Below, piece by piece: positions 1 to 64,000 of a stretch of 64,000 nucleotides of DNA (the stretch's first letter is position 1; every line of letters starts with the position of its first letter). Made by a program: the position numbers and the translations under genes. Origin of the DNA: Alphaproteobacteria bacterium (GTDB lineage Bacteria; Pseudomonadota; Alphaproteobacteria; Rs-D84); NCBI GenBank assembly GCA_017503725.1, contig JAFVSL010000011.1, forward strand, positions 71,847 through 135,846, in the 5' to 3' direction. The notes beneath the pieces were generated by a model that had not been told where the DNA came from, made no database searches, and saw only the letters and a program-made list of their open reading frames with translations.

Positions 1-2
1 CG

Positions 3-299
<297 letters not shown>

Positions 300-328
300 A
301 AAACACCGGCATTTGCCGGTGTTTTTTA
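300..328. terminator. Bidirectional intrinsic terminator between mreB and the ABC permease
   Basis: The stem is AACACCGGC / GCCGGTGTT around an ATTT loop, with an A-run before and a T-run after. It can therefore end transcripts from both convergent genes. It contains the GGCATTTGCC core that recurs in the window. Confidence 0.85.
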
Positions 329-1543
329 TTCATATCTTAAACTGTCGATTGGGTTTAATTTTGCCGCCTTCATCGCCGGCATAACCCCCGACGCCAGGCC
401 CACCACAACCGCAACCGATACCGATAACACAACCGGCCAAATACTGAACGGTACATTATACCCCAGTATCCCACGCCCTACCCCCTGGGACAGGCCAACA
501 CCAATTATTAACCCAATCATAGACCCCAGGAAAGAAATCATAATTGATTCCGCCAGGAACTGGATAATAATATGACGTTCGCGTGCGCCGATTGCCTTGC
601 GAATACCTATTTCGCGTGTGCGTTCCGCCACCGACACCAGCATCATATTCATAATCCCAATCGCACCAACCAGCAGGGACACCGCCGCAATCGCAATCAG
701 TAATAATTTCATATATCCAGTCACGGTATTCATCGTTTCCATAATCTGTTTCATATCCATAATTTGGAAATCGTCCACCACATCATCTTTTAATCTGTGG
801 CGTTGCCGCAACAGTGTTGTAATTTGCTCAATCGCCAACGCGTTATCAGATTCGGGATACAGTTTAAGCGCAATCATATTAACTGAATTTGGAAAGCGTG
901 ACCCCTGTAAGCGTTTTTTTAACGTTGTAATTGGCACAATTACCATATCGTCTTGGCTGCCCATGGCCGAATCCCCTTTGGCCTTGGTTACACCTATGAT
1001 TGTGACGGGGGTGTTTTGGATACGAATAACCTCGCCCACGGGGTTTTCGGGCAGCCCCAATTCTTCGGCGGTTTCTGGTCCAATAACGGCATACGTTGAT
1101 GCGTTTCGCACCGCCGACATATCAAAGAATGTTCCATATTCTATTTCAACGTTTTGCACGGTTGTATAGTCTGGGTATACCCCCATCATAGACGTGCCCC
1201 AGTTTTTATTGCCATAAATTACCTGGACGGATCCGGGCTGAACCGGTGAAACCGCCATAACGTCCGGTAATTTTGCAATAAATTGGGCATCGTCTATGGT
1301 TAATGTTTGACGATTTCCCGTGCGCACCCCCGCGCTTTGTGCGGCGCCGGCGCGAATCATAATAGTATTTGTCCCAAGTGACGAAAACTGGTCCGTGATT
1401 TGATGCTGAACGGTTTCGCCAACCGCCACCATAATCACCACCGCCATAACCCCGATAATAATCCCCAACACGGTCAGGAATGAACGGATTTTATTTCCGC
1501 TGATGGATAACCAAGATTCTTTTAGAATATCATTTATGCTCAT
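326..1543 (-). CDS. MacB-type ABC transporter permease
   Basis: Inner-membrane subunit of a MacB/LolE-class (type VII) ABC system that does mechanical work on periplasmic substrates rather than moving them through the membrane. One transmembrane helix lies near residues 20-45. It is followed by a large periplasmic MacB_PCD domain (about 50-240) and a C-terminal FtsX domain with three helices, containing the family-typical GAIGIMNMMLVSVAERTREI region and ending NPIDSLRYE. Its ATPase partner is encoded just upstream on the same strand, 20 bases away. MacB of enterobacteria is one fused polypeptide, whereas here permease and ATPase are separate, as in many alphaproteobacteria. No membrane-fusion protein or TolC gene is adjacent, so the exported substrate is unknown. 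Confidence 0.85.
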   Translation of the reverse strand: MSINDILKESWLSISGNKIRSFLTVLGIIIGVMAVVIMVAVGETVQHQITDQFSSLGTNTIMIRAGAAQSAGVRTGNRQTLTIDDAQFIAKLPDVMAVSPVQPGSVQVIYGNKNWGTSMMGVYPDYTTVQNVEIEYGTFFDMSAVRNASTYAVIGPETAEELGLPENPVGEVIRIQNTPVTIIGVTKAKGDSAMGSQDDMVIVPITTLKKRLQGSRFPNSVNMIALKLYPESDNALAIEQITTLLRQRHRLKDDVVDDFQIMDMKQIMETMNTVTGYMKLLLIAIAAVSLLVGAIGIMNMMLVSVAERTREIGIRKAIGARERHIIIQFLAESIMISFLGSMIGLIIGVGLSQGVGRGILGYNVPFSIWPVVLSVSVAVVVGLASGVMPAMKAAKLNPIDSLRYE

Positions 1544-1563
1544 ATTTGTGCCCTGCCCCGATG

Positions 1564-2286
1564 TTATAAATTATTGTCGTTCTTTGGTATTTTTCCGTCA
1601 TAGTTTATTTTTCCGTCACGAATGTGAATCAGTCTGTCTGCATATTTTGCGATATCAAATTCGTGTGTAATCATAACAATTGTAATCCCCAGGTCTTTGT
1701 TTAATTCCTTAAAGAATTTCAATATTTCATTACCCATTTTACTGTCCAGTGCGCCCGTCGGCTCGTCCGCCAGGATTAACTTTGGTTCGCCCGCCAACGC
1801 ACGTGCAATTGCGACGCGTTGCTTCATACCGCCTGATAATTGCGTTGGCAAATAAGATTCGAAATTTTCCAATCCCACACGCTTTAACATTTCGCGTGCG
1901 CGCCGTTCGCGTTCATCGTGTGTCATACCACGGTACATCAGTGGCAACATTACATTGTCCAGCACGCTGCGTTTAGGCAACAAATTAAACTGTTGAAAAA
2001 CAAAGCCGATATATTCATTACGAACCAATGCCAATTCATCCGTACTTAAACCCGTCACGTCATTGCCATATAGTTCATACACCCCACTGGTCGGTGTATC
2101 CAGTGCGCCAATGATGTTCATACACGTTGATTTTCCCGAACCCGACGGCCCCATAATCGCAACAAATTCGCCGGCTTTGACCGTGAAATTGATGTCGAAT
2201 AAGACCTGTTGCTCGCCCCCCAGTTCCAGTGGAAAACTTTTGTTAATATCTTTTAGCGAAATGATAATCTCGGATGATTTTTTCAT
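1564..2286 (-). CDS. MacB/LolD-type ABC transporter ATPase
   Basis: Cytoplasmic ATPase that powers the adjacent MacB-type permease. Walker A is GPSGSGKST, the Q-loop lies in FVFQQFNLL, the ABC signature is LSGGM, and Walker B is LILADEPTGALD followed by the H-loop histidine in MITHE. All catalytic motifs are intact. The chosen ATG (MKKSSE) has an AG-rich ribosome site. The longer reading from 2313 adds nine residues but has no ribosome site. The family includes LolD, MacB-N and FtsE. The short distance to the permease supports a two-gene operon. The specific substrate cannot be read from the sequence. Confidence 0.85.
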   Translation of the reverse strand: MKKSSEIIISLKDINKSFPLELGGEQQVLFDINFTVKAGEFVAIMGPSGSGKSTCMNIIGALDTPTSGVYELYGNDVTGLSTDELALVRNEYIGFVFQQFNLLPKRSVLDNVMLPLMYRGMTHDERERRAREMLKRVGLENFESYLPTQLSGGMKQRVAIARALAGEPKLILADEPTGALDSKMGNEILKFFKELNKDLGITIVMITHEFDIAKYADRLIHIRDGKINYDGKIPKNDNNL

Positions 2287-2359
2287 AACTCTCTGTCCCT
2301 GTAATTCCCGCATATTATATCATAAAAAAACAAGGCAGATAAATTGATTTATATACTAA

Positions 2360-2387
2360 TTGACAAATAAATATTTGGTGATAATAT
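2360..2387 (+). promoter_or_regulatory. Sigma70-type promoter of the radical SAM gene
   Basis: TTGACA (2360-2365), a 16-base spacer and TAATAT (2382-2387). The ATG follows after nine bases, so the transcript should begin within about three bases of the start codon. No Shine-Dalgarno is visible, so this is one of the leaderless genes of the window. Confidence 0.7.
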
Positions 2388-2396
2388 AAAAACACT

Positions 2397-3407
2397 ATGT
2401 CAAAGATAAAACAGGTTTTTGAATATGCGATTGACCGGCTTTTGCCGGTGGGTGTTGTTGTACGTAATTTGCCATACGTTATGATTTTCAAGACCACACA
2501 TTGGTGTTGGTATAATTGCCCGCATTGCTGTGAATCGGCGGGCAAAAATCGTCCGGCGGAATTTATCCCGGCCGATGTTATAAAATATTATACAGATGCC
2601 GCAACATCAGATCCAAAGTTTGCAAAGGAAATGGTTTTGACCGGTGGCGAAATAATGGCGTCTTATAAATTTGATATGAAAAACTATGTTCCGGAATTGG
2701 CGAACTATATCACGGAACGTGGGATTAGGCTGGATATAAAAACAAATGGCGCGTGGATTCGTAACAAAGACCTGCGTACCAAAATTGTCCCAGATTTAAT
2801 CAATATAAATGAACGTAATTCGGGTCAACGCCGTTTGCCGTATCAACTATCTTTGTCGTTGGATAAATATCATCCAAATGCGCTGGAAAATACATATGAA
2901 ATAATCTGTGAATTGGCGCGACGCAATAAAAACAAGCCAACAATTTTGGTGCATATATCCGGCTTTATGGGCCAGGATAAAATTTACAAAGAATTGCTGG
3001 CCAAATTGTTTGGAAATCGCAACATAAAGATCGAAGAAGCCTTTATTGCGGCAAAATCTGGAAACGCAATACCTCTGCACGTTATCAATCGTTGTGTGGC
3101 CTTGCGCCCATCATTCGGTGCGGTGCTTTTTGCCGGCGGACGCGCCCAGAATTTACCAGAGGCCACACCCGCCGCCAACCCAACATTTGAAATACTAAAT
3201 CAAGATGCAGATCTGTTGATGGCATTTGATGGGGCGGGAAATGTAACATTGGGTGAAAATTCCGGTCGCAAGATAACGGTCCCCTGGCGTGACAAGGATG
3301 GAAATCCCCGGGATTTACCGGCAATTAGACGTGATTTGGTGCAACGTGCCCGATATGAACAATTGCGACACAATATGATAAATTTAAAGAAAATTTTTGT
3401 TAAATAA
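2397..3407 (+). CDS. Radical SAM domain protein
   Basis: A 336-aa radical S-adenosylmethionine enzyme. The CX3CX2C cluster ligands are C37, C41 and C44 in the motif CWYNCPHC, and the SAM-binding GGE appears in VLTGGEIMA. The rest of the barrel is recognisable, with a basic C-terminus and no obvious SPASM cysteine cluster. It stands alone, between divergent and convergent housekeeping genes with its own promoter and terminator, so context gives no substrate. The ATG lies about three bases from the predicted transcription start, suggesting leaderless translation. The radical SAM fold is certain; the reaction is not. Peptide- or cofactor-modifying activity would be a guess. Confidence 0.8.
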   Translation: MSKIKQVFEYAIDRLLPVGVVVRNLPYVMIFKTTHWCWYNCPHCCESAGKNRPAEFIPADVIKYYTDAATSDPKFAKEMVLTGGEIMASYKFDMKNYVPELANYITERGIRLDIKTNGAWIRNKDLRTKIVPDLININERNSGQRRLPYQLSLSLDKYHPNALENTYEIICELARRNKNKPTILVHISGFMGQDKIYKELLAKLFGNRNIKIEEAFIAAKSGNAIPLHVINRCVALRPSFGAVLFAGGRAQNLPEATPAANPTFEILNQDADLLMAFDGAGNVTLGENSGRKITVPWRDKDGNPRDLPAIRRDLVQRARYEQLRHNMINLKKIFVK

Positions 3408-3416
3408 AAAGTTTAA

Positions 3417-3445
3417 AAAAGGCCGGCATTTGCCGGCCTTTTTAT
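3417..3445. terminator. Bidirectional terminator between radical SAM gene and parB
   Basis: Stem AAGGCCGGC / GCCGGCCTT with an ATTT loop, preceded by an A-run and followed by TTTTT. It also contains GGCATTTGCC. Confidence 0.85.
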
Positions 3446-4320
3446 GATAATTTTTTTATCAATTCTTCCAGTTGGATTCGCGTTGCAAATGAAATAACAA
3501 TCTGCCCCGCCCCACCCCGACGTTCGATGATTTTTACCGGTGCGCCGATGTTTTTAGTGACACTGGTTTCCATATCACGAACAATTTTTGGATCAATTGT
3601 TTTGGAAATCTTTTCCCGGCATTTACCGGCCTTTTTGCCATTATTTACCAGTCGCTGTGTATCGGCCACAGAAATTTTTTCACTTATAATTTTATGTGCC
3701 AAATCTTCTGGATTATCGGCAACCGCAATTGTGCGTGCGTGTGATGCAGATATTTCGCCCGACGCAACCAATGTCTTTACTGATTCTGGTAAATTATTTA
3801 TGCGCATAATGTTGCGAATATAACTCTCGGATTTGCCGATTAAACGTACGACATCGCCTAATTCATATCCGCACTCGGTCATCAGGTTTTTATAAGCATC
3901 GGCCTCTTCTATTGGGTTCAGGTTTTCGCGTTGAACATTTTCAATCAGTGCAATTTCCATTGCGTTTTCGTTACTTAACGATTTTACCAATGCCGGAATT
4001 TCGTTCAATCCCGCCAATTTACTGGCGCGATATCTGCGTTCGCCCGCAACAATTTCGTACATATATGGACGCCCCGTAACCGTACGCAACAAGATTGGCT
4101 GTAATACACCCTTTTCGCGAATAGATGCCGCCAATTCGTTTAATTCTTCTGTGCTAAATGTTTTTCGTGGCTGGTCGGGATTTGCACCGATTTGCGCCAA
4201 CGGGATTTGTTTTACAACAACGCGTTCAGCGCCTGTCAAAACGGATATATCTGGGATTGCACCCTTTGCTAATTGCAGGTCGGCCAAACCGCGTCCCAAT
4301 CCAAATTTATTTGTTGCCAT
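3442..4320 (-). CDS. parB: Chromosome partitioning protein ParB
   Basis: ParB binds parS sites near the origin and slides or spreads as a CTP-dependent clamp; with ParA it segregates the chromosome. The N-terminal nuclease-like CTPase domain carries GERRYRA (box II) and ENVQRENLNPIEEA (box III). A helix-turn-helix follows around residues 130-190, with KSESYIRNIMR as its recognition region. The C-terminal dimerisation domain ends in a leucine-rich helix. The start overlaps the end of parA by 14 bases, giving a tightly coupled parA-parB unit. Two parS-like palindromes lie 110 bases apart directly upstream of parA. The 292-aa length is normal for the family. Confidence 0.95.
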   Translation of the reverse strand: MATNKFGLGRGLADLQLAKGAIPDISVLTGAERVVVKQIPLAQIGANPDQPRKTFSTEELNELAASIREKGVLQPILLRTVTGRPYMYEIVAGERRYRASKLAGLNEIPALVKSLSNENAMEIALIENVQRENLNPIEEADAYKNLMTECGYELGDVVRLIGKSESYIRNIMRINNLPESVKTLVASGEISASHARTIAVADNPEDLAHKIISEKISVADTQRLVNNGKKAGKCREKISKTIDPKIVRDMETSVTKNIGAPVKIIERRGGAGQIVISFATRIQLEELIKKLS

Positions 4321-5092
4321 TTTCGATTCCTTCGGTTCTTTGAATTACTTCGGTTGCAACGCACAGGTATGCCTGGGCACCGGGTGATTTAAAATCATAG
4401 AATAGGGCGGGTTTGCCGTGGCTGGGGGCCTCGGACACGCGGACATTGCGTGGTACAACAGTTTTAAATACGGTGTCGCCAAATGCCTTGCGTACGTCAT
4501 CTTCGACCGCACGGGTCAGACCATATTGTTTCGAATACATTGTTAACAGTACGCCCAAGATTTCCAGGTTTGGATTCCATTTTTGACGCACAGCGGCGAT
4601 TGTGTCTGTTAATTGGGTCAATCCTTCCAGTGCGTAAAATTCGCATTGTAGCGGGATTATAACCGCGTTTGCGGCCGTTAGTGCGTTAACGGTCAAATAC
4701 CCCAATGCCGGTGGACAGTCGATAAGAATATAATCATAATGCTCTGCGATAGTGTTTATTGCATCGCGCAGACGAAATTCTGGATTTTCCATCCCCAATA
4801 AATCAATTTCCAGCCCGGCCAAAGCCTGGGAAGAGGGCAGCAAATGCAACCCTGGAACCGCGGTTGATAAAATATTATCCGCGATGTTTGCGGTGCCCAT
4901 AATAACGCCATATGCGCTTTGGCGATGGTCGGCACGAACAAATCCCAATCCTGTGCCGGCGTTTCCCTGGGGGTCCAGGTCGATTAACAAAACTCGGCGC
5001 TTGATTGCCGCCAAAGAAGAACCGATGTTGATTGCGGTTGTTGTTTTTCCAACGCCACCTTTTTGATTTGCAAATGCAATAATTTGAACCAT
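4307..5092 (-). CDS. parA: Chromosome partitioning ATPase ParA (Soj family)
   Basis: Deviant Walker A ATPase that binds DNA non-specifically as an ATP dimer and forms the gradient that moves ParB-parS complexes. KGGVGKTTT lies at residues 11-19, with switch I near DLDPQGNAG and Walker B-like LIDCPPALG near 130. The start has a good ribosome site (AGGAAAGGG). It is followed, with overlap, by parB. rsmG lies upstream after a 239-base gap holding two near-identical 30-bp repeats. The 261-aa length matches chromosomal ParA proteins rather than plasmid versions with an N-terminal HTH. Confidence 0.96.
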   Translation of the reverse strand: MVQIIAFANQKGGVGKTTTAINIGSSLAAIKRRVLLIDLDPQGNAGTGLGFVRADHRQSAYGVIMGTANIADNILSTAVPGLHLLPSSQALAGLEIDLLGMENPEFRLRDAINTIAEHYDYILIDCPPALGYLTVNALTAANAVIIPLQCEFYALEGLTQLTDTIAAVRQKWNPNLEILGVLLTMYSKQYGLTRAVEDDVRKAFGDTVFKTVVPRNVRVSEAPSHGKPALFYDFKSPGAQAYLCVATEVIQRTEGIENGNK

Positions 5093-5192
5093 TTTCCCTT
5101 TCCTAAGAATTTAATTTAACTTCCTTTAAAGATTATAAAAAACCGCCGATTCAGTCAAGATATTAAATCTAAACAACAAAACGTCGTATATT

Positions 5193-5222
5193 CAATAAAT
5201 TATTAGTGATTTCATATGAAAT
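5193..5222. repeat. 30-bp repeat copy 1 with parS-like palindrome
   Basis: The 14-bp perfect palindrome ATTTCATATGAAAT (5209-5222) closes a 30-bp segment that recurs at 5303-5332 with three or four differences. The half-site TTTCA..TGAAA equals that of the universal parS site (TGTTTCACGTGAAACA), but with TA instead of CG at the centre. Its position directly upstream of parA-parB supports a centromere role. That is inference, not proof. Confidence 0.55.
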
Positions 5223-5302
5223 GGATGTTTTTTTGTTTCGTGTATGGAAAATGTACGAAAAAGCCGGCAAATGCCGGCAAAAACGTAAAAAATAACTTGA
5301 AA

Positions 5303-5332
5303 CAATAAATTGTTAATAATTTCATATGAAAT
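5303..5332. repeat. 30-bp repeat copy 2 with parS-like palindrome
   Basis: Second copy, with palindrome ATTTCATATGAAAT at 5319-5332, abutting the rsmG stop codon. It lies exactly 110 bp from copy 1, with a GGCAAATGCC hairpin (5263-5278) between them. Conservation is strongest in the palindrome. Confidence 0.55.
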
Positions 5333-5892
5333 TACCGGTCAAAACGCACCGAAATGATATATCCATCGCCTGTTTTAGATGGGGTCAGGTCGTGATTGAA
5401 TTTATATTTGCGTTTTGCGTCGTTAATTTCGGTTTCAATTTCCCGGCCTTTTAATAGAAAAAGCCGGCATTTTGTACGTGCAACATAGCCCATAATTTTG
5501 GTCAGTGATGCAAATGCGCGTGCGGTGAATACAAAATTGTGCGAATTGGCCGGCATTTGCCGGACAAAATCTTCCAGTCTGCCGTGATAAATTTCAAGGT
5601 TGTTCAGCCCCAGTTCCTCTTTTACGGCGCGCAAGAATGAAACCTTTTTTCCGATTGATTCGACGCACGTCACGTGCCAACCCAAAATTGCCAAAACAAC
5701 CGCCGGGAATCCCGCGCCGCTGCCCATATCTATGATTTTAACATCCCGTGGCAGGACGTCCGCCAACTGTGCGGAATCGGCGATATGACGTGTTTGTATA
5801 TCGCCCAAAGTGCTGGGGGCGACAAGATTCATTCGCGTTGACCATTCACGCAGCAGTTTTTCATATTGTTCAAATTTGACTTTATTGCTCAT
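5332..5892 (-). CDS. rsmG: 16S rRNA (guanine527-N7)-methyltransferase RsmG
   Basis: RsmG (GidB) methylates N7 of G527 in the 530 loop of 16S rRNA using SAM. The Rossmann motif is IIDMGSGAGFPAVVLAI near residues 53-69. The family-typical WSTRMNLVAPST lies at the N-terminus and FTARAFASLTKI further on. At 186 aa it is slightly shorter than most homologues (about 205). The residues RQMPANSH around 110 are encoded by a GGCATTTGCC palindrome and look like a small insertion. The gene is divergent from the TPR gene, with start codons only 21 bases apart. Its -10 (TAGAAT) lies seven bases before the ATG, so it is probably leaderless. rsmG next to parAB is a common alphaproteobacterial arrangement. 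Confidence 0.93.
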   Translation of the reverse strand: MSNKVKFEQYEKLLREWSTRMNLVAPSTLGDIQTRHIADSAQLADVLPRDVKIIDMGSGAGFPAVVLAILGWHVTCVESIGKKVSFLRAVKEELGLNNLEIYHGRLEDFVRQMPANSHNFVFTARAFASLTKIMGYVARTKCRLFLLKGREIETEINDAKRKYKFNHDLTPSKTGDGYIISVRFDR

Positions 5893-5905
5893 AAGCGGTA
5901 TTCTA
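5876..5905. promoter_or_regulatory. Overlapping divergent promoters of rsmG and the TPR gene
   Basis: On the plus strand: TTGACT (5876-5881), a 17-base spacer and TATTCT (5899-5904). On the minus strand, TAGAAT occupies 5900-5905. The two -10 elements share five bases. Each start codon follows its -10 by nine (+) or seven (-) bases, so both mRNAs should be leaderless or almost so. Confidence 0.6.
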
Positions 5906-5913
5906 ACACAATT

Positions 5914-7527
5914 ATGAGGAAAGTCGAAAAAATATTTATTGGTGTGGGTTTAATTGCGGTTGTTGCGGTTCTGGGTGGGGCAATGTTTTCACATATGTCA
6001 AAACAATCCAAGGCACCCCAGGCAACGTTTCCAACGACCCAGTACGGTGCGTTTTTGGCGGCCCAGCACGCAATTTATGTCAATGATTTTGAAAATGCTG
6101 CGCGTTTTTCGGATGTCTTGACGCATACCGAATACACGACGGTTCAGAATACAAAATTTTTATCTGAATTTTTAAGCGGTAAAATGCCATCCGATGCAAA
6201 ACTGTTAAAGGCAGAAAAGGGCGCCGCCGCCAAGATAATTTATGATGCTTATCTTGTCACCCAAGACGATTGGAAGGCTTTTCATAATCGTCACAAAACG
6301 GATGAATCCGCACTTTCTTCGCCATTTCGTATATGGTCTGCGATACCGAATGATTGGCGCACAAACACATTTAAGTTTATCGACCGGCTTTCGACCAACG
6401 ATTCTTGGAAGGCGTTTGCCCGCGGACAAATATATGCGGAATTGGGTGACATAGACCGTGCAAACATCGAATTTGCCAAGGTGCATCCAGACTTTATGAA
6501 TTTAAATGATTATATGTATTTGATGTCATTTTATAATCATTTCGAATTGTTTGAGGATGCGCGTATCTTGCACGATGATTTTGTTGCACGTCCCGGCGGA
6601 ATGTTTATGGCCGATTTTACAGATTTTCCGGCCTGGGAAACATTTTCAGGGTATAAAAATCAATTGGCGTTCAATCTGGTGCAAAGTGTATCGCATACGC
6701 AAATTATGATGTATTCAGATTTGGCGATGTTGTTTTTGCGCTTTGCTGAAATAACGTCACCGGATGCAAAAAACAGTGATGCTTTAAACTATTATTTGGG
6801 ACAATATTTTTATACCAACAGTGGCGATTATCAGGCTTGTTTTGACAAGATTTCATCGTCTTCGCCATTTAAATTATTTGCAGATTTACGTATTGCGGAA
6901 CGTGATGGTGATGTTCGGAAATTGATTTCTATCCTGGACAGGAATCCATTATTTGTACCGGCAATAAATTCGGCGGTTTCGCGTTCTATTCAAAAGGGTA
7001 ATCGTCGTGATGCATTGCGTGTTGTAAATCGTGCATTGGATGTGGAAAATCTTGGCGAAATAGGGCGGTCATTTTTATACAAAACGCGTGCCCAGATAAA
7101 TTACGCGTTCGGCAGATATGACGATGCGCAATCTGATTTGCACGCGGCATCGCGTACATTGGGGGCGGACGCGGATATATTATCGTTACAGGCAAAAATT
7201 TGGGCGGCCCAGGACCGTGAAATTGAAAACGCATATGATTATGCGATGGGACTGGTTCGTCAAAATCCATCAGATGTGTTTGCGTGGGACACACTGGGGC
7301 GGGTTGTTGCCACGCGCGAGGGTGCCTATGCGGCCCTGGAATTATTATCCCGGGTCGGCGAGGTATCAAACACCTGTTCATCATTATTTGATATTATGGG
7401 TGATTTATATGAACAGGTTGGGGATTGCGACCGTGCACGCGATGCATACAATCGCGCAATAGAATTGTCTGATGACGGTATGGTTGTTGTCCCGCAAATA
7501 GAAAGAAAACTAAGGAAATTAAAATGA
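5914..7527 (+). CDS. Membrane-anchored tetratricopeptide repeat protein
   Basis: A 537-aa protein with one N-terminal membrane helix (about residues 8-27, IFIGVGLIAVVAVLGG) and a long helical region probably exposed to the periplasm. At least the C-terminal third (about 375-530) is built of TPR-like repeats, such as AFGRYDDAQSDLHAA, ending QVGDCDRARDAYNRAIEL. TPR proteins of this type usually scaffold envelope complexes. The ATG at 5914 is preferred to a longer reading from 5866 because the predicted transcript begins near 5911. It overlaps gpsA by four bases (ATGA), so the two are translationally coupled. I do not recognise a specific family. Confidence 0.75.
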   Translation: MRKVEKIFIGVGLIAVVAVLGGAMFSHMSKQSKAPQATFPTTQYGAFLAAQHAIYVNDFENAARFSDVLTHTEYTTVQNTKFLSEFLSGKMPSDAKLLKAEKGAAAKIIYDAYLVTQDDWKAFHNRHKTDESALSSPFRIWSAIPNDWRTNTFKFIDRLSTNDSWKAFARGQIYAELGDIDRANIEFAKVHPDFMNLNDYMYLMSFYNHFELFEDARILHDDFVARPGGMFMADFTDFPAWETFSGYKNQLAFNLVQSVSHTQIMMYSDLAMLFLRFAEITSPDAKNSDALNYYLGQYFYTNSGDYQACFDKISSSSPFKLFADLRIAERDGDVRKLISILDRNPLFVPAINSAVSRSIQKGNRRDALRVVNRALDVENLGEIGRSFLYKTRAQINYAFGRYDDAQSDLHAASRTLGADADILSLQAKIWAAQDREIENAYDYAMGLVRQNPSDVFAWDTLGRVVATREGAYAALELLSRVGEVSNTCSSLFDIMGDLYEQVGDCDRARDAYNRAIELSDDGMVVVPQIERKLRKLK

Positions 7528-8387
7528 AAGTATCTGTAATTGGGGCAGGGGCCTGGGGCACTGCGTTGTCGATTGCCGTTGCGCGCGGCGGTGCGGATGT
7601 TGTTTTATGGTCTTATGATTGTGAATACAAGCATTTTGATGATGTTGAAATGCCATCTAATATAACCGTAACGCCAGAAATGGAAAAAATGCGTGACAGT
7701 GATGCGTGGTTGATTGTGACACCGGCGGCATTTTTCCGGGAAACACTGCGTAAAGCGCGTGAATTTTATATGGACCAACCAATAATTATTTGTACCAAGG
7801 GCGCGGAAAGTTCAACCGGTGCATTTACATCTGAAATGCTGCGCGATGAATTGCCGGAATGTAAATTTTTTGGTGTGTTATCCGGCCCGCAATTCGCCGC
7901 CGAGGTTGCCCAAGGCATCCCCACGGGTTCAACCCTGGCCGGGGATAAGGCGGTTGTAAACATTGGCAAACAAATCTTGAATCAATTATACATAGAACCC
8001 AGCGACGACATCATTGGCACAGAATTATGCGGTATGGGTAAAAATGCGGTTGCATTGATTTGTGGTTATAATTCGGTTGCGTGCCGTGGCGAAAATGATC
8101 GTGCAATGTTGTTCACGCGCGCCTGGAACGAGGTGGTTGATCTAGGAATCGCATCGGGGGCCAAAACACGTACGTTTTTACAGTTATGCGGAATAGGGGA
8201 CTTGTTCCTGTCTGCGACATCCCCGACCAGTCGTAATTATTCGGGTGGCGTGGCAATTGCCCGTGGTTTGCCACCGGCCGGCACGGTCGAGGGGCTGTTT
8301 GCCCTGGGGGGATTGATTGCGCGTGCGCGTGCCTTAAATGTTCCAACGCCCGTGTTATGCGAAATGCGCGATAAAATGGGTTTATAA
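7524..8387 (+). CDS. gpsA: Glycerol-3-phosphate dehydrogenase [NAD(P)+]
   Basis: Reduces dihydroxyacetone phosphate to sn-glycerol-3-phosphate, the backbone for phospholipids. The N-terminal Rossmann motif is GAGAWGTAL. Substrate-site segments include CTKGAE, LSGPQFAAEVAQGIPT and GTELCGMGKNAVAL with the catalytic lysine, plus GIGDLFLSATSPTSRNY near residue 215. At 287 aa it is shorter than the usual 320-335, with losses mainly in the N-terminal domain loops and the C-terminus. All core motifs remain. It is translationally coupled to the TPR gene and ends in a good terminator. Confidence 0.93.
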   Translation: MKVSVIGAGAWGTALSIAVARGGADVVLWSYDCEYKHFDDVEMPSNITVTPEMEKMRDSDAWLIVTPAAFFRETLRKAREFYMDQPIIICTKGAESSTGAFTSEMLRDELPECKFFGVLSGPQFAAEVAQGIPTGSTLAGDKAVVNIGKQILNQLYIEPSDDIIGTELCGMGKNAVALICGYNSVACRGENDRAMLFTRAWNEVVDLGIASGAKTRTFLQLCGIGDLFLSATSPTSRNYSGGVAIARGLPPAGTVEGLFALGGLIARARALNVPTPVLCEMRDKMGL

Positions 8388-8417
8388 TAAAAATCCCGGC
8401 AAACGCCGGGATTTTTA
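8388..8417. terminator. Bidirectional terminator between gpsA and der
   Basis: Stem AAATCCCGGC / GCCGGGATTT with an AAAC loop and flanking A- and T-runs. It serves both convergent genes. Confidence 0.85.
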
Positions 8418-8423
8418 TCTATG

Positions 8424-9758
8424 TCAGTCGAATGGATTATCAGACTTTTCATATTCAATTACAATGGGCAAGTGTTCCCACTTTAACGCCGTCGCAATTC
8501 CGCGACGTAAATACCGCGTATAAGATTCTGGGATATCAGACGCCCCGCCGACATTTATTGTTATGCGCATTGGATGACGCCCCGTTTGACGTGCAAACTT
8601 AATCTTCATTGGACGTTTCAGGCGTGACATAGGTGGCTGGCGCTCTGCGACAAGTTTCTCGACAATTCGGTTTATCAGACTAGTTGGGGCCTGGGCGGAT
8701 GAAATATCCCATTGTTCATAAACGCGCTTGAACAGGTTTTGAACACCACTGCCCGTTTCCGCAGATATCGCCAGGATTAACGGCTTTATAATCTGGTGGA
8801 AAGAATTAGAGAATTGATGTTTTAACTTTAACAGTTTTTCATCGCGTTCGGCCGGCTCTATCAAGTCCCATTTGTTTAACGCAACGCATAAAATTTTACC
8901 CGCATCATAAACGCGTCCCGCAATCCCCAGGGCCTGGTTCTCGATATTTTTTGTTGCGTCCACAACCAATATTACAACGTCTGATTTTCCAATCGCATCC
9001 AGTGACTTTAATGCAGACAGTGTTTCAACATCGTCTTTGACACCGGCCTTGCGACGCAGGCCCGCCGTATCCATCAAAACGATATCACGACCATAGAATT
9101 TTGTTGGTATTTTGACCGTGTCACGCGTGATACCCGGCGCGTCCATAACAATCTGTCTTTGTTGTCCCAATACACGATTAACCAGGGTTGATTTACCAAC
9201 ATTGGGCTGACCCATAATTGCAATTTTTACACGTGTGTCGGCCGCCTTTTCTGGTGTGGGGGCATTCGCATCGTCACCCGCAATTTTATCCAGAAATTCA
9301 TATATTGCGTCAAAACCGCGTTTATGTTCGGCTGAAATCATTTGCGGTTCGCCAAAGCCCAACTTATAGAAATCATGAACATCCGCCATACGTTTGCCGG
9401 ATTCTGATTTGTTGACTAACAATAATACGGGTGCCTTGGTCTTGCGACGAACCAGGCGCGCCCAGTCTAAGTCCGCATTGGTCAGGCCCACGCGCCCATC
9501 AACGACGAACAATACCGCGTCGGCCGCGCATATTGCGTCAATTGCCATATTGGTTGAGTCCAACGCAATACCATTTTTTGCGTTTTCCAGGCCCGCCGTA
9601 TCCATCAGTTTATATGGACGGTCTGAAAACATTCCATCGATACAGTCGCGTGTTACACCCGGGCGATCGTGCACCAGTGCATCACGTGTCCCCGTCAGGG
9701 CATTAAATAATGTGGACTTGCCCGTGTTGGGACGTCCAGCTATGGTTACTTTTAACAT
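8424..9758 (-). CDS. der: Ribosome-associated GTPase Der (EngA)
   Basis: Double-Era GTPase required for 50S subunit maturation. It has two consecutive G domains: G1 motifs GRPNTGKST (near residue 7) and GQPNVGKST (near 180), G3 DTAGL in both, and G4 NKSE and NKWD. A C-terminal KH-like domain follows. The start at 9758 (MLKVTIAG) gives 444 aa and fits the usual N-terminus, with a GGAAAAAG ribosome site just ahead. A start at 9794 would add twelve residues with no homology and no ribosome site. Confidence 0.95.
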   Translation of the reverse strand: MLKVTIAGRPNTGKSTLFNALTGTRDALVHDRPGVTRDCIDGMFSDRPYKLMDTAGLENAKNGIALDSTNMAIDAICAADAVLFVVDGRVGLTNADLDWARLVRRKTKAPVLLLVNKSESGKRMADVHDFYKLGFGEPQMISAEHKRGFDAIYEFLDKIAGDDANAPTPEKAADTRVKIAIMGQPNVGKSTLVNRVLGQQRQIVMDAPGITRDTVKIPTKFYGRDIVLMDTAGLRRKAGVKDDVETLSALKSLDAIGKSDVVILVVDATKNIENQALGIAGRVYDAGKILCVALNKWDLIEPAERDEKLLKLKHQFSNSFHQIIKPLILAISAETGSGVQNLFKRVYEQWDISSAQAPTSLINRIVEKLVAERQPPMSRLKRPMKIKFARQTGRHPMRITINVGGASDIPESYTRYLRRGIATALKWEHLPIVIEYEKSDNPFD

Positions 9759-9825
9759 CACTTTTTCCATTGATTTTTTGTAATTATAAAGCAAAAATAT
9801 AAATAATCAAATCTGGGGGTGCAAA

Positions 9826-10419
9826 ATGATAAAAAAGTTCAAGCGCGCAATAAAACACGTTCGTGATGTAATTATAAACCCACGTCGCTTTTTTACAAAG
9901 ATTGTCGCCGACGGCAATATGGAAGAGGCTATGTTCAAAGCATTCCTGTGGGGGTTGTTGGGTGGTTTGTTGGTGTTTGGTATTAACCTTTTGACCGGTG
10001 CGTCATTTACGGTTGGCGCGTTATTCAGTGCATTGATTATCGCCCCGGTTATGGCGGTTGGCGTATTGTTTGTTATGGGCGGATTGTTGATGTTGGTGTC
10101 TGAAATCACGGGTGGTGAACGTGATTGGGAAATTGCGATAAAGGCATTGGCGTCTGTATTCTTTATGTATCCGGTGATATTGGGGGTTAATGCGCTGGCG
10201 TTTAATTGTACGTCATTGTGGATTATCAGTATATTGGTAGACGCCTATATTTTATTTTTGTTTTATAACATTGCGCTGTATGCGATGCGTGGCAATCGCG
10301 CCAACGTTGCAATGGTGATTGCGATAATTGCGATGTTTATGGTGACCGTATACGCCACAGATTATCGAATGGGGTGGTTTGTGCTTAAAAACAACAGCGC
10401 CGCATTTGCGTGTTTATAA
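9826..10419 (+). CDS. Yip1-domain-like integral membrane protein
   Basis: A 197-aa membrane protein with a short basic cytoplasmic N-terminus (INPRRFFTKI) and about five hydrophobic helices between residues 35 and 185. The N-terminal P-R-F-F motif followed by spaced glycine-rich helices resembles the Yip1/YIF1-like bacterial membrane family, whose role is unknown. A GGGGGTG ribosome site precedes the ATG. It is followed by a terminator and then by the convergent XRE regulator gene. There is no partner gene to suggest a function. Confidence 0.6.
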   Translation: MIKKFKRAIKHVRDVIINPRRFFTKIVADGNMEEAMFKAFLWGLLGGLLVFGINLLTGASFTVGALFSALIIAPVMAVGVLFVMGGLLMLVSEITGGERDWEIAIKALASVFFMYPVILGVNALAFNCTSLWIISILVDAYILFLFYNIALYAMRGNRANVAMVIAIIAMFMVTVYATDYRMGWFVLKNNSAAFACL

Positions 10420-10446
10420 AAAATCCCCCGAATGTGGGGGATTTTT
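10418..10446. terminator. Terminator after the Yip1-like gene
   Basis: AAATCCCCC / GGGGGATTT stem with T-run. It is a member of a uniform terminator type used at least eight times in the window, and the T-run side overlaps the end of the convergent XRE gene. Confidence 0.85.
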
Positions 10447-10723
10447 AATTACCAAAAAGCTTTGTATGTATATGGTCAAATTCTGGTGGATATCCCAAAC
10501 GCGCGGCCAGTTCGAAAAAATGATACGCCGGTATGGCCAATTCCCCACGTTCGTACGCATCAACAAATTCGGCATCTATATGCAGCATTTCTGCGATTTG
10601 TGCAATGGATAAATTTCGGTCACAACGTACAGACTTGATAATATCGCCAAGATATACATAAAAATCCCGCGCGTTATCCGGCACAATAAATTCCAGTGGT
10701 AAATTTTTTATATCGATTGTCAT
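10445..10723 (-). CDS. Small XRE-type helix-turn-helix protein, controlled by a structured leader
   Basis: A 92-aa protein with an XRE/Cro-like helix-turn-helix at about residues 25-80. The segment NLSIAQIAEMLHIDAEFVDAYE is followed by FFELAARLGYPPEF, the pattern of Xre repressors and RodZ-like N-termini. It is probably a cytoplasmic DNA-binding regulator. A ribosome site of eight G residues precedes the ATG by two bases. Directly upstream lies the third member of the leader RNA family, ending in an intrinsic terminator about 20 bases before the start codon. Expression is therefore likely controlled by premature termination. The target genes are unknown; regulation of surface-protein genes sharing the leader is speculation. 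Confidence 0.75.
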   Translation of the reverse strand: MTIDIKNLPLEFIVPDNARDFYVYLGDIIKSVRCDRNLSIAQIAEMLHIDAEFVDAYERGELAIPAYHFFELAARLGYPPEFDHIHTKLFGN

Positions 10724-10744
10724 CGCCCCCCCCTTTTAATTATT

Positions 10745-10916
10745 AAAAAAATACCACCTAAAGAAAATTTAAGTGGTTGGAGGTTCAAAGCTATTAAAAC
10801 GAAATAGTCTGATGTATTGATTATTCCATCAGCCTCCAACCAAGTTGGTTGGAGTTTTTGGTCCATAAGACCCGTTTTAGAGGCTTTGAAACCTCATACT
10901 GACAAAACATCAGTAC
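10745..10916 (-). ncRNA. Structured leader RNA, member 3 (upstream of XRE gene)
   Basis: The minus-strand transcript should start near 10916, seven bases after TATAAT (10923-10928); the -35 is weak. In order it holds: hairpin 1 TACTGA/TCAGTA; hairpin 2 GAGG/CCTC; segment a CTCCAACC (10847-10854); segment b GGTTGGAGG (10833-10841); a hairpin CTGATG/CATCAG; segment c CCTCCAACC (10775-10783); and a terminator ACCACTTAAA / TTTAGGTGGT with a T-run (10745-10777). Segment b can pair with a or with c. Segment c shares its last three bases with the terminator arm. The order and the bases after b (GGCTG..GAATAAT) match the members at 29 and 55 kb, although a, b and c differ in sequence. Confidence 0.7.
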
Positions 10917-11012
10917 AATGGGATTATATACCATCAAACAAAAATTACCATAAGAATTTTTTCTTGGTTTATATAAGCAACTTCATATCTCTTGTCTCAT
11001 ATCACATATCTC

Positions 11013-11040
11013 AAAAAAAATCCCCCGAATGGGGGATGTT
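11013..11040 (-). terminator. Terminator of fabZ transcript
   Basis: On the minus strand, ATCCCCC / GGGGGAT with an ATTC loop is followed by eight T residues, immediately after the fabZ stop. Confidence 0.85.
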
Positions 11041-11481
11041 TTATGAATTACGATTTTGCAAGACGGCGGTAAACGTTGCCTCTGCTACCTTTTTGCCGGA
11101 CACCATTGCAATGCCGTGGAATTTGTATAATTTCATCTTGCTGGTTATCAGTTCAACGTGTAATTCCAATTTGTCGCCGGGATGCACCATATGTGAAAAT
11201 TTAATTTTCTCCATTGTGGTAAAATAACCCAATGTCTGGGCGGCCTCATCCGGGTCCATACGCTTGAATGCGACAAAGCACGCCGTTTGTGCCAATGCCT
11301 CTATCTGTAAAACACCGGGCATAATTGGTTTGTCTGGGAAATGTCCCGCGCACCAAAATTCATCATCGCGTACATATTTTATACCAACCGCGGATGTATC
11401 CGAATATTCACGAATTTCATCCACCAGGCGCATATTCCCACGGTGTGGAATAATGGCCTCTATCCCCTTGGCGTCAATCAT
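11041..11481 (-). CDS. fabZ: 3-hydroxyacyl-[acyl-carrier-protein] dehydratase FabZ
   Basis: Dehydrates 3-hydroxyacyl-ACP in type II fatty-acid synthesis, with a hot-dog fold. The opening IIPHRGNMRLVDEI and the catalytic segment GHFPDKPIMPGVLQIEALAQ contain the active-site histidine and glutamate. The 146-aa length is typical. It follows lpxD on the same strand, 18 bases downstream. That lpxD-fabZ order is the conserved lipid A/fatty acid cluster, here without lpxA and lpxB behind it. A terminator follows at once. Confidence 0.95.
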   Translation of the reverse strand: MIDAKGIEAIIPHRGNMRLVDEIREYSDTSAVGIKYVRDDEFWCAGHFPDKPIMPGVLQIEALAQTACFVAFKRMDPDEAAQTLGYFTTMEKIKFSHMVHPGDKLELHVELITSKMKLYKFHGIAMVSGKKVAEATFTAVLQNRNS

Positions 11482-11499
11482 ATCTGTGTCCCCCTATAT

Positions 11500-12543
11500 T
11501 TATTTCTTTGAATTCTTTTTTAGCCAGGCATAGTGACGCATAAATTCTGTTCCCGGTCCCGCCGGATAACCCATATGTGATTGTCCGTCTGGGATATTTC
11601 TGAAAACGCCACTGTTTGCGCCGACCGATGCGTCATTGCCAATCTTTACCCCATTGGCAACACCGACGTGTCCACCCAATAACGCGCGGTCACCAACCAC
11701 GACACCACCCGCCAGGCCCACGCCCGACGCAACAAAGCATTCGTCCCCAATAACCACGCCGTGTGCAATCTGGCACAGGTTATCGATTTTTGTTCCGTTC
11801 CCAATGCGTGTGTCCGTCATAGCGCCACGATCAACACAGGTATTTGCGCCAATCGATACCCGGTCGCCAATAACAACGCGTCCCACGTGTGGAATAAATA
11901 CGTTTTTACCATTTTGACGGGTATAACCAAATCCATCTTTGCCAATAACGGCGTTGGCGTTAATCACGCAGTCTGCGCCAATTGTCGCGTTTTCAATATG
12001 TGCGCCGGTTTGAACAACCGTACCACGCCCCAAGACAACATTGCGTCCAATATACGCATTTGGATAGATTTTAACATCCGCCTCAATCACGGCGCCACGT
12101 TCAACCGTTGCAAATTGTCCAACATAGACCGTGCGTTTTTTACGAAAGAAAACACCACGCGCAACGTCCGCATTACGATGAACGCCAAAGCGTGGCTTCT
12201 CGCGATAAATTTCCCCCAGGATTTTTACGATATTTCCACGTGGGCTGTCCGTAATCAACAACGTTGCCCCCGCCGGTGCGTCCGCCACCTGATCGGGCTG
12301 TAATAAAATCACGGTTGCACGGGTGTTTTTCAGCACCTCTATCGGCAGGATTTTAAACGCCGCACTGTTTCGTTCCGTCGAATAAAACGCCAGCTGTCCC
12401 GCGCGTGCATCCGCAATTGGTGCAACACCGCGTACCGGTGCGTTTTTATCACCTTGTAATTTTAGGCCGAATTTTTCAGCCAACGCCCCCGCCGTCGTTT
12501 TCGCGGCTTTTGGGGCAAATAAAAAAGATAGTATTTTTGACAT
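11500..12543 (-). CDS. lpxD: UDP-3-O-(3-hydroxyacyl)glucosamine N-acyltransferase LpxD
   Basis: Third step of lipid A synthesis: transfers a 3-hydroxyacyl chain from ACP to UDP-3-O-acylglucosamine. An N-terminal uridine-binding domain (about 1-100) is followed by a left-handed beta-helix of hexapeptide repeats (about 110-300). The signature is [12 protein letters not shown], and QIAHGVVIG contains the catalytic histidine. The start at 12543 (MSKILSF) gives 347 aa, normal for LpxD. A reading from 12729 would run back through infC. A TATAAT box ends six bases before this ATG and no ribosome site is seen, so translation is probably leaderless. Its presence shows the cell makes LPS-type lipid A. 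Confidence 0.94.
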
Positions 12544-12549
12544 AGCCCG

Positions 12550-12555
12550 ATTATA
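12550..12555 (-). promoter_or_regulatory. -10 element of lpxD
   Basis: TATAAT on the minus strand, six bases before the lpxD ATG. The expected -35 region falls inside the infC terminator hairpin and is poorly conserved. The placement suggests a leaderless lpxD mRNA. Confidence 0.5.
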
Positions 12556-12558
12556 GAA

Positions 12559-12586
12559 TAAAAAAACTGGCCCCGCCAGTTTTTTG
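12559..12586 (-). terminator. Terminator of infC
   Basis: Stem ACTGGC / GCCAGT with a three-base loop, followed by a T-run on the minus strand. It separates infC from the lpxD promoter. Confidence 0.8.
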
Positions 12587-12592
12587 TTATTT

Positions 12593-13150
12593 TTACTTTG
12601 CGGCCTTGGCCGGTGCAACGATAATAGATTTTGTTCGTTCGTCGGGCTTTGATTTAGATTCCAGTGTTCCGCGTTCCCCGATAATTTCCAAGATACGTGC
12701 AAATAATTCGGGCACCGCATCCTTGCCACGTGCCAAGACTTTTTTAGAACCTTTGGTCATAACGGCAATTTTAACCTTGTTCCCGTCACCTAAAAATTCC
12801 AGAACCTTTTTCATTTTAATGTTCAGGTCGTTTTCTTCGATAAACGGTTTTACCCAAACCTCTTTCATTTCGGTGGTTTTTTGATTTTTCTTGGCCTCGG
12901 ACGCGCGTTTTTTCTGTTCATACTTGAATTTGCCATAGTCCATAATCTTTGTAATAGGTGTTGGACCATTTGCATTCATTTCGACCAGGTCCAGTCCCAT
13001 ATCCGCCGCCATTGCAATTGCGTCTGCGGTTGACATAATGCCCAGATTTTGGCCATCTGCGCTGATTACCTGAACGGATTTAGATGTAATCCGATTGTTC
13101 ATACGTGGGCCGGCATCGCGGCGGTTATCACGATTCATTGTTGGTTTAAT
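12593..13150 (-). CDS. infC: Translation initiation factor IF-3, probable AUU start
   Basis: IF-3 binds the 30S subunit and rejects non-canonical start codons and wrong initiator tRNA. Typical elements are [18 protein letters not shown] at the N-domain, the lysine-rich linker [14 protein letters not shown], and the C-domain up to [10 protein letters not shown]. An ATG exists at 13138, but its ribosome site is 18 bases away. The ATT at 13150, in frame four codons upstream, has AAAGGAG exactly six bases before it. AUU is the known autoregulatory start codon of infC in E. coli, so I take AUU as the start, giving 185 aa. The following rpmI-rplT genes are absent from this position. Confidence 0.93.
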
Positions 13151-13193
13151 AGTAGGCTCCTTTGATACACTATGGGCGAATTATTATTTATTT

Positions 13194-13952
13194 TTACACG
13201 TTTTTCAACAAATTTTGTACATTTTGCAACGCGTTCCACACATCACGCTTGGCCGCCGGTTTCAGTATAAGATAATTTGGATGATATATCGGCATTATTG
13301 TTGCACCACTTTCTGTCTGTACCGGTACGCCGTGCGCCCGCCCCAGGTTAATCCCCGCAATCTCGGCCGCCGGCAGGGTACCCAACGTTAAAATCACACG
13401 CGCCCCCAGCAATTCAATCGCGCGATTTACAAATGGGCGCGCTAAATCAATTTCTTCGCGCGATGGTGTGCGTCCCCCCGGCGTCCGCCAAAACAGCATC
13501 GGCAGTATTGATACATTATCGCGACTCATCCCAATTGCAGCCAACATTTTGTCCATTAAATCACCGTTCGCACCCGTCAGAATTGTCCCCGCCGCATCAT
13601 CATCGGCCGATGGCATATCTGTGATAATAATCATACCATTTGGATTTTTTGCGATATGAATGGGAACCGTGTTTGTTGCGCCCGCGCGCAACGGGTGATT
13701 AAATTCGCCAATCATACGGTTCAGTGCATCTATATCCGTCGGGCGTGCCGCCATTGACATCGCGGTTTCCATCGTCATTGGTGTTGTTGGGGCGATTGGT
13801 GGGACCACACACGTCGCCGTCCGTCCCGCGGTATCGACGATTGGTGCGACCGTTTGCGATTGCGTGACAAGATTCGCCCGCACCAATGGCACATCGGTTA
13901 TTTCCCAACGAATTCCCGCCAAATATAAATCCCGCAAAGTCCCATCTGTCAT
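13194..13952 (-). CDS. Divergent family 4/5-like uracil-DNA glycosylase
   Basis: Predicted to remove uracil from DNA in base-excision repair. The N-terminal GIRWEITDVPL is typical of alphaproteobacterial UdgA-like proteins. The catalytic region TDMPSADDDAAGTILTG corresponds to the GEAPGxxED motif, DLMDKMLAAIGMSRDNV follows, and the C-terminal IYHPNYLL replaces the usual HPS/HPA. The protein has a single cysteine, so the four ligands of the 4Fe-4S cluster found in family 4 enzymes are missing. The middle of the N-terminal half is low-complexity, rich in Pro, Thr and Ala. The ribosome site AAGGAAAAAC supports this start. The fold call is good; activity is less sure. Confidence 0.75.
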   Translation of the reverse strand: MTDGTLRDLYLAGIRWEITDVPLVRANLVTQSQTVAPIVDTAGRTATCVVPPIAPTTPMTMETAMSMAARPTDIDALNRMIGEFNHPLRAGATNTVPIHIAKNPNGMIIITDMPSADDDAAGTILTGANGDLMDKMLAAIGMSRDNVSILPMLFWRTPGGRTPSREEIDLARPFVNRAIELLGARVILTLGTLPAAEIAGINLGRAHGVPVQTESGATIMPIYHPNYLILKPAAKRDVWNALQNVQNLLKNV

Positions 13953-13965
13953 TTTTTGTTTTTCC

Positions 13966-13994
13966 TTGATATTTCATAAGTTTTATTATACAAT
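13966..13994 (+). promoter_or_regulatory. Promoter of pal
   Basis: TTGATA (13966-13971), a 17-base spacer and TACAAT (13989-13994). The pal ATG follows 37 bases later with a GGGAG ribosome site. Confidence 0.65.
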
Positions 13995-14030
13995 AGACGA
14001 CGAGCAACAGAAACTCAAGGGAGTATTTTC

Positions 14031-14447
14031 ATGAAAATTAAAAACTTTGCTATGTTGGCTGGTGTTGCGGGGCTGTTGGCTGCTTGTGGTGGTTCCAGCA
14101 TCGTTGAACCTGCTGATTTAAACGAACAGCGCGTATTCTTTGCGTTCAATTCTGCTGAAATTTCCGAAGATGCGGAAAACAACCTGTTGGGTCAGTCTTT
14201 GTATATGAAAAACCACGAAGATGTTAAAATCCAAATCGCTGGTAACTGCGACGAACGTGGTTCCACAGAATACAACTTGGCTTTGGGTGCAAAACGTGCC
14301 AACGCCGCCAAGGAAGTTCTGGTAAAAGACGGTATCGATGCAAAGCGTATCTCGACCATTTCTTATGGTAAAGAACGCCCATTGGTTCAGGGTTCTGGCG
14401 AAGAAGTCTGGAAATGGAATCGTAACGCAACAACAACTGTTAAATAA
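14031..14447 (+). CDS. pal: Peptidoglycan-associated lipoprotein Pal
   Basis: Outer-membrane lipoprotein of the Tol-Pal envelope system; its OmpA-like domain binds meso-diaminopimelate in peptidoglycan. The signal peptide ends in the lipobox LLAAC (Cys19). The mature part is a compact OmpA_C domain with VFFAFNSAEIS, the NCDERGSTEYNLALGAKRA signature and the SYGKERP motif. The 138-aa length is short but complete. It has its own promoter, ribosome site and terminator. tolB and ybgF, its usual neighbours, are not here. Confidence 0.95.
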   Translation: MKIKNFAMLAGVAGLLAACGGSSIVEPADLNEQRVFFAFNSAEISEDAENNLLGQSLYMKNHEDVKIQIAGNCDERGSTEYNLALGAKRANAAKEVLVKDGIDAKRISTISYGKERPLVQGSGEEVWKWNRNATTTVK

Positions 14448-14465
14448 TAGTGTTGTGATAGGTGT

Positions 14466-14496
14466 TTAAATCCCGCCAATTGGCGGGATTTTTTTG
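14466..14496 (+). terminator. Terminator of pal
   Basis: AAATCCCGCC / GGCGGGATTT with an AATT centre and a seven-T run. Confidence 0.85.
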
Positions 14497-14590
14497 CATA
14501 TGTTGCGCTGGGACAAGTTTCTCTTTTCATTTATATTTTTTATTGTTATAGTTGAATTGCTAAAACATAAAAAACAAAAAGGATGGAAAA

Positions 14591-15256
14591 ATGGCAACAA
14601 AAACAAATGTAAATCCGGCGGCAAAAAGTTATGCAAAAACCGGTATTATCGCGGCGATTGTTATTGCGGTTGCTGCGTGTGGGGTATGGCTGGTATCAAG
14701 CCTGAATGGTAATTCGGGTGCATCGGTCGAAGAATCAATGGAAATGGTATCGACGGATGCGGCAAATGCGTCTGACCTGCGAATCGCGGTTATTCGTATG
14801 GATGCGATTCAAAATGATGCTGTTGCATTACAAGACCTGCGCAAACAGAAAGAAAATTATGAATCAAAATTACGTGATGAATTAACCAAGCGCCAGAAAG
14901 AATTAGAAAAAGAAAAGGCGGAAATTGAAAAATCCCAGGACGTTTTATCGCGCGAGGCCTTGCAACGTCGCGTTGTCGATTATCAAGGTCGTGTAAATGA
15001 ATTACAGCGTGATTTGACCGAACGTGCACAGAGCATTGAAATGTCTTTCCAGAAGGCCTTAAATGATGTTCAAACCAAACATCTGGACCCGATTATTGAG
15101 GGTACAATCGCGAAAAAGAAATTGTCTTTGGTCGTCGATGGTCGTTTTGCACGTACGGGCGCCGATGCGGCAAATCTGGACATCACAGACGAGATTGTCA
15201 AAGCACTTGATAAAAAAGTATCCAAGGTAAAAATGGACACCCCAAAAGGGTTCTAA
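14591..15256 (+). CDS. OmpH/Skp-family periplasmic chaperone, membrane-anchored
   Basis: Skp holds unfolded outer-membrane proteins in the periplasm. This 221-aa protein has an N-terminal membrane helix (about 18-37, GIIAAIVIAVAACGVWLV), a spacer, and then the OmpH domain from residue 60. IAVIRMDAIQNDA begins the body strand, followed by a long coiled coil rich in Lys/Glu (about 80-165) and a C-terminal LSLVVDGRFARTG strand. The N-terminus looks like an uncleaved anchor rather than a classical signal peptide, which is unusual for Skp. A GGATGG ribosome site and a good terminator frame the gene. Confidence 0.8.
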   Translation: MATKTNVNPAAKSYAKTGIIAAIVIAVAACGVWLVSSLNGNSGASVEESMEMVSTDAANASDLRIAVIRMDAIQNDAVALQDLRKQKENYESKLRDELTKRQKELEKEKAEIEKSQDVLSREALQRRVVDYQGRVNELQRDLTERAQSIEMSFQKALNDVQTKHLDPIIEGTIAKKKLSLVVDGRFARTGADAANLDITDEIVKALDKKVSKVKMDTPKGF

Positions 15257-15259
15257 GAA

Positions 15260-15290
15260 ATAAAAATCCCCCAGACGGGGGATTTTTTAT
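15260..15290. terminator. Bidirectional terminator between OmpH/Skp gene and rlmN
   Basis: AAATCCCCC / GGGGGATTT stem with A- and T-runs on both sides. Confidence 0.85.
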
Positions 15291-16387
15291 TTTGCATTAT
15301 TAAGGCGTAATTGACCACACGCCGAACCGATGTCCGTACCGCGTTCGCGACGAATGCGTGTATGAATCCCATTTTTAATAAGGATATCTTGGAAACGATG
15401 TACCGCGTTCCCCGATGGTGATGCAAAATCACGTTCATCAACCGCATTCCACGGAATCAGATTTACCATACAATTTTTTCCCGCCAATAATTCGGACAGT
15501 TTTTCGGCGTATTCCGGGGTCGCATTATACAATTCTGTGTCGCCATTTTCGTTGCGACGCCCCAGTAGTATGTATTCAATCATCAACTGACGATTATGTG
15601 TATCGGTAAAACGCCACGCCGCATCCAGAACCTGACTTAATTTATATTTATTGTTAATTGGCATAATTTGCGAACGTAATTCGTCCGTTGGTGCGTGCAA
15701 AGATATCGCCAGGTTAATCGGTCGTCCCCATTCAATCAATCGTTCAATGCCCGGTACAATACCGCACGTTGAAACCGTTATGCGGCGCCATCCAATACCC
15801 ATATCGCGATTTGCGCGTTCGATAAAATCGATTACGTTTTCTGTGTTCTGTAATGGTTCCCCCGTACCCATAATAACGATATGAGACACATCGTTATTAT
15901 TCGCATCGCCATTCGGCCGAATTGGTTTATCGCTAAATTTATCGCCACGCAATTCCCATTGTGCGATTAAAATTTGCGCAAAGATTTCATTGGCGGTTAA
16001 ATTGCGTTTCAGCCCCAACAGCGTACTGGCACAAAAACGACACCCCATCGCACAGCCGGCCTGGGAACTGACACAGACACTGTTGCCATATGTTGTGCGC
16101 ATTAAAACGCATTCAATGGTTTCCCCGTCATTTAGTTCCAGCAAGAATTTTGTGGTCTCGCCATCGGCCGATTGCAGTTTTTTTATAATTTTTACCGGCA
16201 ACATTTGTGCAACCGAATCCAGGTCCCGCCGCAATGTTTCCGGTATATTTTTCATAGATGCCGCATCGGGCGCACCACGCATTAACCATTCGCGAATTTG
16301 CTTTGCACGAAACTTTGGTTGCCCCATATCGCCCAAGAACTGGGTTAATTCCGCATCAGTTAAATTAAAAAGTATCGGTTTTGTCAT
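15287..16387 (-). CDS. rlmN: Dual-specificity RNA methyltransferase RlmN
   Basis: Radical SAM enzyme that makes 2-methyladenosine at A2503 of 23S rRNA and A37 of some tRNAs. The radical SAM ligands are in CAMGCRFC. The methyl-carrying cysteine is in the C-terminal GSACGQL, and the other catalytic cysteine is in VSTCGIVPGIERL. An N-terminal helical RNA-recognition domain is present (FRAKQIREW). The 366-aa length is normal. It is the last gene of the lptF/G-lptD-surA-rlmN run and starts two bases after the surA stop. Confidence 0.96.
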   Translation of the reverse strand: MTKPILFNLTDAELTQFLGDMGQPKFRAKQIREWLMRGAPDAASMKNIPETLRRDLDSVAQMLPVKIIKKLQSADGETTKFLLELNDGETIECVLMRTTYGNSVCVSSQAGCAMGCRFCASTLLGLKRNLTANEIFAQILIAQWELRGDKFSDKPIRPNGDANNNDVSHIVIMGTGEPLQNTENVIDFIERANRDMGIGWRRITVSTCGIVPGIERLIEWGRPINLAISLHAPTDELRSQIMPINNKYKLSQVLDAAWRFTDTHNRQLMIEYILLGRRNENGDTELYNATPEYAEKLSELLAGKNCMVNLIPWNAVDERDFASPSGNAVHRFQDILIKNGIHTRIRRERGTDIGSACGQLRLNNAK

Positions 16388-16389
16388 AT

Positions 16390-17208
16390 TTATAACTTGT
16401 ATCTGTCGTCGTTAATAACAATTACCGCCTTGCGACGTAATTGTTTAAGTTGCTGGTCTGCCTGGAACATAGCGGATTTAAATATCGCGTTTTGTTTTAT
16501 AATATTGTCCAGGTCCCCATACTCTTTTGTCTTTTTTGCATCGCATACCAGCAAAACATTTCCATCCACCCGCGTCGACCAGGTTAATTTTTTCAACCCC
16601 GCCACACGCTCACGCACATCCGCCGCCAATTCATATTGCATTGCGGTAAATTTTTGTGGCGCACCACCTAAGTTTTCGGCCATTTTGATTGCGTCATCAC
16701 AAGATTTGGGTTTGGTTAGTTTTTTTGCAACCGCATCCGGAATATCAACCAGGCGTACAATCGTCATTTCAATTGGCAATCCGTGTTCAGTCGCCAGAGA
16801 TGTTTTTTCTGCATTGATTTCATCTGCGGTAACGTCAATCGTTGGCACAATCGTGTGTGCAACCAACACCTGCCAGGCGATTTCAGATTTAAGGGCACTG
16901 CGCGCCATATCTTTTTCAGCCGCCGTCAATTCCCCCAGGTTCATTTTCTTTAATTCCTTGTCAACGTCTTCATCACTTGGGGCGGCACCAACACTTGATG
17001 CATGTGCCAATTTAACAGCATCATCAATAATGGCGTTCAGCGCAACCCGCCGATTGTCCGATGATGTTTTTCCCTGTTTTGCCATCAGTGTTGTACGCGA
17101 TGTCACGTCGGTATCCGTAATTGGTTTACCGTTTACCGTTGCAACCACAGATGCCGCATATGCCGGCATTGCAATCATCATTGATAAAAATATCAGTGCT
17201 TTTTTCAT
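16390..17208 (-). CDS. surA: SurA-like periplasmic chaperone, short form
   Basis: SurA escorts outer-membrane proteins to the BAM complex. A signal peptide (MKKALIFLSMMIAMPAYA) is followed by the SurA N-terminal signature SVVATVNGKPITDTDV and a helical chaperone domain. The C-terminal half keeps a helix packing against the N-domain, but the parvulin isomerase region (about 140-215) is degenerate. At 272 aa the protein is much shorter than SurA with two parvulin domains (about 430 aa). Position directly after lptD supports the assignment, since lptD-surA is a classical pair. Confidence 0.82.
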   Translation of the reverse strand: MKKALIFLSMMIAMPAYAASVVATVNGKPITDTDVTSRTTLMAKQGKTSSDNRRVALNAIIDDAVKLAHASSVGAAPSDEDVDKELKKMNLGELTAAEKDMARSALKSEIAWQVLVAHTIVPTIDVTADEINAEKTSLATEHGLPIEMTIVRLVDIPDAVAKKLTKPKSCDDAIKMAENLGGAPQKFTAMQYELAADVRERVAGLKKLTWSTRVDGNVLLVCDAKKTKEYGDLDNIIKQNAIFKSAMFQADQQLKQLRRKAVIVINDDRYKL

Positions 17209-17231
17209 TTTTTCTCTTTCCTTTGCGCTTT

Positions 17232-19259
17232 TTAATATCTTTGGCCGTCAATGCTCATACCGAATCTGAATTGGAATGTTGTTGTCCCCTCATAGTCTTC
17301 TTTGACCGCATTATCACGACGATATTCGATTGATAAATAATAGCACGGATGTTCATAGAACAGTCCCCCCGTATGTCGCTGAAAATCGCCGAATGTCATA
17401 TTGTAAATACCGTTCCAACGCAATGCCCAACGATTAGATAACTGAATGCCGGCACCAATAACGGCCTCGTTAATATTATCTTCGCGGGCCAGTGTTTCTT
17501 CAAATTGTTGTGACCATATGTGCCCGACATTCAAGAAATTTTTTACCCCACCAATATGCAACGATGTTTCCATATGCCGCAATGAAAAATCGTTACGGTC
17601 CAGACGGAAACGCGTCGCCACGTCCATCCATTTGTTATTATTAAATCCGACGCGCCCCACATAATCCGACGCCCCGTGATGATAACCGCTGTTTATATCA
17701 AGTGTCTCGGCCCGATCTGTTAAATCGTATGCCTGACCCAAGAATATTTCTGCATTGGTGCCATCTTCATTGTTAAACGCGGCATATCGCACGCCATAGT
17801 CTGCGAACGTTCCATTTTCCCATAAATCATAGCCAGAAAAACGATTGTCGGAAAACAATGTTGAATCAGACAAAAATGTTCCCGCTGAATCAGTGTTATC
17901 ACTAAACTGTTCTTCTTCTGTCTGTCGCATAACGGTCAGGCGCGCCCGCGGTTCAATTACCTGGGTCCAGGTTTTATTTGGCCGAAACATTGGTAATCCC
18001 CATTCGACATACCCGCTTGGCAGAAAGCGGTTTTTATATCCCGAAAAATCGGCCGTATCGACCAAATCGGTATTATCAAAATGATATAAATCATATCGTG
18101 CATCCAGACTTAACGTCAATCGGTTCCCGCCCCACAATGTCCACGGCGATGTAATTCTTGCATCCCCGGTTACACGCTGGGATGACATACCATCACCAGA
18201 CACGCCCAAGATATCCGTGATAAATGTCATATATGTTTCATCAAATAATGGCTGGGTTTGATATACACCACGAATGTTTGGTAAAATATTTCCGCTGGGG
18301 ATTGTAGAATTTCCGCCATATTCAGAACGCATTTCTTGGAATATATGCATATCGGCCACCGCATACGCAGATTGGCCAAATAATTCCAGTTTTGCCCCCG
18401 AATCCAAATATGGTTGGTCGCTGTAAAATCCGTACTTTTGCAGGTATGTTCTGTCCGATGCACGTTCCAGGAATATTGTCGCCCGTGCATTATCACCCAA
18501 TTCAATGATATCATCGTTAAAGATATGCCAACGACTTTCCCCGGCCTTGTTGTATGTATACGATGCCTGGGTTCTGTATTCGGAATGTTCTGCATTTAGC
18601 CGATGTTCAATTTGGAACAGCGGATTTTCCTGGGTTAAATACGACAGTTTGAAAGTCGCATCGTGTGTTTCGGAAAAATTCACATACAATGGGATGTTTA
18701 TCTGGGTTCCCATTTTATTGGTTGATTCAAAGTCTGGTGTTAGAAAACCAGTCTTATATTTTACGCCTGGATCCGGCATTTCAAAATATGGCAACCATAA
18801 CACTGGAATATTGTATGCCCATAAAACTGGACTGTAAAATCGCAACATACGTTCGTCCATTTTATAGACAATCTTGTACGTTGAAATTTCCCACGCATCC
18901 CCAAATCCATCACAGTTATCACACGCCGTAAACAGTGCGTTCCGTGCCACGGTGGTGTTTCCTGTACGTTCGATATTCGCAGATTCAATATATACGTGTT
19001 CACCAATCCATAACTTGATATCGTCGCCCGTTAAACTTTCTCCATCTTGGGAAATATAAGAATCCACCAACGTCATTCGCTGACCCGACTTGTTTACAAT
19101 TTCCGTCTGGCCAGATGTTTTTATTGTCGCGCTATTTATATCATATTCAATTTTTTCAGCGGTTATTGTTTTAGGCTCGTCAACGCCAACCGACATACTG
19201 GCCACGGCAACCCCATATGTTGCCAGCAAGAATGATAAAAATGCGGATAACTTTCTCAT
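17232..19259 (-). CDS. lptD: LPS-assembly protein LptD
   Basis: Outer-membrane beta-barrel that inserts LPS into the outer leaflet together with LptE. The signal peptide covers residues 1-20. An N-terminal OstA/LptA-like jellyroll follows (about 28-140, AEKIEYDINSATIKTSG). The hallmark IPVLWLPYFEMPDPGVKYKT is followed by GFLTPDFES at the barrel entry, with aromatic-rich strands continuing to the C-terminus. A cysteine pair (CDNCDG, near 112-115) sits in the N-domain. At 675 aa it is shorter than the E. coli protein (784). The start overlaps the end of the LptF/G gene by four bases. Confidence 0.95.
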   Translation of the reverse strand: MRKLSAFLSFLLATYGVAVASMSVGVDEPKTITAEKIEYDINSATIKTSGQTEIVNKSGQRMTLVDSYISQDGESLTGDDIKLWIGEHVYIESANIERTGNTTVARNALFTACDNCDGFGDAWEISTYKIVYKMDERMLRFYSPVLWAYNIPVLWLPYFEMPDPGVKYKTGFLTPDFESTNKMGTQINIPLYVNFSETHDATFKLSYLTQENPLFQIEHRLNAEHSEYRTQASYTYNKAGESRWHIFNDDIIELGDNARATIFLERASDRTYLQKYGFYSDQPYLDSGAKLELFGQSAYAVADMHIFQEMRSEYGGNSTIPSGNILPNIRGVYQTQPLFDETYMTFITDILGVSGDGMSSQRVTGDARITSPWTLWGGNRLTLSLDARYDLYHFDNTDLVDTADFSGYKNRFLPSGYVEWGLPMFRPNKTWTQVIEPRARLTVMRQTEEEQFSDNTDSAGTFLSDSTLFSDNRFSGYDLWENGTFADYGVRYAAFNNEDGTNAEIFLGQAYDLTDRAETLDINSGYHHGASDYVGRVGFNNNKWMDVATRFRLDRNDFSLRHMETSLHIGGVKNFLNVGHIWSQQFEETLAREDNINEAVIGAGIQLSNRWALRWNGIYNMTFGDFQRHTGGLFYEHPCYYLSIEYRRDNAVKEDYEGTTTFQFRFGMSIDGQRY

Positions 19260-20314
19260 TTTTTTGCCAATATAATCAGTATGGTAACCAGTAATACAAA
19301 TTCCAGCCCCGCCAGAATAAACAAACCACTAAGGCTTGCAATCATATTTGCGCCCGACATAAACAATGCCATAACCACCGCCATCAACCCAACCGCAATT
19401 GCGGGTGCAACGCTGGCCCGGCGACGCAATAATGACGAACGCAACAGAACACACACGCACAACGCCGCCAATATTAAATTCATAAATGGCATCAGTATTC
19501 TGTTGGCCAATTCCGTCAGCACCGTTTTATGTCGTTTAATATCGGGCGAATCCAGCACAGATTTAATAAGCGTTAATGTTGGTACGCGACGTACCCGAAA
19601 TGACGTGTTTCCACCCTTGTCTACGACATTCAGGTCCATATCAAATGTATCAAATGTTCCCGTAACCATTGCATTCCCGGTTGCTTGCAGGGAACCATTT
19701 GTCATAACAATCGACAGACCCCGCGTGGTTGATACCAGTTTTCCTTTTTCTGCAAATATCGTTTGCCAGGCCCCGGCATCGCGTTGGTCTGATAACATCA
19801 CCTGGGCCAGGTCGTGTCCAGAAACCTTGTCAACATATACAACCAAACCGTCATTCAGTTCGGTAAATGCCCCCTCTTGTAATTTCATATGGGCCATACC
19901 ATATCGCAGATTCCATTGCGTGTCATAGAATTTTGATTGACTGACCGGCACCAGCCACACGCTTAACACCAAATGTAATATGGTAAGGACGCCCGCCAAC
20001 CATAACGCCGGCATTGCAATCTGGCGTGGGGAAATTCCCGATGCCGCCATAACGGTAACCTCGTTATCAGAAATCATTTTGTTGTAAATGAAAATCACGG
20101 CAATAAAGGTTACAAACGGGACAACAATCGACATAATAAACGGTATCATCAACGCCGTCAGGCCTAAAAAACTGCCTAAATTTACGCCATAGTTCAACAG
20201 GAACTTCATCATAGACATAATCTGAACCATCCAGGCCAGTCCCGTCAACACCATCAGCAACATAATAAATATAGCAATCAGTTGCCGTAAAAAATACTTA
20301 TTAAGAATCTTCAT
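19256..20314 (-). CDS. LPS export permease, LptF/LptG (YjgP/YjgQ) family
   Basis: Inner-membrane permease that, with LptB, extracts LPS and passes it to the LptC-LptA bridge. Three N-terminal helices include LAWMVQIMSMMKFLLNYG and the family motif DNEVTVMAASGISPRQI. A periplasmic jellyroll lies at about 125-255, followed by three C-terminal helices. Usually lptF and lptG occur side by side; here only one copy precedes lptD, so which it is cannot be decided. The ATG at 20314 lies seven bases after a perfect-geometry -10, indicating leaderless translation. A longer reading from 20350 would begin upstream of the transcript. Confidence 0.9.
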   Translation of the reverse strand: MKILNKYFLRQLIAIFIMLLMVLTGLAWMVQIMSMMKFLLNYGVNLGSFLGLTALMIPFIMSIVVPFVTFIAVIFIYNKMISDNEVTVMAASGISPRQIAMPALWLAGVLTILHLVLSVWLVPVSQSKFYDTQWNLRYGMAHMKLQEGAFTELNDGLVVYVDKVSGHDLAQVMLSDQRDAGAWQTIFAEKGKLVSTTRGLSIVMTNGSLQATGNAMVTGTFDTFDMDLNVVDKGGNTSFRVRRVPTLTLIKSVLDSPDIKRHKTVLTELANRILMPFMNLILAALCVCVLLRSSLLRRRASVAPAIAVGLMAVVMALFMSGANMIASLSGLFILAGLEFVLLVTILIILAKK

Positions 20315-20321
20315 ATTACGC

Positions 20322-20350
20322 AGTATAAAACCCAAAAGCCCAACCGTCAA
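20322..20350 (-). promoter_or_regulatory. Promoter of the lptF/G-lptD-surA-rlmN operon
   Basis: On the minus strand, TTGACG (20345-20350), a 17-base spacer and TATACT (20322-20327) end seven bases before the ATG. It is divergent from the nusA promoter. Confidence 0.7.
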
Positions 20351-20369
20351 ATAATATTCTACTTTTTCC

Positions 20370-20397
20370 TTGCAATTAATCGATTCGGTGCTAGAAT
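20370..20397 (+). promoter_or_regulatory. Promoter of nusA-infB
   Basis: TTGCAA (20370-20375), a 16-base spacer and TAGAAT (20392-20397). The predicted start is near 20404, leaving an 84-base leader before nusA. Confidence 0.65.
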
Positions 20398-20422
20398 AAA
20401 CTTGTTCTTAAAACAGTTTTTA

Positions 20423-20453
20423 AGGGCGGGGTTGAAAGAACCCCGCCTTTTAA
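20423..20453 (+). terminator. Hairpin attenuator-like terminator in the nusA leader
   Basis: AGGCGGGGTT-type stem: GGCGGGGTT / AACCCCGCC with a five-base loop and a short T-run, between the nusA promoter and its AGAAGGAG ribosome site. A terminator inside the leader of the NusA operon suggests autogenous attenuation, but only one stem is visible. Confidence 0.55.
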
Positions 20454-20487
20454 TAAGACACGTAAACAAGTAGAAGGAGTTAAACAA

Positions 20488-22026
20488 ATGTCTTTTGTTT
20501 CAATGCCGCGCCAGGATTTGTTGCTTGCCATCGATTCCCTGGCCCAGGAAAAGATTATTGATCGCGAAATTGTTATTGAATCGTTAGAGGCGGCAATCGC
20601 AAAAATCGCAAAACACAAATATGGCGAAGAATTTAATATCGTCGCAAACATTGATCGCAAAAATGGTGCGATTTATGTCAAGCGCTTGTTTACTGTTATT
20701 GAATCACCAGAATCTATGGGCGAAGAATATGATCCAAACACAATGCTGACGGTTGATCAGGCAAAAAAATACGCCAAAGCCCCGGTTGTTGGCGATGTTG
20801 TCGAAGACGCTTTGCCAGAACCTGAATTTGGACGTATGGCATTCCAGACCGCAAAACAAATTATGACAACGCGTGTACGTGACGCGGAAAAGGGCCGTCA
20901 ATTCGAAGAATTCAAAGACAATATTGGCGATATCGTCAGTGGTGTTGTTAAACGTATTGAATTCGGCAATATCTTTGTTGATATCAATGGCAAGGCCGAA
21001 GGTTATATCAAAGGCACTGAATTGATTCCTGGCGAACGTTTGAATGTTGGTGACCGTGTTCGTGCGTTAATTATGGACGTTGCGCGTTCTAATTCTGGAC
21101 CACAAATTTTCTTGACCCGTACACATCCAATGTTTATGGAAAAATTGTTTGTCCAAGAAGTGCCAGAAATTTACGAAGGGATTATCAAAATTAAATCTGT
21201 GGCACGTGCGCCGGGTTCCCACGCAAAAATTGCGGTTGAAACGGCCGACCCATCGATTGATGCGGTTGGTATGACCGTTGGTATCAAGGGTACACGTATT
21301 CAGCCGGTTATTAACGAATGTCACGGTGAAAAAATTGACGTTATTCTGTATTCCGAAGATCCGGCTGTATTTATCGTAAACGCAATGCAACCGGCCAAGG
21401 TCGCAAAAATCATCGTTGACGAAGATACGCGTACCGCCGCCGTTGTTGTTACCGAAGATCAACAGTCTTTGGCAATCGGTCGTCGTGGCCAGAATGTTCG
21501 CCTGGCATCACAATTGACGGGTTGGAACATTGACGTTATGAACGAGGCCGAAGAACAAGAACGTCGCGCCAAAGAATTCAAAGAAAAGACAGAATTATTC
21601 ATCCGTGGTCTGGACGTTGATGAAATGATTGCGCACCTGTTGATTACCGAAGGGTTCCGCACAATCGAAGAAATTGCATTCGTCGAATCCAGCGAATTGG
21701 AATCAATCGAAGGCTTTAATTCAGAATTGGCGGCCGAATTACAAAAACGCGCAAAAGATTATCTGGATAAAATCGAACAAGATTATCTGGACGAGGGGCA
21801 TAAACTGGGGATGTCAGACGATTTGTTGACATTTACATTTATCAAACGTCCAACAATTATGCAATTGGGTGCGGCCGGTATTAAATCATTGGATGATTTG
21901 GCGGACCTGGCATCTGATGAATTGGTTGAAATCTTGGGCGAAGATAATATGTCGAACCGCTTGGCGGGGCGCATCATTATGAAAGCGCGCGAGGTTGCAT
22001 ACGGCATAACCCAGGACGAAGAATAA
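20488..22026 (+). CDS. nusA: Transcription termination/antitermination factor NusA
   Basis: NusA binds RNA polymerase and nascent RNA, modulating pausing, intrinsic and Rho termination, and rRNA antitermination. An N-terminal polymerase-binding domain covers about 1-130. An S1 domain follows (about 140-200, GDIVSGVVKRIEFGNIFVDI), then two KH domains (about 205-350, GIKGTRIQPVINE and LAIGRRGQNVRLASQLTGW). Two C-terminal acidic helix-hairpin-helix repeats end the protein (about 370-505). The 512-aa length is normal for alphaproteobacteria. rimP, normally directly upstream, is absent. Confidence 0.96.
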   Translation: MSFVSMPRQDLLLAIDSLAQEKIIDREIVIESLEAAIAKIAKHKYGEEFNIVANIDRKNGAIYVKRLFTVIESPESMGEEYDPNTMLTVDQAKKYAKAPVVGDVVEDALPEPEFGRMAFQTAKQIMTTRVRDAEKGRQFEEFKDNIGDIVSGVVKRIEFGNIFVDINGKAEGYIKGTELIPGERLNVGDRVRALIMDVARSNSGPQIFLTRTHPMFMEKLFVQEVPEIYEGIIKIKSVARAPGSHAKIAVETADPSIDAVGMTVGIKGTRIQPVINECHGEKIDVILYSEDPAVFIVNAMQPAKVAKIIVDEDTRTAAVVVTEDQQSLAIGRRGQNVRLASQLTGWNIDVMNEAEEQERRAKEFKEKTELFIRGLDVDEMIAHLLITEGFRTIEEIAFVESSELESIEGFNSELAAELQKRAKDYLDKIEQDYLDEGHKLGMSDDLLTFTFIKRPTIMQLGAAGIKSLDDLADLASDELVEILGEDNMSNRLAGRIIMKAREVAYGITQDEE

Positions 22027-22049
22027 ATATTTAGTAGTGGAGTAGTTTT

Positions 22050-24449
22050 ATGGCAACACTGACACTTGGAAAATCTGTTACAATTGACGCGGTGCAAAGT
22101 AAAAAGGGCGACGCGGTGTTCGTAGAACGCCGTCGTCGTGTCGTTGCACCGAACAGCAACGAATTGCGTGATGAACCAAAAACGCCGGTTGCAACGCCAA
22201 AGAATGCGGCGGATGAAAAATTGCGTGCGGTACTGGCCGCGGCCAAGGCCCGCGAAGAAGAACGCAAAGCGCGCGAAGCGGCTGAAGCTGCCGCTGCCGC
22301 GAAACGCGCCGCCGAAATCGAACGCGAAGAACGCGAATACGAACAGGTTCGTTCCCAGTTGGCGGCCCGTGAAAACGCGACCCCCGTGTCAGATGTCGAA
22401 GACGACGTAAAACCACAATCTAAACCGGCACAAAATACACCCAAGATATTTACAAATAATGCGGTGGCTGGTGCAAATCGTCGTCGCAACAATGCCGATG
22501 ACGAAGATACACGTCCAAATAAACATTCGAAAAAAGACTTTAAAAAGTCTGGAAAAATATCAATTCACGATATTGTTATGGGGGGCGACGATGATGATGA
22601 CGAAATCGGCTTGCGTGGTGCAAACCGTCGCCGGTCCGAGGCATCCTTAAAACGTTTCCGTGAAAAGGCGCGTGCGGTATTTTCCGCCCCGCAAAAGGTG
22701 GAACGTGTCGTATCCCTGGGCGAAACAATCACCGTCAAAGATTTAGCAAATGCAATGGCGGAAAAGGTTGGCAACGTTATCAAGAAATTGATGGAAATGG
22801 GTATGATGGTATCAATGAATCAGTCTATTGATGCCGATACTGCTGAATTGATTGCGTCTGAATTTGGTGCGACTGTAAAGCGTGTTGTCGTTAAACCTTA
22901 TGCAGACCAATTGGAACGTGAACCGAACCCAGAAAACCTGACACCGCGTGCACCGGTTGTGACCGTTGTGGGACACGTTGACCACGGAAAAACATCCCTG
23001 TTGGATGCGTTCCGTAATGCAAACGTTGTCGCCGGCGAGGCGGGCGGTATCACCCAGCATATTTCTTCGTACGAGGTTAAAACAAAATCGGGGCAAATGA
23101 TAACTTTCCTGGACACACCGGGGCACGAAACATTTACCGCAATGCGTGCACGTGGTGCGCAAATGGCGGACATTGTTGTCTTGGTTGTTGCGGCAAACGA
23201 TTCAATTATGCCCCAAACGATTGAGGCTATTAACCACATCCGTGCCGCGGGCGTACCATTTATTGTTGCGATTAACAAAATTGACCTGCCCCAGGCGAAC
23301 GCCCAGCGCGTAAAAATGGACCTTTTACAGCAAGAAGTCCAGGTCGAAGAAATGGGTGGCGATGTTCAGTGTGTTGAAATTTCCGCAACAAAAAGAATTG
23401 GTCTGGATAAACTGGAAGAGGCCATTTTATTACAGGCCGAAATGATGGAATTAACGGCTGATGCACAAATGCCCGCTGTCGCATATGTGGTAGAGGCCAA
23501 GATGGAAAAAGGCTTGGGCGCGGTTGCAACAATCTTGATGCGCCAGGGTACATTAAAAATTGGCGATCCATTTGTTGTTGGTGAAACATTTGGTCGCGTA
23601 CGTGGTCTGATTGGTTCGGACGGTACACGTGTTAAATCTGTAAAACCGGGCCAGCCAACCGTTGTGCTGGGGCTGGATTCGGTACCAAATGCGGGTGACG
23701 AATTACGCGTTATGGAGACCGAGGCTCAAACCCGCGAAGTGGCCGCATATCGCACACAACTGGCCAAGGACAAGGCAAACGCCGTCAAACGTTCATCCCT
23801 GGAAGAATTGTTTGCCAAACGTGACGAGTCCAAGAAACTTATCCTGCCGATTATCTTGCGTGCGGACGTTCAGGGTTCTGTTGAGGCCATCGTTGATATG
23901 TTAAAAGAAATCAACACGGACAAGGTTGGTGTAGACATTCTGTCATCGGGTGTTGGACAAATTACCGAGGGCGACATCCGTCTGGCGACGGCGTCCGGTG
24001 CGGTTGTGATTGCATTTAATGTTCGTGCGGATTCGGTTGTTCGTGATATGGCGCGCAGCAATAATGTCGATATTCGCTATCACAGTGTTGTTTACCGCAT
24101 TACCGATGAAATCAAAGAAATTCTGTCGGGTAAATTGGCCCCAGAACGCAAAGAAAACTTTATCGGATACGCAGACGTTATCGCACTGTTCACCGTTGGC
24201 AAGGGCATACGCGTTGCCGGCTGCCGTATGAGCGAGGGCACAATCAAAAAAGACGCGTTCGTACGTTTGTTGCGCAACAATGTTGTTATCTATGATGGCA
24301 AGATTGGCGAATTGCGCCGTGAAAAGAACGAGGTCAAAGAAGTATCCGGTGGCGTTGAATTTGGTATGTCTTTTGACAAGTATAACGACTTGAAAGAGGG
24401 CGACCGTGTTGAATGTTACGAGGTCGAAGAAATTCGTGCCAAGATTTAA
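22050..24449 (+). CDS. infB: Translation initiation factor IF-2
   Basis: GTPase that places formyl-methionyl-tRNA on the 30S subunit. A highly charged N-terminal region with an Ala/Arg/Glu coiled segment (about 55-110) is followed by an IF2_N domain (about 220-270). The G domain starts near residue 300 with GHVDHGKTS (G1), DTPGHE (G3) and NKIDLP (G4), followed by the beta-barrels and C-terminal domains. The 799-aa length is in range. It follows nusA by 23 bases with no ylxR between. A terminator follows directly, so rbfA and truB are elsewhere. Confidence 0.96.
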
Positions 24450-24462
24450 TAAAAACGGTATC

Positions 24463-24491
24463 AAAAAAATCCCCCAAACGGGGGATTTTTA
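24463..24491. terminator. Bidirectional terminator after infB
   Basis: ATCCCCC / GGGGGAT stem, loop AAAC, long A-run and T-run. It also serves the convergent 444-aa gene. Confidence 0.85.
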
Positions 24492-25823
24492 TTTTGTTCT
24501 GCTAATACGTCCGGCCAGCAACCACCATAATTGCTGTGCACGACTTGTTTGTTCGTTAATTTTACGCAGATGGTCTGTGTCACCATTTACATAAAAAACG
24601 CTCTTCATTAAATTGCGCGCGGGTTTATAGATTTCCTTTGGTGCGCCATTTATTTCTGCAATTGTTTTGCGAATAGCGTTATGGGCATTTTCTATATTTT
24701 GTTTTTGGGTGATCCCAGAACATAATTCCTCTGTTTCGCGCTGAATTATATGCTTTAATTTCTTTGATGGTTTTATTTCATCTTCTGTGGCAAAACGTGC
24801 ATAGGAAAACTTAGACGGCTGTAACTCTACCAATTGCGCCATTTGACGATGCAGTGAAATGACTTCGTCACTTGCCTCTGCGATTGCCTGGGGCAGGGTA
24901 TGATGAATTAACTTGTCCAATTTCTGTTCGCGTTCTTTTTGTTTTTGACTTATCCGTCCGACTAACTTTGGCGCGGTCATCAGGCCGAATTTTTTACCCG
25001 GCACAACCGCACGTGACGCCAAATGATTGCGGTACGTCTTGCGCAGGTTTTGCAACCGTGACAATCTAAGCCCCAGCATTACGCGACGAAACGCCCACCA
25101 CACGGTTTCATTTGCGATTTTGTGCATACGTTCGTTTAAATCCTTTGGTGGCATTTGCCCTGAATCCATTACACCCTGGACCAGAATTGCATTCTTGTTC
25201 AGCATTGGTCTTGTTGGTGCGCGCTTGGTTGCAAACGGGACCAGCATACCAAAATCATACGCGCGAATGTTCTGGATTACATCCATATACTTGTCGTGTT
25301 TTTCCTGGCTGACGCCGGCTGGTTTTTTATATTGAAAGAATTTCATCCGTTCATAAAGGTTGTCGTCGGGGCCCGCCTCTTTTCCGTTAAGCAAATCGCC
25401 ATAAAGTCCAAAAATCAAATCAAACGAAATGTCCGAAACAAATGCGCCACGTGGGGTCTGGTTACCCATAATTTTATCAGAATGTATTGCAATCCGATTG
25501 TCATTCCCGACGGTGACAAATTTATAGCCCAATGGTGCATATTTATTCATACACGCCAAGATAAAGCGCATATCAAAAATATCCATTTGCTTTTTGATTT
25601 CTTTTTGAACATCTGCTTTTTGTTCTTTGGCGCGATGTGCGGCGGTACGTTTGGCCTCTCTGCGCGTGTTGTGTTCTGGGTCACGTGATTGTGTTGGATT
25701 ATCAACATATACCATACGATATACGCGTTTTTTACCCTCGCGTACGCGTTTACGTAACATCATCCCGCCAATTGCAGGTTGTGACACAGCATTTTCTGTT
25801 TTATTTTCAATATTTTCGGTCAT
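24489..25823 (-). CDS. Hypothetical protein, 444 aa, highly basic
   Basis: I do not recognise a family. The protein is cytoplasmic in character: no signal peptide and no membrane helix. It is rich in Lys and Arg, especially at 20-75 (RKRVREGKKRVYRMVYV, then REAKRTAAHRAKEQKADVQKE), suggesting nucleic acid or ribosome contact. The middle (about 75-220) looks globular, with MGNQTPRGAFVSDISFDLIFGLYGDLLNG as its most distinctive stretch; the rest is mostly helical with coiled-coil potential. The ribosome site AAAGGTG supports the start. It lies upstream of no operon partner, between infB and tRNA-Val. The long intact frame and native codon use argue for a real gene. Confidence 0.7.
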   Translation of the reverse strand: MTENIENKTENAVSQPAIGGMMLRKRVREGKKRVYRMVYVDNPTQSRDPEHNTRREAKRTAAHRAKEQKADVQKEIKKQMDIFDMRFILACMNKYAPLGYKFVTVGNDNRIAIHSDKIMGNQTPRGAFVSDISFDLIFGLYGDLLNGKEAGPDDNLYERMKFFQYKKPAGVSQEKHDKYMDVIQNIRAYDFGMLVPFATKRAPTRPMLNKNAILVQGVMDSGQMPPKDLNERMHKIANETVWWAFRRVMLGLRLSRLQNLRKTYRNHLASRAVVPGKKFGLMTAPKLVGRISQKQKEREQKLDKLIHHTLPQAIAEASDEVISLHRQMAQLVELQPSKFSYARFATEDEIKPSKKLKHIIQRETEELCSGITQKQNIENAHNAIRKTIAEINGAPKEIYKPARNLMKSVFYVNGDTDHLRKINEQTSRAQQLWWLLAGRISRTK

Positions 25824-25852
25824 ATTTAATCAACACCTTTATATCTCAACTG

Positions 25853-25882
25853 GATAAAAAAATCCGCCTTGCGCGGATCAAA
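25853..25882 (-). terminator. Terminator of tRNA-Val
   Basis: On the minus strand, GATCCGC / GCGGATT with a GCAAG loop is followed by seven T residues, three bases after the tRNA 3' end. Confidence 0.8.
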
Positions 25883-25884
25883 CT

Positions 25885-25961
25885 TGGTGGGTGTTGAGGG
25901 ACTCAAACCCCCGACCCTCTCGGTGTAAACGAGATGCTCTAATCAACTGAGCTAAACACCC
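25885..25961 (-). tRNA. tRNA-Val (UAC)
   Basis: A 77-base cloverleaf on the minus strand. The acceptor stem GGGTGTT pairs with AACACCC, the D-arm contains AGCTCAGTTGATTAGAGC, and the anticodon stem TCTCG / CGAGA encloses loop TTTACAC with anticodon TAC. The T-arm has GGTTTGAGTCC and the CCA end is encoded. It has its own promoter and terminator, so it is a single-tRNA transcription unit. Confidence 0.96.
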
Positions 25962-25973
25962 AAAGCCCAGCAA

Positions 25974-26001
25974 TATTAACCTATACTTTCTTGTTTGTCA
26001 A
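25974..26001 (-). promoter_or_regulatory. Promoter of tRNA-Val
   Basis: On the minus strand, consensus TTGACA (25996-26001), a 16-base spacer and TTAATA (25974-25979). The start would fall within about ten bases of the mature 5' end. Confidence 0.55.
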
Positions 26002-26043
26002 ATATTTTTTATAAATGCGCCCCGATTGGGGAAATATTATTAT

Positions 26044-26071
26044 TTGCAAACTGGTAAATATGCTTTATAAT
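26044..26071 (+). promoter_or_regulatory. Promoter of pnp
   Basis: TTGCAA (26044-26049), a 16-base spacer and TATAAT (26066-26071). This leaves a leader of about 107 bases before pnp, with room for the RNase III/PNPase autoregulatory structure known in other bacteria. No strong hairpin is obvious. Confidence 0.65.
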
Positions 26072-26184
26072 TGCGACTGCGGGGATGAAATTGTTCCTTT
26101 TTATGCTTAATAAATAGAGTATAAAAACGAATAATTTGTCTTCGCGAAATCTAAGAAGAACAAATAAAAAATATGGAGTAAAAA

Positions 26185-28347
26185 ATGGTATTTGGTTTAT
26201 TTAAGAAAGATGCCAAATTAAACAATCCGGTTGTGGTTGAAATCCCATATGGCGATGAAACACTGCGTCTGGAAACGGGTCGTATGGCGAAACAGGCCAA
26301 CGGTTCTGTATTGGCAACAATGGGTGGCACAATGGTATTGGCGACGGTTTGTGCCGAAAAATCCGCGGTCGAGGGTCAGGATTTCTTCCCACTAACCGTT
26401 GATTATCAGGAAAAGTTTGCATCCGCCGGTCGCATTCCGGGTTCCCGCGACAGACGCGAAGGCAAGGCATCAACCGCCGAAACATTAACGGCGCGTTTGA
26501 TTGACCGCCCAATTCGTCCATTGTTCCCAGAAACATTCAAGAACAAGGTGCAAATTATCGCCCAGGTATTTTCTTATGACAAAAAGAATCAGCCAGACAT
26601 CTTGGCAATGATTGCGTCATCTGCGGCGTTGGCACTGTCGGGCGTTCCATTCCAGGGGCCAATTGGTGCCGCACGTGTTGGATATGCAGACGGTAAATAT
26701 ATCTTGAACCCATCTAAAAAGGCGGTCGAAGAATCTGAAATGGATTTGGTTGTTGCCGCGACCAAAGATGGCGTTTTGATGGTTGAATCTGAAATCGGTG
26801 AATTGGATGAACCAACGGTTTTGGGTGCGGTTAAATTCGGCTTTGATGCACAACAGACGGTTATCAATGCAATTAACGAATTGGCGGACAAGGCGGGCAA
26901 AGAACGCTGGGCAACACCTGAAAAGACCGAAGAACAATTGACAATGGAATCAGACTTTGAACAGTTTGCCGGCCAAATCGAAGAAGCACTGCAAATCAAA
27001 GAAAAATTGGTCCGTCTGGAAACATTGGCGTCCATTCACGCCGCGGCCAAGGCACGTATCCCAGAATTATTCCCAGAATCCATTCGTGCAACATCTACAT
27101 TGGAATCCTGGGCGGACGAGGTTGTAGAAAACATCACCGCACGCATTATGCGTGGCAACATCCTGGCGGGTAAGCCACGTATCGACGGCCGTGATAACAA
27201 GACGGTGCGTCCAATCGAAATTGAATTGGGTGTATTACCGCGTGCGCACGGTTCTGCCCTGTTTACACGTGGCGAAACCCAGGCCTTGGTATCCTTGACC
27301 CTGGGTGGTGGCAAAGACGCATTGCCAATCGAATCCCTGGACGGTGCCGAGGAACGCGATTTCATCTTGAACTATAACTTCCCGGGTTATTCCGTTGGCG
27401 AAGCCAAGGGCTTAAAGGCCCCTGGTCGTCGTGAAATTGGTCACGGTAATTTGGCGTGGCGTGCGGTTCATCCAATGGTACCAACACGTGCAGAATTTGA
27501 CTATGTCATTCGCGTTGTATCCGATATCTTGGAATCAAATGGTTCGTCATCTATGGCGACAACCTGTGGTGCGACATTGGCAATGATGGACGGTGGTGTT
27601 CCAATGAAACGCCCGGTTGCCGGTATTGCAATGGGCCTGATTAAAGAGGGTGATGATTACGCGATTCTGACAGACATCCTGGGCGACGAAGATCACCTGG
27701 GGGATATGGACTTCAAGGTAACGGGTACCGACCAAGGTATCACAGCCCTGCAGATGGATATTAAAATCACATCCATTACGTTTGAAATTATGGAACGCGC
27801 ATTGGCCCAGGCAAAAGATGGTCGTATGCACATCTTGGGCAAGATTGAAAAAGCAATCAAAAAGCCACGTGCATCCGTATCTGAATACGCCCCTCAAACG
27901 TACACAATGAAAATCCATCCGGACAAGGTTCGTGAGGTAATTGGCAAGGGTGGTTCCGTGATTCAGGCATTGGTTCGTGAAACAAATACGATTATTGACC
28001 TGGAAGATGATGGTACGGTTAAAATTATGGCAACCGCCAAAGAAGATGCCGATGCCGCAATCGCCCGTATCAAAGATATCGTTGCCGAACCAGAAGTCGG
28101 ACAGATTTACAAAGGCACCGTATCGGGGATGAAAGAATTCGGTCTGTTTGTGAAAATCATGAACGGGTTCGAGGCAATGGTTCACATCTCTGAAATCACC
28201 GGTGAACGTATCGCAAAAATCGAAGATACAAAAATCAAAGAGGGCGATACCGTCTACGTTCGTTATATGGGTGCTGACAAGCGTGGCAAAACACGTATGT
28301 CTATGGTTGGCATCGACCAGAAAACGGGCGAAGAAATCAAGAAATAA
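26185..28347 (+). CDS. pnp: Polyribonucleotide nucleotidyltransferase (PNPase)
   Basis: Phosphorolytic 3'-5' exoribonuclease of mRNA decay. There are two RNase PH domains (about 12-220 and 325-545) separated by a helical domain. The active-site region is DILGDEDHLGDMDFKVTG near 505-525. Then follow the KH domain (about 575, VIGKGGSVIQ) and an S1 domain (about 640-710, YKGTVSGMKEFGLFVKI). The 720-aa length is typical, with a shorter than usual tail after S1. rpsO, normally just upstream, is absent here. The codon pattern is that of a highly expressed gene. Confidence 0.97.
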   Translation: MVFGLFKKDAKLNNPVVVEIPYGDETLRLETGRMAKQANGSVLATMGGTMVLATVCAEKSAVEGQDFFPLTVDYQEKFASAGRIPGSRDRREGKASTAETLTARLIDRPIRPLFPETFKNKVQIIAQVFSYDKKNQPDILAMIASSAALALSGVPFQGPIGAARVGYADGKYILNPSKKAVEESEMDLVVAATKDGVLMVESEIGELDEPTVLGAVKFGFDAQQTVINAINELADKAGKERWATPEKTEEQLTMESDFEQFAGQIEEALQIKEKLVRLETLASIHAAAKARIPELFPESIRATSTLESWADEVVENITARIMRGNILAGKPRIDGRDNKTVRPIEIELGVLPRAHGSALFTRGETQALVSLTLGGGKDALPIESLDGAEERDFILNYNFPGYSVGEAKGLKAPGRREIGHGNLAWRAVHPMVPTRAEFDYVIRVVSDILESNGSSSMATTCGATLAMMDGGVPMKRPVAGIAMGLIKEGDDYAILTDILGDEDHLGDMDFKVTGTDQGITALQMDIKITSITFEIMERALAQAKDGRMHILGKIEKAIKKPRASVSEYAPQTYTMKIHPDKVREVIGKGGSVIQALVRETNTIIDLEDDGTVKIMATAKEDADAAIARIKDIVAEPEVGQIYKGTVSGMKEFGLFVKIMNGFEAMVHISEITGERIAKIEDTKIKEGDTVYVRYMGADKRGKTRMSMVGIDQKTGEEIKK

Positions 28348-28358
28348 GGCTGATTTGT

Positions 28359-28721
28359 ATGAGACCTGAACAATTAAAATGGACGGATGAACAATGGGCG
28401 GCGCACCTGGGGTGCGCTGTCCAGCGTGTTCCGTTGATAAGTGCATATGTAACAAAAAATTATTTTCCGGGCATCGCAAAGCATTCTGAAACAGGAATGT
28501 ATGTGTTTTGTATGACTAAACGCGATGTATCGCCCAGCGGTGCGGAACGTGTTATACCATTGTTGTCATCAAACAAAGAATTTGAAGATTTGTCCAAGGC
28601 AATAAAATACGCAAACCAAGAAATTTTGCCACGCTTGGAATTGACCAAGGCTGCGGCGGATATGATGGGAATGCCAACACGTGCGTTGCAAATGTTGCAC
28701 ATCAACGAAAAACAAAAATAG
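28359..28721 (+). CDS. Hypothetical protein, 120 aa, downstream of pnp
   Basis: I recognise no domain. It is a soluble protein with no signal peptide. The N-terminal half has a short WTDEQWAAHLGCAVQRVPLI segment reminiscent of a small DNA-binding or helical bundle fold. The middle is YPG-like and the C-terminal half is helical (KEFEDLSKAIKYANQEIL). It begins 11 bases after the pnp stop and is followed by ybaB 16 bases later, so it is part of the pnp transcript. Co-transcription with PNPase and the nucleoid protein suggests a housekeeping role, but nothing more can be said. Confidence 0.65.
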   Translation: MRPEQLKWTDEQWAAHLGCAVQRVPLISAYVTKNYFPGIAKHSETGMYVFCMTKRDVSPSGAERVIPLLSSNKEFEDLSKAIKYANQEILPRLELTKAAADMMGMPTRALQMLHINEKQK

Positions 28722-28737
28722 AAGCAGGGGGGATAAA

Positions 28738-29037
28738 ATGGATATGGAATCATTGATGGCCCAGGCCGCCGAATTGCAAAACAAAGTTGCCGCGGCCCAG
28801 GAAAACCTGGCCAAAACCGTGGTAAAGGGCATTGCCGCAAATGGTGCGTGCATTGTTGATATGACGGGTAAATATGACCTGGTTAATATAACCATTCGTC
28901 CGGACGCGTTGGCGGGTGGTGCAGATGCGGTTTCGAAAATCGTTGCGGACGCATACCGCGATGCCAAGCAAAAGGCAGATGAACTAATCGATCGTGTTAT
29001 GGGTGACGCGACGGACGGTGTAAATTTACCAATGTAA
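28738..29037 (+). CDS. ybaB: Nucleoid-associated protein YbaB/EbfC
   Basis: Small DNA-binding protein of the YbaB/EbfC family, a tweezer-shaped dimer. MDMESLMAQAAELQNKVAAAQENLA at the N-terminus and the central VDMTGKYDLVNITIRPDAL are the family pattern. The C-terminal helix (DAYRDAKQKADELIDRVMG) completes the fold. The 99-aa length is normal. The start at 28738 has a GGGGGG ribosome site. It is usually found next to dnaX and recR; here dnaX is 3 kb away on the other strand, and recR is absent. Confidence 0.88.
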   Translation: MDMESLMAQAAELQNKVAAAQENLAKTVVKGIAANGACIVDMTGKYDLVNITIRPDALAGGADAVSKIVADAYRDAKQKADELIDRVMGDATDGVNLPM

Positions 29038-29066
29038 TAAAAATCCCCCGTTTGGGGGATTTTTTA
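29038..29066 (+). terminator. Terminator of the pnp-ybaB transcript
   Basis: ATCCCCC / GGGGGAT with a GTTT loop and seven T residues. Confidence 0.85.
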
Positions 29067-29158
29067 GTGGTGAGTCGTAAGTGGCTAGTGGATAGTGTTT
29101 GTGTGCGGCAAATGCCACACATCATAGTGCTTCTACTCTCCACTTACGGCTCACCACT
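29066..29158. repeat. 93-bp inverted repeat element
   Basis: The 19-base arms 29066-29084 and 29140-29158 are complementary with one G.T mismatch, and an inner stem GTGTG.GGC / GCC.CAC surrounds AAAT. The whole element can fold as one long hairpin. Part of it (TAGTGGATAGTG, 29086-29097) recurs inverted at 51963-51974. It resembles a REP or miniature palindromic element; no transposase is near. Confidence 0.6.
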
Positions 29159-29163
29159 AATCA

Positions 29164-29181
29164 CTAAGATAAACTTTTATT
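29164..29181 (+). repeat. 18-bp sequence shared with the second cysteine-rich cassette
   Basis: CTAAGATAAACTTTTATT occurs here, upstream of the first cassette, and again exactly at 61177-61194, upstream of the second. It lies just before the promoter of the leader RNA here. It could be a regulator site or a trace of duplication. Confidence 0.45.
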
Positions 29182-29192
29182 CATCTTCGTCG

Positions 29193-29221
29193 TTGCGTTA
29201 ATAAAAAATATCAGTTATAAT
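29193..29221 (+). promoter_or_regulatory. Promoter of leader RNA 1
   Basis: TTGCGT (29193-29198), a 17-base spacer and TATAAT (29216-29221). Sequence similarity to the promoter of leader RNA 2 continues from the -10 into the transcript. Confidence 0.7.
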
Positions 29222-29227
29222 GCATCT

Positions 29228-29480
29228 GTTGTGATCGATGGTCATAATGGGGTGTCGAAACCCGTTCAACAAGCGTCTGGAAAAACGAAAAAACCAATTT
29301 CAGGCGCGCCGTATGGCGTGTTTTTTATTGGGGCCCAGATGAAAAATATCTCCTGAAACCCTTTTCAAGGGGTCAGGAGGGCTGTGAATAATGTGCACTT
29401 ATGTTGCACAAAATAAACACACAATTCTTGTTGATTGTTTCGAACCTCCTGACCACTTCGTTTTGCGTAGTGGTTTTTTA
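29228..29480 (+). ncRNA. Structured leader RNA, member 1 (upstream of cysteine-rich cassette 1)
   Basis: The transcript is predicted from about 29228. It contains: hairpin 1 (GTGAT/GTCAT, weak); hairpin 2 GGG/CCC in GGGGTGTCGAAACCC; a member-specific insert with an internal GC hairpin and T-run (about 29303-29328); segment a CTCCTGA (29350-29356); segment b GGTCAGGAGG (29371-29380); the conserved GGCTGTGAATAAT; hairpin ACAAT/ATTGT; segment c CCTCCTGACC (29445-29454); and terminator ACCACT/AGTGGT (29452-29474) with a T-run. Segment b pairs perfectly with c over ten bases or with a over seven. The b:c form would break the terminator, so the element reads as a transcription attenuator. Confidence 0.75.
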
Positions 29481-29509
29481 GTTTTTCTGGGAAAAAAGGG
29501 GGATAAACA

Positions 29510-30025
29510 TTGAAACGTTTATTATTTATTTGTTTTTGTATCGGATTGTCGGCACACCCAGCATACACATACGAGAAGTGCGTAGCCCTTGGGGGGGAAT
29601 ACGGCGCCCCTGAGACAACTTGTACGACCGATTGGTTGTCTGCGCGCGCGGATTGGACCGCAACGTGTACAACCACTTATAGACGCCCGACCCCCGACCC
29701 GGATGATTACTATTCCACAACCGAACAGGTCACCACCCCGTCTTTTACGGTGCGTGGTGTGGCGGGATGTTCCAAAAGTGGTGGCACGGTCGGCACAACA
29801 ACAAAGGATATATTACCAACCCTGGATGATAAAGATAACGCAAATAATGACGAGTGTTGGTGCAAGATGTTGATTCCCGCGGTGTCGCAATGGGTATATT
29901 TAAAAAGTTATACGGGTAATGGCGGAATTGGTTCGTGTGCGAAATCGTGTGCCTATCGCTGTGGCGAGGCGATGACCAACAATGCCACATTTAAAACAAC
30001 AATGTTTTCGGTGTTATCACAATAA
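29510..30025 (+). CDS. Secreted cysteine-rich protein, family A copy 1
   Basis: A 171-aa exported protein of unknown function. A signal peptide of about 20 residues (LLFICFCIGLSAHPAYT) precedes a cysteine-rich mature part. The family pattern is an early KC or EC, then TC, then W..TC, a GVAGCSKSGG block, the core CWCK followed by WVY, and a CAKSCAYRC motif near the C-terminus. The start is TTG with a GGGGG ribosome site. It lies 30 bases after the terminator of leader RNA 1, so expression depends on read-through. Parts of it are nearly identical at DNA level to the next gene, indicating recent duplication or gene conversion. The cysteines suggest disulfides in periplasm or outside the cell. 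Confidence 0.75.
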   Translation: MKRLLFICFCIGLSAHPAYTYEKCVALGGEYGAPETTCTTDWLSARADWTATCTTTYRRPTPDPDDYYSTTEQVTTPSFTVRGVAGCSKSGGTVGTTTKDILPTLDDKDNANNDECWCKMLIPAVSQWVYLKSYTGNGGIGSCAKSCAYRCGEAMTNNATFKTTMFSVLSQ

Positions 30026-30041
30026 ATGATGGGGTGTTTAT

Positions 30042-30539
30042 ATGAAAAAAATTTGTTTATTACTTCTATTCGTTCCTGTATCGGCTTTTGCGGCTTTGGA
30101 ATGTGCGCCATTGATGTATGTTGGGTCAAAGACGGATGGTACAACTCAAACAACGTGTACTTCTGGGCTGACTGACAAACGTTTGGATTGGATTTCAACC
30201 TGTAATAGTGTTTATAGCCCAAGTGTGTATGAGGGTTATGATGCTATGTTTGAAACGGGTAATTATACGGTGCGTGGTGTGGCGGGCTGTTCCAAAAGTG
30301 GTGGCACCGCATATACAACCACGACGGATATATTAACAACATTAACAACTGCGTCGGACGAAAATAATAATAAATGCTGGTGCAAAATGGTGACACCTGT
30401 TGTTTCCAAATGGGTATATATACGTTCGTATGAGCATATTGGATCGTGCGCAAAATCGTGTGCCTATCGCTGTGAAGAGGCAATGGCCAATAATGCTACA
30501 TTTAGGGATACTTTGTTTTCTTCTGCATATTATGAATAA
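30042..30539 (+). CDS. Secreted cysteine-rich protein, family A copy 2
   Basis: A 165-aa paralogue of the preceding gene, 16 bases downstream in the same operon. The signal peptide is MKKICLLLLFVPVSAFA. The mature part has the same cysteine framework: LEC, TTC, W.STC, the VRGVAGCSKSGG block, CWCK, then WVYIRSYE and CAKSCAYRC. DNA near 30267-30309 is almost the same as 29747-29789 in copy 1. The N-terminal third diverges, which suggests selection for variation there. There is no known domain; it is exported and disulfide-bonded by inference. Confidence 0.75.
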   Translation: MKKICLLLLFVPVSAFAALECAPLMYVGSKTDGTTQTTCTSGLTDKRLDWISTCNSVYSPSVYEGYDAMFETGNYTVRGVAGCSKSGGTAYTTTTDILTTLTTASDENNNKCWCKMVTPVVSKWVYIRSYEHIGSCAKSCAYRCEEAMANNATFRDTLFSSAYYE

Positions 30540-30551
30540 CGGGGTGAAAAA

Positions 30552-30878
30552 ATGAAATGGATTTTTGTATTACTAATTTTAATGATGCCAATAACCACAA
30601 ACGCAATTGTTAATCCCGACGGAGTCGGAACGCCTGATCCCATATACACGACGCCCGCAACCAGTTGCCCTAATGGTCATCAACAGGTTTCTGAACCGTT
30701 GATTATTGTGACGGATAATACATCTTGTCCCGTGGGATATATGCCGGTCGGGGAAATAGAAACCTGTTTACTGGGGGCAATTGGTGGTGTTTGCGGAATG
30801 TATGCGCCGGCGGAACAAAAATGGAAAGATACCAGTGGTATATATAAATTCAATGATGCCTGTGCGATGACGGAATAA
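30552..30878 (+). CDS. Secreted cysteine-containing protein, family B copy 1
   Basis: A 108-aa exported protein, third gene of cassette 1. The signal peptide is MKWIFVLLILMMPITTNA. The mature part has paired SC..G and SCP.GY..VG motifs, then CL, then CGMYAPA, ending with G.Y.FNDACAM. The same pattern occurs in the 93-aa protein at 62278, third gene of cassette 2, so B always follows two A genes. The ribosome site is GGGGTG. I recognise no domain. The conserved co-occurrence suggests A and B proteins act together, perhaps as one extracellular complex. Confidence 0.72.
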   Translation: MKWIFVLLILMMPITTNAIVNPDGVGTPDPIYTTPATSCPNGHQQVSEPLIIVTDNTSCPVGYMPVGEIETCLLGAIGGVCGMYAPAEQKWKDTSGIYKFNDACAMTE

Positions 30879-30892
30879 TAAATACTGTCTTT

Positions 30893-31570
30893 TTATCGGG
30901 CCGGCGCAATACGCAATTCAACCCGTCGATTGGTCAGGCGCCCAATATCATCCTGGGCGGCAATGGGTCGTGCGGCCCCGCGCCCAACAATAAACAGGCG
31001 TGTCGTGTTAATTCCGTGTTGTGCAAAATACACCCCAACGCGCTGTGCCATATCTGATGACAGTGCGTTTGCCGCAACTGTATTTTGCATTGCATCGGTA
31101 TAGCCTGCAATTTCAATAAATGTTGCATCAAATTTCTTTAATATTTTGCTGATTCTGTTTAATGTATCGTCACCGGTTGCGGATATTTGCGCCGCGTTTA
31201 ATTCCATAATCGCATCACGTACCAGAATTACAACAACCTCTGACCCGGCGCGTTGAACGGAAATTCCCGGCTTGCGCAGACCGTCGTACAGTGCGAATTC
31301 CAATTCAGACATATATTTTATAATTCGCGCATTGTCATTGGTTAATTTGTCACCGTATTCAGAAACGGGGGCCGTGACATCGTCGCTTAATATCACGCGA
31401 CCACCTGCACCCAAATACACGGGGCGTTTTGCAATACGGGCCGTATCGGTCATATCCGTGAAACTGGCCCCGTTCAGGTATTGCATCCAACTTTCGCGCG
31501 CAGGACTGACATACGGCGCGCACGCCGCCAACATTGCGATTAAAAACAAAGACACAATTTTTTTATGCAT
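30893..31570 (-). CDS. OmpA-family lipoprotein downstream of a pilin-like gene
   Basis: A 225-aa outer-membrane lipoprotein. The signal peptide ends with lipobox LAAC (Cys17). The C-terminal OmpA-like peptidoglycan-binding domain (about 120-222) has IEIAGYTDAMQN, SSDMAQRVGVYF, the VGRGAARPIA loop and the closing NRRVELRI. The N-terminal 100 residues have no known domain. It starts directly after the pilin-like gene stop, so dnaX, pilin and lipoprotein are one transcript. In type IVb pilus systems an OmpA-like lipoprotein often accompanies the secretin; a pilus-related role here is inference. Confidence 0.8.
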   Translation of the reverse strand: MHKKIVSLFLIAMLAACAPYVSPARESWMQYLNGASFTDMTDTARIAKRPVYLGAGGRVILSDDVTAPVSEYGDKLTNDNARIIKYMSELEFALYDGLRKPGISVQRAGSEVVVILVRDAIMELNAAQISATGDDTLNRISKILKKFDATFIEIAGYTDAMQNTVAANALSSDMAQRVGVYFAQHGINTTRLFIVGRGAARPIAAQDDIGRLTNRRVELRIAPAR

Positions 31571-32032
31571 TTATTGAACAACAAAAGAAATTTGATTTGT
31601 TGGTGTTGAAAAACATCTGTCTGAATTATCCAGAACCTCGTACCCGTTAATCAGCATCGCCGTCGCCCATTGTGGTTTTGTGGTTTGGAAATACGAACAT
31701 TCACCCTGGGTTAATTCGGTCAGATTGATTGAAAAAGATTCACCGTCCGTACTGGCCGTGACGGACCAATTATCGCCACCCAATGGTGATTTGTCAGACT
31801 TTAATGCGCCCGCCTTTATCAGATAGTCAACCGACACACCCGAATAATCGCCACGCATTTCCATCAATAATTTAACATCGCCCGCAATTTGTTCCAGTTG
31901 TGATGTCGCAATTGTGCGTGCGTTGTTTTCGCGCATCATACGATACATACCAATGGCGGCCGCCGTCATAACGGTACCGATTGCGATAACACCAACAATT
32001 TCAATCAATGAACGTCCAGATTCTTGTCTCAT
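31571..32032 (-). CDS. Type IV pilin-like protein
   Basis: A 153-aa prepilin. The short leader MRQESG ends in the peptidase glycine; after it comes RSLIE with glutamate at +5, then a hydrophobic helix (IVGVIAIGTVMTAAAIGMY). This is the N-methylated pilin signature. The globular part ends with two cysteines (GECSYF and DRCF) that would make the D-region disulfide of type IVb pilins. The start shares one base with the dnaX stop (TAATG). No pilus assembly ATPase, secretin or peptidase is in the window. It could be a major pilin or a secretion pseudopilin. Confidence 0.8.
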   Translation of the reverse strand: MRQESGRSLIEIVGVIAIGTVMTAAAIGMYRMMRENNARTIATSQLEQIAGDVKLLMEMRGDYSGVSVDYLIKAGALKSDKSPLGGDNWSVTASTDGESFSINLTELTQGECSYFQTTKPQWATAMLINGYEVLDNSDRCFSTPTNQISFVVQ

Positions 32033-33597
32033 TATTTCACCCCTACGATTTCTGCGTTTTCAAATAAACTCATTGCGCTGGCAATCATTGGATCGGCGGC
32101 CAATTCTTCTTGTTTTTGTTCTGTGATTGTATGTGTGTGTACCGTTTCGGTCGCACGTTCCAGTTGCCATTGTTTTCCGGTTTTATCCATCAGCCACGAT
32201 GCCAAACGTGGTGCAAAATCCGCATCCCCACGTCTGTCAAAGTATTTGATTTTTCCGTCCGTGATTTCTGCAACCTCTATGTTGCTGGAATAATAAGAAT
32301 AAAGCAATATTTCCTTGGACTCTTGTAATAATTTTGCCAGTTCCACCGCCGTCGTAATTTGTGGTTTTTCTGGTGCGGCGGGTACCGGTTGCATCGGCGT
32401 TCCGCCACGATTGTTCAGTGCGTCCCGTACCGCCCCAACATTTGGACGTGGTGTGTCATTTTGCTTCATCAATTCTGCGACCGTTGGCATATCCGCCACG
32501 TGCATCATACGCACAATCAGCATATCAAAGCATTGTTTTTGATTGCCACTGGCCTGCATTTCTGGGACGGCGGCAACCATAACCTGCCATATGCGGGACA
32601 GGGTGTTTAAAGTTGTTGTCTTGTTAATTTCGCGAATTTGATTTCTTTGGTCGGCGGTATATGGTGAATTTGTTACATCGCCCGCGTGCAGACTTGGGTG
32701 CATACGTGTTGCCCAATGCGTCCATTCCATCATATCTAATAACAGCATCGATAAATCCGCACCGTTGTTATAGATGGCGTCAACCTTGTCCAACGCCGCC
32801 GCCGTATTTCCAGATAAAACCGTTTTCATAAAGTCTACCACGACCCCACGGTCTGCACGTTTAAGCATATCCAGAACCGCCACCTCATCTACGTGGCCAC
32901 CGGTTTGGGCGATTGCCTGGTCCAGTAATGACAGCCCGTCACGAACCGAACCGTCGGCTGCGCGTGCCAATAATTCATTCGCCGCATCTGATAATTCAAC
33001 CTGTTCCTGATTTGCAACCCATGCAAAATGTTTTTTCAATGTATCAACCGGAACACGCATCAAATCAAAACGCTGGCAACGCGACAGAATTGTAACCGGA
33101 ACCTTTCTGATTTCGGTTGTTGCCAAAATAAATATAACGTGTGCCGGTGGCTCTTCCAGTGTTTTAAGTAACGCGTTAAACGCACTGGTTGATAACATAT
33201 GAACTTCGTCGATTATGTAAACTTTGTACCGACCGTTTGTTGGACGATATTGTGCCGCATCCAGAATATCGCGCATATTATCAACGCCTGTGTGTGACGC
33301 CGCGTCGATTTCCATAACGTCAATATGTTGTCCCGCCGCAATTGATTTGCAGTTTTCACAAACGCCACACGGTGTTGCCGTTGCCGTGTCCGATGATAAA
33401 CAGTTCAAAGCCTTGGCCAGGATACGTGCCGTACTGGTTTTTCCGGTTCCGCGAATTCCGGTAAAAATATATGCGTGCGCAATGCGTCCTGTGTTAATTG
33501 CCGTGGTCAGGGTTTTAACCAAAACATCCTGACCGATAAGTGTTTGAAAATCTTGACTGCGATATTTACGTGCTAAAACGGTATAATTGCTATCCAT
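32032..33597 (-). CDS. dnaX: DNA polymerase III subunit gamma/tau, short
   Basis: Clamp-loader ATPase. Walker A is GIRGTGKTSTA, the zinc-binding cysteines are in CGVCENCKS, Walker B is VYIIDEVHMLS, and the sensor region is ILSRCQRF. AAA+ domains I-II cover about 1-240 and domain III about 245-350. The C-terminal tau part is short and unlike E. coli. At 521 aa it is shorter than most tau proteins but longer than gamma. An AAGGAAG ribosome site precedes the ATG. It is unusual that a pilin-like gene and an OmpA lipoprotein follow without a gap, rather than ybaB-recR. Confidence 0.94.
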   Translation of the reverse strand: MDSNYTVLARKYRSQDFQTLIGQDVLVKTLTTAINTGRIAHAYIFTGIRGTGKTSTARILAKALNCLSSDTATATPCGVCENCKSIAAGQHIDVMEIDAASHTGVDNMRDILDAAQYRPTNGRYKVYIIDEVHMLSTSAFNALLKTLEEPPAHVIFILATTEIRKVPVTILSRCQRFDLMRVPVDTLKKHFAWVANQEQVELSDAANELLARAADGSVRDGLSLLDQAIAQTGGHVDEVAVLDMLKRADRGVVVDFMKTVLSGNTAAALDKVDAIYNNGADLSMLLLDMMEWTHWATRMHPSLHAGDVTNSPYTADQRNQIREINKTTTLNTLSRIWQVMVAAVPEMQASGNQKQCFDMLIVRMMHVADMPTVAELMKQNDTPRPNVGAVRDALNNRGGTPMQPVPAAPEKPQITTAVELAKLLQESKEILLYSYYSSNIEVAEITDGKIKYFDRRGDADFAPRLASWLMDKTGKQWQLERATETVHTHTITEQKQEELAADPMIASAMSLFENAEIVGVK

Positions 33598-33677
33598 ACT
33601 AAAACTTCCTTTTGGTATACAATAGCAAACCCGCGCTAAATTTCAACAAATAAAGTATGAAAAAGTGATGATTTTTA

Positions 33678-33992
33678 CTAGTTTAAATTCGTAATAAAAT
33701 CAGGGAACGGACTTTCTTCTTCGTCTTCTTTGTCGGCGGTGTTGTTGGCCTCTGCCTCTGCGATTGCTTTTTCTGCGGCGGCCTTTTCCTTGCTGTCGCG
33801 ACTGGAATCAATTTTACCCTGTTCGGCGTTTACCATACGGCCATAATGTTCGGCCGCCTGCAACAGGCGTTCGCGTTCAATTTCATCCGGTGTTTGGCGT
33901 GCCTGGTCAATATATTGTTTTCTTTTTTGACGCCATTTATGACAACGTTGAATCATTTGTCCGACATTGGATTGATTTTTTTTATTTTGCAT
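33678..33992 (-). CDS. DUF4167-type protein
   Basis: A 104-aa soluble, highly charged protein. The central segment (RQTPDEIERERLLQAAEHYGRMVNAEQ) matches the DUF4167 core of alphaproteobacteria, in which a polar helix pair with AEHY.R is followed by a disordered acidic tail. Most homologues are longer and have RNA-binding-like Arg/Gly-rich N-termini; here the N-terminus is short and basic (MQNKKNQSNVGQMIQR). It lies upstream of dnaX on the same strand, 80 bases away. The molecular role of the family is unknown. Confidence 0.7.
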   Translation of the reverse strand: MQNKKNQSNVGQMIQRCHKWRQKRKQYIDQARQTPDEIERERLLQAAEHYGRMVNAEQGKIDSSRDSKEKAAAEKAIAEAEANNTADKEDEEESPFPDFITNLN

Positions 33993-34084
33993 ATTATTTC
34001 TTTTGTTAAATGGAAAGTTTTTTCTATCAATTTCACATAAAAACTGAAATCAACGAATTAAATTTTAATCTATCTGAAAACTGA

Positions 34085-34113
34085 TTGCAATATTTTTTTT
34101 CTGTTGCTATTCT
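34085..34113 (+). promoter_or_regulatory. Promoter of the large prepilin-like cluster
   Basis: TTGCAA (34085-34090), a 17-base spacer and TATTCT (34108-34113). Seven bases later is an ATG directly followed by a TAG stop (34121-34126), a minimal start-stop. The real start is TTG at 34142. Confidence 0.65.
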
Positions 34114-34141
34114 GTGAAATATGTAGGGGGCGTTTAAACAA

Positions 34142-35497
34142 TTGCGTAAACAATCGGGAAATTTTTTAGTCCAGGCATTATTGGCATTAACCTTGATTTT
34201 TGCCTTTATACCGTTTATTGCGACGCAGCTTGCGGCCCGTAATGTTGATGCGCAAATGTATTCGTCAACCCGCCAGATTAACAATGCGTCCACCGCGGCG
34301 CGTATATTTATTCGCGAAAACGCACGACTGATTTCATACGGTCAAACGGTTGTTGCCGGTGATGATTTTGCGGATTTGTTGGAACCATATGGATTGCCAC
34401 TGGGGTTTGTGCCACACACCCCCCTGGGCCAGGATATAATTCTGGTTATAAACAAGACACCAACCGATGTGTCGGCATATTTGGATGTGACCGGCGGCGA
34501 TTTATCAGAATTAAAGTTGGCGGAATTGGCGCGCCGAATTGGATTTTATGCATCGCGTGTTGATGATGGTGTGCGTGTCGGAATTGTGTTAACCGATGAC
34601 TATTCTGATATCGTCCGCCGGAACGAGCCGGATTTGGATAACAGCGGCTTTTTAACAAATATAGATATGGGGGATTTTTCATTTCGTAATGCGGGCAATG
34701 TCTTTGCGTCCAGTGGTGAATTTAACACGGCCCAGTTTACTACATTATCAATCGTTGGTACCGAATCCGGTCGCAAGGCGCAAAATGATATAAAAAACAT
34801 TACCGCTAATAAGACCGTGTTCCAAAGTCGTACCGGGGAAGCGGCATTGGCGCTGTCGCGCGGGACGTTGTTGTTGGGCTCGCTGGATGCACGCACCGTA
34901 TCCAAGTTTGGCGATATGGGAAACTTTACGGCAAATTCTGCGGCTGTTTATGATTTTTCTATGACGGCGGGTCGTACGGCGTTTACGGGGCCGGCCAAAT
35001 GGAATGTTCACGGCAATGTCGCATCAAACAAAATGAATTTTAGTGTTGAACGTCTGGACATAGATTCCTATTTAAACGTCACCCGTGGCCAGGATGTTTT
35101 TATAGACGCCGACACATTGGAATATAGCACCAAAAGCGGGATAGAGGCCGGCACCGTCTATGCATCAAATATCACCGTTCGTGATCAAACGTCCCAGGGT
35201 TTATCGGGTGGCGCGTCGGGTGCAACGATTTTGGATATCCGTCCGGCGGGTGTGTCGTTGTTGCCAGATGTTTTGATTGATTCTGTTAATAATGACGGAT
35301 TTAAAATTTTAAAAACCCCGAACGCGGACAATGGCGATACAATAACGTGCAAGGATATTATTATTGATTTTGGTGGTGTTTATAATTCTAAATCTTTGGC
35401 CCAGAATTTAATTTGCCAATATGTTTTTTGGCAACGTCTGGAACACAGAATAAAAATAAAACAATGTTTAATGGCGGGTGGCGGTGACTGTATTTAA
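34142..35497 (+). CDS. Large prepilin-like secreted protein 1
   Basis: A 451-aa protein beginning at TTG, with AGGGGG about 11 bases ahead. The N-terminus MRKQSG / NFLVQ followed by a 20-residue hydrophobic helix looks like a type IV prepilin leader with Gln at +5 instead of Glu. The rest is extracellular in character, beta-rich, with repeated short patterns such as the mixed GNVFASSGEF and AGRTAFTGPAKW stretches, like PilV-type adhesin tips or large minor pseudopilins. It is the first of three adjacent genes of the same kind. The end overlaps the next gene by 20 bases. Proposed role: pilus-tip or surface structure; partner assembly genes are not in view. Confidence 0.72.
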   Translation: MRKQSGNFLVQALLALTLIFAFIPFIATQLAARNVDAQMYSSTRQINNASTAARIFIRENARLISYGQTVVAGDDFADLLEPYGLPLGFVPHTPLGQDIILVINKTPTDVSAYLDVTGGDLSELKLAELARRIGFYASRVDDGVRVGIVLTDDYSDIVRRNEPDLDNSGFLTNIDMGDFSFRNAGNVFASSGEFNTAQFTTLSIVGTESGRKAQNDIKNITANKTVFQSRTGEAALALSRGTLLLGSLDARTVSKFGDMGNFTANSAAVYDFSMTAGRTAFTGPAKWNVHGNVASNKMNFSVERLDIDSYLNVTRGQDVFIDADTLEYSTKSGIEAGTVYASNITVRDQTSQGLSGGASGATILDIRPAGVSLLPDVLIDSVNNDGFKILKTPNADNGDTITCKDIIIDFGGVYNSKSLAQNLICQYVFWQRLEHRIKIKQCLMAGGGDCI

Positions 35498-36689
35498 AAC
35501 AAAGATTTTTTTCAATGAAAATCGTGGTGCCAGTGTTATGGAAGTCCTGCTGGCGCTGGGGATTGTTGCGCTGGCGACGCCGTTTGTATATTCCCAAATT
35601 TCGCGCAGTACCCAAACCGTACGCGATATGGCGCACGCCAAGCAGATTATGGATGTTCGCGACAATGTTTTGAACTTTGTCCGTATGAACCAAGACAAAT
35701 GGCCGGACGTTGCACAAATCAGATTGGACGAAGATGAATTGCGTGCAATATCTGATATGCCGGTTGCGGGATTGATTGATAAATATTCTGTGCGTGGTGC
35801 GACAATCACAGATGTTTATTTGGCGTATGAAATCGGTGATGATTTAATGGCGACCGCCCGCATTGCGTCGCATATCGGTTCAGACGCGGCGGTTGTGTCG
35901 GATGACGGTGTGGCGTATGGCGCATCTTGGGCGGCGGCGGCGCCGGATTTTGCGCCGGGCGATTTGGTTTATCGTATAACGCGTGATGTTTCTGGGTCTG
36001 ATACATCGCGATATTTGCATCGTGCAACATCGGGCGAAGATAAATTAAATGTTATGTTCCGTGATTTAAATATGGGTGGGTACAATGTGTATAATACCGC
36101 GTCCATCCTTGCAGATTCGGTGCGTTCAAATAATGCCACCGCATTTTTTGTAAACGCAGATGATATAACGGCGGAAAATGTATATTTCTCGTCTGGGGCA
36201 AATATGGACGGTGGCGATGTCTTTATTAACAATATGCGTGTATCTGGGGATATAACGGGCTTTAAAAATATTTATGCCGATAAAATGAATGGTACAACAT
36301 ACACAACGTCTGGTCGTATTATCGCGGACAAGGCAACGGTTGCAAATTCAATAAATATTTCGCGTGATTTGGTCTTGAAATCAGATTCGACCAAAACAAT
36401 AAGTGGTTTTACAGGCATTACAACCGGGACGGTTCTGGCACCATTTTTATCCACCGAAGAAATTGTTTTTTACGAAGATTTTGGCCTAACGGTATCTGGT
36501 GAATTGTTAATGTCAACGGTTGCGCCATTACAGATTGGCCGATGGGTATTTCCATCAACAACCCCGCCACGTTTTTCACGATTTACCATATCGCGAACAA
36601 CCAATCCGTCTATGCCAGATGTGTCAGAATTTAACGCAATAATGAAATCTGGTTGGATGCAGACCGAAACAATAATACCAACGGAATAA
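35478..36689 (+). CDS. Large prepilin-like secreted protein 2
   Basis: A 403-aa paralogue, starting at GTG 35478 (or GTG 35484) inside the end of the previous gene. The prepilin site is NRG / ASVME with Glu at +5, followed by the helix VLLALGIVALATPFVYS, which also keeps a proline as in pilins. The extracellular part includes FRDLNMGGYNVYNTASI, resembling a segment of protein 1 (MGDFSFRNAGNVFASSG), so the family shares a repeat that places strands in a beta-solenoid. No cysteine-rich portion is present. Same operon, same inferred surface role. Confidence 0.72.
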   Translation: MAVTVFKTKIFFNENRGASVMEVLLALGIVALATPFVYSQISRSTQTVRDMAHAKQIMDVRDNVLNFVRMNQDKWPDVAQIRLDEDELRAISDMPVAGLIDKYSVRGATITDVYLAYEIGDDLMATARIASHIGSDAAVVSDDGVAYGASWAAAAPDFAPGDLVYRITRDVSGSDTSRYLHRATSGEDKLNVMFRDLNMGGYNVYNTASILADSVRSNNATAFFVNADDITAENVYFSSGANMDGGDVFINNMRVSGDITGFKNIYADKMNGTTYTTSGRIIADKATVANSINISRDLVLKSDSTKTISGFTGITTGTVLAPFLSTEEIVFYEDFGLTVSGELLMSTVAPLQIGRWVFPSTTPPRFSRFTISRTTNPSMPDVSEFNAIMKSGWMQTETIIPTE

Positions 36690-36690
36690 G

Positions 36691-38022
36691 ATGAAAAAAA
36701 GATACGGTATTTTTTCTGATTTTATACATAACCCCGCGCGGGGCGGTATGCTGGTTGAATTATTGCTAAGTGTTGCGCTGGCGGCATTGGTGATTCCCTT
36801 TATCTTTCAGTATCATCAGAACGCGGCCATTCGCACCCAGAATATTGCAATAACGCAAAATATGAATGCGGTTCAAAATGTTCTGGAACGGTATATTGTT
36901 GAAAATCGTACTGAATTATTGCGTACGGTTGGCAAAAATATAACGCGTGTAAATATTGCAGATTTAACAGAATATGGTTTGTCGCCAACTCTTGTTCAGG
37001 ATGCCGATAAATATCAGTTGCGTATCTTAAAATCAACCGACGCCACGGGCAGTGCGACCCTGCAAGGCGTTGTTGTTTATACGTCCCCAGATATTACACC
37101 AATTCGTACCCGCGAAATTGTAAATATCGGTGGGGCGAATATGGGTTTTGTTGATGGTACGCGTGCATATGGCGCGTTTGGTGCGTGGCGTAATGATGTT
37201 TCTGATATCGGTATTGATGCCCACGATGGTATTGTGGGTACCACATCGGTAAAGCGTGATGCGGCATTGTATTTGTCGCGGTTACCATCTGCAAACATAG
37301 ATGATGCAACGATGATGTCGCCATTTAATTTGGGTGGTCACGATATTATAAACGCCCGGTTCTTTGATGCGTCTTCTATTCAGTTTGCAGAAGATTTAAA
37401 TATAAAAACCGGCGCGATTCGTGATTTGATTTTTCAGAATCGCACGGCGATTGATACAACGTATACATCTGAAACCGCAACGGTATCCGGGGGGCTGTCA
37501 TCAGATGGTCGTACGATGGAGGTTTCAGGTAAATTCTTGCTTGCGGACGTGGGCAAGTTTTCATCATTCACGGTTGGTGATTTATGGACGTCGACGATGA
37601 CACTGTCCGGATTGTCAATCAGTGCATATGATGCGTATTATCGCGAACAGCCCGCTGTATTAAAGATTGCTGGTTCCCTGGATATGACGGCGGGGCGTAT
37701 AGAATCACTTTATACAACGGTTGGTTTTGCGGGGTCGATTACACCGCGCCTGGTTGTGTTTGACAGAATAGAAGATTCTAAGAATTCGAATTACTATTGG
37801 GACGTGGATACGTCGTCGGCAAACTTTGCGGACGTGACGTTGGCGGAACTTAATCGCCTGGCAACATTGGCGGCACATTTCGAGAAGATTCCCGGCACAG
37901 ACAGCACCCAATTATTTGGTGGTGTTGCCGCGAACAAGAATGCGACGGCGGCGGATTTTATGAATGTCATTCGTGAAATCCAGACGCGTGTTCGTGCGAA
38001 ATATCGCCTGTTGAATTTGTAA
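36691..38022 (+). CDS. Large prepilin-like secreted protein 3
   Basis: A 443-aa protein starting one base after the previous stop. The long leader ends ARG / GMLVE with Glu at +5, then LLLSVALAALVIPFIF forms the hydrophobic helix. The extracellular part repeats the family block MSPFNLGGHDIINARFFDASSI. The C-terminal 80 residues (from FADVTLAELNRLATL) are helical and differ from the other two. The three genes form one operon with a shared promoter at 34085. Triplets of such long pseudopilins are not a layout I know from standard type II or type IV systems. Confidence 0.72.
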   Translation: MKKRYGIFSDFIHNPARGGMLVELLLSVALAALVIPFIFQYHQNAAIRTQNIAITQNMNAVQNVLERYIVENRTELLRTVGKNITRVNIADLTEYGLSPTLVQDADKYQLRILKSTDATGSATLQGVVVYTSPDITPIRTREIVNIGGANMGFVDGTRAYGAFGAWRNDVSDIGIDAHDGIVGTTSVKRDAALYLSRLPSANIDDATMMSPFNLGGHDIINARFFDASSIQFAEDLNIKTGAIRDLIFQNRTAIDTTYTSETATVSGGLSSDGRTMEVSGKFLLADVGKFSSFTVGDLWTSTMTLSGLSISAYDAYYREQPAVLKIAGSLDMTAGRIESLYTTVGFAGSITPRLVVFDRIEDSKNSNYYWDVDTSSANFADVTLAELNRLATLAAHFEKIPGTDSTQLFGGVAANKNATAADFMNVIREIQTRVRAKYRLLNL

Positions 38023-38038
38023 TTATTTGTGGTATAAG
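38011..38038 (+). promoter_or_regulatory. Promoter of the zinc-ribbon gene
   Basis: TTGAAT (38011-38016), a 16-base spacer and TATAAG (38033-38038), placed at the end of the upstream gene. Seven bases separate the -10 from the ATG, so the mRNA should be leaderless. Confidence 0.6.
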
Positions 38039-38045
38039 TACTGAT

Positions 38046-38570
38046 ATGAAAGTAACGTGTGATTTTTGTAAAACAGAATATAATACGCCATCACGTGCGG
38101 GTACATCGGTGCGTTGCGCGGTGTGTGGCAATACATGGACGGTTCCAATGCCCGCGCGCAAGAATGCGTTTTTAATGTTTTTTGCGTCTTTGTGTGCATT
38201 GTTGTCTGTAATCGTGTTTGTTATTGCGGTTGTCGTCACGCACAAGCCGAATCCGGAACGCGACGCCCCATTGATTGCGCGCGTAACCGGGCACGAAATT
38301 GTGACAAACGACGACGGTGCCCGTAATTTAAAGGTGTCTGGTACGGTCTATAACCAGACGTCAGACATCTATGGTATGCCGGATATAATGATTGTTTTGC
38401 GTGATGCGGACGGCCACACAATTTCAAGCCAGAAATTTATGCCATCTGCGACATTGATTGATGCGGGCGGCACATCAGATTTCACATATACTTTGTCTGG
38501 TCCGGTATCACCGAATATAAAAAGTATAGATGTACGCTTGGTCGTCGATGGGGGGCAAGATGAAAAATAA
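38046..38570 (+). CDS. MJ0042-type zinc-ribbon membrane protein
   Basis: A 174-aa protein. The N-terminal zinc ribbon has CDFC and CAVC pairs (C5, C8, C25, C28) of the MJ0042 type common in alphaproteobacteria. A membrane helix follows (about 43-67, FFASLCALLSVIVFVIAVVV), and the periplasmic part (about 75-174) resembles the DUF3426/FxLYD fold, with a VSGTVYNQT strand. Membrane zinc-ribbon proteins of this kind have no firm role. The end overlaps the next gene by 11 bases. Translation is probably leaderless. Confidence 0.78.
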   Translation: MKVTCDFCKTEYNTPSRAGTSVRCAVCGNTWTVPMPARKNAFLMFFASLCALLSVIVFVIAVVVTHKPNPERDAPLIARVTGHEIVTNDDGARNLKVSGTVYNQTSDIYGMPDIMIVLRDADGHTISSQKFMPSATLIDAGGTSDFTYTLSGPVSPNIKSIDVRLVVDGGQDEK

Positions 38571-39030
38571 AATATACTCTGTTTTGCTTGGTTGCATATT
38601 GTCTGTGGCGGCAAATGCGGCAACGGAAACGCCGATACAGCCACGTGTATCAATTTTTTCCACCAGCACCGATTGGGAGGCCGTAACCGGTCGCCCCTTG
38701 AATGAGTATTATGGCACGTTTCGTGGTAAATCACCTTTGATTGGGCGTGGATTGATGTTGTACTATCTGGATGGCTTCCCGTGTTATGGCCTTGGCGGCA
38801 GTGTTCAGGCCTGGGTCGCACCTAACGGTGAATCATCGCATCGGTTGCGCTTGGCCTGTGTGGCGGCACCCAAGACGATAAACTTTGCGTGGGTTCACGC
38901 ATCGCGTGACGCGGACGATGAAACGACAACGGGAATTTTAACGTGTGAAATTGATGGCGATGGTGGTCGTGACTTTGAAATTGACTTGTCGCGCTGTACA
39001 CGTGGACCCGATTGGGATGATTATGAATAA
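38560..39030 (+). CDS. Hypothetical exported protein, 156 aa
   Basis: A signal peptide (MKNKIYSVLLGCILSVAANA) is followed by a mature part of about 135 residues with four or five cysteines and no known domain. The N-terminal Pro-rich TPIQPRVSIFSTS segment is followed by a globular region containing GFPCYGLGGSVQAW. The GGGGGG ribosome site before ATG 38560, inside the end of the zinc-ribbon gene, decides the start. An upstream start at 38530 lacks a ribosome site. Its function is unknown; it is co-transcribed with the zinc-ribbon gene and the RluD-family gene. Confidence 0.65.
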   Translation: MKNKIYSVLLGCILSVAANAATETPIQPRVSIFSTSTDWEAVTGRPLNEYYGTFRGKSPLIGRGLMLYYLDGFPCYGLGGSVQAWVAPNGESSHRLRLACVAAPKTINFAWVHASRDADDETTTGILTCEIDGDGGRDFEIDLSRCTRGPDWDDYE

Positions 39031-39044
39031 GGGTTTTGTTTTTT

Positions 39045-40004
39045 ATGTCAGATATTCGCGAATTTGTTGTAGATGATGAAAATGTGGGTGTGCGTGTTGA
39101 TAAATTCTTATCCGCGCAAATGCCCGAATTTTCGCGCAGTGAAATTCAAAAATTTACCGTCACGCGGGGTGTCGCGCCGATAAAGTTTTCCGACAAGACA
39201 CGTGCCGGTGATGTGTTTTGTGTGACGGTACCGGCCCTGCAAACGGAAAATGCAACCGACAATATTTCATCAGATTTTGATTTAGATATTTTATTCGAAG
39301 ATGACGATATTATCGTGATAAATAAACCGCGCGGTGTTGTTATGTATCCGTCGGCTGGTAATAAAACGGGAACATTGGTTCAAAATATCTTGGCGCATAC
39401 ACATTTATCGGCATTGGGCGGGGATACGCGCCCCGGCGTTGTTCACAGACTGGACAAGGATACCAGTGGTGTTATGGTTTTTGCAAAATCTGATGCGGCA
39501 TATCGCGGCTTGGTAAAGATGTTTTCACAGCACGATTTAACCCGCAAATACGTGTGTTTTGCCTGGGGGGTACCAAATTGGGAAGATGCCACAATAACCG
39601 GAAATATCGCGCGTTCATCCCGCAATCGCCAGAAAATGACAATGGTAAAATCTGGGGGTAAACCCGCCCATACCGATGTTGCGGTTATAAACGCGTTTCC
39701 GCGCGCGGGCGTGACCCAGTTTCGTTGTACATTGATGACGGGGCGCACACACCAGATACGTGTTCATTTATCTGCGCACGGTTTCCCGGTTTTGTGTGAT
39801 CCGATTTATGGACGCGGTGCGTCACGCCTGGGGTCGGTGCGTGATGCGGATTTGTTGGATTTTTTGCGTAACCACGATGGCCAGATGTTGCACGCCGAAT
39901 TATTGGAATTTACGCATCCTGTAACGGGTGAATTGATGCGTTTTAAAACACGCCTGCCCGACGATATGGAAGAATTAAGATATTTGCTGTCTGAAATTGG
40001 ATAA
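39045..40004 (+). CDS. 23S rRNA pseudouridine synthase, RluD/RluC family
   Basis: Isomerises uridines in 23S rRNA. An N-terminal S4 RNA-binding domain (about 10-70, VRVDKFLSAQM and SRSEIQKF) is followed by the pseudouridine synthase domain with the catalytic aspartate in HRLDKDTSG. GRTHQIRVHLSAHGFPVLCDPIYG is the family end motif. At 319 aa it fits RluD (positions 1911/1915/1917) rather than RluC, but the specificity is not certain from motifs. The ATG at 39045 is preferred over a TTG nine bases upstream. Confidence 0.9.
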   Translation: MSDIREFVVDDENVGVRVDKFLSAQMPEFSRSEIQKFTVTRGVAPIKFSDKTRAGDVFCVTVPALQTENATDNISSDFDLDILFEDDDIIVINKPRGVVMYPSAGNKTGTLVQNILAHTHLSALGGDTRPGVVHRLDKDTSGVMVFAKSDAAYRGLVKMFSQHDLTRKYVCFAWGVPNWEDATITGNIARSSRNRQKMTMVKSGGKPAHTDVAVINAFPRAGVTQFRCTLMTGRTHQIRVHLSAHGFPVLCDPIYGRGASRLGSVRDADLLDFLRNHDGQMLHAELLEFTHPVTGELMRFKTRLPDDMEELRYLLSEIG

Positions 40005-40086
40005 TTAAGCGATTTTTGCACTATTTTTCCCTTTCCAAAGTCTTGGTTTTATGTTAGAATAAAACAAAAGTATATGGAGTTTGGGA

Positions 40087-43000
40087 ATGTCATTCTTGAA
40101 AAAAACTGTTAGTGTATTGGCTGTTTTTGCCGTATTTCCGGCGGCTTTTGCGGTGACCGCGCGCCCCAGTGTGATGAACACTGCAACGGCTACGTCGCGT
40201 CGTTTGCCGACGCTGACGGCATACATCAATTCTGCGACGACGTCGACATCAACAACAACGTCTTCGTCGACGATGTCTGACACCGAATGTGTAGATGCTT
40301 ATACCGAATGTATGAAGGGCGAAGATGTCTGTGGCCCAGAATTCGAAGAATGTACAACCCGTAAACTGTTTCACGGCAAGATGCCAATGTGCTTGAATGT
40401 ATTGTCCCAGTGTTCATCGGCTGGCGTTAATGATTTGTTTGGCACATCTGCGATTTCCGCGCTTGGTAATATCAAGACCACGGATTCTGCGACGGGTGAA
40501 ATTTTGGATTACACATACCCAACTGATGGCAGTGCGATGGGGCAATGGATATCGGCGGCGGCCATTAACAACCAATATGATACATCAACCTGTGTGAAAC
40601 GTTATACGTCCTGTTTGAACAAGGAAAGTGTTTGTGGTGCCGATTTTGAATTGTGTACATCCACCAAAGATTTCAAGAAACAGGCTTTGTTCTGTGATTC
40701 AACATTGGCCCGCTGTCAAAGTGCGGGTGTGCGCGAATTGTTTGGCACATATCCGTGGACCCCGTCCAGTGCAACCGTTGGTGGTCGCGTGGCGTCTATG
40801 ATTGAAGACGGTGCACAATTGGCGGCAATGAATGCGGTTTCAACGTGTTACAAGGTTGTAGAACAGTGTTTCTTGGGTGCGTGTACGGCCAATCCATTCC
40901 GCTGTATCGAGGGTTCAACCCTTGAAACGGTAATGGCGGCAAATATGGCGTCTGAAACACCTGAAAATACAACGGCGGTATCAACGTCATCTGATACGGT
41001 TTCAAAAAGTGATGTTAATCGCTATCTGAAAACATCTTGTTTGGATACGATTGGTGCGAATAAATATTGCCATATGACATTCCGCGAAAAAACACCGACC
41101 AAGGGCGAATTGTCTGATATCGACGCCCAAGAAGAAGTGTTTGAGGCGGCAATTGATCAACGCAAAAAATATGTTGATTCAAAAATTCAGGATATAATGC
41201 AGAAATTTGACACCCGTGCCAAGAATAAGTGTTCTGAAACAATTCGCGCGTGTGCAATGCGCACCTGTGGCGAGGGGATTGGTTCCGTATGCTATACATC
41301 TGTATTTAATGGATCCGATGAATCTATTAACAAGGAATCCACACACGCCCAGATTAAACGCGGTTGTGAATCAATTGTTAATACCGACACAAATTGTCAG
41401 TATGCCTATGCCTCTGTCAAGAATCAGGCCTATTCATATGCATATTTGAATGACAATGTATTTGATACATTGTTCCCGGTATATGATGAAACGGCAAAGT
41501 CTGATCCAATTGGCGTTGTTGCATCATTAAACGCAACGCTGTCCAATAATTACAGTATGGCGGCAATTGCTGAGATGAAGAAACAGTGTCAATCCGTCGC
41601 GACCAATTGTGTCAAGACTATGTGTGGTACGGACTATGTAAATTGCTATCGCAATCGTACGGATATTGTTGGCAATTTGACACAATCTGGTGATGCAGAC
41701 TTTGACAAATCAATGAACAAGGTTGGTGGTGTTCTGGATTACACAATCGTATTGGGCCTGTGTATGAATACGGTAAAGGCGGCCGATGTTTGTGATGAAC
41801 ACCTTAAAATCGAACAGGCGCGTCTGGCCCAGGGTGCAAACCTTAGCAATAATTGGGGTAATTCGGCATCCGTTCGTGATGGCTGGATTGATGCAGGTGG
41901 TGCCAAGTCTGTAACGGTTGACACGGAAACCGTGCAAAAGGTTGACGCCAACGGTAATAAAATCTGTTCAAATTCCAAGGGGTACGAGGGTGTTTGTTAT
42001 GACGTTGATACCGACGGCGACGTATATGACGAACCGGTTATGGAATCATATAAATCATATCTGACGAACCAGTCTGCAAACACATTGTTCCGCGAACTGA
42101 TTTCAGATATTGAATACGAGGCCCAGGCAAAATATAACGCCAAATTGACCAAGCAACAGAATATGTGTATGTCGGCCAATTCTGGCGGTGTAATGGGTAA
42201 AAATGATTTGGCTTCTACATTTATGTGGGCAAAATTAAAGAATAACAAGGTTCCGACCAACTATGCAACGGCCGGTCTGAAGCCGAACCAGGTTGTGGCC
42301 AGTAACGAATTGTATGGTTCATTCTGTCGTGTACGTGTGAACATTCAATCCGATGACAAAGATATCCAAGATGCCATCAACAAGGGCGCAGATTGGGCAA
42401 CGGCATACTTTGCGGCCGGCGACGCCTTTACCTGTGGCAGTTGGATAAGCGGTGATGATTTGGAAGAAATTGCCGAAATTGTTGGCGCGGATGCCCGTGC
42501 AGACAAAGAAAAGACTCAGGCTAAAAACCTTGAATGGTGGTTGGCGCCAATTGCGGCGATTGGAACGGGTGTTGGTGGCGCATACCTGGGGGCGGGAATT
42601 GCAAACGGTGACGTATTTGGCAAACTGTCCGGTCTGAATTCTAACAAGAAAGCGACAGAAAAAAGCCAGGAAGAATTGATTAAAGACTGTAAGCATGCCG
42701 CTGACAAAGCAGATGATGAAACAGGGAAAACATTTTCTTGGACTGATGTAGCTATCAGAAATGCCGAAGTAGCCGGTGTTGACGATAGTTTCATAGAAAA
42801 AGTCAAAGCAGAAAAGAAAACTTATAGAGAAGCATATGATAAATACGAAGTATGCAAAGATTCAACAGAAGCAGACTGCGCAGATCACAAAACTGCACCA
42901 GAGCGTCTTAGTCTGAATAATGCATTGAAAGAATTGGGCGAAGCCTGTGATTTTGTAGATGTTACAAAAGAAGAAAAAGACTCGGCCAAGAAAACGCAAA

Positions 43001-43212
43001 CGGCGGCGGGTGTAACTGGTGCGGTAACGGCGGTTGCCGGTGGTGTGATGACATTCTTTGCGACCAAGGCAATTAAAAACGCCATCCTGGACAAGGCCGA
43101 ACAAGAGGCATATGATACCTTTATGAATGAAATTGGTAATCATATCTATTGTTATATCGGCGGTGAAGAGGCCGGCCAATACGGCGACGTCATCACCACC
43201 AGTATGGAATAA
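40087..43212 (+). CDS. Very large secreted cysteine-rich protein with tandem repeats
   Basis: A 1041-aa exported protein. The signal peptide (LKKTVSVLAVFAVFPAAFA) is followed by a Ser/Thr-rich linker and two tandem modules (about 60-125 and 165-230). Each has four spaced cysteines followed by LF.CLNVLSQCSSAGVNDLFGT-like ends. More cysteine pairs are scattered to about residue 640. A hydrophobic Gly/Ala-rich stretch (about 817-840) and a second (about 973-1000) look like membrane segments near the C-terminus. Codons in about 42670-42940 differ from the rest (AGA for Arg, GCA-rich), suggesting an inserted or transferred piece. I recognise no family. It probably spans the outer membrane or is surface-exposed. 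Confidence 0.7.
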   Translation: MSFLKKTVSVLAVFAVFPAAFAVTARPSVMNTATATSRRLPTLTAYINSATTSTSTTTSSSTMSDTECVDAYTECMKGEDVCGPEFEECTTRKLFHGKMPMCLNVLSQCSSAGVNDLFGTSAISALGNIKTTDSATGEILDYTYPTDGSAMGQWISAAAINNQYDTSTCVKRYTSCLNKESVCGADFELCTSTKDFKKQALFCDSTLARCQSAGVRELFGTYPWTPSSATVGGRVASMIEDGAQLAAMNAVSTCYKVVEQCFLGACTANPFRCIEGSTLETVMAANMASETPENTTAVSTSSDTVSKSDVNRYLKTSCLDTIGANKYCHMTFREKTPTKGELSDIDAQEEVFEAAIDQRKKYVDSKIQDIMQKFDTRAKNKCSETIRACAMRTCGEGIGSVCYTSVFNGSDESINKESTHAQIKRGCESIVNTDTNCQYAYASVKNQAYSYAYLNDNVFDTLFPVYDETAKSDPIGVVASLNATLSNNYSMAAIAEMKKQCQSVATNCVKTMCGTDYVNCYRNRTDIVGNLTQSGDADFDKSMNKVGGVLDYTIVLGLCMNTVKAADVCDEHLKIEQARLAQGANLSNNWGNSASVRDGWIDAGGAKSVTVDTETVQKVDANGNKICSNSKGYEGVCYDVDTDGDVYDEPVMESYKSYLTNQSANTLFRELISDIEYEAQAKYNAKLTKQQNMCMSANSGGVMGKNDLASTFMWAKLKNNKVPTNYATAGLKPNQVVASNELYGSFCRVRVNIQSDDKDIQDAINKGADWATAYFAAGDAFTCGSWISGDDLEEIAEIVGADARADKEKTQAKNLEWWLAPIAAIGTGVGGAYLGAGIANGDVFGKLSGLNSNKKATEKSQEELIKDCKHAADKADDETGKTFSWTDVAIRNAEVAGVDDSFIEKVKAEKKTYREAYDKYEVCKDSTEADCADHKTAPERLSLNNALKELGEACDFVDVTKEEKDSAKKTQTAAGVTGAVTAVAGGVMTFFATKAIKNAILDKAEQEAYDTFMNEIGNHIYCYIGGEEAGQYGDVITTSME

Positions 43213-43215
43213 ATG

Positions 43216-43246
43216 AAAAAAATCCCCCTGTCCGGGGGATTTTTTT
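43216..43246 (+). terminator. Terminator of the large cysteine-rich gene
   Basis: AATCCCCC / GGGGGATT with a TGTC loop and seven T residues. Confidence 0.85.
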
Positions 43247-43251
43247 GATAC

Positions 43252-43280
43252 TTGCAAAACGTTATATTTTACCCTAGAAT
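43252..43280 (+). promoter_or_regulatory. Promoter of the PBP1a gene
   Basis: TTGCAA (43252-43257), a 17-base spacer and TAGAAT (43275-43280), ending seven bases before the ATG. Predicted leaderless mRNA. Confidence 0.7.
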
Positions 43281-43287
43281 TTAATCT

Positions 43288-45333
43288 ATGAAATTCAAAA
43301 AGATTCTGCGCATATTTTTAAATATTATATTCTGGTGCTTTACCGCGGGCATTGCGGCGGTTGCGGCGTTGGTGCTGATTTATGGAAATGATTTACCAGA
43401 TTATAAAAACCTGGCAACGTATGCGCCACCGGTGGCAACACGCCTTTATGCGGCGGATGGTTCATTGCTGATTGAATATGCCGAAGAACGCCGTGTATTC
43501 ATCGATTACGATGATATGCCACCGCAGTTGGTAAATGCCTTTGTCGCGGCCGAGGATCAAAATTTCTGGACACATCCCGGAATTGATGTTCAGGGGATAA
43601 TTCGCGCCGCCACAAACAATGCAATGCGTATGATGGGATATAATGCCAGTTTTTCTGGCGCATCCACAATCACGCAACAGGTTGCAAAAAATTTCTTCTT
43701 GTCGTCTGAACGCACCATTTCCAGAAAGATAAAAGAGGCCATCCTTGCCCTGCGCCTGGAACGTGCATTTTCCAAACAGCATATTCTGACCCTGTATATG
43801 AACCAGATATTCCTGGGGGCGCGCGCGTATGGTGTTGGGTCGGCGGCCTTGATGTATTTTAACAAACCTGTATCTGAATTATCATTGGCCCAGTGTGCGT
43901 TTCTGGCATCCCTGCCCAAGGCGCCAAATAATCGCGAAAACGCGATTGAGCGTCGCAATTATGTCCTGCGCCGTATGGTAGAAGAGGGCTATATAACCCA
44001 ATCCGATGCCGATATTGCCGCGGCCGAGGAATTAAATATCAACAGCGGCTTTACCGAACAGATGGAACCCGATTTTCAATACTTTGCCGAAGACGTTCGT
44101 CGTCAATTATTACGCACCCTTGGGCGCGAGGTTTTGTACAACCAGGGCCTTTACATCAAAACAACAATTAACCCAGAATTTCAGCGTGCGGCAACCGCCG
44201 CCCTGGCCAAGGAATTGGATTCTTATAACAAAAATCACCCAGATTCAGAACCTCTTCAGGGGGCGTTAATCGCAATGAATCCACATACGGGTCGTATTGT
44301 TGCGATGGTTGGCGGACGTTCTTTCCGGGACAGTTCATTTAACCGTGCCACCCAGGCGTATCGTCAGATTGGTTCAACCATTAAACCGTTTGTGTATCTG
44401 GCGGCCTTGGAACGTGGATACAGCCCGCAAAGCCTGTTGTTGGATGCGCCGATTGTTGGTATTCGAGAAGATTTAAGTGAATGGAAGCCTGAAAATTATG
44501 ATAAAAAATTCTTGGGCGATGTGCCGTTGCGCCTGTCGCTGGAAACGTCGCGCAATGTGCCGACGGTGCGCCTGGTCCAAGATATTGGTGAACAAAACGC
44601 GATTGAGGTCGCCCAGCGTTTTGGTGTCTATCCCGCGGATATGCAAAATATAAATCTGTCGATGGCATTGGGCTCTGGCGAGACGACGCTTGAAAAATTG
44701 GTGTTGGGTTATTCTGCATTTGTAAATGGTGGGCGTGCGATATCCCCACGGATGGTCGATTATATTGCCGACAGATATGGCCGTGTTGTCGGTGGCACGG
44801 AACCCGAATTAATTGAATGGTCCCCTGATTTATTGCCACCAACGGTGACAGATGAGGCTGAACCATTATCAGACCCACAAAGTCTGTATCAAATGGTGTC
44901 TATTTTACAAGGTGCGGTTGAACGCGGTACCGGTAAACAGGCCCGTGTCAAAGGGCACACAATCGCGGGTAAAACCGGCACGACCAACGATGTCAAAGAC
45001 GTGTGGTTTATCGGCTTTACCAAGAATTTAATTGCGGGCGTATATCTGGGGTTTGATAATCCAAAACCATTGGGACGTGGTGCGGGTTCCCATATGGCGG
45101 CACGTGTGTTTGCGGACTTTATGAAAACGGCATTGGCGGATGAAAAAAATCAACCGTTTTCGGTTCCAAATGGTATGACGTTTGTTCGTGTTAATCGTAG
45201 CACTGGTGTGGCGGCGGCGTCTGACCCCAACGGTATGATTATTAGCGAGGCATTCAAGCCCGGACAAAAGCCAAATCCGGCCCCCGCGGTCCAGCAATCT
45301 GCATCCAGCGCGGTGGTTGGTGGAATATTCTAA
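43288..45333 (+). CDS. mrcA: Penicillin-binding protein 1A
   Basis: Bifunctional class A PBP that polymerises and cross-links peptidoglycan. A cytoplasmic tail and membrane anchor (about 10-30) precede the GT51 glycosyltransferase domain with catalytic Glu89 in EDQNFWTHPG and the GASTITQQVAKN motif. The transpeptidase domain has S363-T-I-K366 (SxxK) in GSTIKPF, SxN, and K562-T-G in GKTGTT. At 681 aa it is shorter than enterobacterial PBP1a (about 850), lacking the OB-fold insert. It is followed by an MliC-like lipoprotein gene. Translation is probably leaderless. Confidence 0.95.
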   Translation: MKFKKILRIFLNIIFWCFTAGIAAVAALVLIYGNDLPDYKNLATYAPPVATRLYAADGSLLIEYAEERRVFIDYDDMPPQLVNAFVAAEDQNFWTHPGIDVQGIIRAATNNAMRMMGYNASFSGASTITQQVAKNFFLSSERTISRKIKEAILALRLERAFSKQHILTLYMNQIFLGARAYGVGSAALMYFNKPVSELSLAQCAFLASLPKAPNNRENAIERRNYVLRRMVEEGYITQSDADIAAAEELNINSGFTEQMEPDFQYFAEDVRRQLLRTLGREVLYNQGLYIKTTINPEFQRAATAALAKELDSYNKNHPDSEPLQGALIAMNPHTGRIVAMVGGRSFRDSSFNRATQAYRQIGSTIKPFVYLAALERGYSPQSLLLDAPIVGIREDLSEWKPENYDKKFLGDVPLRLSLETSRNVPTVRLVQDIGEQNAIEVAQRFGVYPADMQNINLSMALGSGETTLEKLVLGYSAFVNGGRAISPRMVDYIADRYGRVVGGTEPELIEWSPDLLPPTVTDEAEPLSDPQSLYQMVSILQGAVERGTGKQARVKGHTIAGKTGTTNDVKDVWFIGFTKNLIAGVYLGFDNPKPLGRGAGSHMAARVFADFMKTALADEKNQPFSVPNGMTFVRVNRSTGVAAASDPNGMIISEAFKPGQKPNPAPAVQQSASSAVVGGIF

Positions 45334-45348
45334 ACACAGGGGGGATGT

Positions 45349-45660
45349 ATGAAAAAATCAGTAATTTTGATGTTGGCGTTGGGATGTCTGTCTGCGTGCG
45401 ATGACACGGAATCGGTTATACAAAAAAATACCTATTTGTGTGGAAATTACGATGTTGAAATGGCTTTTTCAGATGATGGCGCCACAATGCACGCAATTAT
45501 TTCGGGTGATGCGGTTGATTTGGCATTGACGCAAAGTGCATCTGGCGCCAAATACGCGGGTGTTTTAAATGATACAAATGTTGTTTTGTGGGGTAAAGGT
45601 GACGCGTGGACGCTGTTTGTTGGGCCAGATGAAACAATAATAGAATGTTCGATTAAATAA
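45349..45660 (+). CDS. MliC-like lysozyme inhibitor lipoprotein
   Basis: A 103-aa lipoprotein with lipobox LSAC (Cys16). The mature domain contains YLCGNYDVEMAF, then LTQSASGAKYAG, VVLWGKGDAWTLFVG and a late IIEC. This is the MliC/PliC pattern (SASGAKY and a W.KG motif) of periplasmic inhibitors of C-type lysozyme. It follows the PBP1a gene by 15 bases with a GGGGGG ribosome site, so both are expressed together. The context suggests protection of the cell wall against host lysozyme, which would fit a host-associated life. Confidence 0.78.
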   Translation: MKKSVILMLALGCLSACDDTESVIQKNTYLCGNYDVEMAFSDDGATMHAIISGDAVDLALTQSASGAKYAGVLNDTNVVLWGKGDAWTLFVGPDETIIECSIK

Positions 45661-45721
45661 CGTTTATTTTCATATTTTATTGTGATAGAATAATCGATAT
45701 AAGAAGGCTAAGGAGTATGTT

Positions 45722-46813
45722 ATGCTGACCGATTATTTTTTATCCCACGGTTTGTCGTTTTTTGCCAGTGGCTGGATGCAGTTTGGTGCCGCCTTTGGCG
45801 TGGCATTTGCAATAATGATGATTTTTGGACGCCCATTTATTCGCGCAATGCACAACTGGCAAAAGCGTGGTCAACCCATCAGTGAAAACGTCCCAGAATC
45901 TCATCGCAAGAAAGCGGGCACCCCAACAATGGGTGGAATTTTGGTTGTTGTTGCGATATTGGTTGGTGCGATACTGTTTATGCCAATGCACGACAATTTG
46001 CCGGGCTGGATTGCGTTGTTGTCACTGGTGATGTTTGGCGCCTTGGGTTTTGCAGACGATTACAAGAAGGTCACTTCTCAATCAAAAAAGGCATCAAATG
46101 GCCTGTCACCACGCGCGCGCCTTTTGATAGAGGGTATATTTGTTATTATACTGGCGTATTTGATTAACATAACAATGCCACCATATATCCCAGAATATTC
46201 ATTGGCGATTGGGTCGGGAATTATTTTACCGTTGGGCCTGTTGTATTTTGTGTTTGCGTACTTTGTAATTTGTGGTGGTGCAAACGCAACAAATATCACA
46301 GATGGTCTGGATGGAATGCTGGCAAAATTATATATGCCGGTATTGGTTGTGTTGGTTGTTGCGTTGTATGGTGCAACACGTATTGGTTTTATGGATACGG
46401 TTATGTTCCTGCCATCGGCCAGTGGTCTGTACCCGGTCCTGGGGGCGGCGTTTGGTGCGGTGTTGGGCTTCTTGTGGTTTAATGCAAAGCCGGCATCAAT
46501 CTTTATGGGTGATGCGGGGTCGTTGGCCCTGGGGGGATTTATGGGTACGGTATCAATGCTGCTTAAATCTGAAATTCTGATGGGTATTGCGGCGGGTATG
46601 ATGGTGTTAATTTTGCTGTCATCATTTACCCAGACAATGTATTTCAAGATTACACGTCGTATGACGGGAACGGGGCGTCGTGTATTCCTGCGTGCACCAT
46701 TGCATCACCATTTCGAAGAACTGGGCTGGAACGAGACTAAGATAGTGGACAGATTCTTTATCATATCTGTTTTATTTGCTGGATTGGCATTGGCACTGTT
46801 GAAATTTGCATAA
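45722..46813 (+). CDS. mraY: Phospho-N-acetylmuramoyl-pentapeptide transferase MraY
   Basis: Integral membrane enzyme that makes lipid I. Ten membrane helices fit the pattern. PTMGGILVVVAILVGA near residue 65, GFADDYKKVTS with the catalytic aspartates near 115, NITDGLDGMLA near 195, and FMGDAGSLALGGFMG near 260 are the hallmark motifs, and PLHHHFEELGW closes the active site. The 363-aa length is normal. The AAGGAG ribosome site is good. It heads mraY-ftsW-murG, with murD missing. Confidence 0.97.
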   Translation: MLTDYFLSHGLSFFASGWMQFGAAFGVAFAIMMIFGRPFIRAMHNWQKRGQPISENVPESHRKKAGTPTMGGILVVVAILVGAILFMPMHDNLPGWIALLSLVMFGALGFADDYKKVTSQSKKASNGLSPRARLLIEGIFVIILAYLINITMPPYIPEYSLAIGSGIILPLGLLYFVFAYFVICGGANATNITDGLDGMLAKLYMPVLVVLVVALYGATRIGFMDTVMFLPSASGLYPVLGAAFGAVLGFLWFNAKPASIFMGDAGSLALGGFMGTVSMLLKSEILMGIAAGMMVLILLSSFTQTMYFKITRRMTGTGRRVFLRAPLHHHFEELGWNETKIVDRFFIISVLFAGLALALLKFA

Positions 46814-46828
46814 GGGAAAAATATACAA

Positions 46829-47974
46829 ATGTTTGATATTCCGCGCACCGAAGACAGCAAATTTACCAGTTGGTATTATGGCACCGATCGCAAGTTGTTG
46901 GGATATGTTTTGGCGCTGATATTTATTGGTATGCTGTGTGTGGTGTCGGCTGGTTCTGTTCAGGCCCTGCGCAAGGGGTGGGAATGGTATTATTTCCTGC
47001 AAAAAATGTTACCGTTTTATGTGCTGGGGATTGGTACGCTATTTGTGGCCAGTATGCTGAATAAAAAATGGGTGTTGGGTATATCGGCGTTAAATGTCGC
47101 GGTGTGCTTTCTGTTGCTGATATGGACTGTAATTCACCCCGTGGCCAGTCACGGTTCCGAACGTTGGGCGGTTATCGGTGGGTTGCGATTGATGCCATCG
47201 GATTTAATGAAGCCGGGCCTGGTTATAATGACGGCGTGGTTCCTGGCAAAGATGAAGGAACGATTTGGTTCTGATATATTTTTAAATCCTGCCCCGTGGA
47301 GGCCGGCGTGGCTTTCCTGGTGGACGTTTTTGGTGCCATTTGCGATTGTTCTGCTTATTTTATTCCAGCAACCAGATATCGGCACAACACTGTTATTTAT
47401 GGCGGTTATTGGGACAATGCTGTTTATTGCGGGCCTGCCACGCAAGATATGGTTGCCAGGATTGGGACTTTTTGGTGCGGTTGGATTCTTGGCGTTTTTG
47501 TTTGTGCCGCACGTACATCGTCGCGTTCTGGAATTTTTCAAGCCCCTGGACCCCACGACCCAGGTTGGATATTCCGTTAATGCAATCCGCCAGGGGGGCT
47601 TGTTCGGTATGGGGGACGAAGCCTTTGCCAAAGAATCATTGCCCGACGCCCACACAGACTTTATCTTCGCGGCCCTGGCCGAAGATTGGGGGGCAATATT
47701 GGCGTGTGGATTATTGGCGCTGTTGTTGGTTGTTATTCGTCGCCTGACGGTAACGGCGATGTCTGCGCGTGATACATTTGTGTTTTATGCGGTTGGTGGC
47801 ACAACGGCATTATTCGCGACCCAGATTTGTATTAACTTGGCGACAACATTGGGCCTGATGCCGCCCAAGGGGATGACGTTGCCATTTATTTCATCCGGGG
47901 GCAGTTCGTTTATGGGTTACTGTCTGTTGTTTGGGATGATATTGGCAATTGTCCGCGAAGATAAATGGAAATAA
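46829..47974 (+). CDS. ftsW: Septal peptidoglycan polymerase FtsW
   Basis: SEDS-family glycosyltransferase that works with FtsI in division. About ten membrane helices. DLMKPGLVIM and the catalytic region around ASHGSERWAVIGGLRLMPSD are conserved, with the C-terminal LPFISSGGSSF. The 381-aa length is normal. It lies between mraY and murG, 15 bases from each. The gene order, without murD, is a shortened form of the division and cell-wall cluster. Confidence 0.95.
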   Translation: MFDIPRTEDSKFTSWYYGTDRKLLGYVLALIFIGMLCVVSAGSVQALRKGWEWYYFLQKMLPFYVLGIGTLFVASMLNKKWVLGISALNVAVCFLLLIWTVIHPVASHGSERWAVIGGLRLMPSDLMKPGLVIMTAWFLAKMKERFGSDIFLNPAPWRPAWLSWWTFLVPFAIVLLILFQQPDIGTTLLFMAVIGTMLFIAGLPRKIWLPGLGLFGAVGFLAFLFVPHVHRRVLEFFKPLDPTTQVGYSVNAIRQGGLFGMGDEAFAKESLPDAHTDFIFAALAEDWGAILACGLLALLLVVIRRLTVTAMSARDTFVFYAVGGTTALFATQICINLATTLGLMPPKGMTLPFISSGGSSFMGYCLLFGMILAIVREDKWK

Positions 47975-47989
47975 CCAAAGGGATTTAAA

Positions 47990-49036
47990 ATGAAGGTGTG
48001 GATTGCAACGGGCGGAACGGGTGGACACGTGTTTCCGGCAATGGCGGTGGCAACCGAATTGGTGGCGCGTGGGTGTCGTGTGACAATTTCGTGTGACGGT
48101 CGTGTTCGCGAAATGGTGCGTAAATCGCGACCAACGGGTGCGCGTATGGTGCATATCTGGGCATCGGGTGTTGGCGCAAAAAGCAAATTGAAGCAATTAT
48201 GGGCATTGTTTAAAATAGGGGTGTCGGCGGTCGCATTGACGCTGCGTTTTATGGTATCGCGCCCCGATCGGGTTGTTGCGTTTGGTGGCTATGCATCGGT
48301 GCCCGCGGTGTTTGCGGCGCACGTTTGGGATGTGCCAACATTCTTGCACGAACAGAATGCGGCAATTGGTCGTGCGAATAAATTTACCATGCGCTGGGTT
48401 AAAACATTGATGACCAGTTTCCCAGATGTATCCGGTATTCCAACCACTTCGACGGCACGTGTTATTTATACGGGCCTGCCGGTGCGTCGTGAAATATTGG
48501 CGGCATCCAATGCACCACTAAGTGGGGCGGGGCGCATATTGGTAACGGGTGGATCACTGGGGGCGACGATACTGGATGACGTTGTGCCGGGTGCGATTGT
48601 GGCAATGAAAAATAAAAAGATTTTTGTGACGCACCAGACCCGACCGGAAAATGTTGCACGCCTGCAAAAGTTTTATGCAGATAATAAAATCCACGCAAAT
48701 GTTTTGTCTTTCATAAACGATATGGCGGGTGCAATTGTTGGGGCGGATTTGGTAATCGGGCGCAGTGGCGCATCGACCGTTGTCGAACTTGAAACAATTG
48801 GACGTCCGGCGATCTTGGTGCCGTTGAATATCAACCCAGACCAGGCGGCCAACGCTGCATCATTTGTTCGCACCGGCGGTGGTTTTGCGATTGAGCAGTC
48901 TAAATTTACACAAAAATGGCTGACCGCGACATTATCAGATTTGTTTGATAACCCGTCGCGCCTGCAAAAAATGGCGCAAAAGGCGTATGTAAAAAATAAC
49001 GCGGTGACACTAATTTGTGATGCGATTATGGAATAA
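47990..49036 (+). CDS. murG: UDP-N-acetylglucosamine transferase MurG
   Basis: Adds GlcNAc to lipid I to make lipid II at the inner membrane. The N-terminal IATGGTGGHVFPA glycine loop, FGGYASVPAVFAA, LHEQNAAIGRANK and the C-terminal VIGRSGASTVVELETIGRPAILVP are the family motifs. The 348-aa length is normal. It ends the mraY-ftsW-murG run at a terminator, so murC, murB and ddl are not next to it. Confidence 0.96.
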   Translation: MKVWIATGGTGGHVFPAMAVATELVARGCRVTISCDGRVREMVRKSRPTGARMVHIWASGVGAKSKLKQLWALFKIGVSAVALTLRFMVSRPDRVVAFGGYASVPAVFAAHVWDVPTFLHEQNAAIGRANKFTMRWVKTLMTSFPDVSGIPTTSTARVIYTGLPVRREILAASNAPLSGAGRILVTGGSLGATILDDVVPGAIVAMKNKKIFVTHQTRPENVARLQKFYADNKIHANVLSFINDMAGAIVGADLVIGRSGASTVVELETIGRPAILVPLNINPDQAANAASFVRTGGGFAIEQSKFTQKWLTATLSDLFDNPSRLQKMAQKAYVKNNAVTLICDAIME

Positions 49037-49066
49037 AAATCACCCGCGTATCGCGGGTGATTTTTT
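49034..49066 (+). terminator. Terminator of mraY-ftsW-murG
   Basis: AATCACCCGCG / CGCGGGTGATT with a three-base TAT loop and six T residues. Confidence 0.85.
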
Positions 49067-49143
49067 ATTTTGATTCCAGTCTATTTTTCCGCTTGCACCA
49101 AAATCGTGATTTGTTCTATGATGATAATGGAAGGAAAGGAATT

Positions 49144-50457
49144 ATGCGTCATATCACAGTATCAATTTTTGCATTTTTGCTTGCAATGCCTGCGTTTGCG
49201 GATGCAAGGTTACCGGTTGTAAACCTGGCGTCGGCGGGTGTTTCTGCGCGTGCCGCATTCGGAGAGAGCGTGCCAACAACAAAACAATTGCCAAAACGGA
49301 ATGTTGTTGCGCGTCCCACGGTTCAGCGTACCGCCACCCCTGCAAAAACGGCGAATATGACGGCGGCCACGTTGGTCACATCGAATGATATATTGGTTCC
49401 AAATCGCCCCAGCAATGATTTATGGGCGCATAATTCATCAAGTTTAAATGCGTCTGTTGATACGCCATTGCGTATGCCAAAACCATCTGAGTTTGCGGTT
49501 TATCGCAGTGATGAAATTTTACCAGAAGAAAGCCTGGACACATCCACAATGCCAAAGACGTACGCGTATAATGATGATGCGCCGGTCGCACCGGTCGCAC
49601 CGACACGCACCGCGGCGGCAAAAAAATCTGAATTAGATGCCCAGATTGAACGTCTGGTTGAATTACAGCGTCGTGCCGATGAAAGTGTTACGCCAACCAA
49701 TGTTGCGCCACGCGTAATTGCGCGTCCCGTGGTTGATGAACCAATCGCGCCAAGTACGGATGATGTTCGTGTTGCTGTGGCGGATACCACACCAACGGAA
49801 ACTGTAAATGTACGTCGTATGGTTGTTCCAATGGAAACGCGTGATGTTGTTGTGCGCAGTGTTGAAAAAAATCAATCGCCACGCATTGCGGCGGTGCGCG
49901 ATGATATGACAAAACTAAGCCCGTCTGAATTACGTCGTGCGTTTCGTAAAACATTCCTGTCGGAAAACAAACATTTATCCACATACCAAATGGATGATTC
50001 CTTTGACGTGGTCAGTGATATGGATACATCATCCGGTTCGTTTACATCATCCCGCGATTTAAGCGAGGATGCCGGCATTCGTCCACTGGAAATAAAAATC
50101 AATTTCCGCAATGATGATGCGTCCCTGTCGCGTGATAATTATAATTTGTTAAGTGAATATGCCGCGATTGTTGTTCATAATCCAACGCGTGCAATTCAGA
50201 TTGCAATTCCCGCGCGCACAACAACTGATGCGGACGCGCGTAAATTAACGGCACGTCGTCTGGCCATTGTTGAACAGGTTTTACGTGATACCGGTGTGTC
50301 AATGCAACGCATTGTCCCGGTTCTATCCCAACGTGACGAGGCTGGTTTCGTCTTGCGTGTGATATCGAATGAACAGTATGAAAGCCTGTCCCAGCAGAAA
50401 CGTAATATATTCGGTGATACTGTTTCATCCAAGAAGTATAAAAGTTTGACGTGGTAA
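49144..50457 (+). CDS. Secreted protein with C-terminal OmpA-like domain
   Basis: A 437-aa exported protein. The signal peptide is MRHITVSIFAFLLAMPAFADA. A long low-complexity part rich in Thr, Ala, Pro and Val (about 30-280) includes a short coiled coil (LDAQIERLVELQRRADE, near 165). An OmpA_C-like domain follows at about 320-430 (IKINFRNDDASLSRDNYNLLSEYA and ADARKLTARRLAIVEQVL). The last residues are basic. The start has an AAGGAAAGG ribosome site. The next gene (ComF) overlaps it by seven bases. It may anchor a surface structure to peptidoglycan, but the partner is unknown. Confidence 0.72.
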   Translation: MRHITVSIFAFLLAMPAFADARLPVVNLASAGVSARAAFGESVPTTKQLPKRNVVARPTVQRTATPAKTANMTAATLVTSNDILVPNRPSNDLWAHNSSSLNASVDTPLRMPKPSEFAVYRSDEILPEESLDTSTMPKTYAYNDDAPVAPVAPTRTAAAKKSELDAQIERLVELQRRADESVTPTNVAPRVIARPVVDEPIAPSTDDVRVAVADTTPTETVNVRRMVVPMETRDVVVRSVEKNQSPRIAAVRDDMTKLSPSELRRAFRKTFLSENKHLSTYQMDDSFDVVSDMDTSSGSFTSSRDLSEDAGIRPLEIKINFRNDDASLSRDNYNLLSEYAAIVVHNPTRAIQIAIPARTTTDADARKLTARRLAIVEQVLRDTGVSMQRIVPVLSQRDEAGFVLRVISNEQYESLSQQKRNIFGDTVSSKKYKSLTW

Positions 50458-51170
50458 GCAAAACGCTAAAATCACTTTTGGAATTTTTATTTCCACCGGC
50501 GTGTCCATTGTGCGGCGCGCCGGTATCAATTCACGGCGAATTATGTGGTGACTGTTGGACGGCCTTTAATTGGATTGATGGTGCAAAATGTGTTCGCTGT
50601 GGTTATCCGTTTGCAATTGATGTCGATGATGCAATGTGTCCGGTATGTGCGTCCGGAAAATGTGAATTAGATTGGATACGGTCTGCATGTGTCTATGATG
50701 ATGCATCACGGATGGCAATGTTGCCGTTTAAGCACAGCGGTCGTATTTCATATGCACACTTTATGTCACGTGCAATGATTTGGGCGCTGCGTGATATTGA
50801 CGTGTCAGATATAGACTTTATAATGCCGGTGCCATTGGCGCGTCGTCGCCTGTTTCATCGTGCCTATAACCAGGCAACATTACTGGCCCGGCCAATTGCA
50901 CGCACGTTGGGATTAAGGCTGGATTATGATTCTGTTCGTCGTAAATACAGACGTGATATGGGGCATTTAAATTCGCGCCAACGTGCACAAAATATTCACG
51001 GTGTGTTCAGTGTTGTCCGTCCCGACAGAATACGTGGTAAAAATATCTTGTTGGTCGACGATGTTATGACGTCTGGTGCAACGTTTTCAGAATTACGTCG
51101 GGCACTAATTGGGGCCGGCGCCGCAAATGTCTATGGTGTGACATTTTGTCGTGTTGTTCGTTCTGTTTAA
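50451..51170 (+). CDS. ComF family protein
   Basis: A 239-aa amidophosphoribosyltransferase-like protein. An N-terminal double zinc ribbon (CPLCGAP, CGDCW, CVRCGYPF, CPVCASGKCE) is followed by a phosphoribosyltransferase domain with PVPLARRRLFHRAYNQA and the PRPP loop ILLVDDVMTSGATF. In naturally competent bacteria ComF is needed for DNA uptake, but it also occurs in non-competent species. GTG start inside the end of the previous gene. No other com genes are in the window. Confidence 0.85.
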   Translation: MVSKTLKSLLEFLFPPACPLCGAPVSIHGELCGDCWTAFNWIDGAKCVRCGYPFAIDVDDAMCPVCASGKCELDWIRSACVYDDASRMAMLPFKHSGRISYAHFMSRAMIWALRDIDVSDIDFIMPVPLARRRLFHRAYNQATLLARPIARTLGLRLDYDSVRRKYRRDMGHLNSRQRAQNIHGVFSVVRPDRIRGKNILLVDDVMTSGATFSELRRALIGAGAANVYGVTFCRVVRSV

Positions 51171-51529
51171 GAAATTGTTTTGCTGTTTGTAATCTCGTGA
51201 ATCATAAACTTAGAATGCATCAGGTGTGCTTCCTGGGCCAGGATTTTTAAATTACACATACGCATCAAATCAATTATGTCTTTTGCTACGGGCTCGATTG
51301 TTTTTGCAGATGTGTCAACAATTGCTTCTTCCAGGATTTCATCGCCCAATGTTGCGGTATAATATATGATTGCCGAATTTGGGGTATACAGTGCGACGTC
51401 TGAACACAGTGCCAGTTTTCGTTCATCTGGCAGAATTGTGAAATATATTATCGTCCCATCTTGCTTAACCAAAGATATGGGCATCTTGTCAAACATATCG
51501 TGCAAAAATTTTTTGTTCTCTGGATTCAT
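51167..51529 (-). CDS. Hypothetical protein, 120 aa, paralogue of its neighbour
   Basis: A soluble protein of unknown family. It begins MNPENKKFLHDMF, has a beta-rich centre and ends in a helix with ILAQEAHLMHSKFMIHEI. The neighbour 51532-51888 has the same plan (MNPERLKFFHTL ... LLAQEIYARQKGILAQI), so the two are tandem duplicates with low identity. It starts two bases after the neighbour's stop, so both are one transcript. Its end overlaps the comF stop by four bases. Confidence 0.6.
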   Translation of the reverse strand: MNPENKKFLHDMFDKMPISLVKQDGTIIYFTILPDERKLALCSDVALYTPNSAIIYYTATLGDEILEEAIVDTSAKTIEPVAKDIIDLMRMCNLKILAQEAHLMHSKFMIHEITNSKTIS

Positions 51530-51531
51530 AT

Positions 51532-51888
51532 TTAACTGTGTACCTTATTGCCATTTATTTGTGCCAGGATTCCTTTCTGTCTGGCGTATATTTCCTGGGC
51601 CAGCAGTTTGTCAGAACAATGCCTAACAAGTTGCATCAGATTTTTTGTAATCTCGGTTGGGGTGCCGCCATCTGGACAGTATCCGTCATACAGAATCTGT
51701 GAATCAATGGTGATTGTATAATATCGTCCGGGGCGCCCCTTGTCATCGGTTGTATAAACGCACGAAAAACCAAATGTTGTCCCATCGTCTGTGTCAATCG
51801 AGTATTCAACCATTTCGTTATCGCGCAGCACATCAACATTGGATGTGCGAATAAGGGTATGAAAAAATTTCAATCTTTCTGGGTTCAT
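51532..51888 (-). CDS. Hypothetical protein, 118 aa, paralogue of its neighbour
   Basis: A soluble protein, first of a two-gene tandem. The start at 51888 (MNPERLKF) is chosen because it aligns with the start of the paralogue; a reading from 51924 adds twelve residues. The central part has beta character and the C-terminal helix includes LVRHCSDKLLAQEIY. The function is not recognisable. AT-rich sequence and the tandem repeat 51955-51983 lie upstream. Confidence 0.58.
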   Translation of the reverse strand: MNPERLKFFHTLIRTSNVDVLRDNEMVEYSIDTDDGTTFGFSCVYTTDDKGRPGRYYTITIDSQILYDGYCPDGGTPTEITKNLMQLVRHCSDKLLAQEIYARQKGILAQINGNKVHS

Positions 51889-51954
51889 ATTGTATATTTT
51901 GCTGTCAAAAAAAACATTTGTCAAATATTTTTTATGGTATTTTTTCTTCGCTTC

Positions 51955-51983
51955 CCACTAACCACTATCCACTAACCGCTAAT
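51955..51983. repeat. Short tandem repeats of the CCACTAA type
   Basis: Units of the form CCACTAACCACTATCCACTAA occur three times within 29 bases, upstream of valS. CACTATCCACTA (51963-51974) also occurs inverted at 29086-29097 in the long inverted repeat, so the two are related. Confidence 0.5.
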
Positions 51984-51988
51984 AAATA

Positions 51989-52016
51989 TTGAATTCTGAA
52001 TTTTATCTGATACGAT
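51989..52016 (+). promoter_or_regulatory. Promoter of valS
   Basis: TTGAAT (51989-51994), a 16-base spacer and TACGAT (52011-52016), with a CAGGA ribosome site before the ATG at 52055. Confidence 0.55.
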
Positions 52017-52054
52017 AACAGTTAGACTATTTTTTTTAATAACAGGACACAGAT

Positions 52055-54454
52055 ATGAACATAGAACTTGGCAAGAATATAAATCCACGTGATATCGAAA
52101 CCAGAATTCAGGAATTCTGGGATAAAAACACATTTTGGAATAATGATGTTAATTCGGACAAACCATCTTTTTGCATTATGATGCCGCCACCGAACGTGAC
52201 GGGAAATCTGCATATGGGACACGCGCTGGATAATGTTCTGACGGATATTATGTGTCGTTATAAGCGTATGGCGGGCTTTGACGTTTTGTGGCAGCCCGGA
52301 ACCGATCACGCGTCCATCGCGACCCAGTTATTGGTTGAACGTGATTTATCAAAACGTGGAATCAATCCGCACGCATTGACATTGGATGAAAAATTAAATG
52401 CGGCCTGGACGTGGAAGGCGGACAAAGGCGGCCAGATTATGAACCAGTTGCATATTCTTGGCGTAACGCCTGTATGGCAACGTGAACGTTTTACAATGGA
52501 CGATGGCCTGTCGGCGGCGGTTACAAAACTGTTTGTTAAAATGTATAACGAAGGCTTGATTTATCGTGAAAAACGCCTGGTTAATTGGTGCCCGAAACAA
52601 ATGACATCTGTCTCAGACCTGGAAGTTGAAACCCGCGAAGAACACGGCAAGTTTTATTACTTTAATTATCCATTGGTTGGCGGTGGCGTTGTTGAAATTG
52701 CGACAACGCGTCCCGAAACATTATTCGGCGACCAGGCGATTGCCATTCACCCAGAAAATGAAAAATTAAAACACTTGATTGGTCGTCGCGCGATTATTCC
52801 GTTAACCGATATTGAAATTCCAATTATCGCTGACGTTCACGCGGACCCAGAAAAGGGAACCGGTGCGGTAAAGATTACACCGGCACACGACTTTGATGAC
52901 TGGGATGTTGGCCTGCGTCATAATTTAACACCGGTTTGTATATTAACACCAGATGCTAAATTAAATGATAATCCGGTTGTGCCTGAAAAATATCGTGGTC
53001 TGGATCGGTACAAGGCACGCGAAGCCGTTGTCGCAGATATCGAAACGGCGGGCCTGCTGGTAAAGGTAGAGGATCGAACAATCCCAACCCCATATTCCGA
53101 ACGCGGTGGTGTGCCGGTCGAACCGTATTTAACAGACCAGTGGTTTGTTGATGCTGAAAAATTGGCCCAGCCTGCAATTCGGGCGGTCGAAGAAGGGAAA
53201 ATTAAATTCCTGCCGGAACACAGATATAATTTGTTTATGTCTTGGATGAAAAATATTCGTCCCTGGACAATTTCGCGCCAGTTGTGGTGGGGTCATCATA
53301 TCCCTGCGTGGTATGATGCGGATGGCAATGTCTATGTTGCCGAAACCGAGGCCGACGCCATTAAACAATCCGGTGGCAAAGAATTAACCCGTGATGCTGA
53401 TGTTTTGGATACGTGGTTTTCATCGGGATTATGGCCATTTTCAACATTGGGTTGGCCGGATGATACATTGGAATTGAAAAAGTATTATCCAACAAGCCTG
53501 TTATACACCGGCGCAGATATTATTTTCTTCTGGGTTGCGCGTATGATTATGATGGGTATTTATGTAATGGGCGATGTTCCGTTCAAGACGGTAAATTTCC
53601 ACGGCTTGGTCCGTGATTCACGGGGACAAAAAATGTCCAAGACCAAGGGCAACGGTACCGACCCATTAACAACGGTTGAAAAATTTGGTGTGGATGCGTT
53701 GCGTTATTGGATTGCGACCGCCCCAATTGGTACCGATATTCGTTACAGTGATGACGAGGTTAAACGTGGTTCAAAACTGCTGACGAAATTATGGAACGCG
53801 TCAAAATATGTTTTGATGAATTTGTCTGATTTTGAACCGGCAACCGCACCGCAGATTCCGGTATCTAGTCGCTTTATAGAGGACAGATGGGTATTGTCCG
53901 AATTGAATAAAACAATCGCCGAAACCCGCCGGAATTTGGATAAATACGATAACTATAATTCACGCAGTGCGATTGACACATTCTTCTGGGATATTTTCTG
54001 TGACCAGTATCTGGAATTTATCAAAGACCGTTTCTGGGCACCGGAAAAATATAGTAAAGAATCTAAATTATCGGCCCAGTGGACATTGTACACGGTATTG
54101 CGTGCGATTATCGGATTGTATGCACCGTTCATCCCATTCCTGACCGAAGAATTGTGGCAGAAAATTTATCGTGATTTCGAGGGTGGCGAAACACTGCACC
54201 TGACCGCATATCCAGAAACCAAATCGGAATATGAAACGGATGTGTCGCAAATGAATATTGCGCTGGAAATCTTGAAAAACGTTCGCGGCTTGCGCACCGA
54301 CAGAAAGGTTGGCAATGGTGCAAAACTGGAAACGCTTACAATTCCCGCCACGACCCCGGATGTGTTGCACGGTCTGATTAAATCTGCGGCACGTGCAAAT
54401 GAAATTATCCTGGGGGATGAATTGGATTTTGTTGTTGCAGAACAAAAACAATAA
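52055..54454 (+). CDS. valS: Valyl-tRNA synthetase, short form
   Basis: Class I synthetase charging tRNA-Val. HIGH-type motif NLHMGHALDN near residue 50, the CP1 editing domain around 185-340, and KMSKTKGNGTDP near residue 530. The anticodon-binding domain ends near 790. At 799 aa it lacks the C-terminal coiled-coil arm of E. coli ValRS (951 aa). A short ValRS also occurs in Rickettsiales, often classed as closer to the archaeal type. The matching tRNA gene is in the same window at 25885. Confidence 0.95.
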   Translation: MNIELGKNINPRDIETRIQEFWDKNTFWNNDVNSDKPSFCIMMPPPNVTGNLHMGHALDNVLTDIMCRYKRMAGFDVLWQPGTDHASIATQLLVERDLSKRGINPHALTLDEKLNAAWTWKADKGGQIMNQLHILGVTPVWQRERFTMDDGLSAAVTKLFVKMYNEGLIYREKRLVNWCPKQMTSVSDLEVETREEHGKFYYFNYPLVGGGVVEIATTRPETLFGDQAIAIHPENEKLKHLIGRRAIIPLTDIEIPIIADVHADPEKGTGAVKITPAHDFDDWDVGLRHNLTPVCILTPDAKLNDNPVVPEKYRGLDRYKAREAVVADIETAGLLVKVEDRTIPTPYSERGGVPVEPYLTDQWFVDAEKLAQPAIRAVEEGKIKFLPEHRYNLFMSWMKNIRPWTISRQLWWGHHIPAWYDADGNVYVAETEADAIKQSGGKELTRDADVLDTWFSSGLWPFSTLGWPDDTLELKKYYPTSLLYTGADIIFFWVARMIMMGIYVMGDVPFKTVNFHGLVRDSRGQKMSKTKGNGTDPLTTVEKFGVDALRYWIATAPIGTDIRYSDDEVKRGSKLLTKLWNASKYVLMNLSDFEPATAPQIPVSSRFIEDRWVLSELNKTIAETRRNLDKYDNYNSRSAIDTFFWDIFCDQYLEFIKDRFWAPEKYSKESKLSAQWTLYTVLRAIIGLYAPFIPFLTEELWQKIYRDFEGGETLHLTAYPETKSEYETDVSQMNIALEILKNVRGLRTDRKVGNGAKLETLTIPATTPDVLHGLIKSAARANEIILGDELDFVVAEQKQ

Positions 54455-54466
54455 TGGGGTGATATT

Positions 54467-55195
54467 ATGGCCGAAAAACTGACCGAAAAGCGTGTATTGC
54501 AGGCATATCAGTGCGATCGATTTGGTAATGTTCGTCCATTGATTTTGATGAACGAATTGCAATCGATTGCCGACCGTCACGCTGAAATTTTGGGCTGTGG
54601 TCGTACGTATTGTTTGGAAAATAATGTTGGCTGGGTTGTGATGTACTACTTGGTCGATATTATAGAATTACCGCGTGAGGGCGAAGAACTAACATTCACC
54701 ACCTGGCCATCGTGCCAAGACGCCCTGCGTGCAACACGTGATTTTGAAATCCACGGGGCTGATGGTCGTTTAATGGTTCGTGCGACAAGTCAGTGGATTT
54801 TGATTGATATGGCACGTCGTCGTCCATTGCCATTGGCAAATCATTTGTCGCCGGATGTGGTTGTGCCACATCGTGCATATGGTTGCGCGTTTGAAAAATT
54901 CCCAGATTTTGAAACAAACAAAACGCACGTTATGAAGTGTCGTTTTGATGATATTGACGTGAACCAGCATATAAACAATGCGGTCTATGCGGTGTGGGCA
55001 ACGGAAAGTGTTGGCTTTAAATATCGCAGCGAACATAAATTGAAAAAAATCGATATCAATTTTAAAAAGGAAGTGTCCGCCGACATTCCCGAAATTCGTA
55101 TTGACGTTGCGATTGATGGTCTGACCACACGTCATAAAATTTGCAGTGGTGACACCGAACACGCGGTTGTAATTTGCCACTGGGAAGAAATTTAA
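54467..55195 (+). CDS. Acyl-ACP thioesterase (FatA/FatB type)
   Basis: A 242-aa tandem hot-dog thioesterase that releases fatty acids from acyl-ACP. N-terminal hot-dog (about 10-135) with the VGWVVMYYLVDIIELPREGEE region, and C-terminal hot-dog (about 145-240) with DIDVNQHINNAVYAVWA, which carries the Asn/His pair of the acyl-ACP_TE family. It follows valS by 12 bases with a GGGGTG ribosome site and may be co-transcribed. This family is common in gut bacteria and plants but not in standard alphaproteobacteria, so horizontal transfer is possible. It ends in a terminator. Confidence 0.86.
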   Translation: MAEKLTEKRVLQAYQCDRFGNVRPLILMNELQSIADRHAEILGCGRTYCLENNVGWVVMYYLVDIIELPREGEELTFTTWPSCQDALRATRDFEIHGADGRLMVRATSQWILIDMARRRPLPLANHLSPDVVVPHRAYGCAFEKFPDFETNKTHVMKCRFDDIDVNQHINNAVYAVWATESVGFKYRSEHKLKKIDINFKKEVSADIPEIRIDVAIDGLTTRHKICSGDTEHAVVICHWEEI

Positions 55196-55223
55196 AAATC
55201 CCCCATCTGGGGGATTTTTTTTA
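55191..55223 (+). terminator. Terminator of valS and thioesterase genes
   Basis: AATCCCCC / GGGGGATT with an ATCT loop and eight T residues, ahead of the leader RNA 2 promoter. Confidence 0.85.
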
Positions 55224-55235
55224 TTTATCTTGGTA

Positions 55236-55264
55236 TTGAACAAAGAAAAACAATTAGTTATAAT
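55236..55264 (+). promoter_or_regulatory. Promoter of leader RNA 2
   Basis: TTGAAC (55236-55241), a 17-base spacer and TATAAT (55259-55264). The -10 and following bases match those of leader RNA 1. Confidence 0.7.
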
Positions 55265-55270
55265 GCATAT

Positions 55271-55483
55271 GTTATGGCGGTTTGCCATAATGGGGTGTGA
55301 CTACCCGTGCATAGGCATCGAAATATAAGACTGCGCCACAGGTTGGTGTGTGTTTGTGTTTTGATGAAATTGAACTCCTGAACATTTAGTGTCAGGGGGG
55401 CTGTGAATATATCGAATAAACAGCACAATTCCTATGATTGTAGTCAACCTCCTGACCACTCGTGAATACGCGTGGTTTTTGTT
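55271..55483 (+). ncRNA. Structured leader RNA, member 2 (upstream of EGF-like gene)
   Basis: Predicted from about 55271. Hairpin 1 TTATGGC/GCCATAA (seven pairs); hairpin 2 GGG/CCC in GGGGTGTGACTACCC; segment a CTCCTGA (55375-55381); segment b GTCAGGGGGG (55391-55400); the conserved GGCTGTGAATA; hairpin ACAAT/ATTGT; segment c CCTCCTGAC (55448-55456); and terminator ACCAC/GTGGT (55455-55476) followed by TTTTTGTTTTTTT. Compared with member 1, the change from A to G in b keeps both pairings as G.U. The gene starts 25 bases after the terminator at ATG 55508 behind GGGGG. Confidence 0.75.
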
Positions 55484-55507
55484 TTTTTAAACAAAGGGGG
55501 AAGATAA

Positions 55508-56779
55508 ATGAAAGGCTATATCAAATGCTTAATTATGTGTGTTGCACTGGTGCCCACGCCATCAGTTGCCGTACTGTTTGCTGATGGCGAATTATGCCTT
55601 AATTCAGGGCAGTGTGAATCGGGTGTATGCCAGCGCAATGACGGTACGTCGCTTGCAAGATGTGCGCCAAAGGCAAAATTGGGCGAAGCATGTTCCGATT
55701 TTACGTTGTATAGTGTTTACTATGTTGCGCCTTGCGATGCGGACTTGCAGTGCGTCAATTTAACCTGGACGGGCGAAGAAGGCGAAGCAAAAAATGGCAT
55801 ATGTATTCGGACGGGGGCCAATTTTGCCGTTGGTGATTTGTGTATAAATAACGCGCAATGCGAATCAAAATCCTGTGTTATACAATCTGAAACGGATAAA
55901 ACCGGCGTTTGTACTGCGTTGGCGGACGAAAATGAACCGTGCGACTATATCGCTATGGATCCAGAGTTGTATATAAAATACCCAAAATGTGAACGCGGTC
56001 TAAGTTGCAGGCCGATTGAGGAGGCCGAACATATGTATAGTTGCGTAGATCTTGGTGGTGCTAGTTCTGGGACGACTGCAGTGGTTCCCACCGGTACCCT
56101 GCCCAATGGCGAGCCGTGTCTATACAGCACACAATGCACGTCCGGCGTTTGTCTGAACAAAGGTAATACCGATGCGGCATATTGTGCCCCGCGCGCCAGT
56201 GTTCATGGTCAGCAATGCTCATACGAAACCACATCGGGAATTTACATTGATCGTCCAATTTGTGCATCAAACCTTAGATGCGTCCGGCCAACAAATTCAA
56301 CTGCAACATATGGGTGGTGTTGGGATTCTGCAAACATTCCTAGCGAATCTTATTTGGTGGACGCGGTTGTTGGCTGGGGCAATGTTGATGGCGCGTACCA
56401 GGGCGGAACGCGAAATGCTGGCCCCAGCGGATCTGGTATTATAAATTATCGTTGTGCCGCCGGTTATTATGGGATAAATCCTGATGTCGGCTCGCGCAGC
56501 AAATCGGGGTGCACAGCCTGTCCGTCTAATGGTATTTGCGACCTGGGCGATAATGAAATATTTGATTGTAAAATTGGATACTATCGATCGGGTAATCAGT
56601 GTGTTCGTTGTCCTGATATTGTCAGCGGTACGCCTGGTACTACGGCATCTGAAACGTCGTGGGGTGCTTCATTGGATCGTAATAAACTGGGGATTGAAAA
56701 GTGCTATGCGCCTGCTGTTTCGTACACCGATAATGTCGGAATATTTGAAATCACCCAAGACATTGCGTGTTATTATTAA
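55508..56779 (+). CDS. Secreted cysteine-rich protein with EGF/Dickkopf-like repeats
   Basis: A 423-aa exported protein under control of leader RNA 2. The signal peptide is followed by three repeats of the form GE.CLNS.QC.SG.C (near residues 25, 115 and 200), each with an ...ACS / PC.... second half, giving about eight cysteines per module. The C-terminal third (about 305-423) has a further cysteine set (CAAGYYG, CTACPSNG, CDLGDN, CVRCPD) like EGF or furin-like repeats. The pattern resembles animal Dickkopf/EGF modules, but such repeats also occur in bacterial surface proteins. There is no lipobox; it is probably secreted. The function is unknown. Confidence 0.74.
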   Translation: MKGYIKCLIMCVALVPTPSVAVLFADGELCLNSGQCESGVCQRNDGTSLARCAPKAKLGEACSDFTLYSVYYVAPCDADLQCVNLTWTGEEGEAKNGICIRTGANFAVGDLCINNAQCESKSCVIQSETDKTGVCTALADENEPCDYIAMDPELYIKYPKCERGLSCRPIEEAEHMYSCVDLGGASSGTTAVVPTGTLPNGEPCLYSTQCTSGVCLNKGNTDAAYCAPRASVHGQQCSYETTSGIYIDRPICASNLRCVRPTNSTATYGWCWDSANIPSESYLVDAVVGWGNVDGAYQGGTRNAGPSGSGIINYRCAAGYYGINPDVGSRSKSGCTACPSNGICDLGDNEIFDCKIGYYRSGNQCVRCPDIVSGTPGTTASETSWGASLDRNKLGIEKCYAPAVSYTDNVGIFEITQDIACYY

Positions 56780-56801
56780 AAAATCCCCCGTTCGGGGGAA
56801 T
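56777..56801 (+). terminator. Terminator of the EGF-like gene
   Basis: AAATCCCCC / GGGGGAATT stem with a GTTC loop; the T-run is weak. Confidence 0.65.
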
Positions 56802-56811
56802 TAAATTTAAA

Positions 56812-56838
56812 ATAAAAACCGCCGATGGCGGTTTTTTT
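56812..56838. terminator. Bidirectional terminator between EGF-like gene and rpmH
   Basis: AAACCGCC / GGCGGTTT with a GATG loop and flanking A- and T-runs; it mainly serves rpmH on the minus strand. Confidence 0.8.
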
Positions 56839-56991
56839 TTAATTTACTGCGCTAACTGCGATGCGTTTACGACCCGCAGCGCGACGACGATTCAATACAT
56901 CGCGACCACTTTTCGTTTCCATACGTGCACGGAAACCGTGTGTGCGAACACGACGTGTTTTCGATGGTTGATATGTACGTTTTGTTGCCAT
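56839..56991 (-). CDS. rpmH: Ribosomal protein L34
   Basis: A 50-aa, very basic protein of the large subunit. The N-terminus [20 protein letters not shown] and the middle [15 protein letters not shown] are the L34 signature; the last residues AVSAVN are slightly unusual. It has an AAGGA ribosome site. rnpA, which normally follows rpmH in bacteria, is not here: the downstream side is a terminator and a convergent gene. Thus rpmH is separated from rnpA-yidC in this genome. Confidence 0.95.
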
Positions 56992-57111
56992 TTTATTTAT
57001 CCTTCGGTTTTTCTCTTTGTCATTTCATATTGGCCGAAGCAGTACAAGACCAACCTGAAATAAATCCGTTTGCGGGTATATTTAAGCATATGTTTTTACA
57101 AAATGCAAGTT

Positions 57112-57219
57112 TTATTTGGATTTTACCAAACCCAATTTTTTTAACCCCTCTTGAACCAGGTGGAACAAGAAAATCGCCACAAGCAAATTCCAAAACGGTA
57201 AAAATAATTTATCGTTCAT
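57112..57219 (-). CDS. Small single-helix membrane protein, 35 aa
   Basis: Short reading frame starting inside the end of the 65-aa gene (overlap 11 bases), with an AAGG ribosome site eight bases before the ATG. The predicted peptide has a hydrophobic segment FLPFWNLLVAIFLFHLV and a lysine-rich tail (KKLGLVKSK), like a small inner-membrane protein. There is no homology that I recognise. Translational coupling and composition make it a credible small gene, but it could be a chance frame. Confidence 0.45.
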   Translation of the reverse strand: MNDKLFLPFWNLLVAIFLFHLVQEGLKKLGLVKSK

Positions 57220-57406
57220 TTTGTGTATCCTTGCCCTTTATCAGGCGTTGTATCTTATGTATGCCGTTGGCAATGTCAATCATTCGGTCCAGATTCCACA
57301 GTTGGCACGTGTACTGCGCCCGCCACAGCCAGTTTTGGCCGGCGTCGCATTTCATTTGGTATAATTCCTTACGTGTTTCTTGTAAAATCGTTCTAATTTG
57401 TCCCAC
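57209..57406 (-). CDS. Hypothetical small protein, 65 aa
   Basis: A soluble basic protein starting at GTG with AAGGGG just ahead. It is mostly helical, with Trp and Arg/Lys-rich segments (NWLWRAQYTCQLWNLDRM and HKIQRLIKGKD). A sigma70-like promoter lies 26 bases upstream of the start. The family is unknown. It is divergent from gyrA and precedes the 35-aa membrane protein gene in the same direction, giving a two-gene unit. The pair might act together, for instance as a small regulator and membrane peptide, but nothing proves that. Confidence 0.58.
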   Translation of the reverse strand: MGQIRTILQETRKELYQMKCDAGQNWLWRAQYTCQLWNLDRMIDIANGIHKIQRLIKGKDTQNER

Positions 57407-57431
57407 GGTGCCCCTTTTTATTGCGAAAAAT

Positions 57432-57459
57432 ATCGTATCACAAAAGACTGGTTTGTCAA
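57432..57459 (-). promoter_or_regulatory. Promoter of the 65-aa gene
   Basis: On the minus strand, consensus TTGACA (57454-57459), a 16-base spacer and TACGAT (57432-57437). Confidence 0.65.
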
Positions 57460-57481
57460 TGTCTTTTTTGGGCTTTATTTC

Positions 57482-57511
57482 TTGACGTAAACCGCAAAAA
57501 TTTGCTATGTT
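57482..57511 (+). promoter_or_regulatory. Promoter of gyrA
   Basis: TTGACG (57482-57487), an 18-base spacer and TATGTT (57506-57511). A GGGAAAGTGAAG ribosome site precedes the ATG at 57542. Confidence 0.6.
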
Positions 57512-57541
57512 TTAACTGTTATAAACAAGGGAAAGTGAAGT

Positions 57542-60277
57542 ATGTCTGAAAATATAAACGAAGTTATTGAAACCCGCGTTCCGACGTCGTCTTTGGAACA
57601 CGAAATGCGGACCAGTTTCTTGGACTATGCAATGTCGGTTATTGTTGATCGTGCATTGCCGGATGTTCGCGACGGGTGCAAGCCGGTACATCGCCGTATT
57701 CTGTATGTTATGAATGATGTGGCGCCGGCGACCAAGCCAACGGTGAAATCGGCACGTATTGTCGGTGACGTTATGGGTAAATATCATCCGCACGGGGATT
57801 CCTCTATTTACGAGGCTATGGTCCGTATGGGCCAGGATTTTTCCATGGGTGAAATGTTGGTCCAGGGCCAGGGTAACTTTGGTTCTCGCGACGGGGACAA
57901 GGCCGCCGCTATGCGTTATACAGAGGCACGACTTTCCAAACTGGGTGCGTCTTTGATGGACGATATGGACAAAGACACCGTTGATTGGATGCCGAACTTT
58001 GACGGTTCGTTGCAAGAACCGGTCGTCTTGCCAACGAAATTTCCAAATTTCTTGGTAAATGGCGGCTCGGGTATTGCGGTTGGTATGGCGACAAATGTTC
58101 CAACTTATAACCTGGGTGAAATTTGCAATGGTATCTTGGCGATATTGGATAACAAGGATTTATCTGATGATGAATTATTTACGATTATCCCCGGGCCTGA
58201 TTTTCCAACGGGCGCGATGATTATGGGGCACGCCGGCGCGTACAAGGCGCATACAACCGGCCGTGGTTCTATTATCATTCGTGCAAAAACACATATCGAA
58301 GATTTTCGTGATCACCAGGCAATAATTGTCGATGAATTACCGTACCAGGTTAACAAGGCGCAAATGATTATCAAAATTGCCGAGTTAATCAAAGACAAAC
58401 GAATCGAAGGGATATCCGAAATCCGCGATGAATCGTCCAAGGAAGGTCTGCGTGTCGTTGTTGAATTAAAGCGTGATGCGATTGCGGATGTTGTGTTAAA
58501 CCACTTGTTCCAGTATACGGAAATGCAGACGAATTTCCCGGTCAATATGATGGCGCTAAATCGTGGCCGCCCAATGCTGTTCAATGTTCGTGGTGTCTTG
58601 GACGCGTTTATTGAATTCCGGGCCGAGGTTATTCGTCGTCGCACCATTTTTGACCTGAACAAGGCACGTAATCGTGCACACACATTGTTGGGGTTATCTG
58701 TTGCGGTTGGAAATCTGGACGAGGTTATTGAACTTATTAAATCCAGTGCCAACCCCGAAGAAGCGCGCGCTGCGTTAATTGCACGTGGGTGGCGTGCATC
58801 GGACATTGAATCTTATATTCAGTTGATTGATGATCCAAATACTGAATACAAAGATGGTATGTTCTATATGTCCGAAGACCAGGCCCGTGCAATCTTGGAA
58901 TTGCAATTACATCGCCTGACCGGTTTGGAACGTGATAAAATTCACGATGATTTGACCGCACTGGGGGCGACGATTAAAGACCTGCTTGAAATTTTGGGCA
59001 GTTATGAACGCATCGTACAAATCATTCGCGACGAAACAACTATGGTTCGCGACAGTTGGGCATCCCCACGTCGTACCGAAATTTCCGATGCGGAAATTGA
59101 TATCGATATCGAAGATTTAATTGCGCGCGAAGATATGGTTGTAACTGTATCGAACACCGGTTATATCAAACGTGTTGCGCTGGATACATATCGTGCCCAG
59201 AAACGTGGTGGCAAGGGACGCAATGCAATGACAACCAAAGACGACGACTATGTGGTCCAGGTATTCGTTGCAAATACTCACACGCCATTGTTGTTCTTTA
59301 GTTCCAAGGGATTGTGTTATAAATTAAAAACATATAAATTACCAGAGGCTGCCGCCGCCGCCAAGGGGCGTCCATTGGTAAACCTGTTGCCACTGGAAAA
59401 TGGCGAAACAATCACGGCAATTTTACCCGTGCCCGAGGAAGACGTACAACGCGTCGCAGAATCTAGTCGTGAACATTTCTTGATGTTTGCAACCGCGTCC
59501 GGTACCGTTCGTCGCAATCGTATGAGTGACTTTGATTCTATCCGCGCAAACGGTAAAATTGCAATGAAACTGGATGACGGTGACAGTCTGATTTCCGTTC
59601 TGCCATGTAACGAAGACCAAGACGTATTCTTGGCGACATATCGTGGTCGCGCGATTCGATTCCCGGTACCGGAAATTCGTGTATTTGCGGGACGTAATTC
59701 AACGGGTGTTCGCGGTATTACACTGGGCAAAGACGACAAGATTATTGGTATGGCAATGTTGAATCGTGGCGAATCTGATTCGTCAATCCGTGCGGCGTAT
59801 ATCAAGCAATCACGTGCCGCGCGTCGTGCCGCAACCGGTATCGAAGAAGAAGCATCCGCCGACGAAGAAGAAACAACAATCGTTTTGGATGATGCCAAGA
59901 TGAAAGAAATGGCCGAAAAAGAAGAATTCATTTTAACAATTTCTGAAAATGGATTTGGAAAACGCACCAGTTCTTATGAATATCGCTTAACGCATCGTGG
60001 TGGTGGTGGATTTACCAACATTAAACTGGGTGGTAAAAACACGGCCGTTGCGGGTTCTTTCCCGGTAACAGACGACCAAGATGTTATGATGGTAACAAAT
60101 GGTGGAAAAATTATCCGTACGCCTGTAAACGATGTTCGTATTGCAGGGCGTTCAACGGCGGGTGTAACATTGTTCCGCACGGCGGATAATGAACGTGTTG
60201 TATCTGCAACCGTCATTGACCACGAAGAAGAAACCGAAGAACAATCCGGCGAATCAACCGCGGTTGTATCTGAATAA
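57542..60277 (+). CDS. gyrA: DNA gyrase subunit A
   Basis: Introduces negative supercoils with GyrB. Catalytic Tyr126 is in [10 protein letters not shown], and the quinolone-resistance region is [17 protein letters not shown], with Ser at the position of E. coli S83 and Glu at that of D87. The GyrA box in the C-terminal wheel is QKRGGKG, which marks gyrase rather than ParC. Six beta-pinwheel blades follow, with an acidic insert (about 765-785) rich in Glu. The 911-aa length is typical. The next gene, a MerR-type regulator, begins 19 bases later. Confidence 0.97.
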
Positions 60278-60296
60278 TAACAGGGGGCGGATCGGT

Positions 60297-60683
60297 ATGG
60301 ATAACGAATATTTTTCATCAATAAACGATGTTTCGAAACGCTTGTCCGTACCGGCGCATACCCTGCGTTATTGGGAAAAGCAGTTTCCAACACTGATACG
60401 TCCAACAACCGGCGCGGGCGGGCGTCGTTATTATCGCACCGAAACGGTTGAACGTTTGGTTATCCTAAAAGATTTGTTATACAGTCGCGGTCTGACAATT
60501 GCGGGCGTGAAAAAGTTGATGCGTGATGGTGATTTGCCAAAGAACATAGATGATTTATTGGCGGCATCTGCGCCATCGACTGAAACGGTTGCGATTGTAT
60601 CTGCGCCACGTGGTGCGGATCACGGAGACGAAATAAAATTTGCCATCGATTTATTGCGCCAGGCCCGCGAAATATTACAATAA
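60297..60683 (+). CDS. MerR family transcriptional regulator
   Basis: A 128-aa DNA-binding regulator. The winged helix-turn-helix (about 8-75) has VSKRLSVPAHTLRYWEKQFP and RRYYRTETVERL. The C-terminal part is short with a helix (EIKFAIDLLRQAREIL) and no cysteines for metals. It resembles the alphaproteobacterial MerR downstream of integration host factor genes. The CAGGGGG ribosome site fixes the start at 60297. It is probably co-transcribed with gyrA. The effector and targets are unknown. Confidence 0.85.
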   Translation: MDNEYFSSINDVSKRLSVPAHTLRYWEKQFPTLIRPTTGAGGRRYYRTETVERLVILKDLLYSRGLTIAGVKKLMRDGDLPKNIDDLLAASAPSTETVAIVSAPRGADHGDEIKFAIDLLRQAREILQ

Positions 60684-60720
60684 AAAAACGGTGTTGATTT
60701 TTTCAACACCGTTTAATTTT
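60683..60720. terminator. Bidirectional terminator between MerR gene and the 96-aa lipoprotein gene
   Basis: AAACGGTGTTGA / TCAACACCGTTT with a TTTTT loop, A-run before and T-rich after. Confidence 0.85.
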
Positions 60721-61009
60721 ATTTTTGTTTTTTCTTGGAATTATCAATCAATGCGTTGATTGCGCCATAGGTGACCAGCAGGCCCGCGCCAAATCCCAAA
60801 AATGTCCATATGTCATTATTTGATTTTGAATCTTTGACATCGTTCGGTGCAATGCCGTACATTTCATAGTCTTCGCGTTCAGACGGACTTATATATCCCA
60901 TTTGACGGTCGGACGATTCTTTGCAGCCGGTCAAAGCCAGGGCCATTAAAATTGTTGCCAATGTTTTTGGTGCAACGTTTGGAAATCTTTTAGATATTTT
61001 TTTGTTCAT
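60719..61009 (-). CDS. Small lipoprotein, 96 aa
   Basis: A lipoprotein with a basic start (MNKKISKRFPN), a hydrophobic stretch and lipobox ALTGC (Cys29). After about 40 polar residues (SPSEREDYEMYGIAP) comes a glycine-rich membrane-like segment (WTFLGFGAGLLVTYGAINALI) and a lysine tail. This would give both lipid and helix anchors. I recognise no family. It is single, on the minus strand, with AT-rich sequence upstream. Confidence 0.65.
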   Translation of the reverse strand: MNKKISKRFPNVAPKTLATILMALALTGCKESSDRQMGYISPSEREDYEMYGIAPNDVKDSKSNNDIWTFLGFGAGLLVTYGAINALIDNSKKKQK

Positions 61010-61396
61010 TTGCTGTGCGCCTTTGTTATTTGTGTGTTATAAACATATCACGAAAATTAAAATTGTCAACATTGTTTTATAAAAATCCTGATAATGTGGG
61101 ATTTTTTCATCGCGGGCTAATTAGCGACGGAAGTTCGCTCTGATATTATGTTGAAACTTTGTGACACGGGTGAACGCTAAGATAAACTTTTATTTATATA
61201 GGTTTTTTCGTGTTTAACATATTGAAAATTGTATAAAAAAATCAAAAAAATACTGCCGAATCCAAACGGTGATTTGTTTTCGACATTCCTTTGCCCTTAT
61301 TTTATCCCAGTTTTACGCCACTTGTCAATCCGATTTTATGCCGAATCCAAAGGACCGTTTTCCTATGGCGTGCAGATAAGAATAGAGAGGGGCCAA
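61010..61396. other. 387-base region without a gene, upstream of cassette 2
   Basis: AT-rich. It holds a weak hairpin with T-run (61081-61107), the 18-bp sequence CTAAGATAAACTTTTATT (61177-61194) shared with cassette 1, and a 13-base direct repeat TGCCGAATCCAAA at 61254-61266 and 61339-61351. A weak promoter is possible before 61240 (TTTAAC, then TATAAA). None of the leader RNA features (a, b and c segments, CCTCC-terminator) is visible here. Confidence 0.5.
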
Positions 61397-61801
61397 ATGA
61401 AAAAACTTTTAACATTAACCGCGGTTGGTGCGATTTTAGCGGTGCCCGCGTCGGCGGTACAAAAATGCGTGCCTTGGGTGGAAACAACCTGTCGCGTTAC
61501 GGCGGATTCATATTCTGTTCAGTGGTCTGGGGTATGTAATGAGACAAATGTCGCCGTGTCTGGATTGGGCCTGTGCAGTACGTCATCGAACACGTCGACC
61601 GATGTACGTTCGTCAATCGGTGCCTTGGGTGGGTTGTATTGTTATTGCAAAGCATTACAGCCAATGCCGTCAAAATGGGTGTATGTGCATACTTATGATG
61701 ATCTTCATATCTGTCAACAGTCGTGTGCATCCGCGTGTGCACAGTTTATGGGTATAGGCAGTTTTGTAGAATCTGTCTTTAAAACAATGGCCGCAGAATA
61801 G
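61397..61801 (+). CDS. Secreted cysteine-rich protein, family A copy 3
   Basis: A 134-aa exported protein. The signal peptide is MKKLLTLTAVGAILAVPASA, then the framework QKC, TTC, W.GVC, LC, YCYCK followed by WVY, and CQQSCASAC before a final helix (FVESVFKTMAAE). It matches the A proteins of cassette 1 in the CYCK...WVY...C...C core, while the middle is shorter. The ATG at 61397 has a GAGAGGGG ribosome site. A longer reading from 61229 has no signal peptide at its start and is not used. The function is unknown. Confidence 0.75.
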   Translation: MKKLLTLTAVGAILAVPASAVQKCVPWVETTCRVTADSYSVQWSGVCNETNVAVSGLGLCSTSSNTSTDVRSSIGALGGLYCYCKALQPMPSKWVYVHTYDDLHICQQSCASACAQFMGIGSFVESVFKTMAAE

Positions 61802-61810
61802 GGATAAAAT

Positions 61811-62263
61811 ATGAAAAAGATAATGTTTGTTTTTATGATATGCAGTGCTTTTGTTGGGCGGGTTTATGCAATTCAAGAATGTGTCGCGTTTGATGCGTCT
61901 GTTGATTGTAGAACAGTGTTTGCCGAACAAGGCGTTGCTGATTTTGTCGTCAGTTGCACAAATGCCAATGGTCAAGATTTCGAATTGGTTGGGGTTGGTG
62001 TTGTTTCGCCTGCGAATGTGTTAAGTGCTGATGTTATACCTATGCAGTACGCAAGAACAGGCGTTCAAAATTGCTATTGCAAGATACTTGAGCCATTTGA
62101 AACACAGTGGGTGGTGGGAACTATACCTGGGTACTCTATAGGTATATCCAATCTTATTAAATTGTGTGCTCAGGTTTGTGCCGATGGCATAACAGAGGCT
62201 GGGGAATTCGGGAGTTTTTCCTATCCAAATTTAAAAACAGATTTGTTTAGCAATATAAAATAA
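61811..62263 (+). CDS. Secreted cysteine-rich protein, family A copy 4
   Basis: A 150-aa paralogue, nine bases after copy 3. The signal peptide is MKKIMFVFMICSAFVGRVYA. Cysteine pattern QEC, VDC, VSC, then NCYCK followed by TQWVV and CAQVC. The C-terminal region has lost one cysteine of the CxxxCxxxC motif. It is the most divergent of the four A proteins. Confidence 0.72.
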   Translation: MKKIMFVFMICSAFVGRVYAIQECVAFDASVDCRTVFAEQGVADFVVSCTNANGQDFELVGVGVVSPANVLSADVIPMQYARTGVQNCYCKILEPFETQWVVGTIPGYSIGISNLIKLCAQVCADGITEAGEFGSFSYPNLKTDLFSNIK

Positions 62264-62277
62264 TATAGGTTGCACAT

Positions 62278-62559
62278 ATGAAAAAAATTATTTGGATAAT
62301 TGGTTGCTGTTTTTGTTTTTGTGCATATGCAAGTGCACCGTCGACTTCGTGCCCATCGGGGTATGTTTTGGTTAATAAACCGGGCGTTGTATTACAGGCA
62401 AGTTGTTCTTCTGGTTATATTGATGTTGGTTCTACAACTAGTTGTTTACAATCATCATATTCGTCATCGGCGCGCTGTACAATGTATGCGCCGGCGGGTG
62501 TCAGTTACACCGACGGTCCCGGCACATATGAATTTGTCGACATTTGCCCAATGTCTTAA
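62278..62559 (+). CDS. Secreted cysteine-containing protein, family B copy 2
   Basis: A 93-aa exported protein, third gene of cassette 2. The signal peptide is MKKIIWIIGCCFCFCAYA, unusually rich in cysteine. The mature part has SCPSGY..V, SC.SGYIDVG, SCLQS, RCTMYAPAGV and G.YEFVDICPM. The same order occurs in the 108-aa protein at 30552. The A-A-B gene order is thus conserved in two separated places. Confidence 0.73.
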   Translation: MKKIIWIIGCCFCFCAYASAPSTSCPSGYVLVNKPGVVLQASCSSGYIDVGSTTSCLQSSYSSSARCTMYAPAGVSYTDGPGTYEFVDICPMS

Positions 62560-62590
62560 AAAAATCCCGAAAACATCGGGGATTTTTTTT
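62557..62590 (+). terminator. Terminator of cassette 2
   Basis: AAATCCCGA / TCGGGGATTT with an AAACA loop and eight T residues. Confidence 0.8.
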
Positions 62591-62662
62591 TGCATGTTTA
62601 TTTGATGTGAATGCGGGTGGCGTTCTGGGATATAGGTTAGAAAAAAGACCGATAAAAACCTG

Positions 62663-62691
62663 TTTCAAAGGCCCCGAATTTATGATATAAT
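62663..62691 (+). promoter_or_regulatory. Promoter of the 397-aa secreted protein gene
   Basis: TTTCAA (62663-62668), a 17-base spacer and TATAAT (62686-62691), ending seven bases before the ATG; the mRNA should be leaderless. Confidence 0.65.
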
Positions 62692-62698
62692 CATAGGT

Positions 62699-63892
62699 AT
62701 GAAAACCAAGATTATGATTTTATCGTCCCTGGTATGCTTATGCGGGACGGGCATTGCCCGCGCATCTGATTGCGTGGATTGTGATATTGTGCCAACATTG
62801 GATGCGCCGACGGTTATGACGGCTGAATCTTATATCCCGTACGTGGAGCCTGGTTGGCTTGATTACGAGGTGATATCCACGCGCCCCATCCCGGCCAAGG
62901 CTTTAAGTATCAAACCGGTGCCGGCGGACGATCGTGCCCCATTGTGGGACGGCGCGCACGGCCAAACCGCGCCACGCGGATATGACAAAACGGTTGATTG
63001 GCGTGATGGTGTGCCAATTTGGGATGATTCTATATCGGATTATAAAAATAAAGATTTCTCAGATTGGTTTATTGAACCAATGCCGGAAATCTATGTGCGC
63101 GAAATTGATGTTGCGGAAACTGTGTCGCCCGCGGATTTATATGCGCAAAATATGGCGGATGCCGCCGCGACCCGTCAACGCGTCGAAGAATTGCTGGCCC
63201 CGAAAAAGCCCAGTGCAAACCTGTGGTTTACGAATATGCCAACTGTGCCGGAAAAGATTGTTGAAAGTGTGACGATTGACACATATGTTACCGATGATGG
63301 TTGTCCATTTGAAACGGAAACGGAATGCGAAATCTGGCGTCGTAAACCCATTGTTCACGAAGCGGTTACCCCGCGCAGTAAAACAATCCGTGCATATAAT
63401 ATGAATCCTTTGATTGATGCGTTGCAATGTGACAAGGATTTGGATGCAAACTCACCGGTTGCGGCACCACTGCTTGCGCGGTATCAAATGCTTATGAAAT
63501 CTGCCCAGGCGTGTTGTACGGATGGAATGGCGTACGCACTGCGTAATGCGGGTGCATCGGATGGCTTGATTTACAAATTTATGGCGGACGATGCGAATTT
63601 CTATGGTTTGGGTGCGCGTTGCCTGATGATGACGGATTATGAACTGGACACAAAGTACCCCAATACGGCAACTGCGGCGGTTGCGGCCGATGTGCGTAAT
63701 GGGTGTCTGTGTCGTAATCGTGCGTGGTTTGAATCGATGCTGGCCCCGTTTAGCCAGGCATATAATGCGGTCCCAGAATTTCGGGATGCATTGTTTAACT
63801 ATACCTACACCGACGGTTTAAAGCGTGAAATTACCGTATCGGTTAACAATGACGTTCAAAATGTCTTAAAGCAATTACAGCAATGTCCATAA
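62699..63892 (+). CDS. Hypothetical secreted protein, 397 aa
   Basis: A signal peptide (MKTKIMILSSLVCLCGTGIARA) is followed by SDCVDCD, a proline-rich linker region (about 40-130) with repeated WxD-type segments (APLWDGAHG, VDWRDGVPIWDD), and a helical part. A C-terminal domain (about 240-390) has several cysteines (ALQCDKD, ACCTDG, RCLMM, CLCRNRAW). I recognise no family. It follows cassette 2 but has its own promoter, and it shares the secreted, cysteine-containing character of its neighbours. Confidence 0.7.
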   Translation: MKTKIMILSSLVCLCGTGIARASDCVDCDIVPTLDAPTVMTAESYIPYVEPGWLDYEVISTRPIPAKALSIKPVPADDRAPLWDGAHGQTAPRGYDKTVDWRDGVPIWDDSISDYKNKDFSDWFIEPMPEIYVREIDVAETVSPADLYAQNMADAAATRQRVEELLAPKKPSANLWFTNMPTVPEKIVESVTIDTYVTDDGCPFETETECEIWRRKPIVHEAVTPRSKTIRAYNMNPLIDALQCDKDLDANSPVAAPLLARYQMLMKSAQACCTDGMAYALRNAGASDGLIYKFMADDANFYGLGARCLMMTDYELDTKYPNTATAAVAADVRNGCLCRNRAWFESMLAPFSQAYNAVPEFRDALFNYTYTDGLKREITVSVNNDVQNVLKQLQQCP

Positions 63893-63919
63893 AAATCCCG
63901 CATAATGCGGGATTTTTTA
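63890..63919 (+). terminator. Terminator of the 397-aa gene
   Basis: AAATCCCGC / GCGGGATTT with an ATAAT loop and six T residues. Confidence 0.85.
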
Positions 63920-63936
63920 TTCGGAATTGTGTCCGA

Positions 63937-63966
63937 TTGTTTGTATGTGTGCAAATACCGTATAAT
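63937..63966 (+). promoter_or_regulatory. Promoter at window end
   Basis: TTGTTT (63937-63942), an 18-base spacer and TATAAT (63961-63966), ten bases before an ATG at 63977. Confidence 0.5.
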
Positions 63967-63976
63967 TTTGCACATA

Positions 63977-64000
63977 ATGAAATACCTGCGATATTTAATG
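63977..64000 (+). CDS. Start of a gene cut by the window end
   Basis: ATG followed by seven open codons (MKYLRYLM). The start lies about four bases after the predicted transcription start, and no Shine-Dalgarno is visible, so the gene would be near-leaderless. Too little is visible to name it. Confidence 0.4.

Follow-up and report, generated by a model that had tools for sequence, protein, structure and literature searches.

The window, by which we mean the whole stretch of 64,000 nucleotides analyzed, contains three leader RNA elements, two on the forward strand and one on the reverse strand, each of which precedes an open reading frame (ORF; Table 1). A covariance model of the leader (R1, see below) matched the window at exactly these three sites, where the original prediction had placed three leaders of shared design. 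Read on its own strand, each site comprised, as predicted, a TATAAT hexamer, which ended 7 bases 5′ of the first hairpin, two small hairpins, segment a, segment b, a hairpin with the conserved GGCTG..GAATA motif (GGCTGATGGAATA in its place in member 3), a further hairpin, segment c, a T-run terminator, and the ORF. Segment b could pair either with a or with c, again as predicted, and the terminator arm overlapped c by 3–4 nt in the three members. The fold of member 1 had a z value of −5.9. The ORF behind member 1 matched no Pfam family at E ≤ 0.001. The ORF behind member 2 carried three colipase N-terminal-like stretches (PF01114, E 1.7e-20), which is odd for a bacterium.

Table 1. Positions of the three leaders, their parts, and the ORFs that follow them in the window (R1, covariance model described in the text)
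Feature	Position	Strand	Details
Member 1 promoter	29193..29221	+	−35 TTGCGT 29193-29198, 17 bases, −10 TATAAT 29216-29221
Member 1 leader RNA, first hairpin to terminator T-run	29227..29479	+	R1 match 29227-29478, 161.5 bits
Member 1 a1	29255..29261	+	loop of hairpin 29249-29263; complement is a′ 29437-29443
Member 1 b1	29266..29273	+	8 bp with b′ 29427-29434
Member 1 segment a	29350..29356	+	pairs with b
Member 1 segment b, 5′ strand of outer stem	29371..29380	+	10 bp with c
Member 1 hairpin, conserved GAATA/AATAA internal loop	29382..29422	+	
Member 1 b′	29427..29434	+	loop of hairpin 29421-29438
Member 1 a′	29437..29443	+	pairs with a1
Member 1 segment c, 3′ strand of outer stem	29445..29454	+	pairs with b
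Member 1 intrinsic terminator, overlapping c	29452..29479	+	−11.0 kcal/mol, T6
ORF led by member 1	29510..30022	+	171 aa, signal peptide (crude test), 11 Cys, TTG start
Member 2 −10 TATAAT	55259..55264	+	
Member 2 leader RNA	55270..55480	+	R1 match 55270-55480, 174.3 bits
Member 2 a1	55298..55304	+	pairs with a′ 55440-55446
Member 2 b1	55310..55315	+	pairs with b′ 55431-55436
Member 2 segment a	55375..55381	+	
Member 2 segment b	55391..55399	+	9 bp with c, one G-U
Member 2 b′	55431..55436	+	pairs with b1
Member 2 a′	55440..55446	+	pairs with a1
Member 2 segment c	55448..55456	+	pairs with b
Member 2 terminator	55455..55480	+	−10.4 kcal/mol, T5
ORF led by member 2	55508..56776	+	423 aa, secreted (crude test), 35 Cys
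Member 3 −10 TATAAT	10923..10928	-	
Member 3 leader RNA	10745..10917	-	R1 match 10749-10917, 98.2 bits; T-run to 10745
Member 3 a1	10883..10890	-	pairs with a′ 10784-10791
Member 3 b1	10873..10879	-	pairs with b′ 10795-10801
Member 3 segment a	10847..10854	-	
Member 3 segment b	10833..10842	-	10 bp with c
Member 3 b′	10795..10801	-	pairs with b1
Member 3 a′	10784..10791	-	pairs with a1
Member 3 segment c	10774..10783	-	pairs with b
Member 3 terminator	10745..10777	-	−10.7 kcal/mol, T7
ORF led by member 3	10448..10723	-	92 aa, HTH_3 (XRE-type), E 1.5e-6

The host of the window probably belongs to the Candidatus Enterousia group of the order Rs-D84 and is probably gut-dwelling. A pattern scan returned at least 80 stretches, which came from MAGs of uncultured proteobacteria and for the most part had Alphaproteobacteria in the title; deer, goat, sheep, and yak gut titles and three rows of Candidatus Enterousia were among the matches listed, and the order of the host is assigned from these titles. 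Rs-D84, including Enterousia, consists of reduced-genome gut bacteria that are apparently obligate symbionts or parasites (PMC12306168). Searching the source genome (0.998 Mb, 13 contigs) as DNA with member 1 yielded 28 matches. R1, built from 21 of the 22 members then known in this genome, gave 38 matches there at E ≤ 1e-3, with 34 of them below 1e-9, and matched 44 of 59 related genomes, including 34 of 35 of the same genus (the source genome counted), with 1 to at least 40 matches per positive genome. A shorter core model (R2), made from 61 diverse members and lacking the a1:a′ and b1:b′ helices in its structure, matched at least 179 of 201 genomes and at least 19 of 23 genera of the order when the best 16 candidates per genome were considered. 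The expectation of the original prediction that a covariance search of related genomes would bring up more members was thus borne out. R2 matched 21 of 385 genomes in a sample of the class, 17 of these outside the order, and 2 of 398 in a sample of the phylum; both of the latter belonged to the source genus, so the terminator-bearing branch was seen in Alphaproteobacteria only.

Several loci differed in arrangement. Tandem arrays of two or three leaders occurred at L191 5566-6152, L179 2340-3022, L204 2941-3849, and L303 1216-1623, and two neighboring leaders of the L191 array had one common address (a1/b1, see below). One viral contig (L259 1250-13161) had genes for a tail sheath and a tape measure protein and, about 3 kb further on, a family leader before a secreted ORF. 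In the source genome, L091, L092, and L093 (C7:90165, C1:15759, and C9:22437) contained weak, longer leader variants with a different b and hairpin.

The genes behind the leaders were diverse. A signal peptide was detected by the crude test in 126 of 193 downstream ORFs, repeats included, and by eye many of the remaining ORFs encoded small HTH-like proteins. Pfam scanning covered 115 of the 180 distinct downstream ORFs; six matched HTH_3, and at least 74 of the 115 had no match at E ≤ 0.001. Behind the R2 matches outside the order, we found outer-membrane barrels, a PilS-type pilin, and a glycosyltransferase (10 of 14 ORFs scanned) as well as ORFs that looked lipoprotein-like by eye.

All the pieces named in the original description were present in the leaders, but two long-range helices had been overlooked. 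One, a1:a′, joins the loop of the second hairpin to the bases just 5′ of c; the other, b1:b′, joins the segment after the second hairpin to the loop of the hairpin before c. The layout hence begins with the first hairpin, a second hairpin whose loop contains a1, and b1, and continues with an outer stem b:c that encloses two hairpins with b′ and a′. In an alignment of 101 members, which leans toward b1:b′ because R1 included this helix but not the other three, a1:a′, b1:b′, b:c, and the hairpin before c jointly had standard pairs in 97.2% of cells (98.8% for a1:a′), a value reached by 0 of 500 shuffles. Two-sided changes occurred somewhere in 20 of the 24 pairs and amounted to 596 cells, and pairing fell to 38.6–47.7% when the partner was slid by one to three columns. 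These values strongly support the earlier claim of covariation among a, b, and c.

Two further tests were independent of the b1:b′ helix in R1. For the first, 207 matches were reduced to 199 distinct ones, 160 of which could be parsed; the other 39 were off-pattern, many of them short forms leading HTH genes. With G-U allowed and partners taken without a model alignment, 152 of the 160 parsed members had every one of the five a1:a′ positions paired, with 50 distinct combinations in the set, and b1:b′ formed a run of at least six Watson–Crick pairs in 138 of the 160 versus about 3% after shuffling. As MAFFT misplaced some b1 segments, the b1 counts rest on the 101-member alignment and the 160-member parse. 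The second test used narrower, non-overlapping a1 and b1 windows outside the order (16 of the 17 R2-positive genomes examined), where both runs reached at least five pairs in 13 of 17 R2 matches (16 loci) versus 21 of 272 swapped pairings. An unpaired AATA/AATA loop was also conserved, even in very distant members. The source genome has many leader copies before paralogous secreted proteins, as would be expected if promoter-leader blocks had simply been copied and kept by gene duplication, without regulation. That explanation is contradicted by compensatory change in all five helices counted, and the downstream genes are unrelated; we regard it as extremely improbable.

We then surveyed the switch region in 195 of the 199 distinct members. 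The b:c helix was 9–11 bp long in 187 of the 195 (G-U allowed). There were 43 b strings, some differing by trimmed length alone, with TCAGGAGG and GTTGGAGG as the main forms; rarer strings such as GCAGGAGG, TCGGGAGG, and GTTGGATG still matched c. We dropped the notion that b and c are mere Shine–Dalgarno (SD) and anti-SD mimics, as some members keep b:c without GGAGG. A T-run terminator followed c in 187 of the 195 members, and its stem overlapped c by 3–5 nt in 167 of these 187. Median energies were −12.2 kcal/mol for the a:b hairpin, −17.0 for the b:c duplex (without loop cost), and −10.8 for the terminator, making a:b plus terminator and b:c close competitors on paper. In the leaders, a terminator stands before the gene and is mutually exclusive with a covarying alternative helix; as far as sequence can tell, their reading as attenuators is well supported.

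A −10 element within one mismatch was present at the expected spot in 143 of 167 copies from other genomes versus 56 of 501 control windows. Among the source-genome copies outside R1, 13 of 16 had it as well; in the 21 members of R1 the −10 distance is given by construction, the model start having been set from TATAAT. Between b1 and a, the variable hairpin contained a second terminator-like T-run hairpin, by a terminator rule stricter than that of the 195-member survey, in 7 of 33 source-genome copies, including L012, L011, L013, and L010, and in 35 of 127 others.

In Rfam, a tRNA was the sole match at gathering score in the 64 kb, and no family was found among the window leaders. A permissive scan of member 1 returned Trp_leader, PyrR, and other names at chance level, which we rejected. 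Further members, covariation, and the lack of an Rfam assignment were three of the points on which the original prediction had staked itself, and on none of these three did the outcome go against it. Its statement that no known class has this form was not supported, because phage P1 C4, taken together with a1/b1, shows this layout and the 3′ half of the leaders is related to sRNA-Xcc1 (RF02221).

The order of elements in the P1 record is a1, b1, c4, a2, b2, icd. In the P1 sequence, a1 sits in a hairpin loop and is followed by b1, a T-run hairpin, and then c4, which consists of an outer stem, a TTCG hairpin, a hairpin whose loop holds b′, and a′ ahead of the closing strand. The a1 and b1 sites are matched by a′ and b′ of c4, and the Rfam C4 and c4-a1b1 models match P1 at that region. 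The leaders share with C4 of P1/P7 and c4-a1b1 (RF01695 and RF03163, clan CL00128) the order a1, b1, outer stem, hairpin, b′ hairpin, a′; in them, too, an outer stem surrounds two hairpins, with b′ in the second loop and a′ before the closing strand, and upstream a1/b1 are complementary to a′/b′. Further common traits are a first hairpin that is followed by one with a1 in its loop, CC(A) after the outer stem, and address specificity, as described for C4 in PMC5320573. Unlike C4, the leaders have an intrinsic terminator fused to the outer stem and lack a2/b2 at the ribosome site; their conserved hairpin carries AATA/AATA instead of TTCG, and they precede chromosomal secreted-protein and HTH genes instead of icd/ant.

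Sequence searches gave no direct match between the two. The Rfam C4 and c4-2 models returned nothing in the source genome at E ≤ 1, an absence that these searches leave unproven because c4-2 matched 0 control genomes and C4 matched one, below cut-off; in the reverse direction, R2 did not find c4 in P1. The tie of the leaders to C4 proper is therefore one of layout and not of sequence.

According to PMC5320573, a′ of C4 confers specificity and b′ partly covers the ribosome site. The a2/b2 copies flanking the ribosome site showed no excess over swapped addresses in the leaders of the source genome (n=32) or of other genomes (n=124); in the source genome, a2 scored 4.59 against 4.48 swapped and b2 4.72 against 4.88 swapped. 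By a loose rule (at least 6 bp each within 30 nt) that had no swapped control of its own, 6 of 157 Rs-D84 copies had a2/b2. These figures bear on translational control, in which c (CCUCC..) would mask the SD site as C4 masks a2/b2. Segment c is indeed able to pair with GGAGG or GGGGG near start codons, a complementarity that is trivial because c contains CCUCC. With a terminator lying between c and the ribosome site in 187 of 195 members and a2/b2 at the ribosome site not exceeding chance, we consider this mode of control highly improbable.

C4 also raises the matter of processing, since the outer stem of pre-C4 is described as being cut at its 5′ end by RNase P and the C4-like RNAs of Acinetobacter baumannii look processed (PMC5320573). 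The leader might serve mainly as the source of an sRNA, processed by RNase P at an outer stem with ACCA behind it, that acts on other mRNAs, with the downstream gene controlled by nothing but ordinary read-through. RNase P RNA was found in the source genome, and the bases from c onward contained ACCA in 99 of 160 members and another RCC in 60 more. The ACCA, however, doubles as a terminator arm, the cut site would be hidden by a:b, and the sole covarying partners found for a′/b′ were a1/b1 of the same leader; we judge this reading to be quite unlikely.

Next, we considered the relation to sRNA-Xcc1. L309, an R2-found locus ahead of a KilA-N gene in a 4.3-Mb alphaproteobacterium, scored 66.2 bits against RF02221 (cut-off 53), and its alignment equated the outer stem of the RF02221 model with b:c. 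No locus of the source genome reached the cut-off of 53 bits (best 39.2 bits, E 8.8e-6). There were four matches below it, the best two of which (E 8.8e-6 and 1.9e-4) lay on R1 matches, the best overlapping the weak R1 match of the leader in L092; at E ≤ 1, 2 of 14 unrelated control genomes also matched, below cut-off. R2 at E < 0.01 in turn found 6 of 30 RF02221 loci and missed 24. Of 398 genomes sampled from the phylum, 39 had an RF02221 match above cut-off.

Of 30 RF02221 loci (L314-L343), 23 had a1/b1 upstream, outside the Rfam model, compared with 31 of 870 swapped pairings. In 13 of the 30, the ribosome site of the following gene was accompanied by a2/b2, compared with 16 of 870 swapped pairings. 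Among 10 of the 28 ORFs behind them, chosen by eye, seven encoded antirepressor-type proteins (Bro-N, KilA-N, P22_AR_N, or pRha) and two SymE; one matched no family. This suggests that sRNA-Xcc1, which Rfam types as an sRNA gene, forms the central part of a C4-type unit that has a1/b1 upstream and, at part of the loci, a2/b2 at the ribosome site. Despite its a1/b1 and a2/b2, sRNA-Xcc1 stands outside the Rfam C4 clan CL00128. A terminator-like hairpin preceded the stem in 19 of the 30 loci, and a similar T-run hairpin was seen by eye in P1. PMC12189769 gives C4 and sRNA-Xcc1 side by side as separate families, and our literature search, which covered sources other than the 2011 sRNA-Xcc1 paper, found none that ties sRNA-Xcc1 to C4 or describes the present leaders.

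The leaders resemble sRNA-Xcc1 in the b:c outer stem, the AAUA..GAAUA hairpin, the b′ hairpin, and a′, with weak reciprocal model matches. They differ in the target: a2/b2 were present in 13 of 30 sRNA-Xcc1 loci and showed no excess in the Rs-D84 leaders, whereas under one rule for both sets a terminator followed the stem in 148 of 158 Rs-D84 copies (out of the 160 parsed) and in 2 of 30 RF02221 loci. By nearly the same rule, a terminator was present in 14 of the 17 R2 matches outside the order. Since a2/b2 and the Rfam cut-offs were tested and the leaders fell short on both, we do not file them under either Rfam family. The most fitting description is that of a chromosomal branch, equipped with a terminator, of the C4/sRNA-Xcc1 kind of antisense leader and not that of a stand-alone new class. 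From these sequence comparisons, we consider it rather likely that the leaders have the layout of C4 with a1/b1, that a terminator replaces the ribosome-site target, and that they are attenuators run by the pairing of their own halves.

Other phage-type RNAs provide partial parallels. In the account of phage P4 in PMC4825925, the CI RNA, a processed leader RNA, pairs with an upstream site (seqA) of the same leader as well as with a downstream site, causing premature termination; P4, compared here by description only, differs from the leaders in being a phage locus with a second site, seqC. The same source describes IsrK of Salmonella Gifsy-1 (RF01394) as a terminated leader that acts in trans on the read-through mRNA from the same promoter, there on orf45 translation, unlike the present leaders. 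The isrK model reached only 11.8 bits in the window. It overlapped the P1 a1/b1 region (L346 331-412) with 35.1 bits, below its cut-off of 50. A further parallel is offered by the A. baumannii C4-like Group 1 sRNAs, 21 similar C4-related RNAs with varied a′ loops in one chromosome, which PMC5320573 describes as sRNAs and not as terminator leaders before genes.

The a1/b1 addresses were distinct in all 33 source-genome copies examined. Pairing of at least 6 bp for b and 4 of 5 for a was seen in 28 of 33 own combinations but in only 7 of 1056 foreign ones. In 48 copy pairs whose 36-base flanks were at least 90% identical (mean 98.3%; 15 of the 33 copies, one sequence class), identity was 30.0% in the b′ loop (5 bases), 62.9% in a′, and 72.8% in c plus terminator. 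Change among near-identical copies is thus concentrated in the address. Such divergence would be expected where cross-talk among the copies does harm, as in heteroimmunity; rapid drift of a freely exchangeable paired loop, with no trans action, would also account for private addresses. In one copy, L018 2006-2232 on the reverse strand (C3:97105-97331 of the source genome), a1 (CAGAA) was mismatched to a′ (TAGTC), and this copy looks like a natural recombinant of two leaders.

The same helices could be those of a metabolite or second-messenger riboswitch, with a1:a′ and b1:b′ forming a double-pseudoknot aptamer round the AATA/AATA loop and a ligand setting a:b versus b:c. Some signalling riboswitches occur in many copies per genome before secreted, surface, and regulator genes, as do the leaders; the unpaired loop conserved in very distant members and the terminator platform would suit a ligand-sensing RNA as well. 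Address helices that differ in 33 of 33 copies and concentrate change would, however, be unusual for an aptamer core, P1 C4, an antisense system, has the same layout, and at some sRNA-Xcc1 loci copies of the target lie at the ribosome site. A riboswitch is, in our estimation, unlikely, if still worth bearing in mind.

Most likely, a phage-type antisense module has been turned into an attenuator for secreted-protein and small HTH genes, and early termination is predicted to decide the expression of secreted-protein and regulator genes. In the antisense attenuator that we favor, the leader would be transcribed from its own promoter and a:b would form first. While a:b persists, c would be free, the terminator would form, and the gene would be off; if c displaces a from b, the C4-type fold would close and take up the terminator arm, allowing read-through and turning the gene on. 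Pairing of a1/b1 with a′/b′ would bias this choice, and termination is the likelier outcome because C4 and P4 CI are repressors. Such pairing need not oppose b:c, given that C4 in its mature form is described as folded and as pairing via its loops. The partner of a1/b1 could be the nascent leader itself or another copy from that gene, either terminated or processed, and the balance may be shifted by an RNA or by a protein or ligand at the conserved AATA/AATA loop. As the addresses of the copies differ, the feedback would be private to each gene. More tentatively, and with some doubt on our part, each terminated or processed leader may silence only its own gene in trans via its private a′/b′ address, which would amount to 30 or more orthogonal silencers.

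These comparisons connect the C4 immunity RNA of phage P1 with a leader RNA that is abundant in uncultured bacteria and had been an orphan. The antisense attenuator would show that a phage lysogeny switch has been domesticated many times over in one genome. With hypervariable addresses, self-silencing in trans is directly testable, and the leaders may offer a natural source of orthogonal RNA regulators. If such self-silencing is real, a phage immunity RNA would have given rise, in reduced-genome Alphaproteobacteria, to dozens of independent RNA feedback channels over secreted and surface proteins in a tiny symbiont genome.
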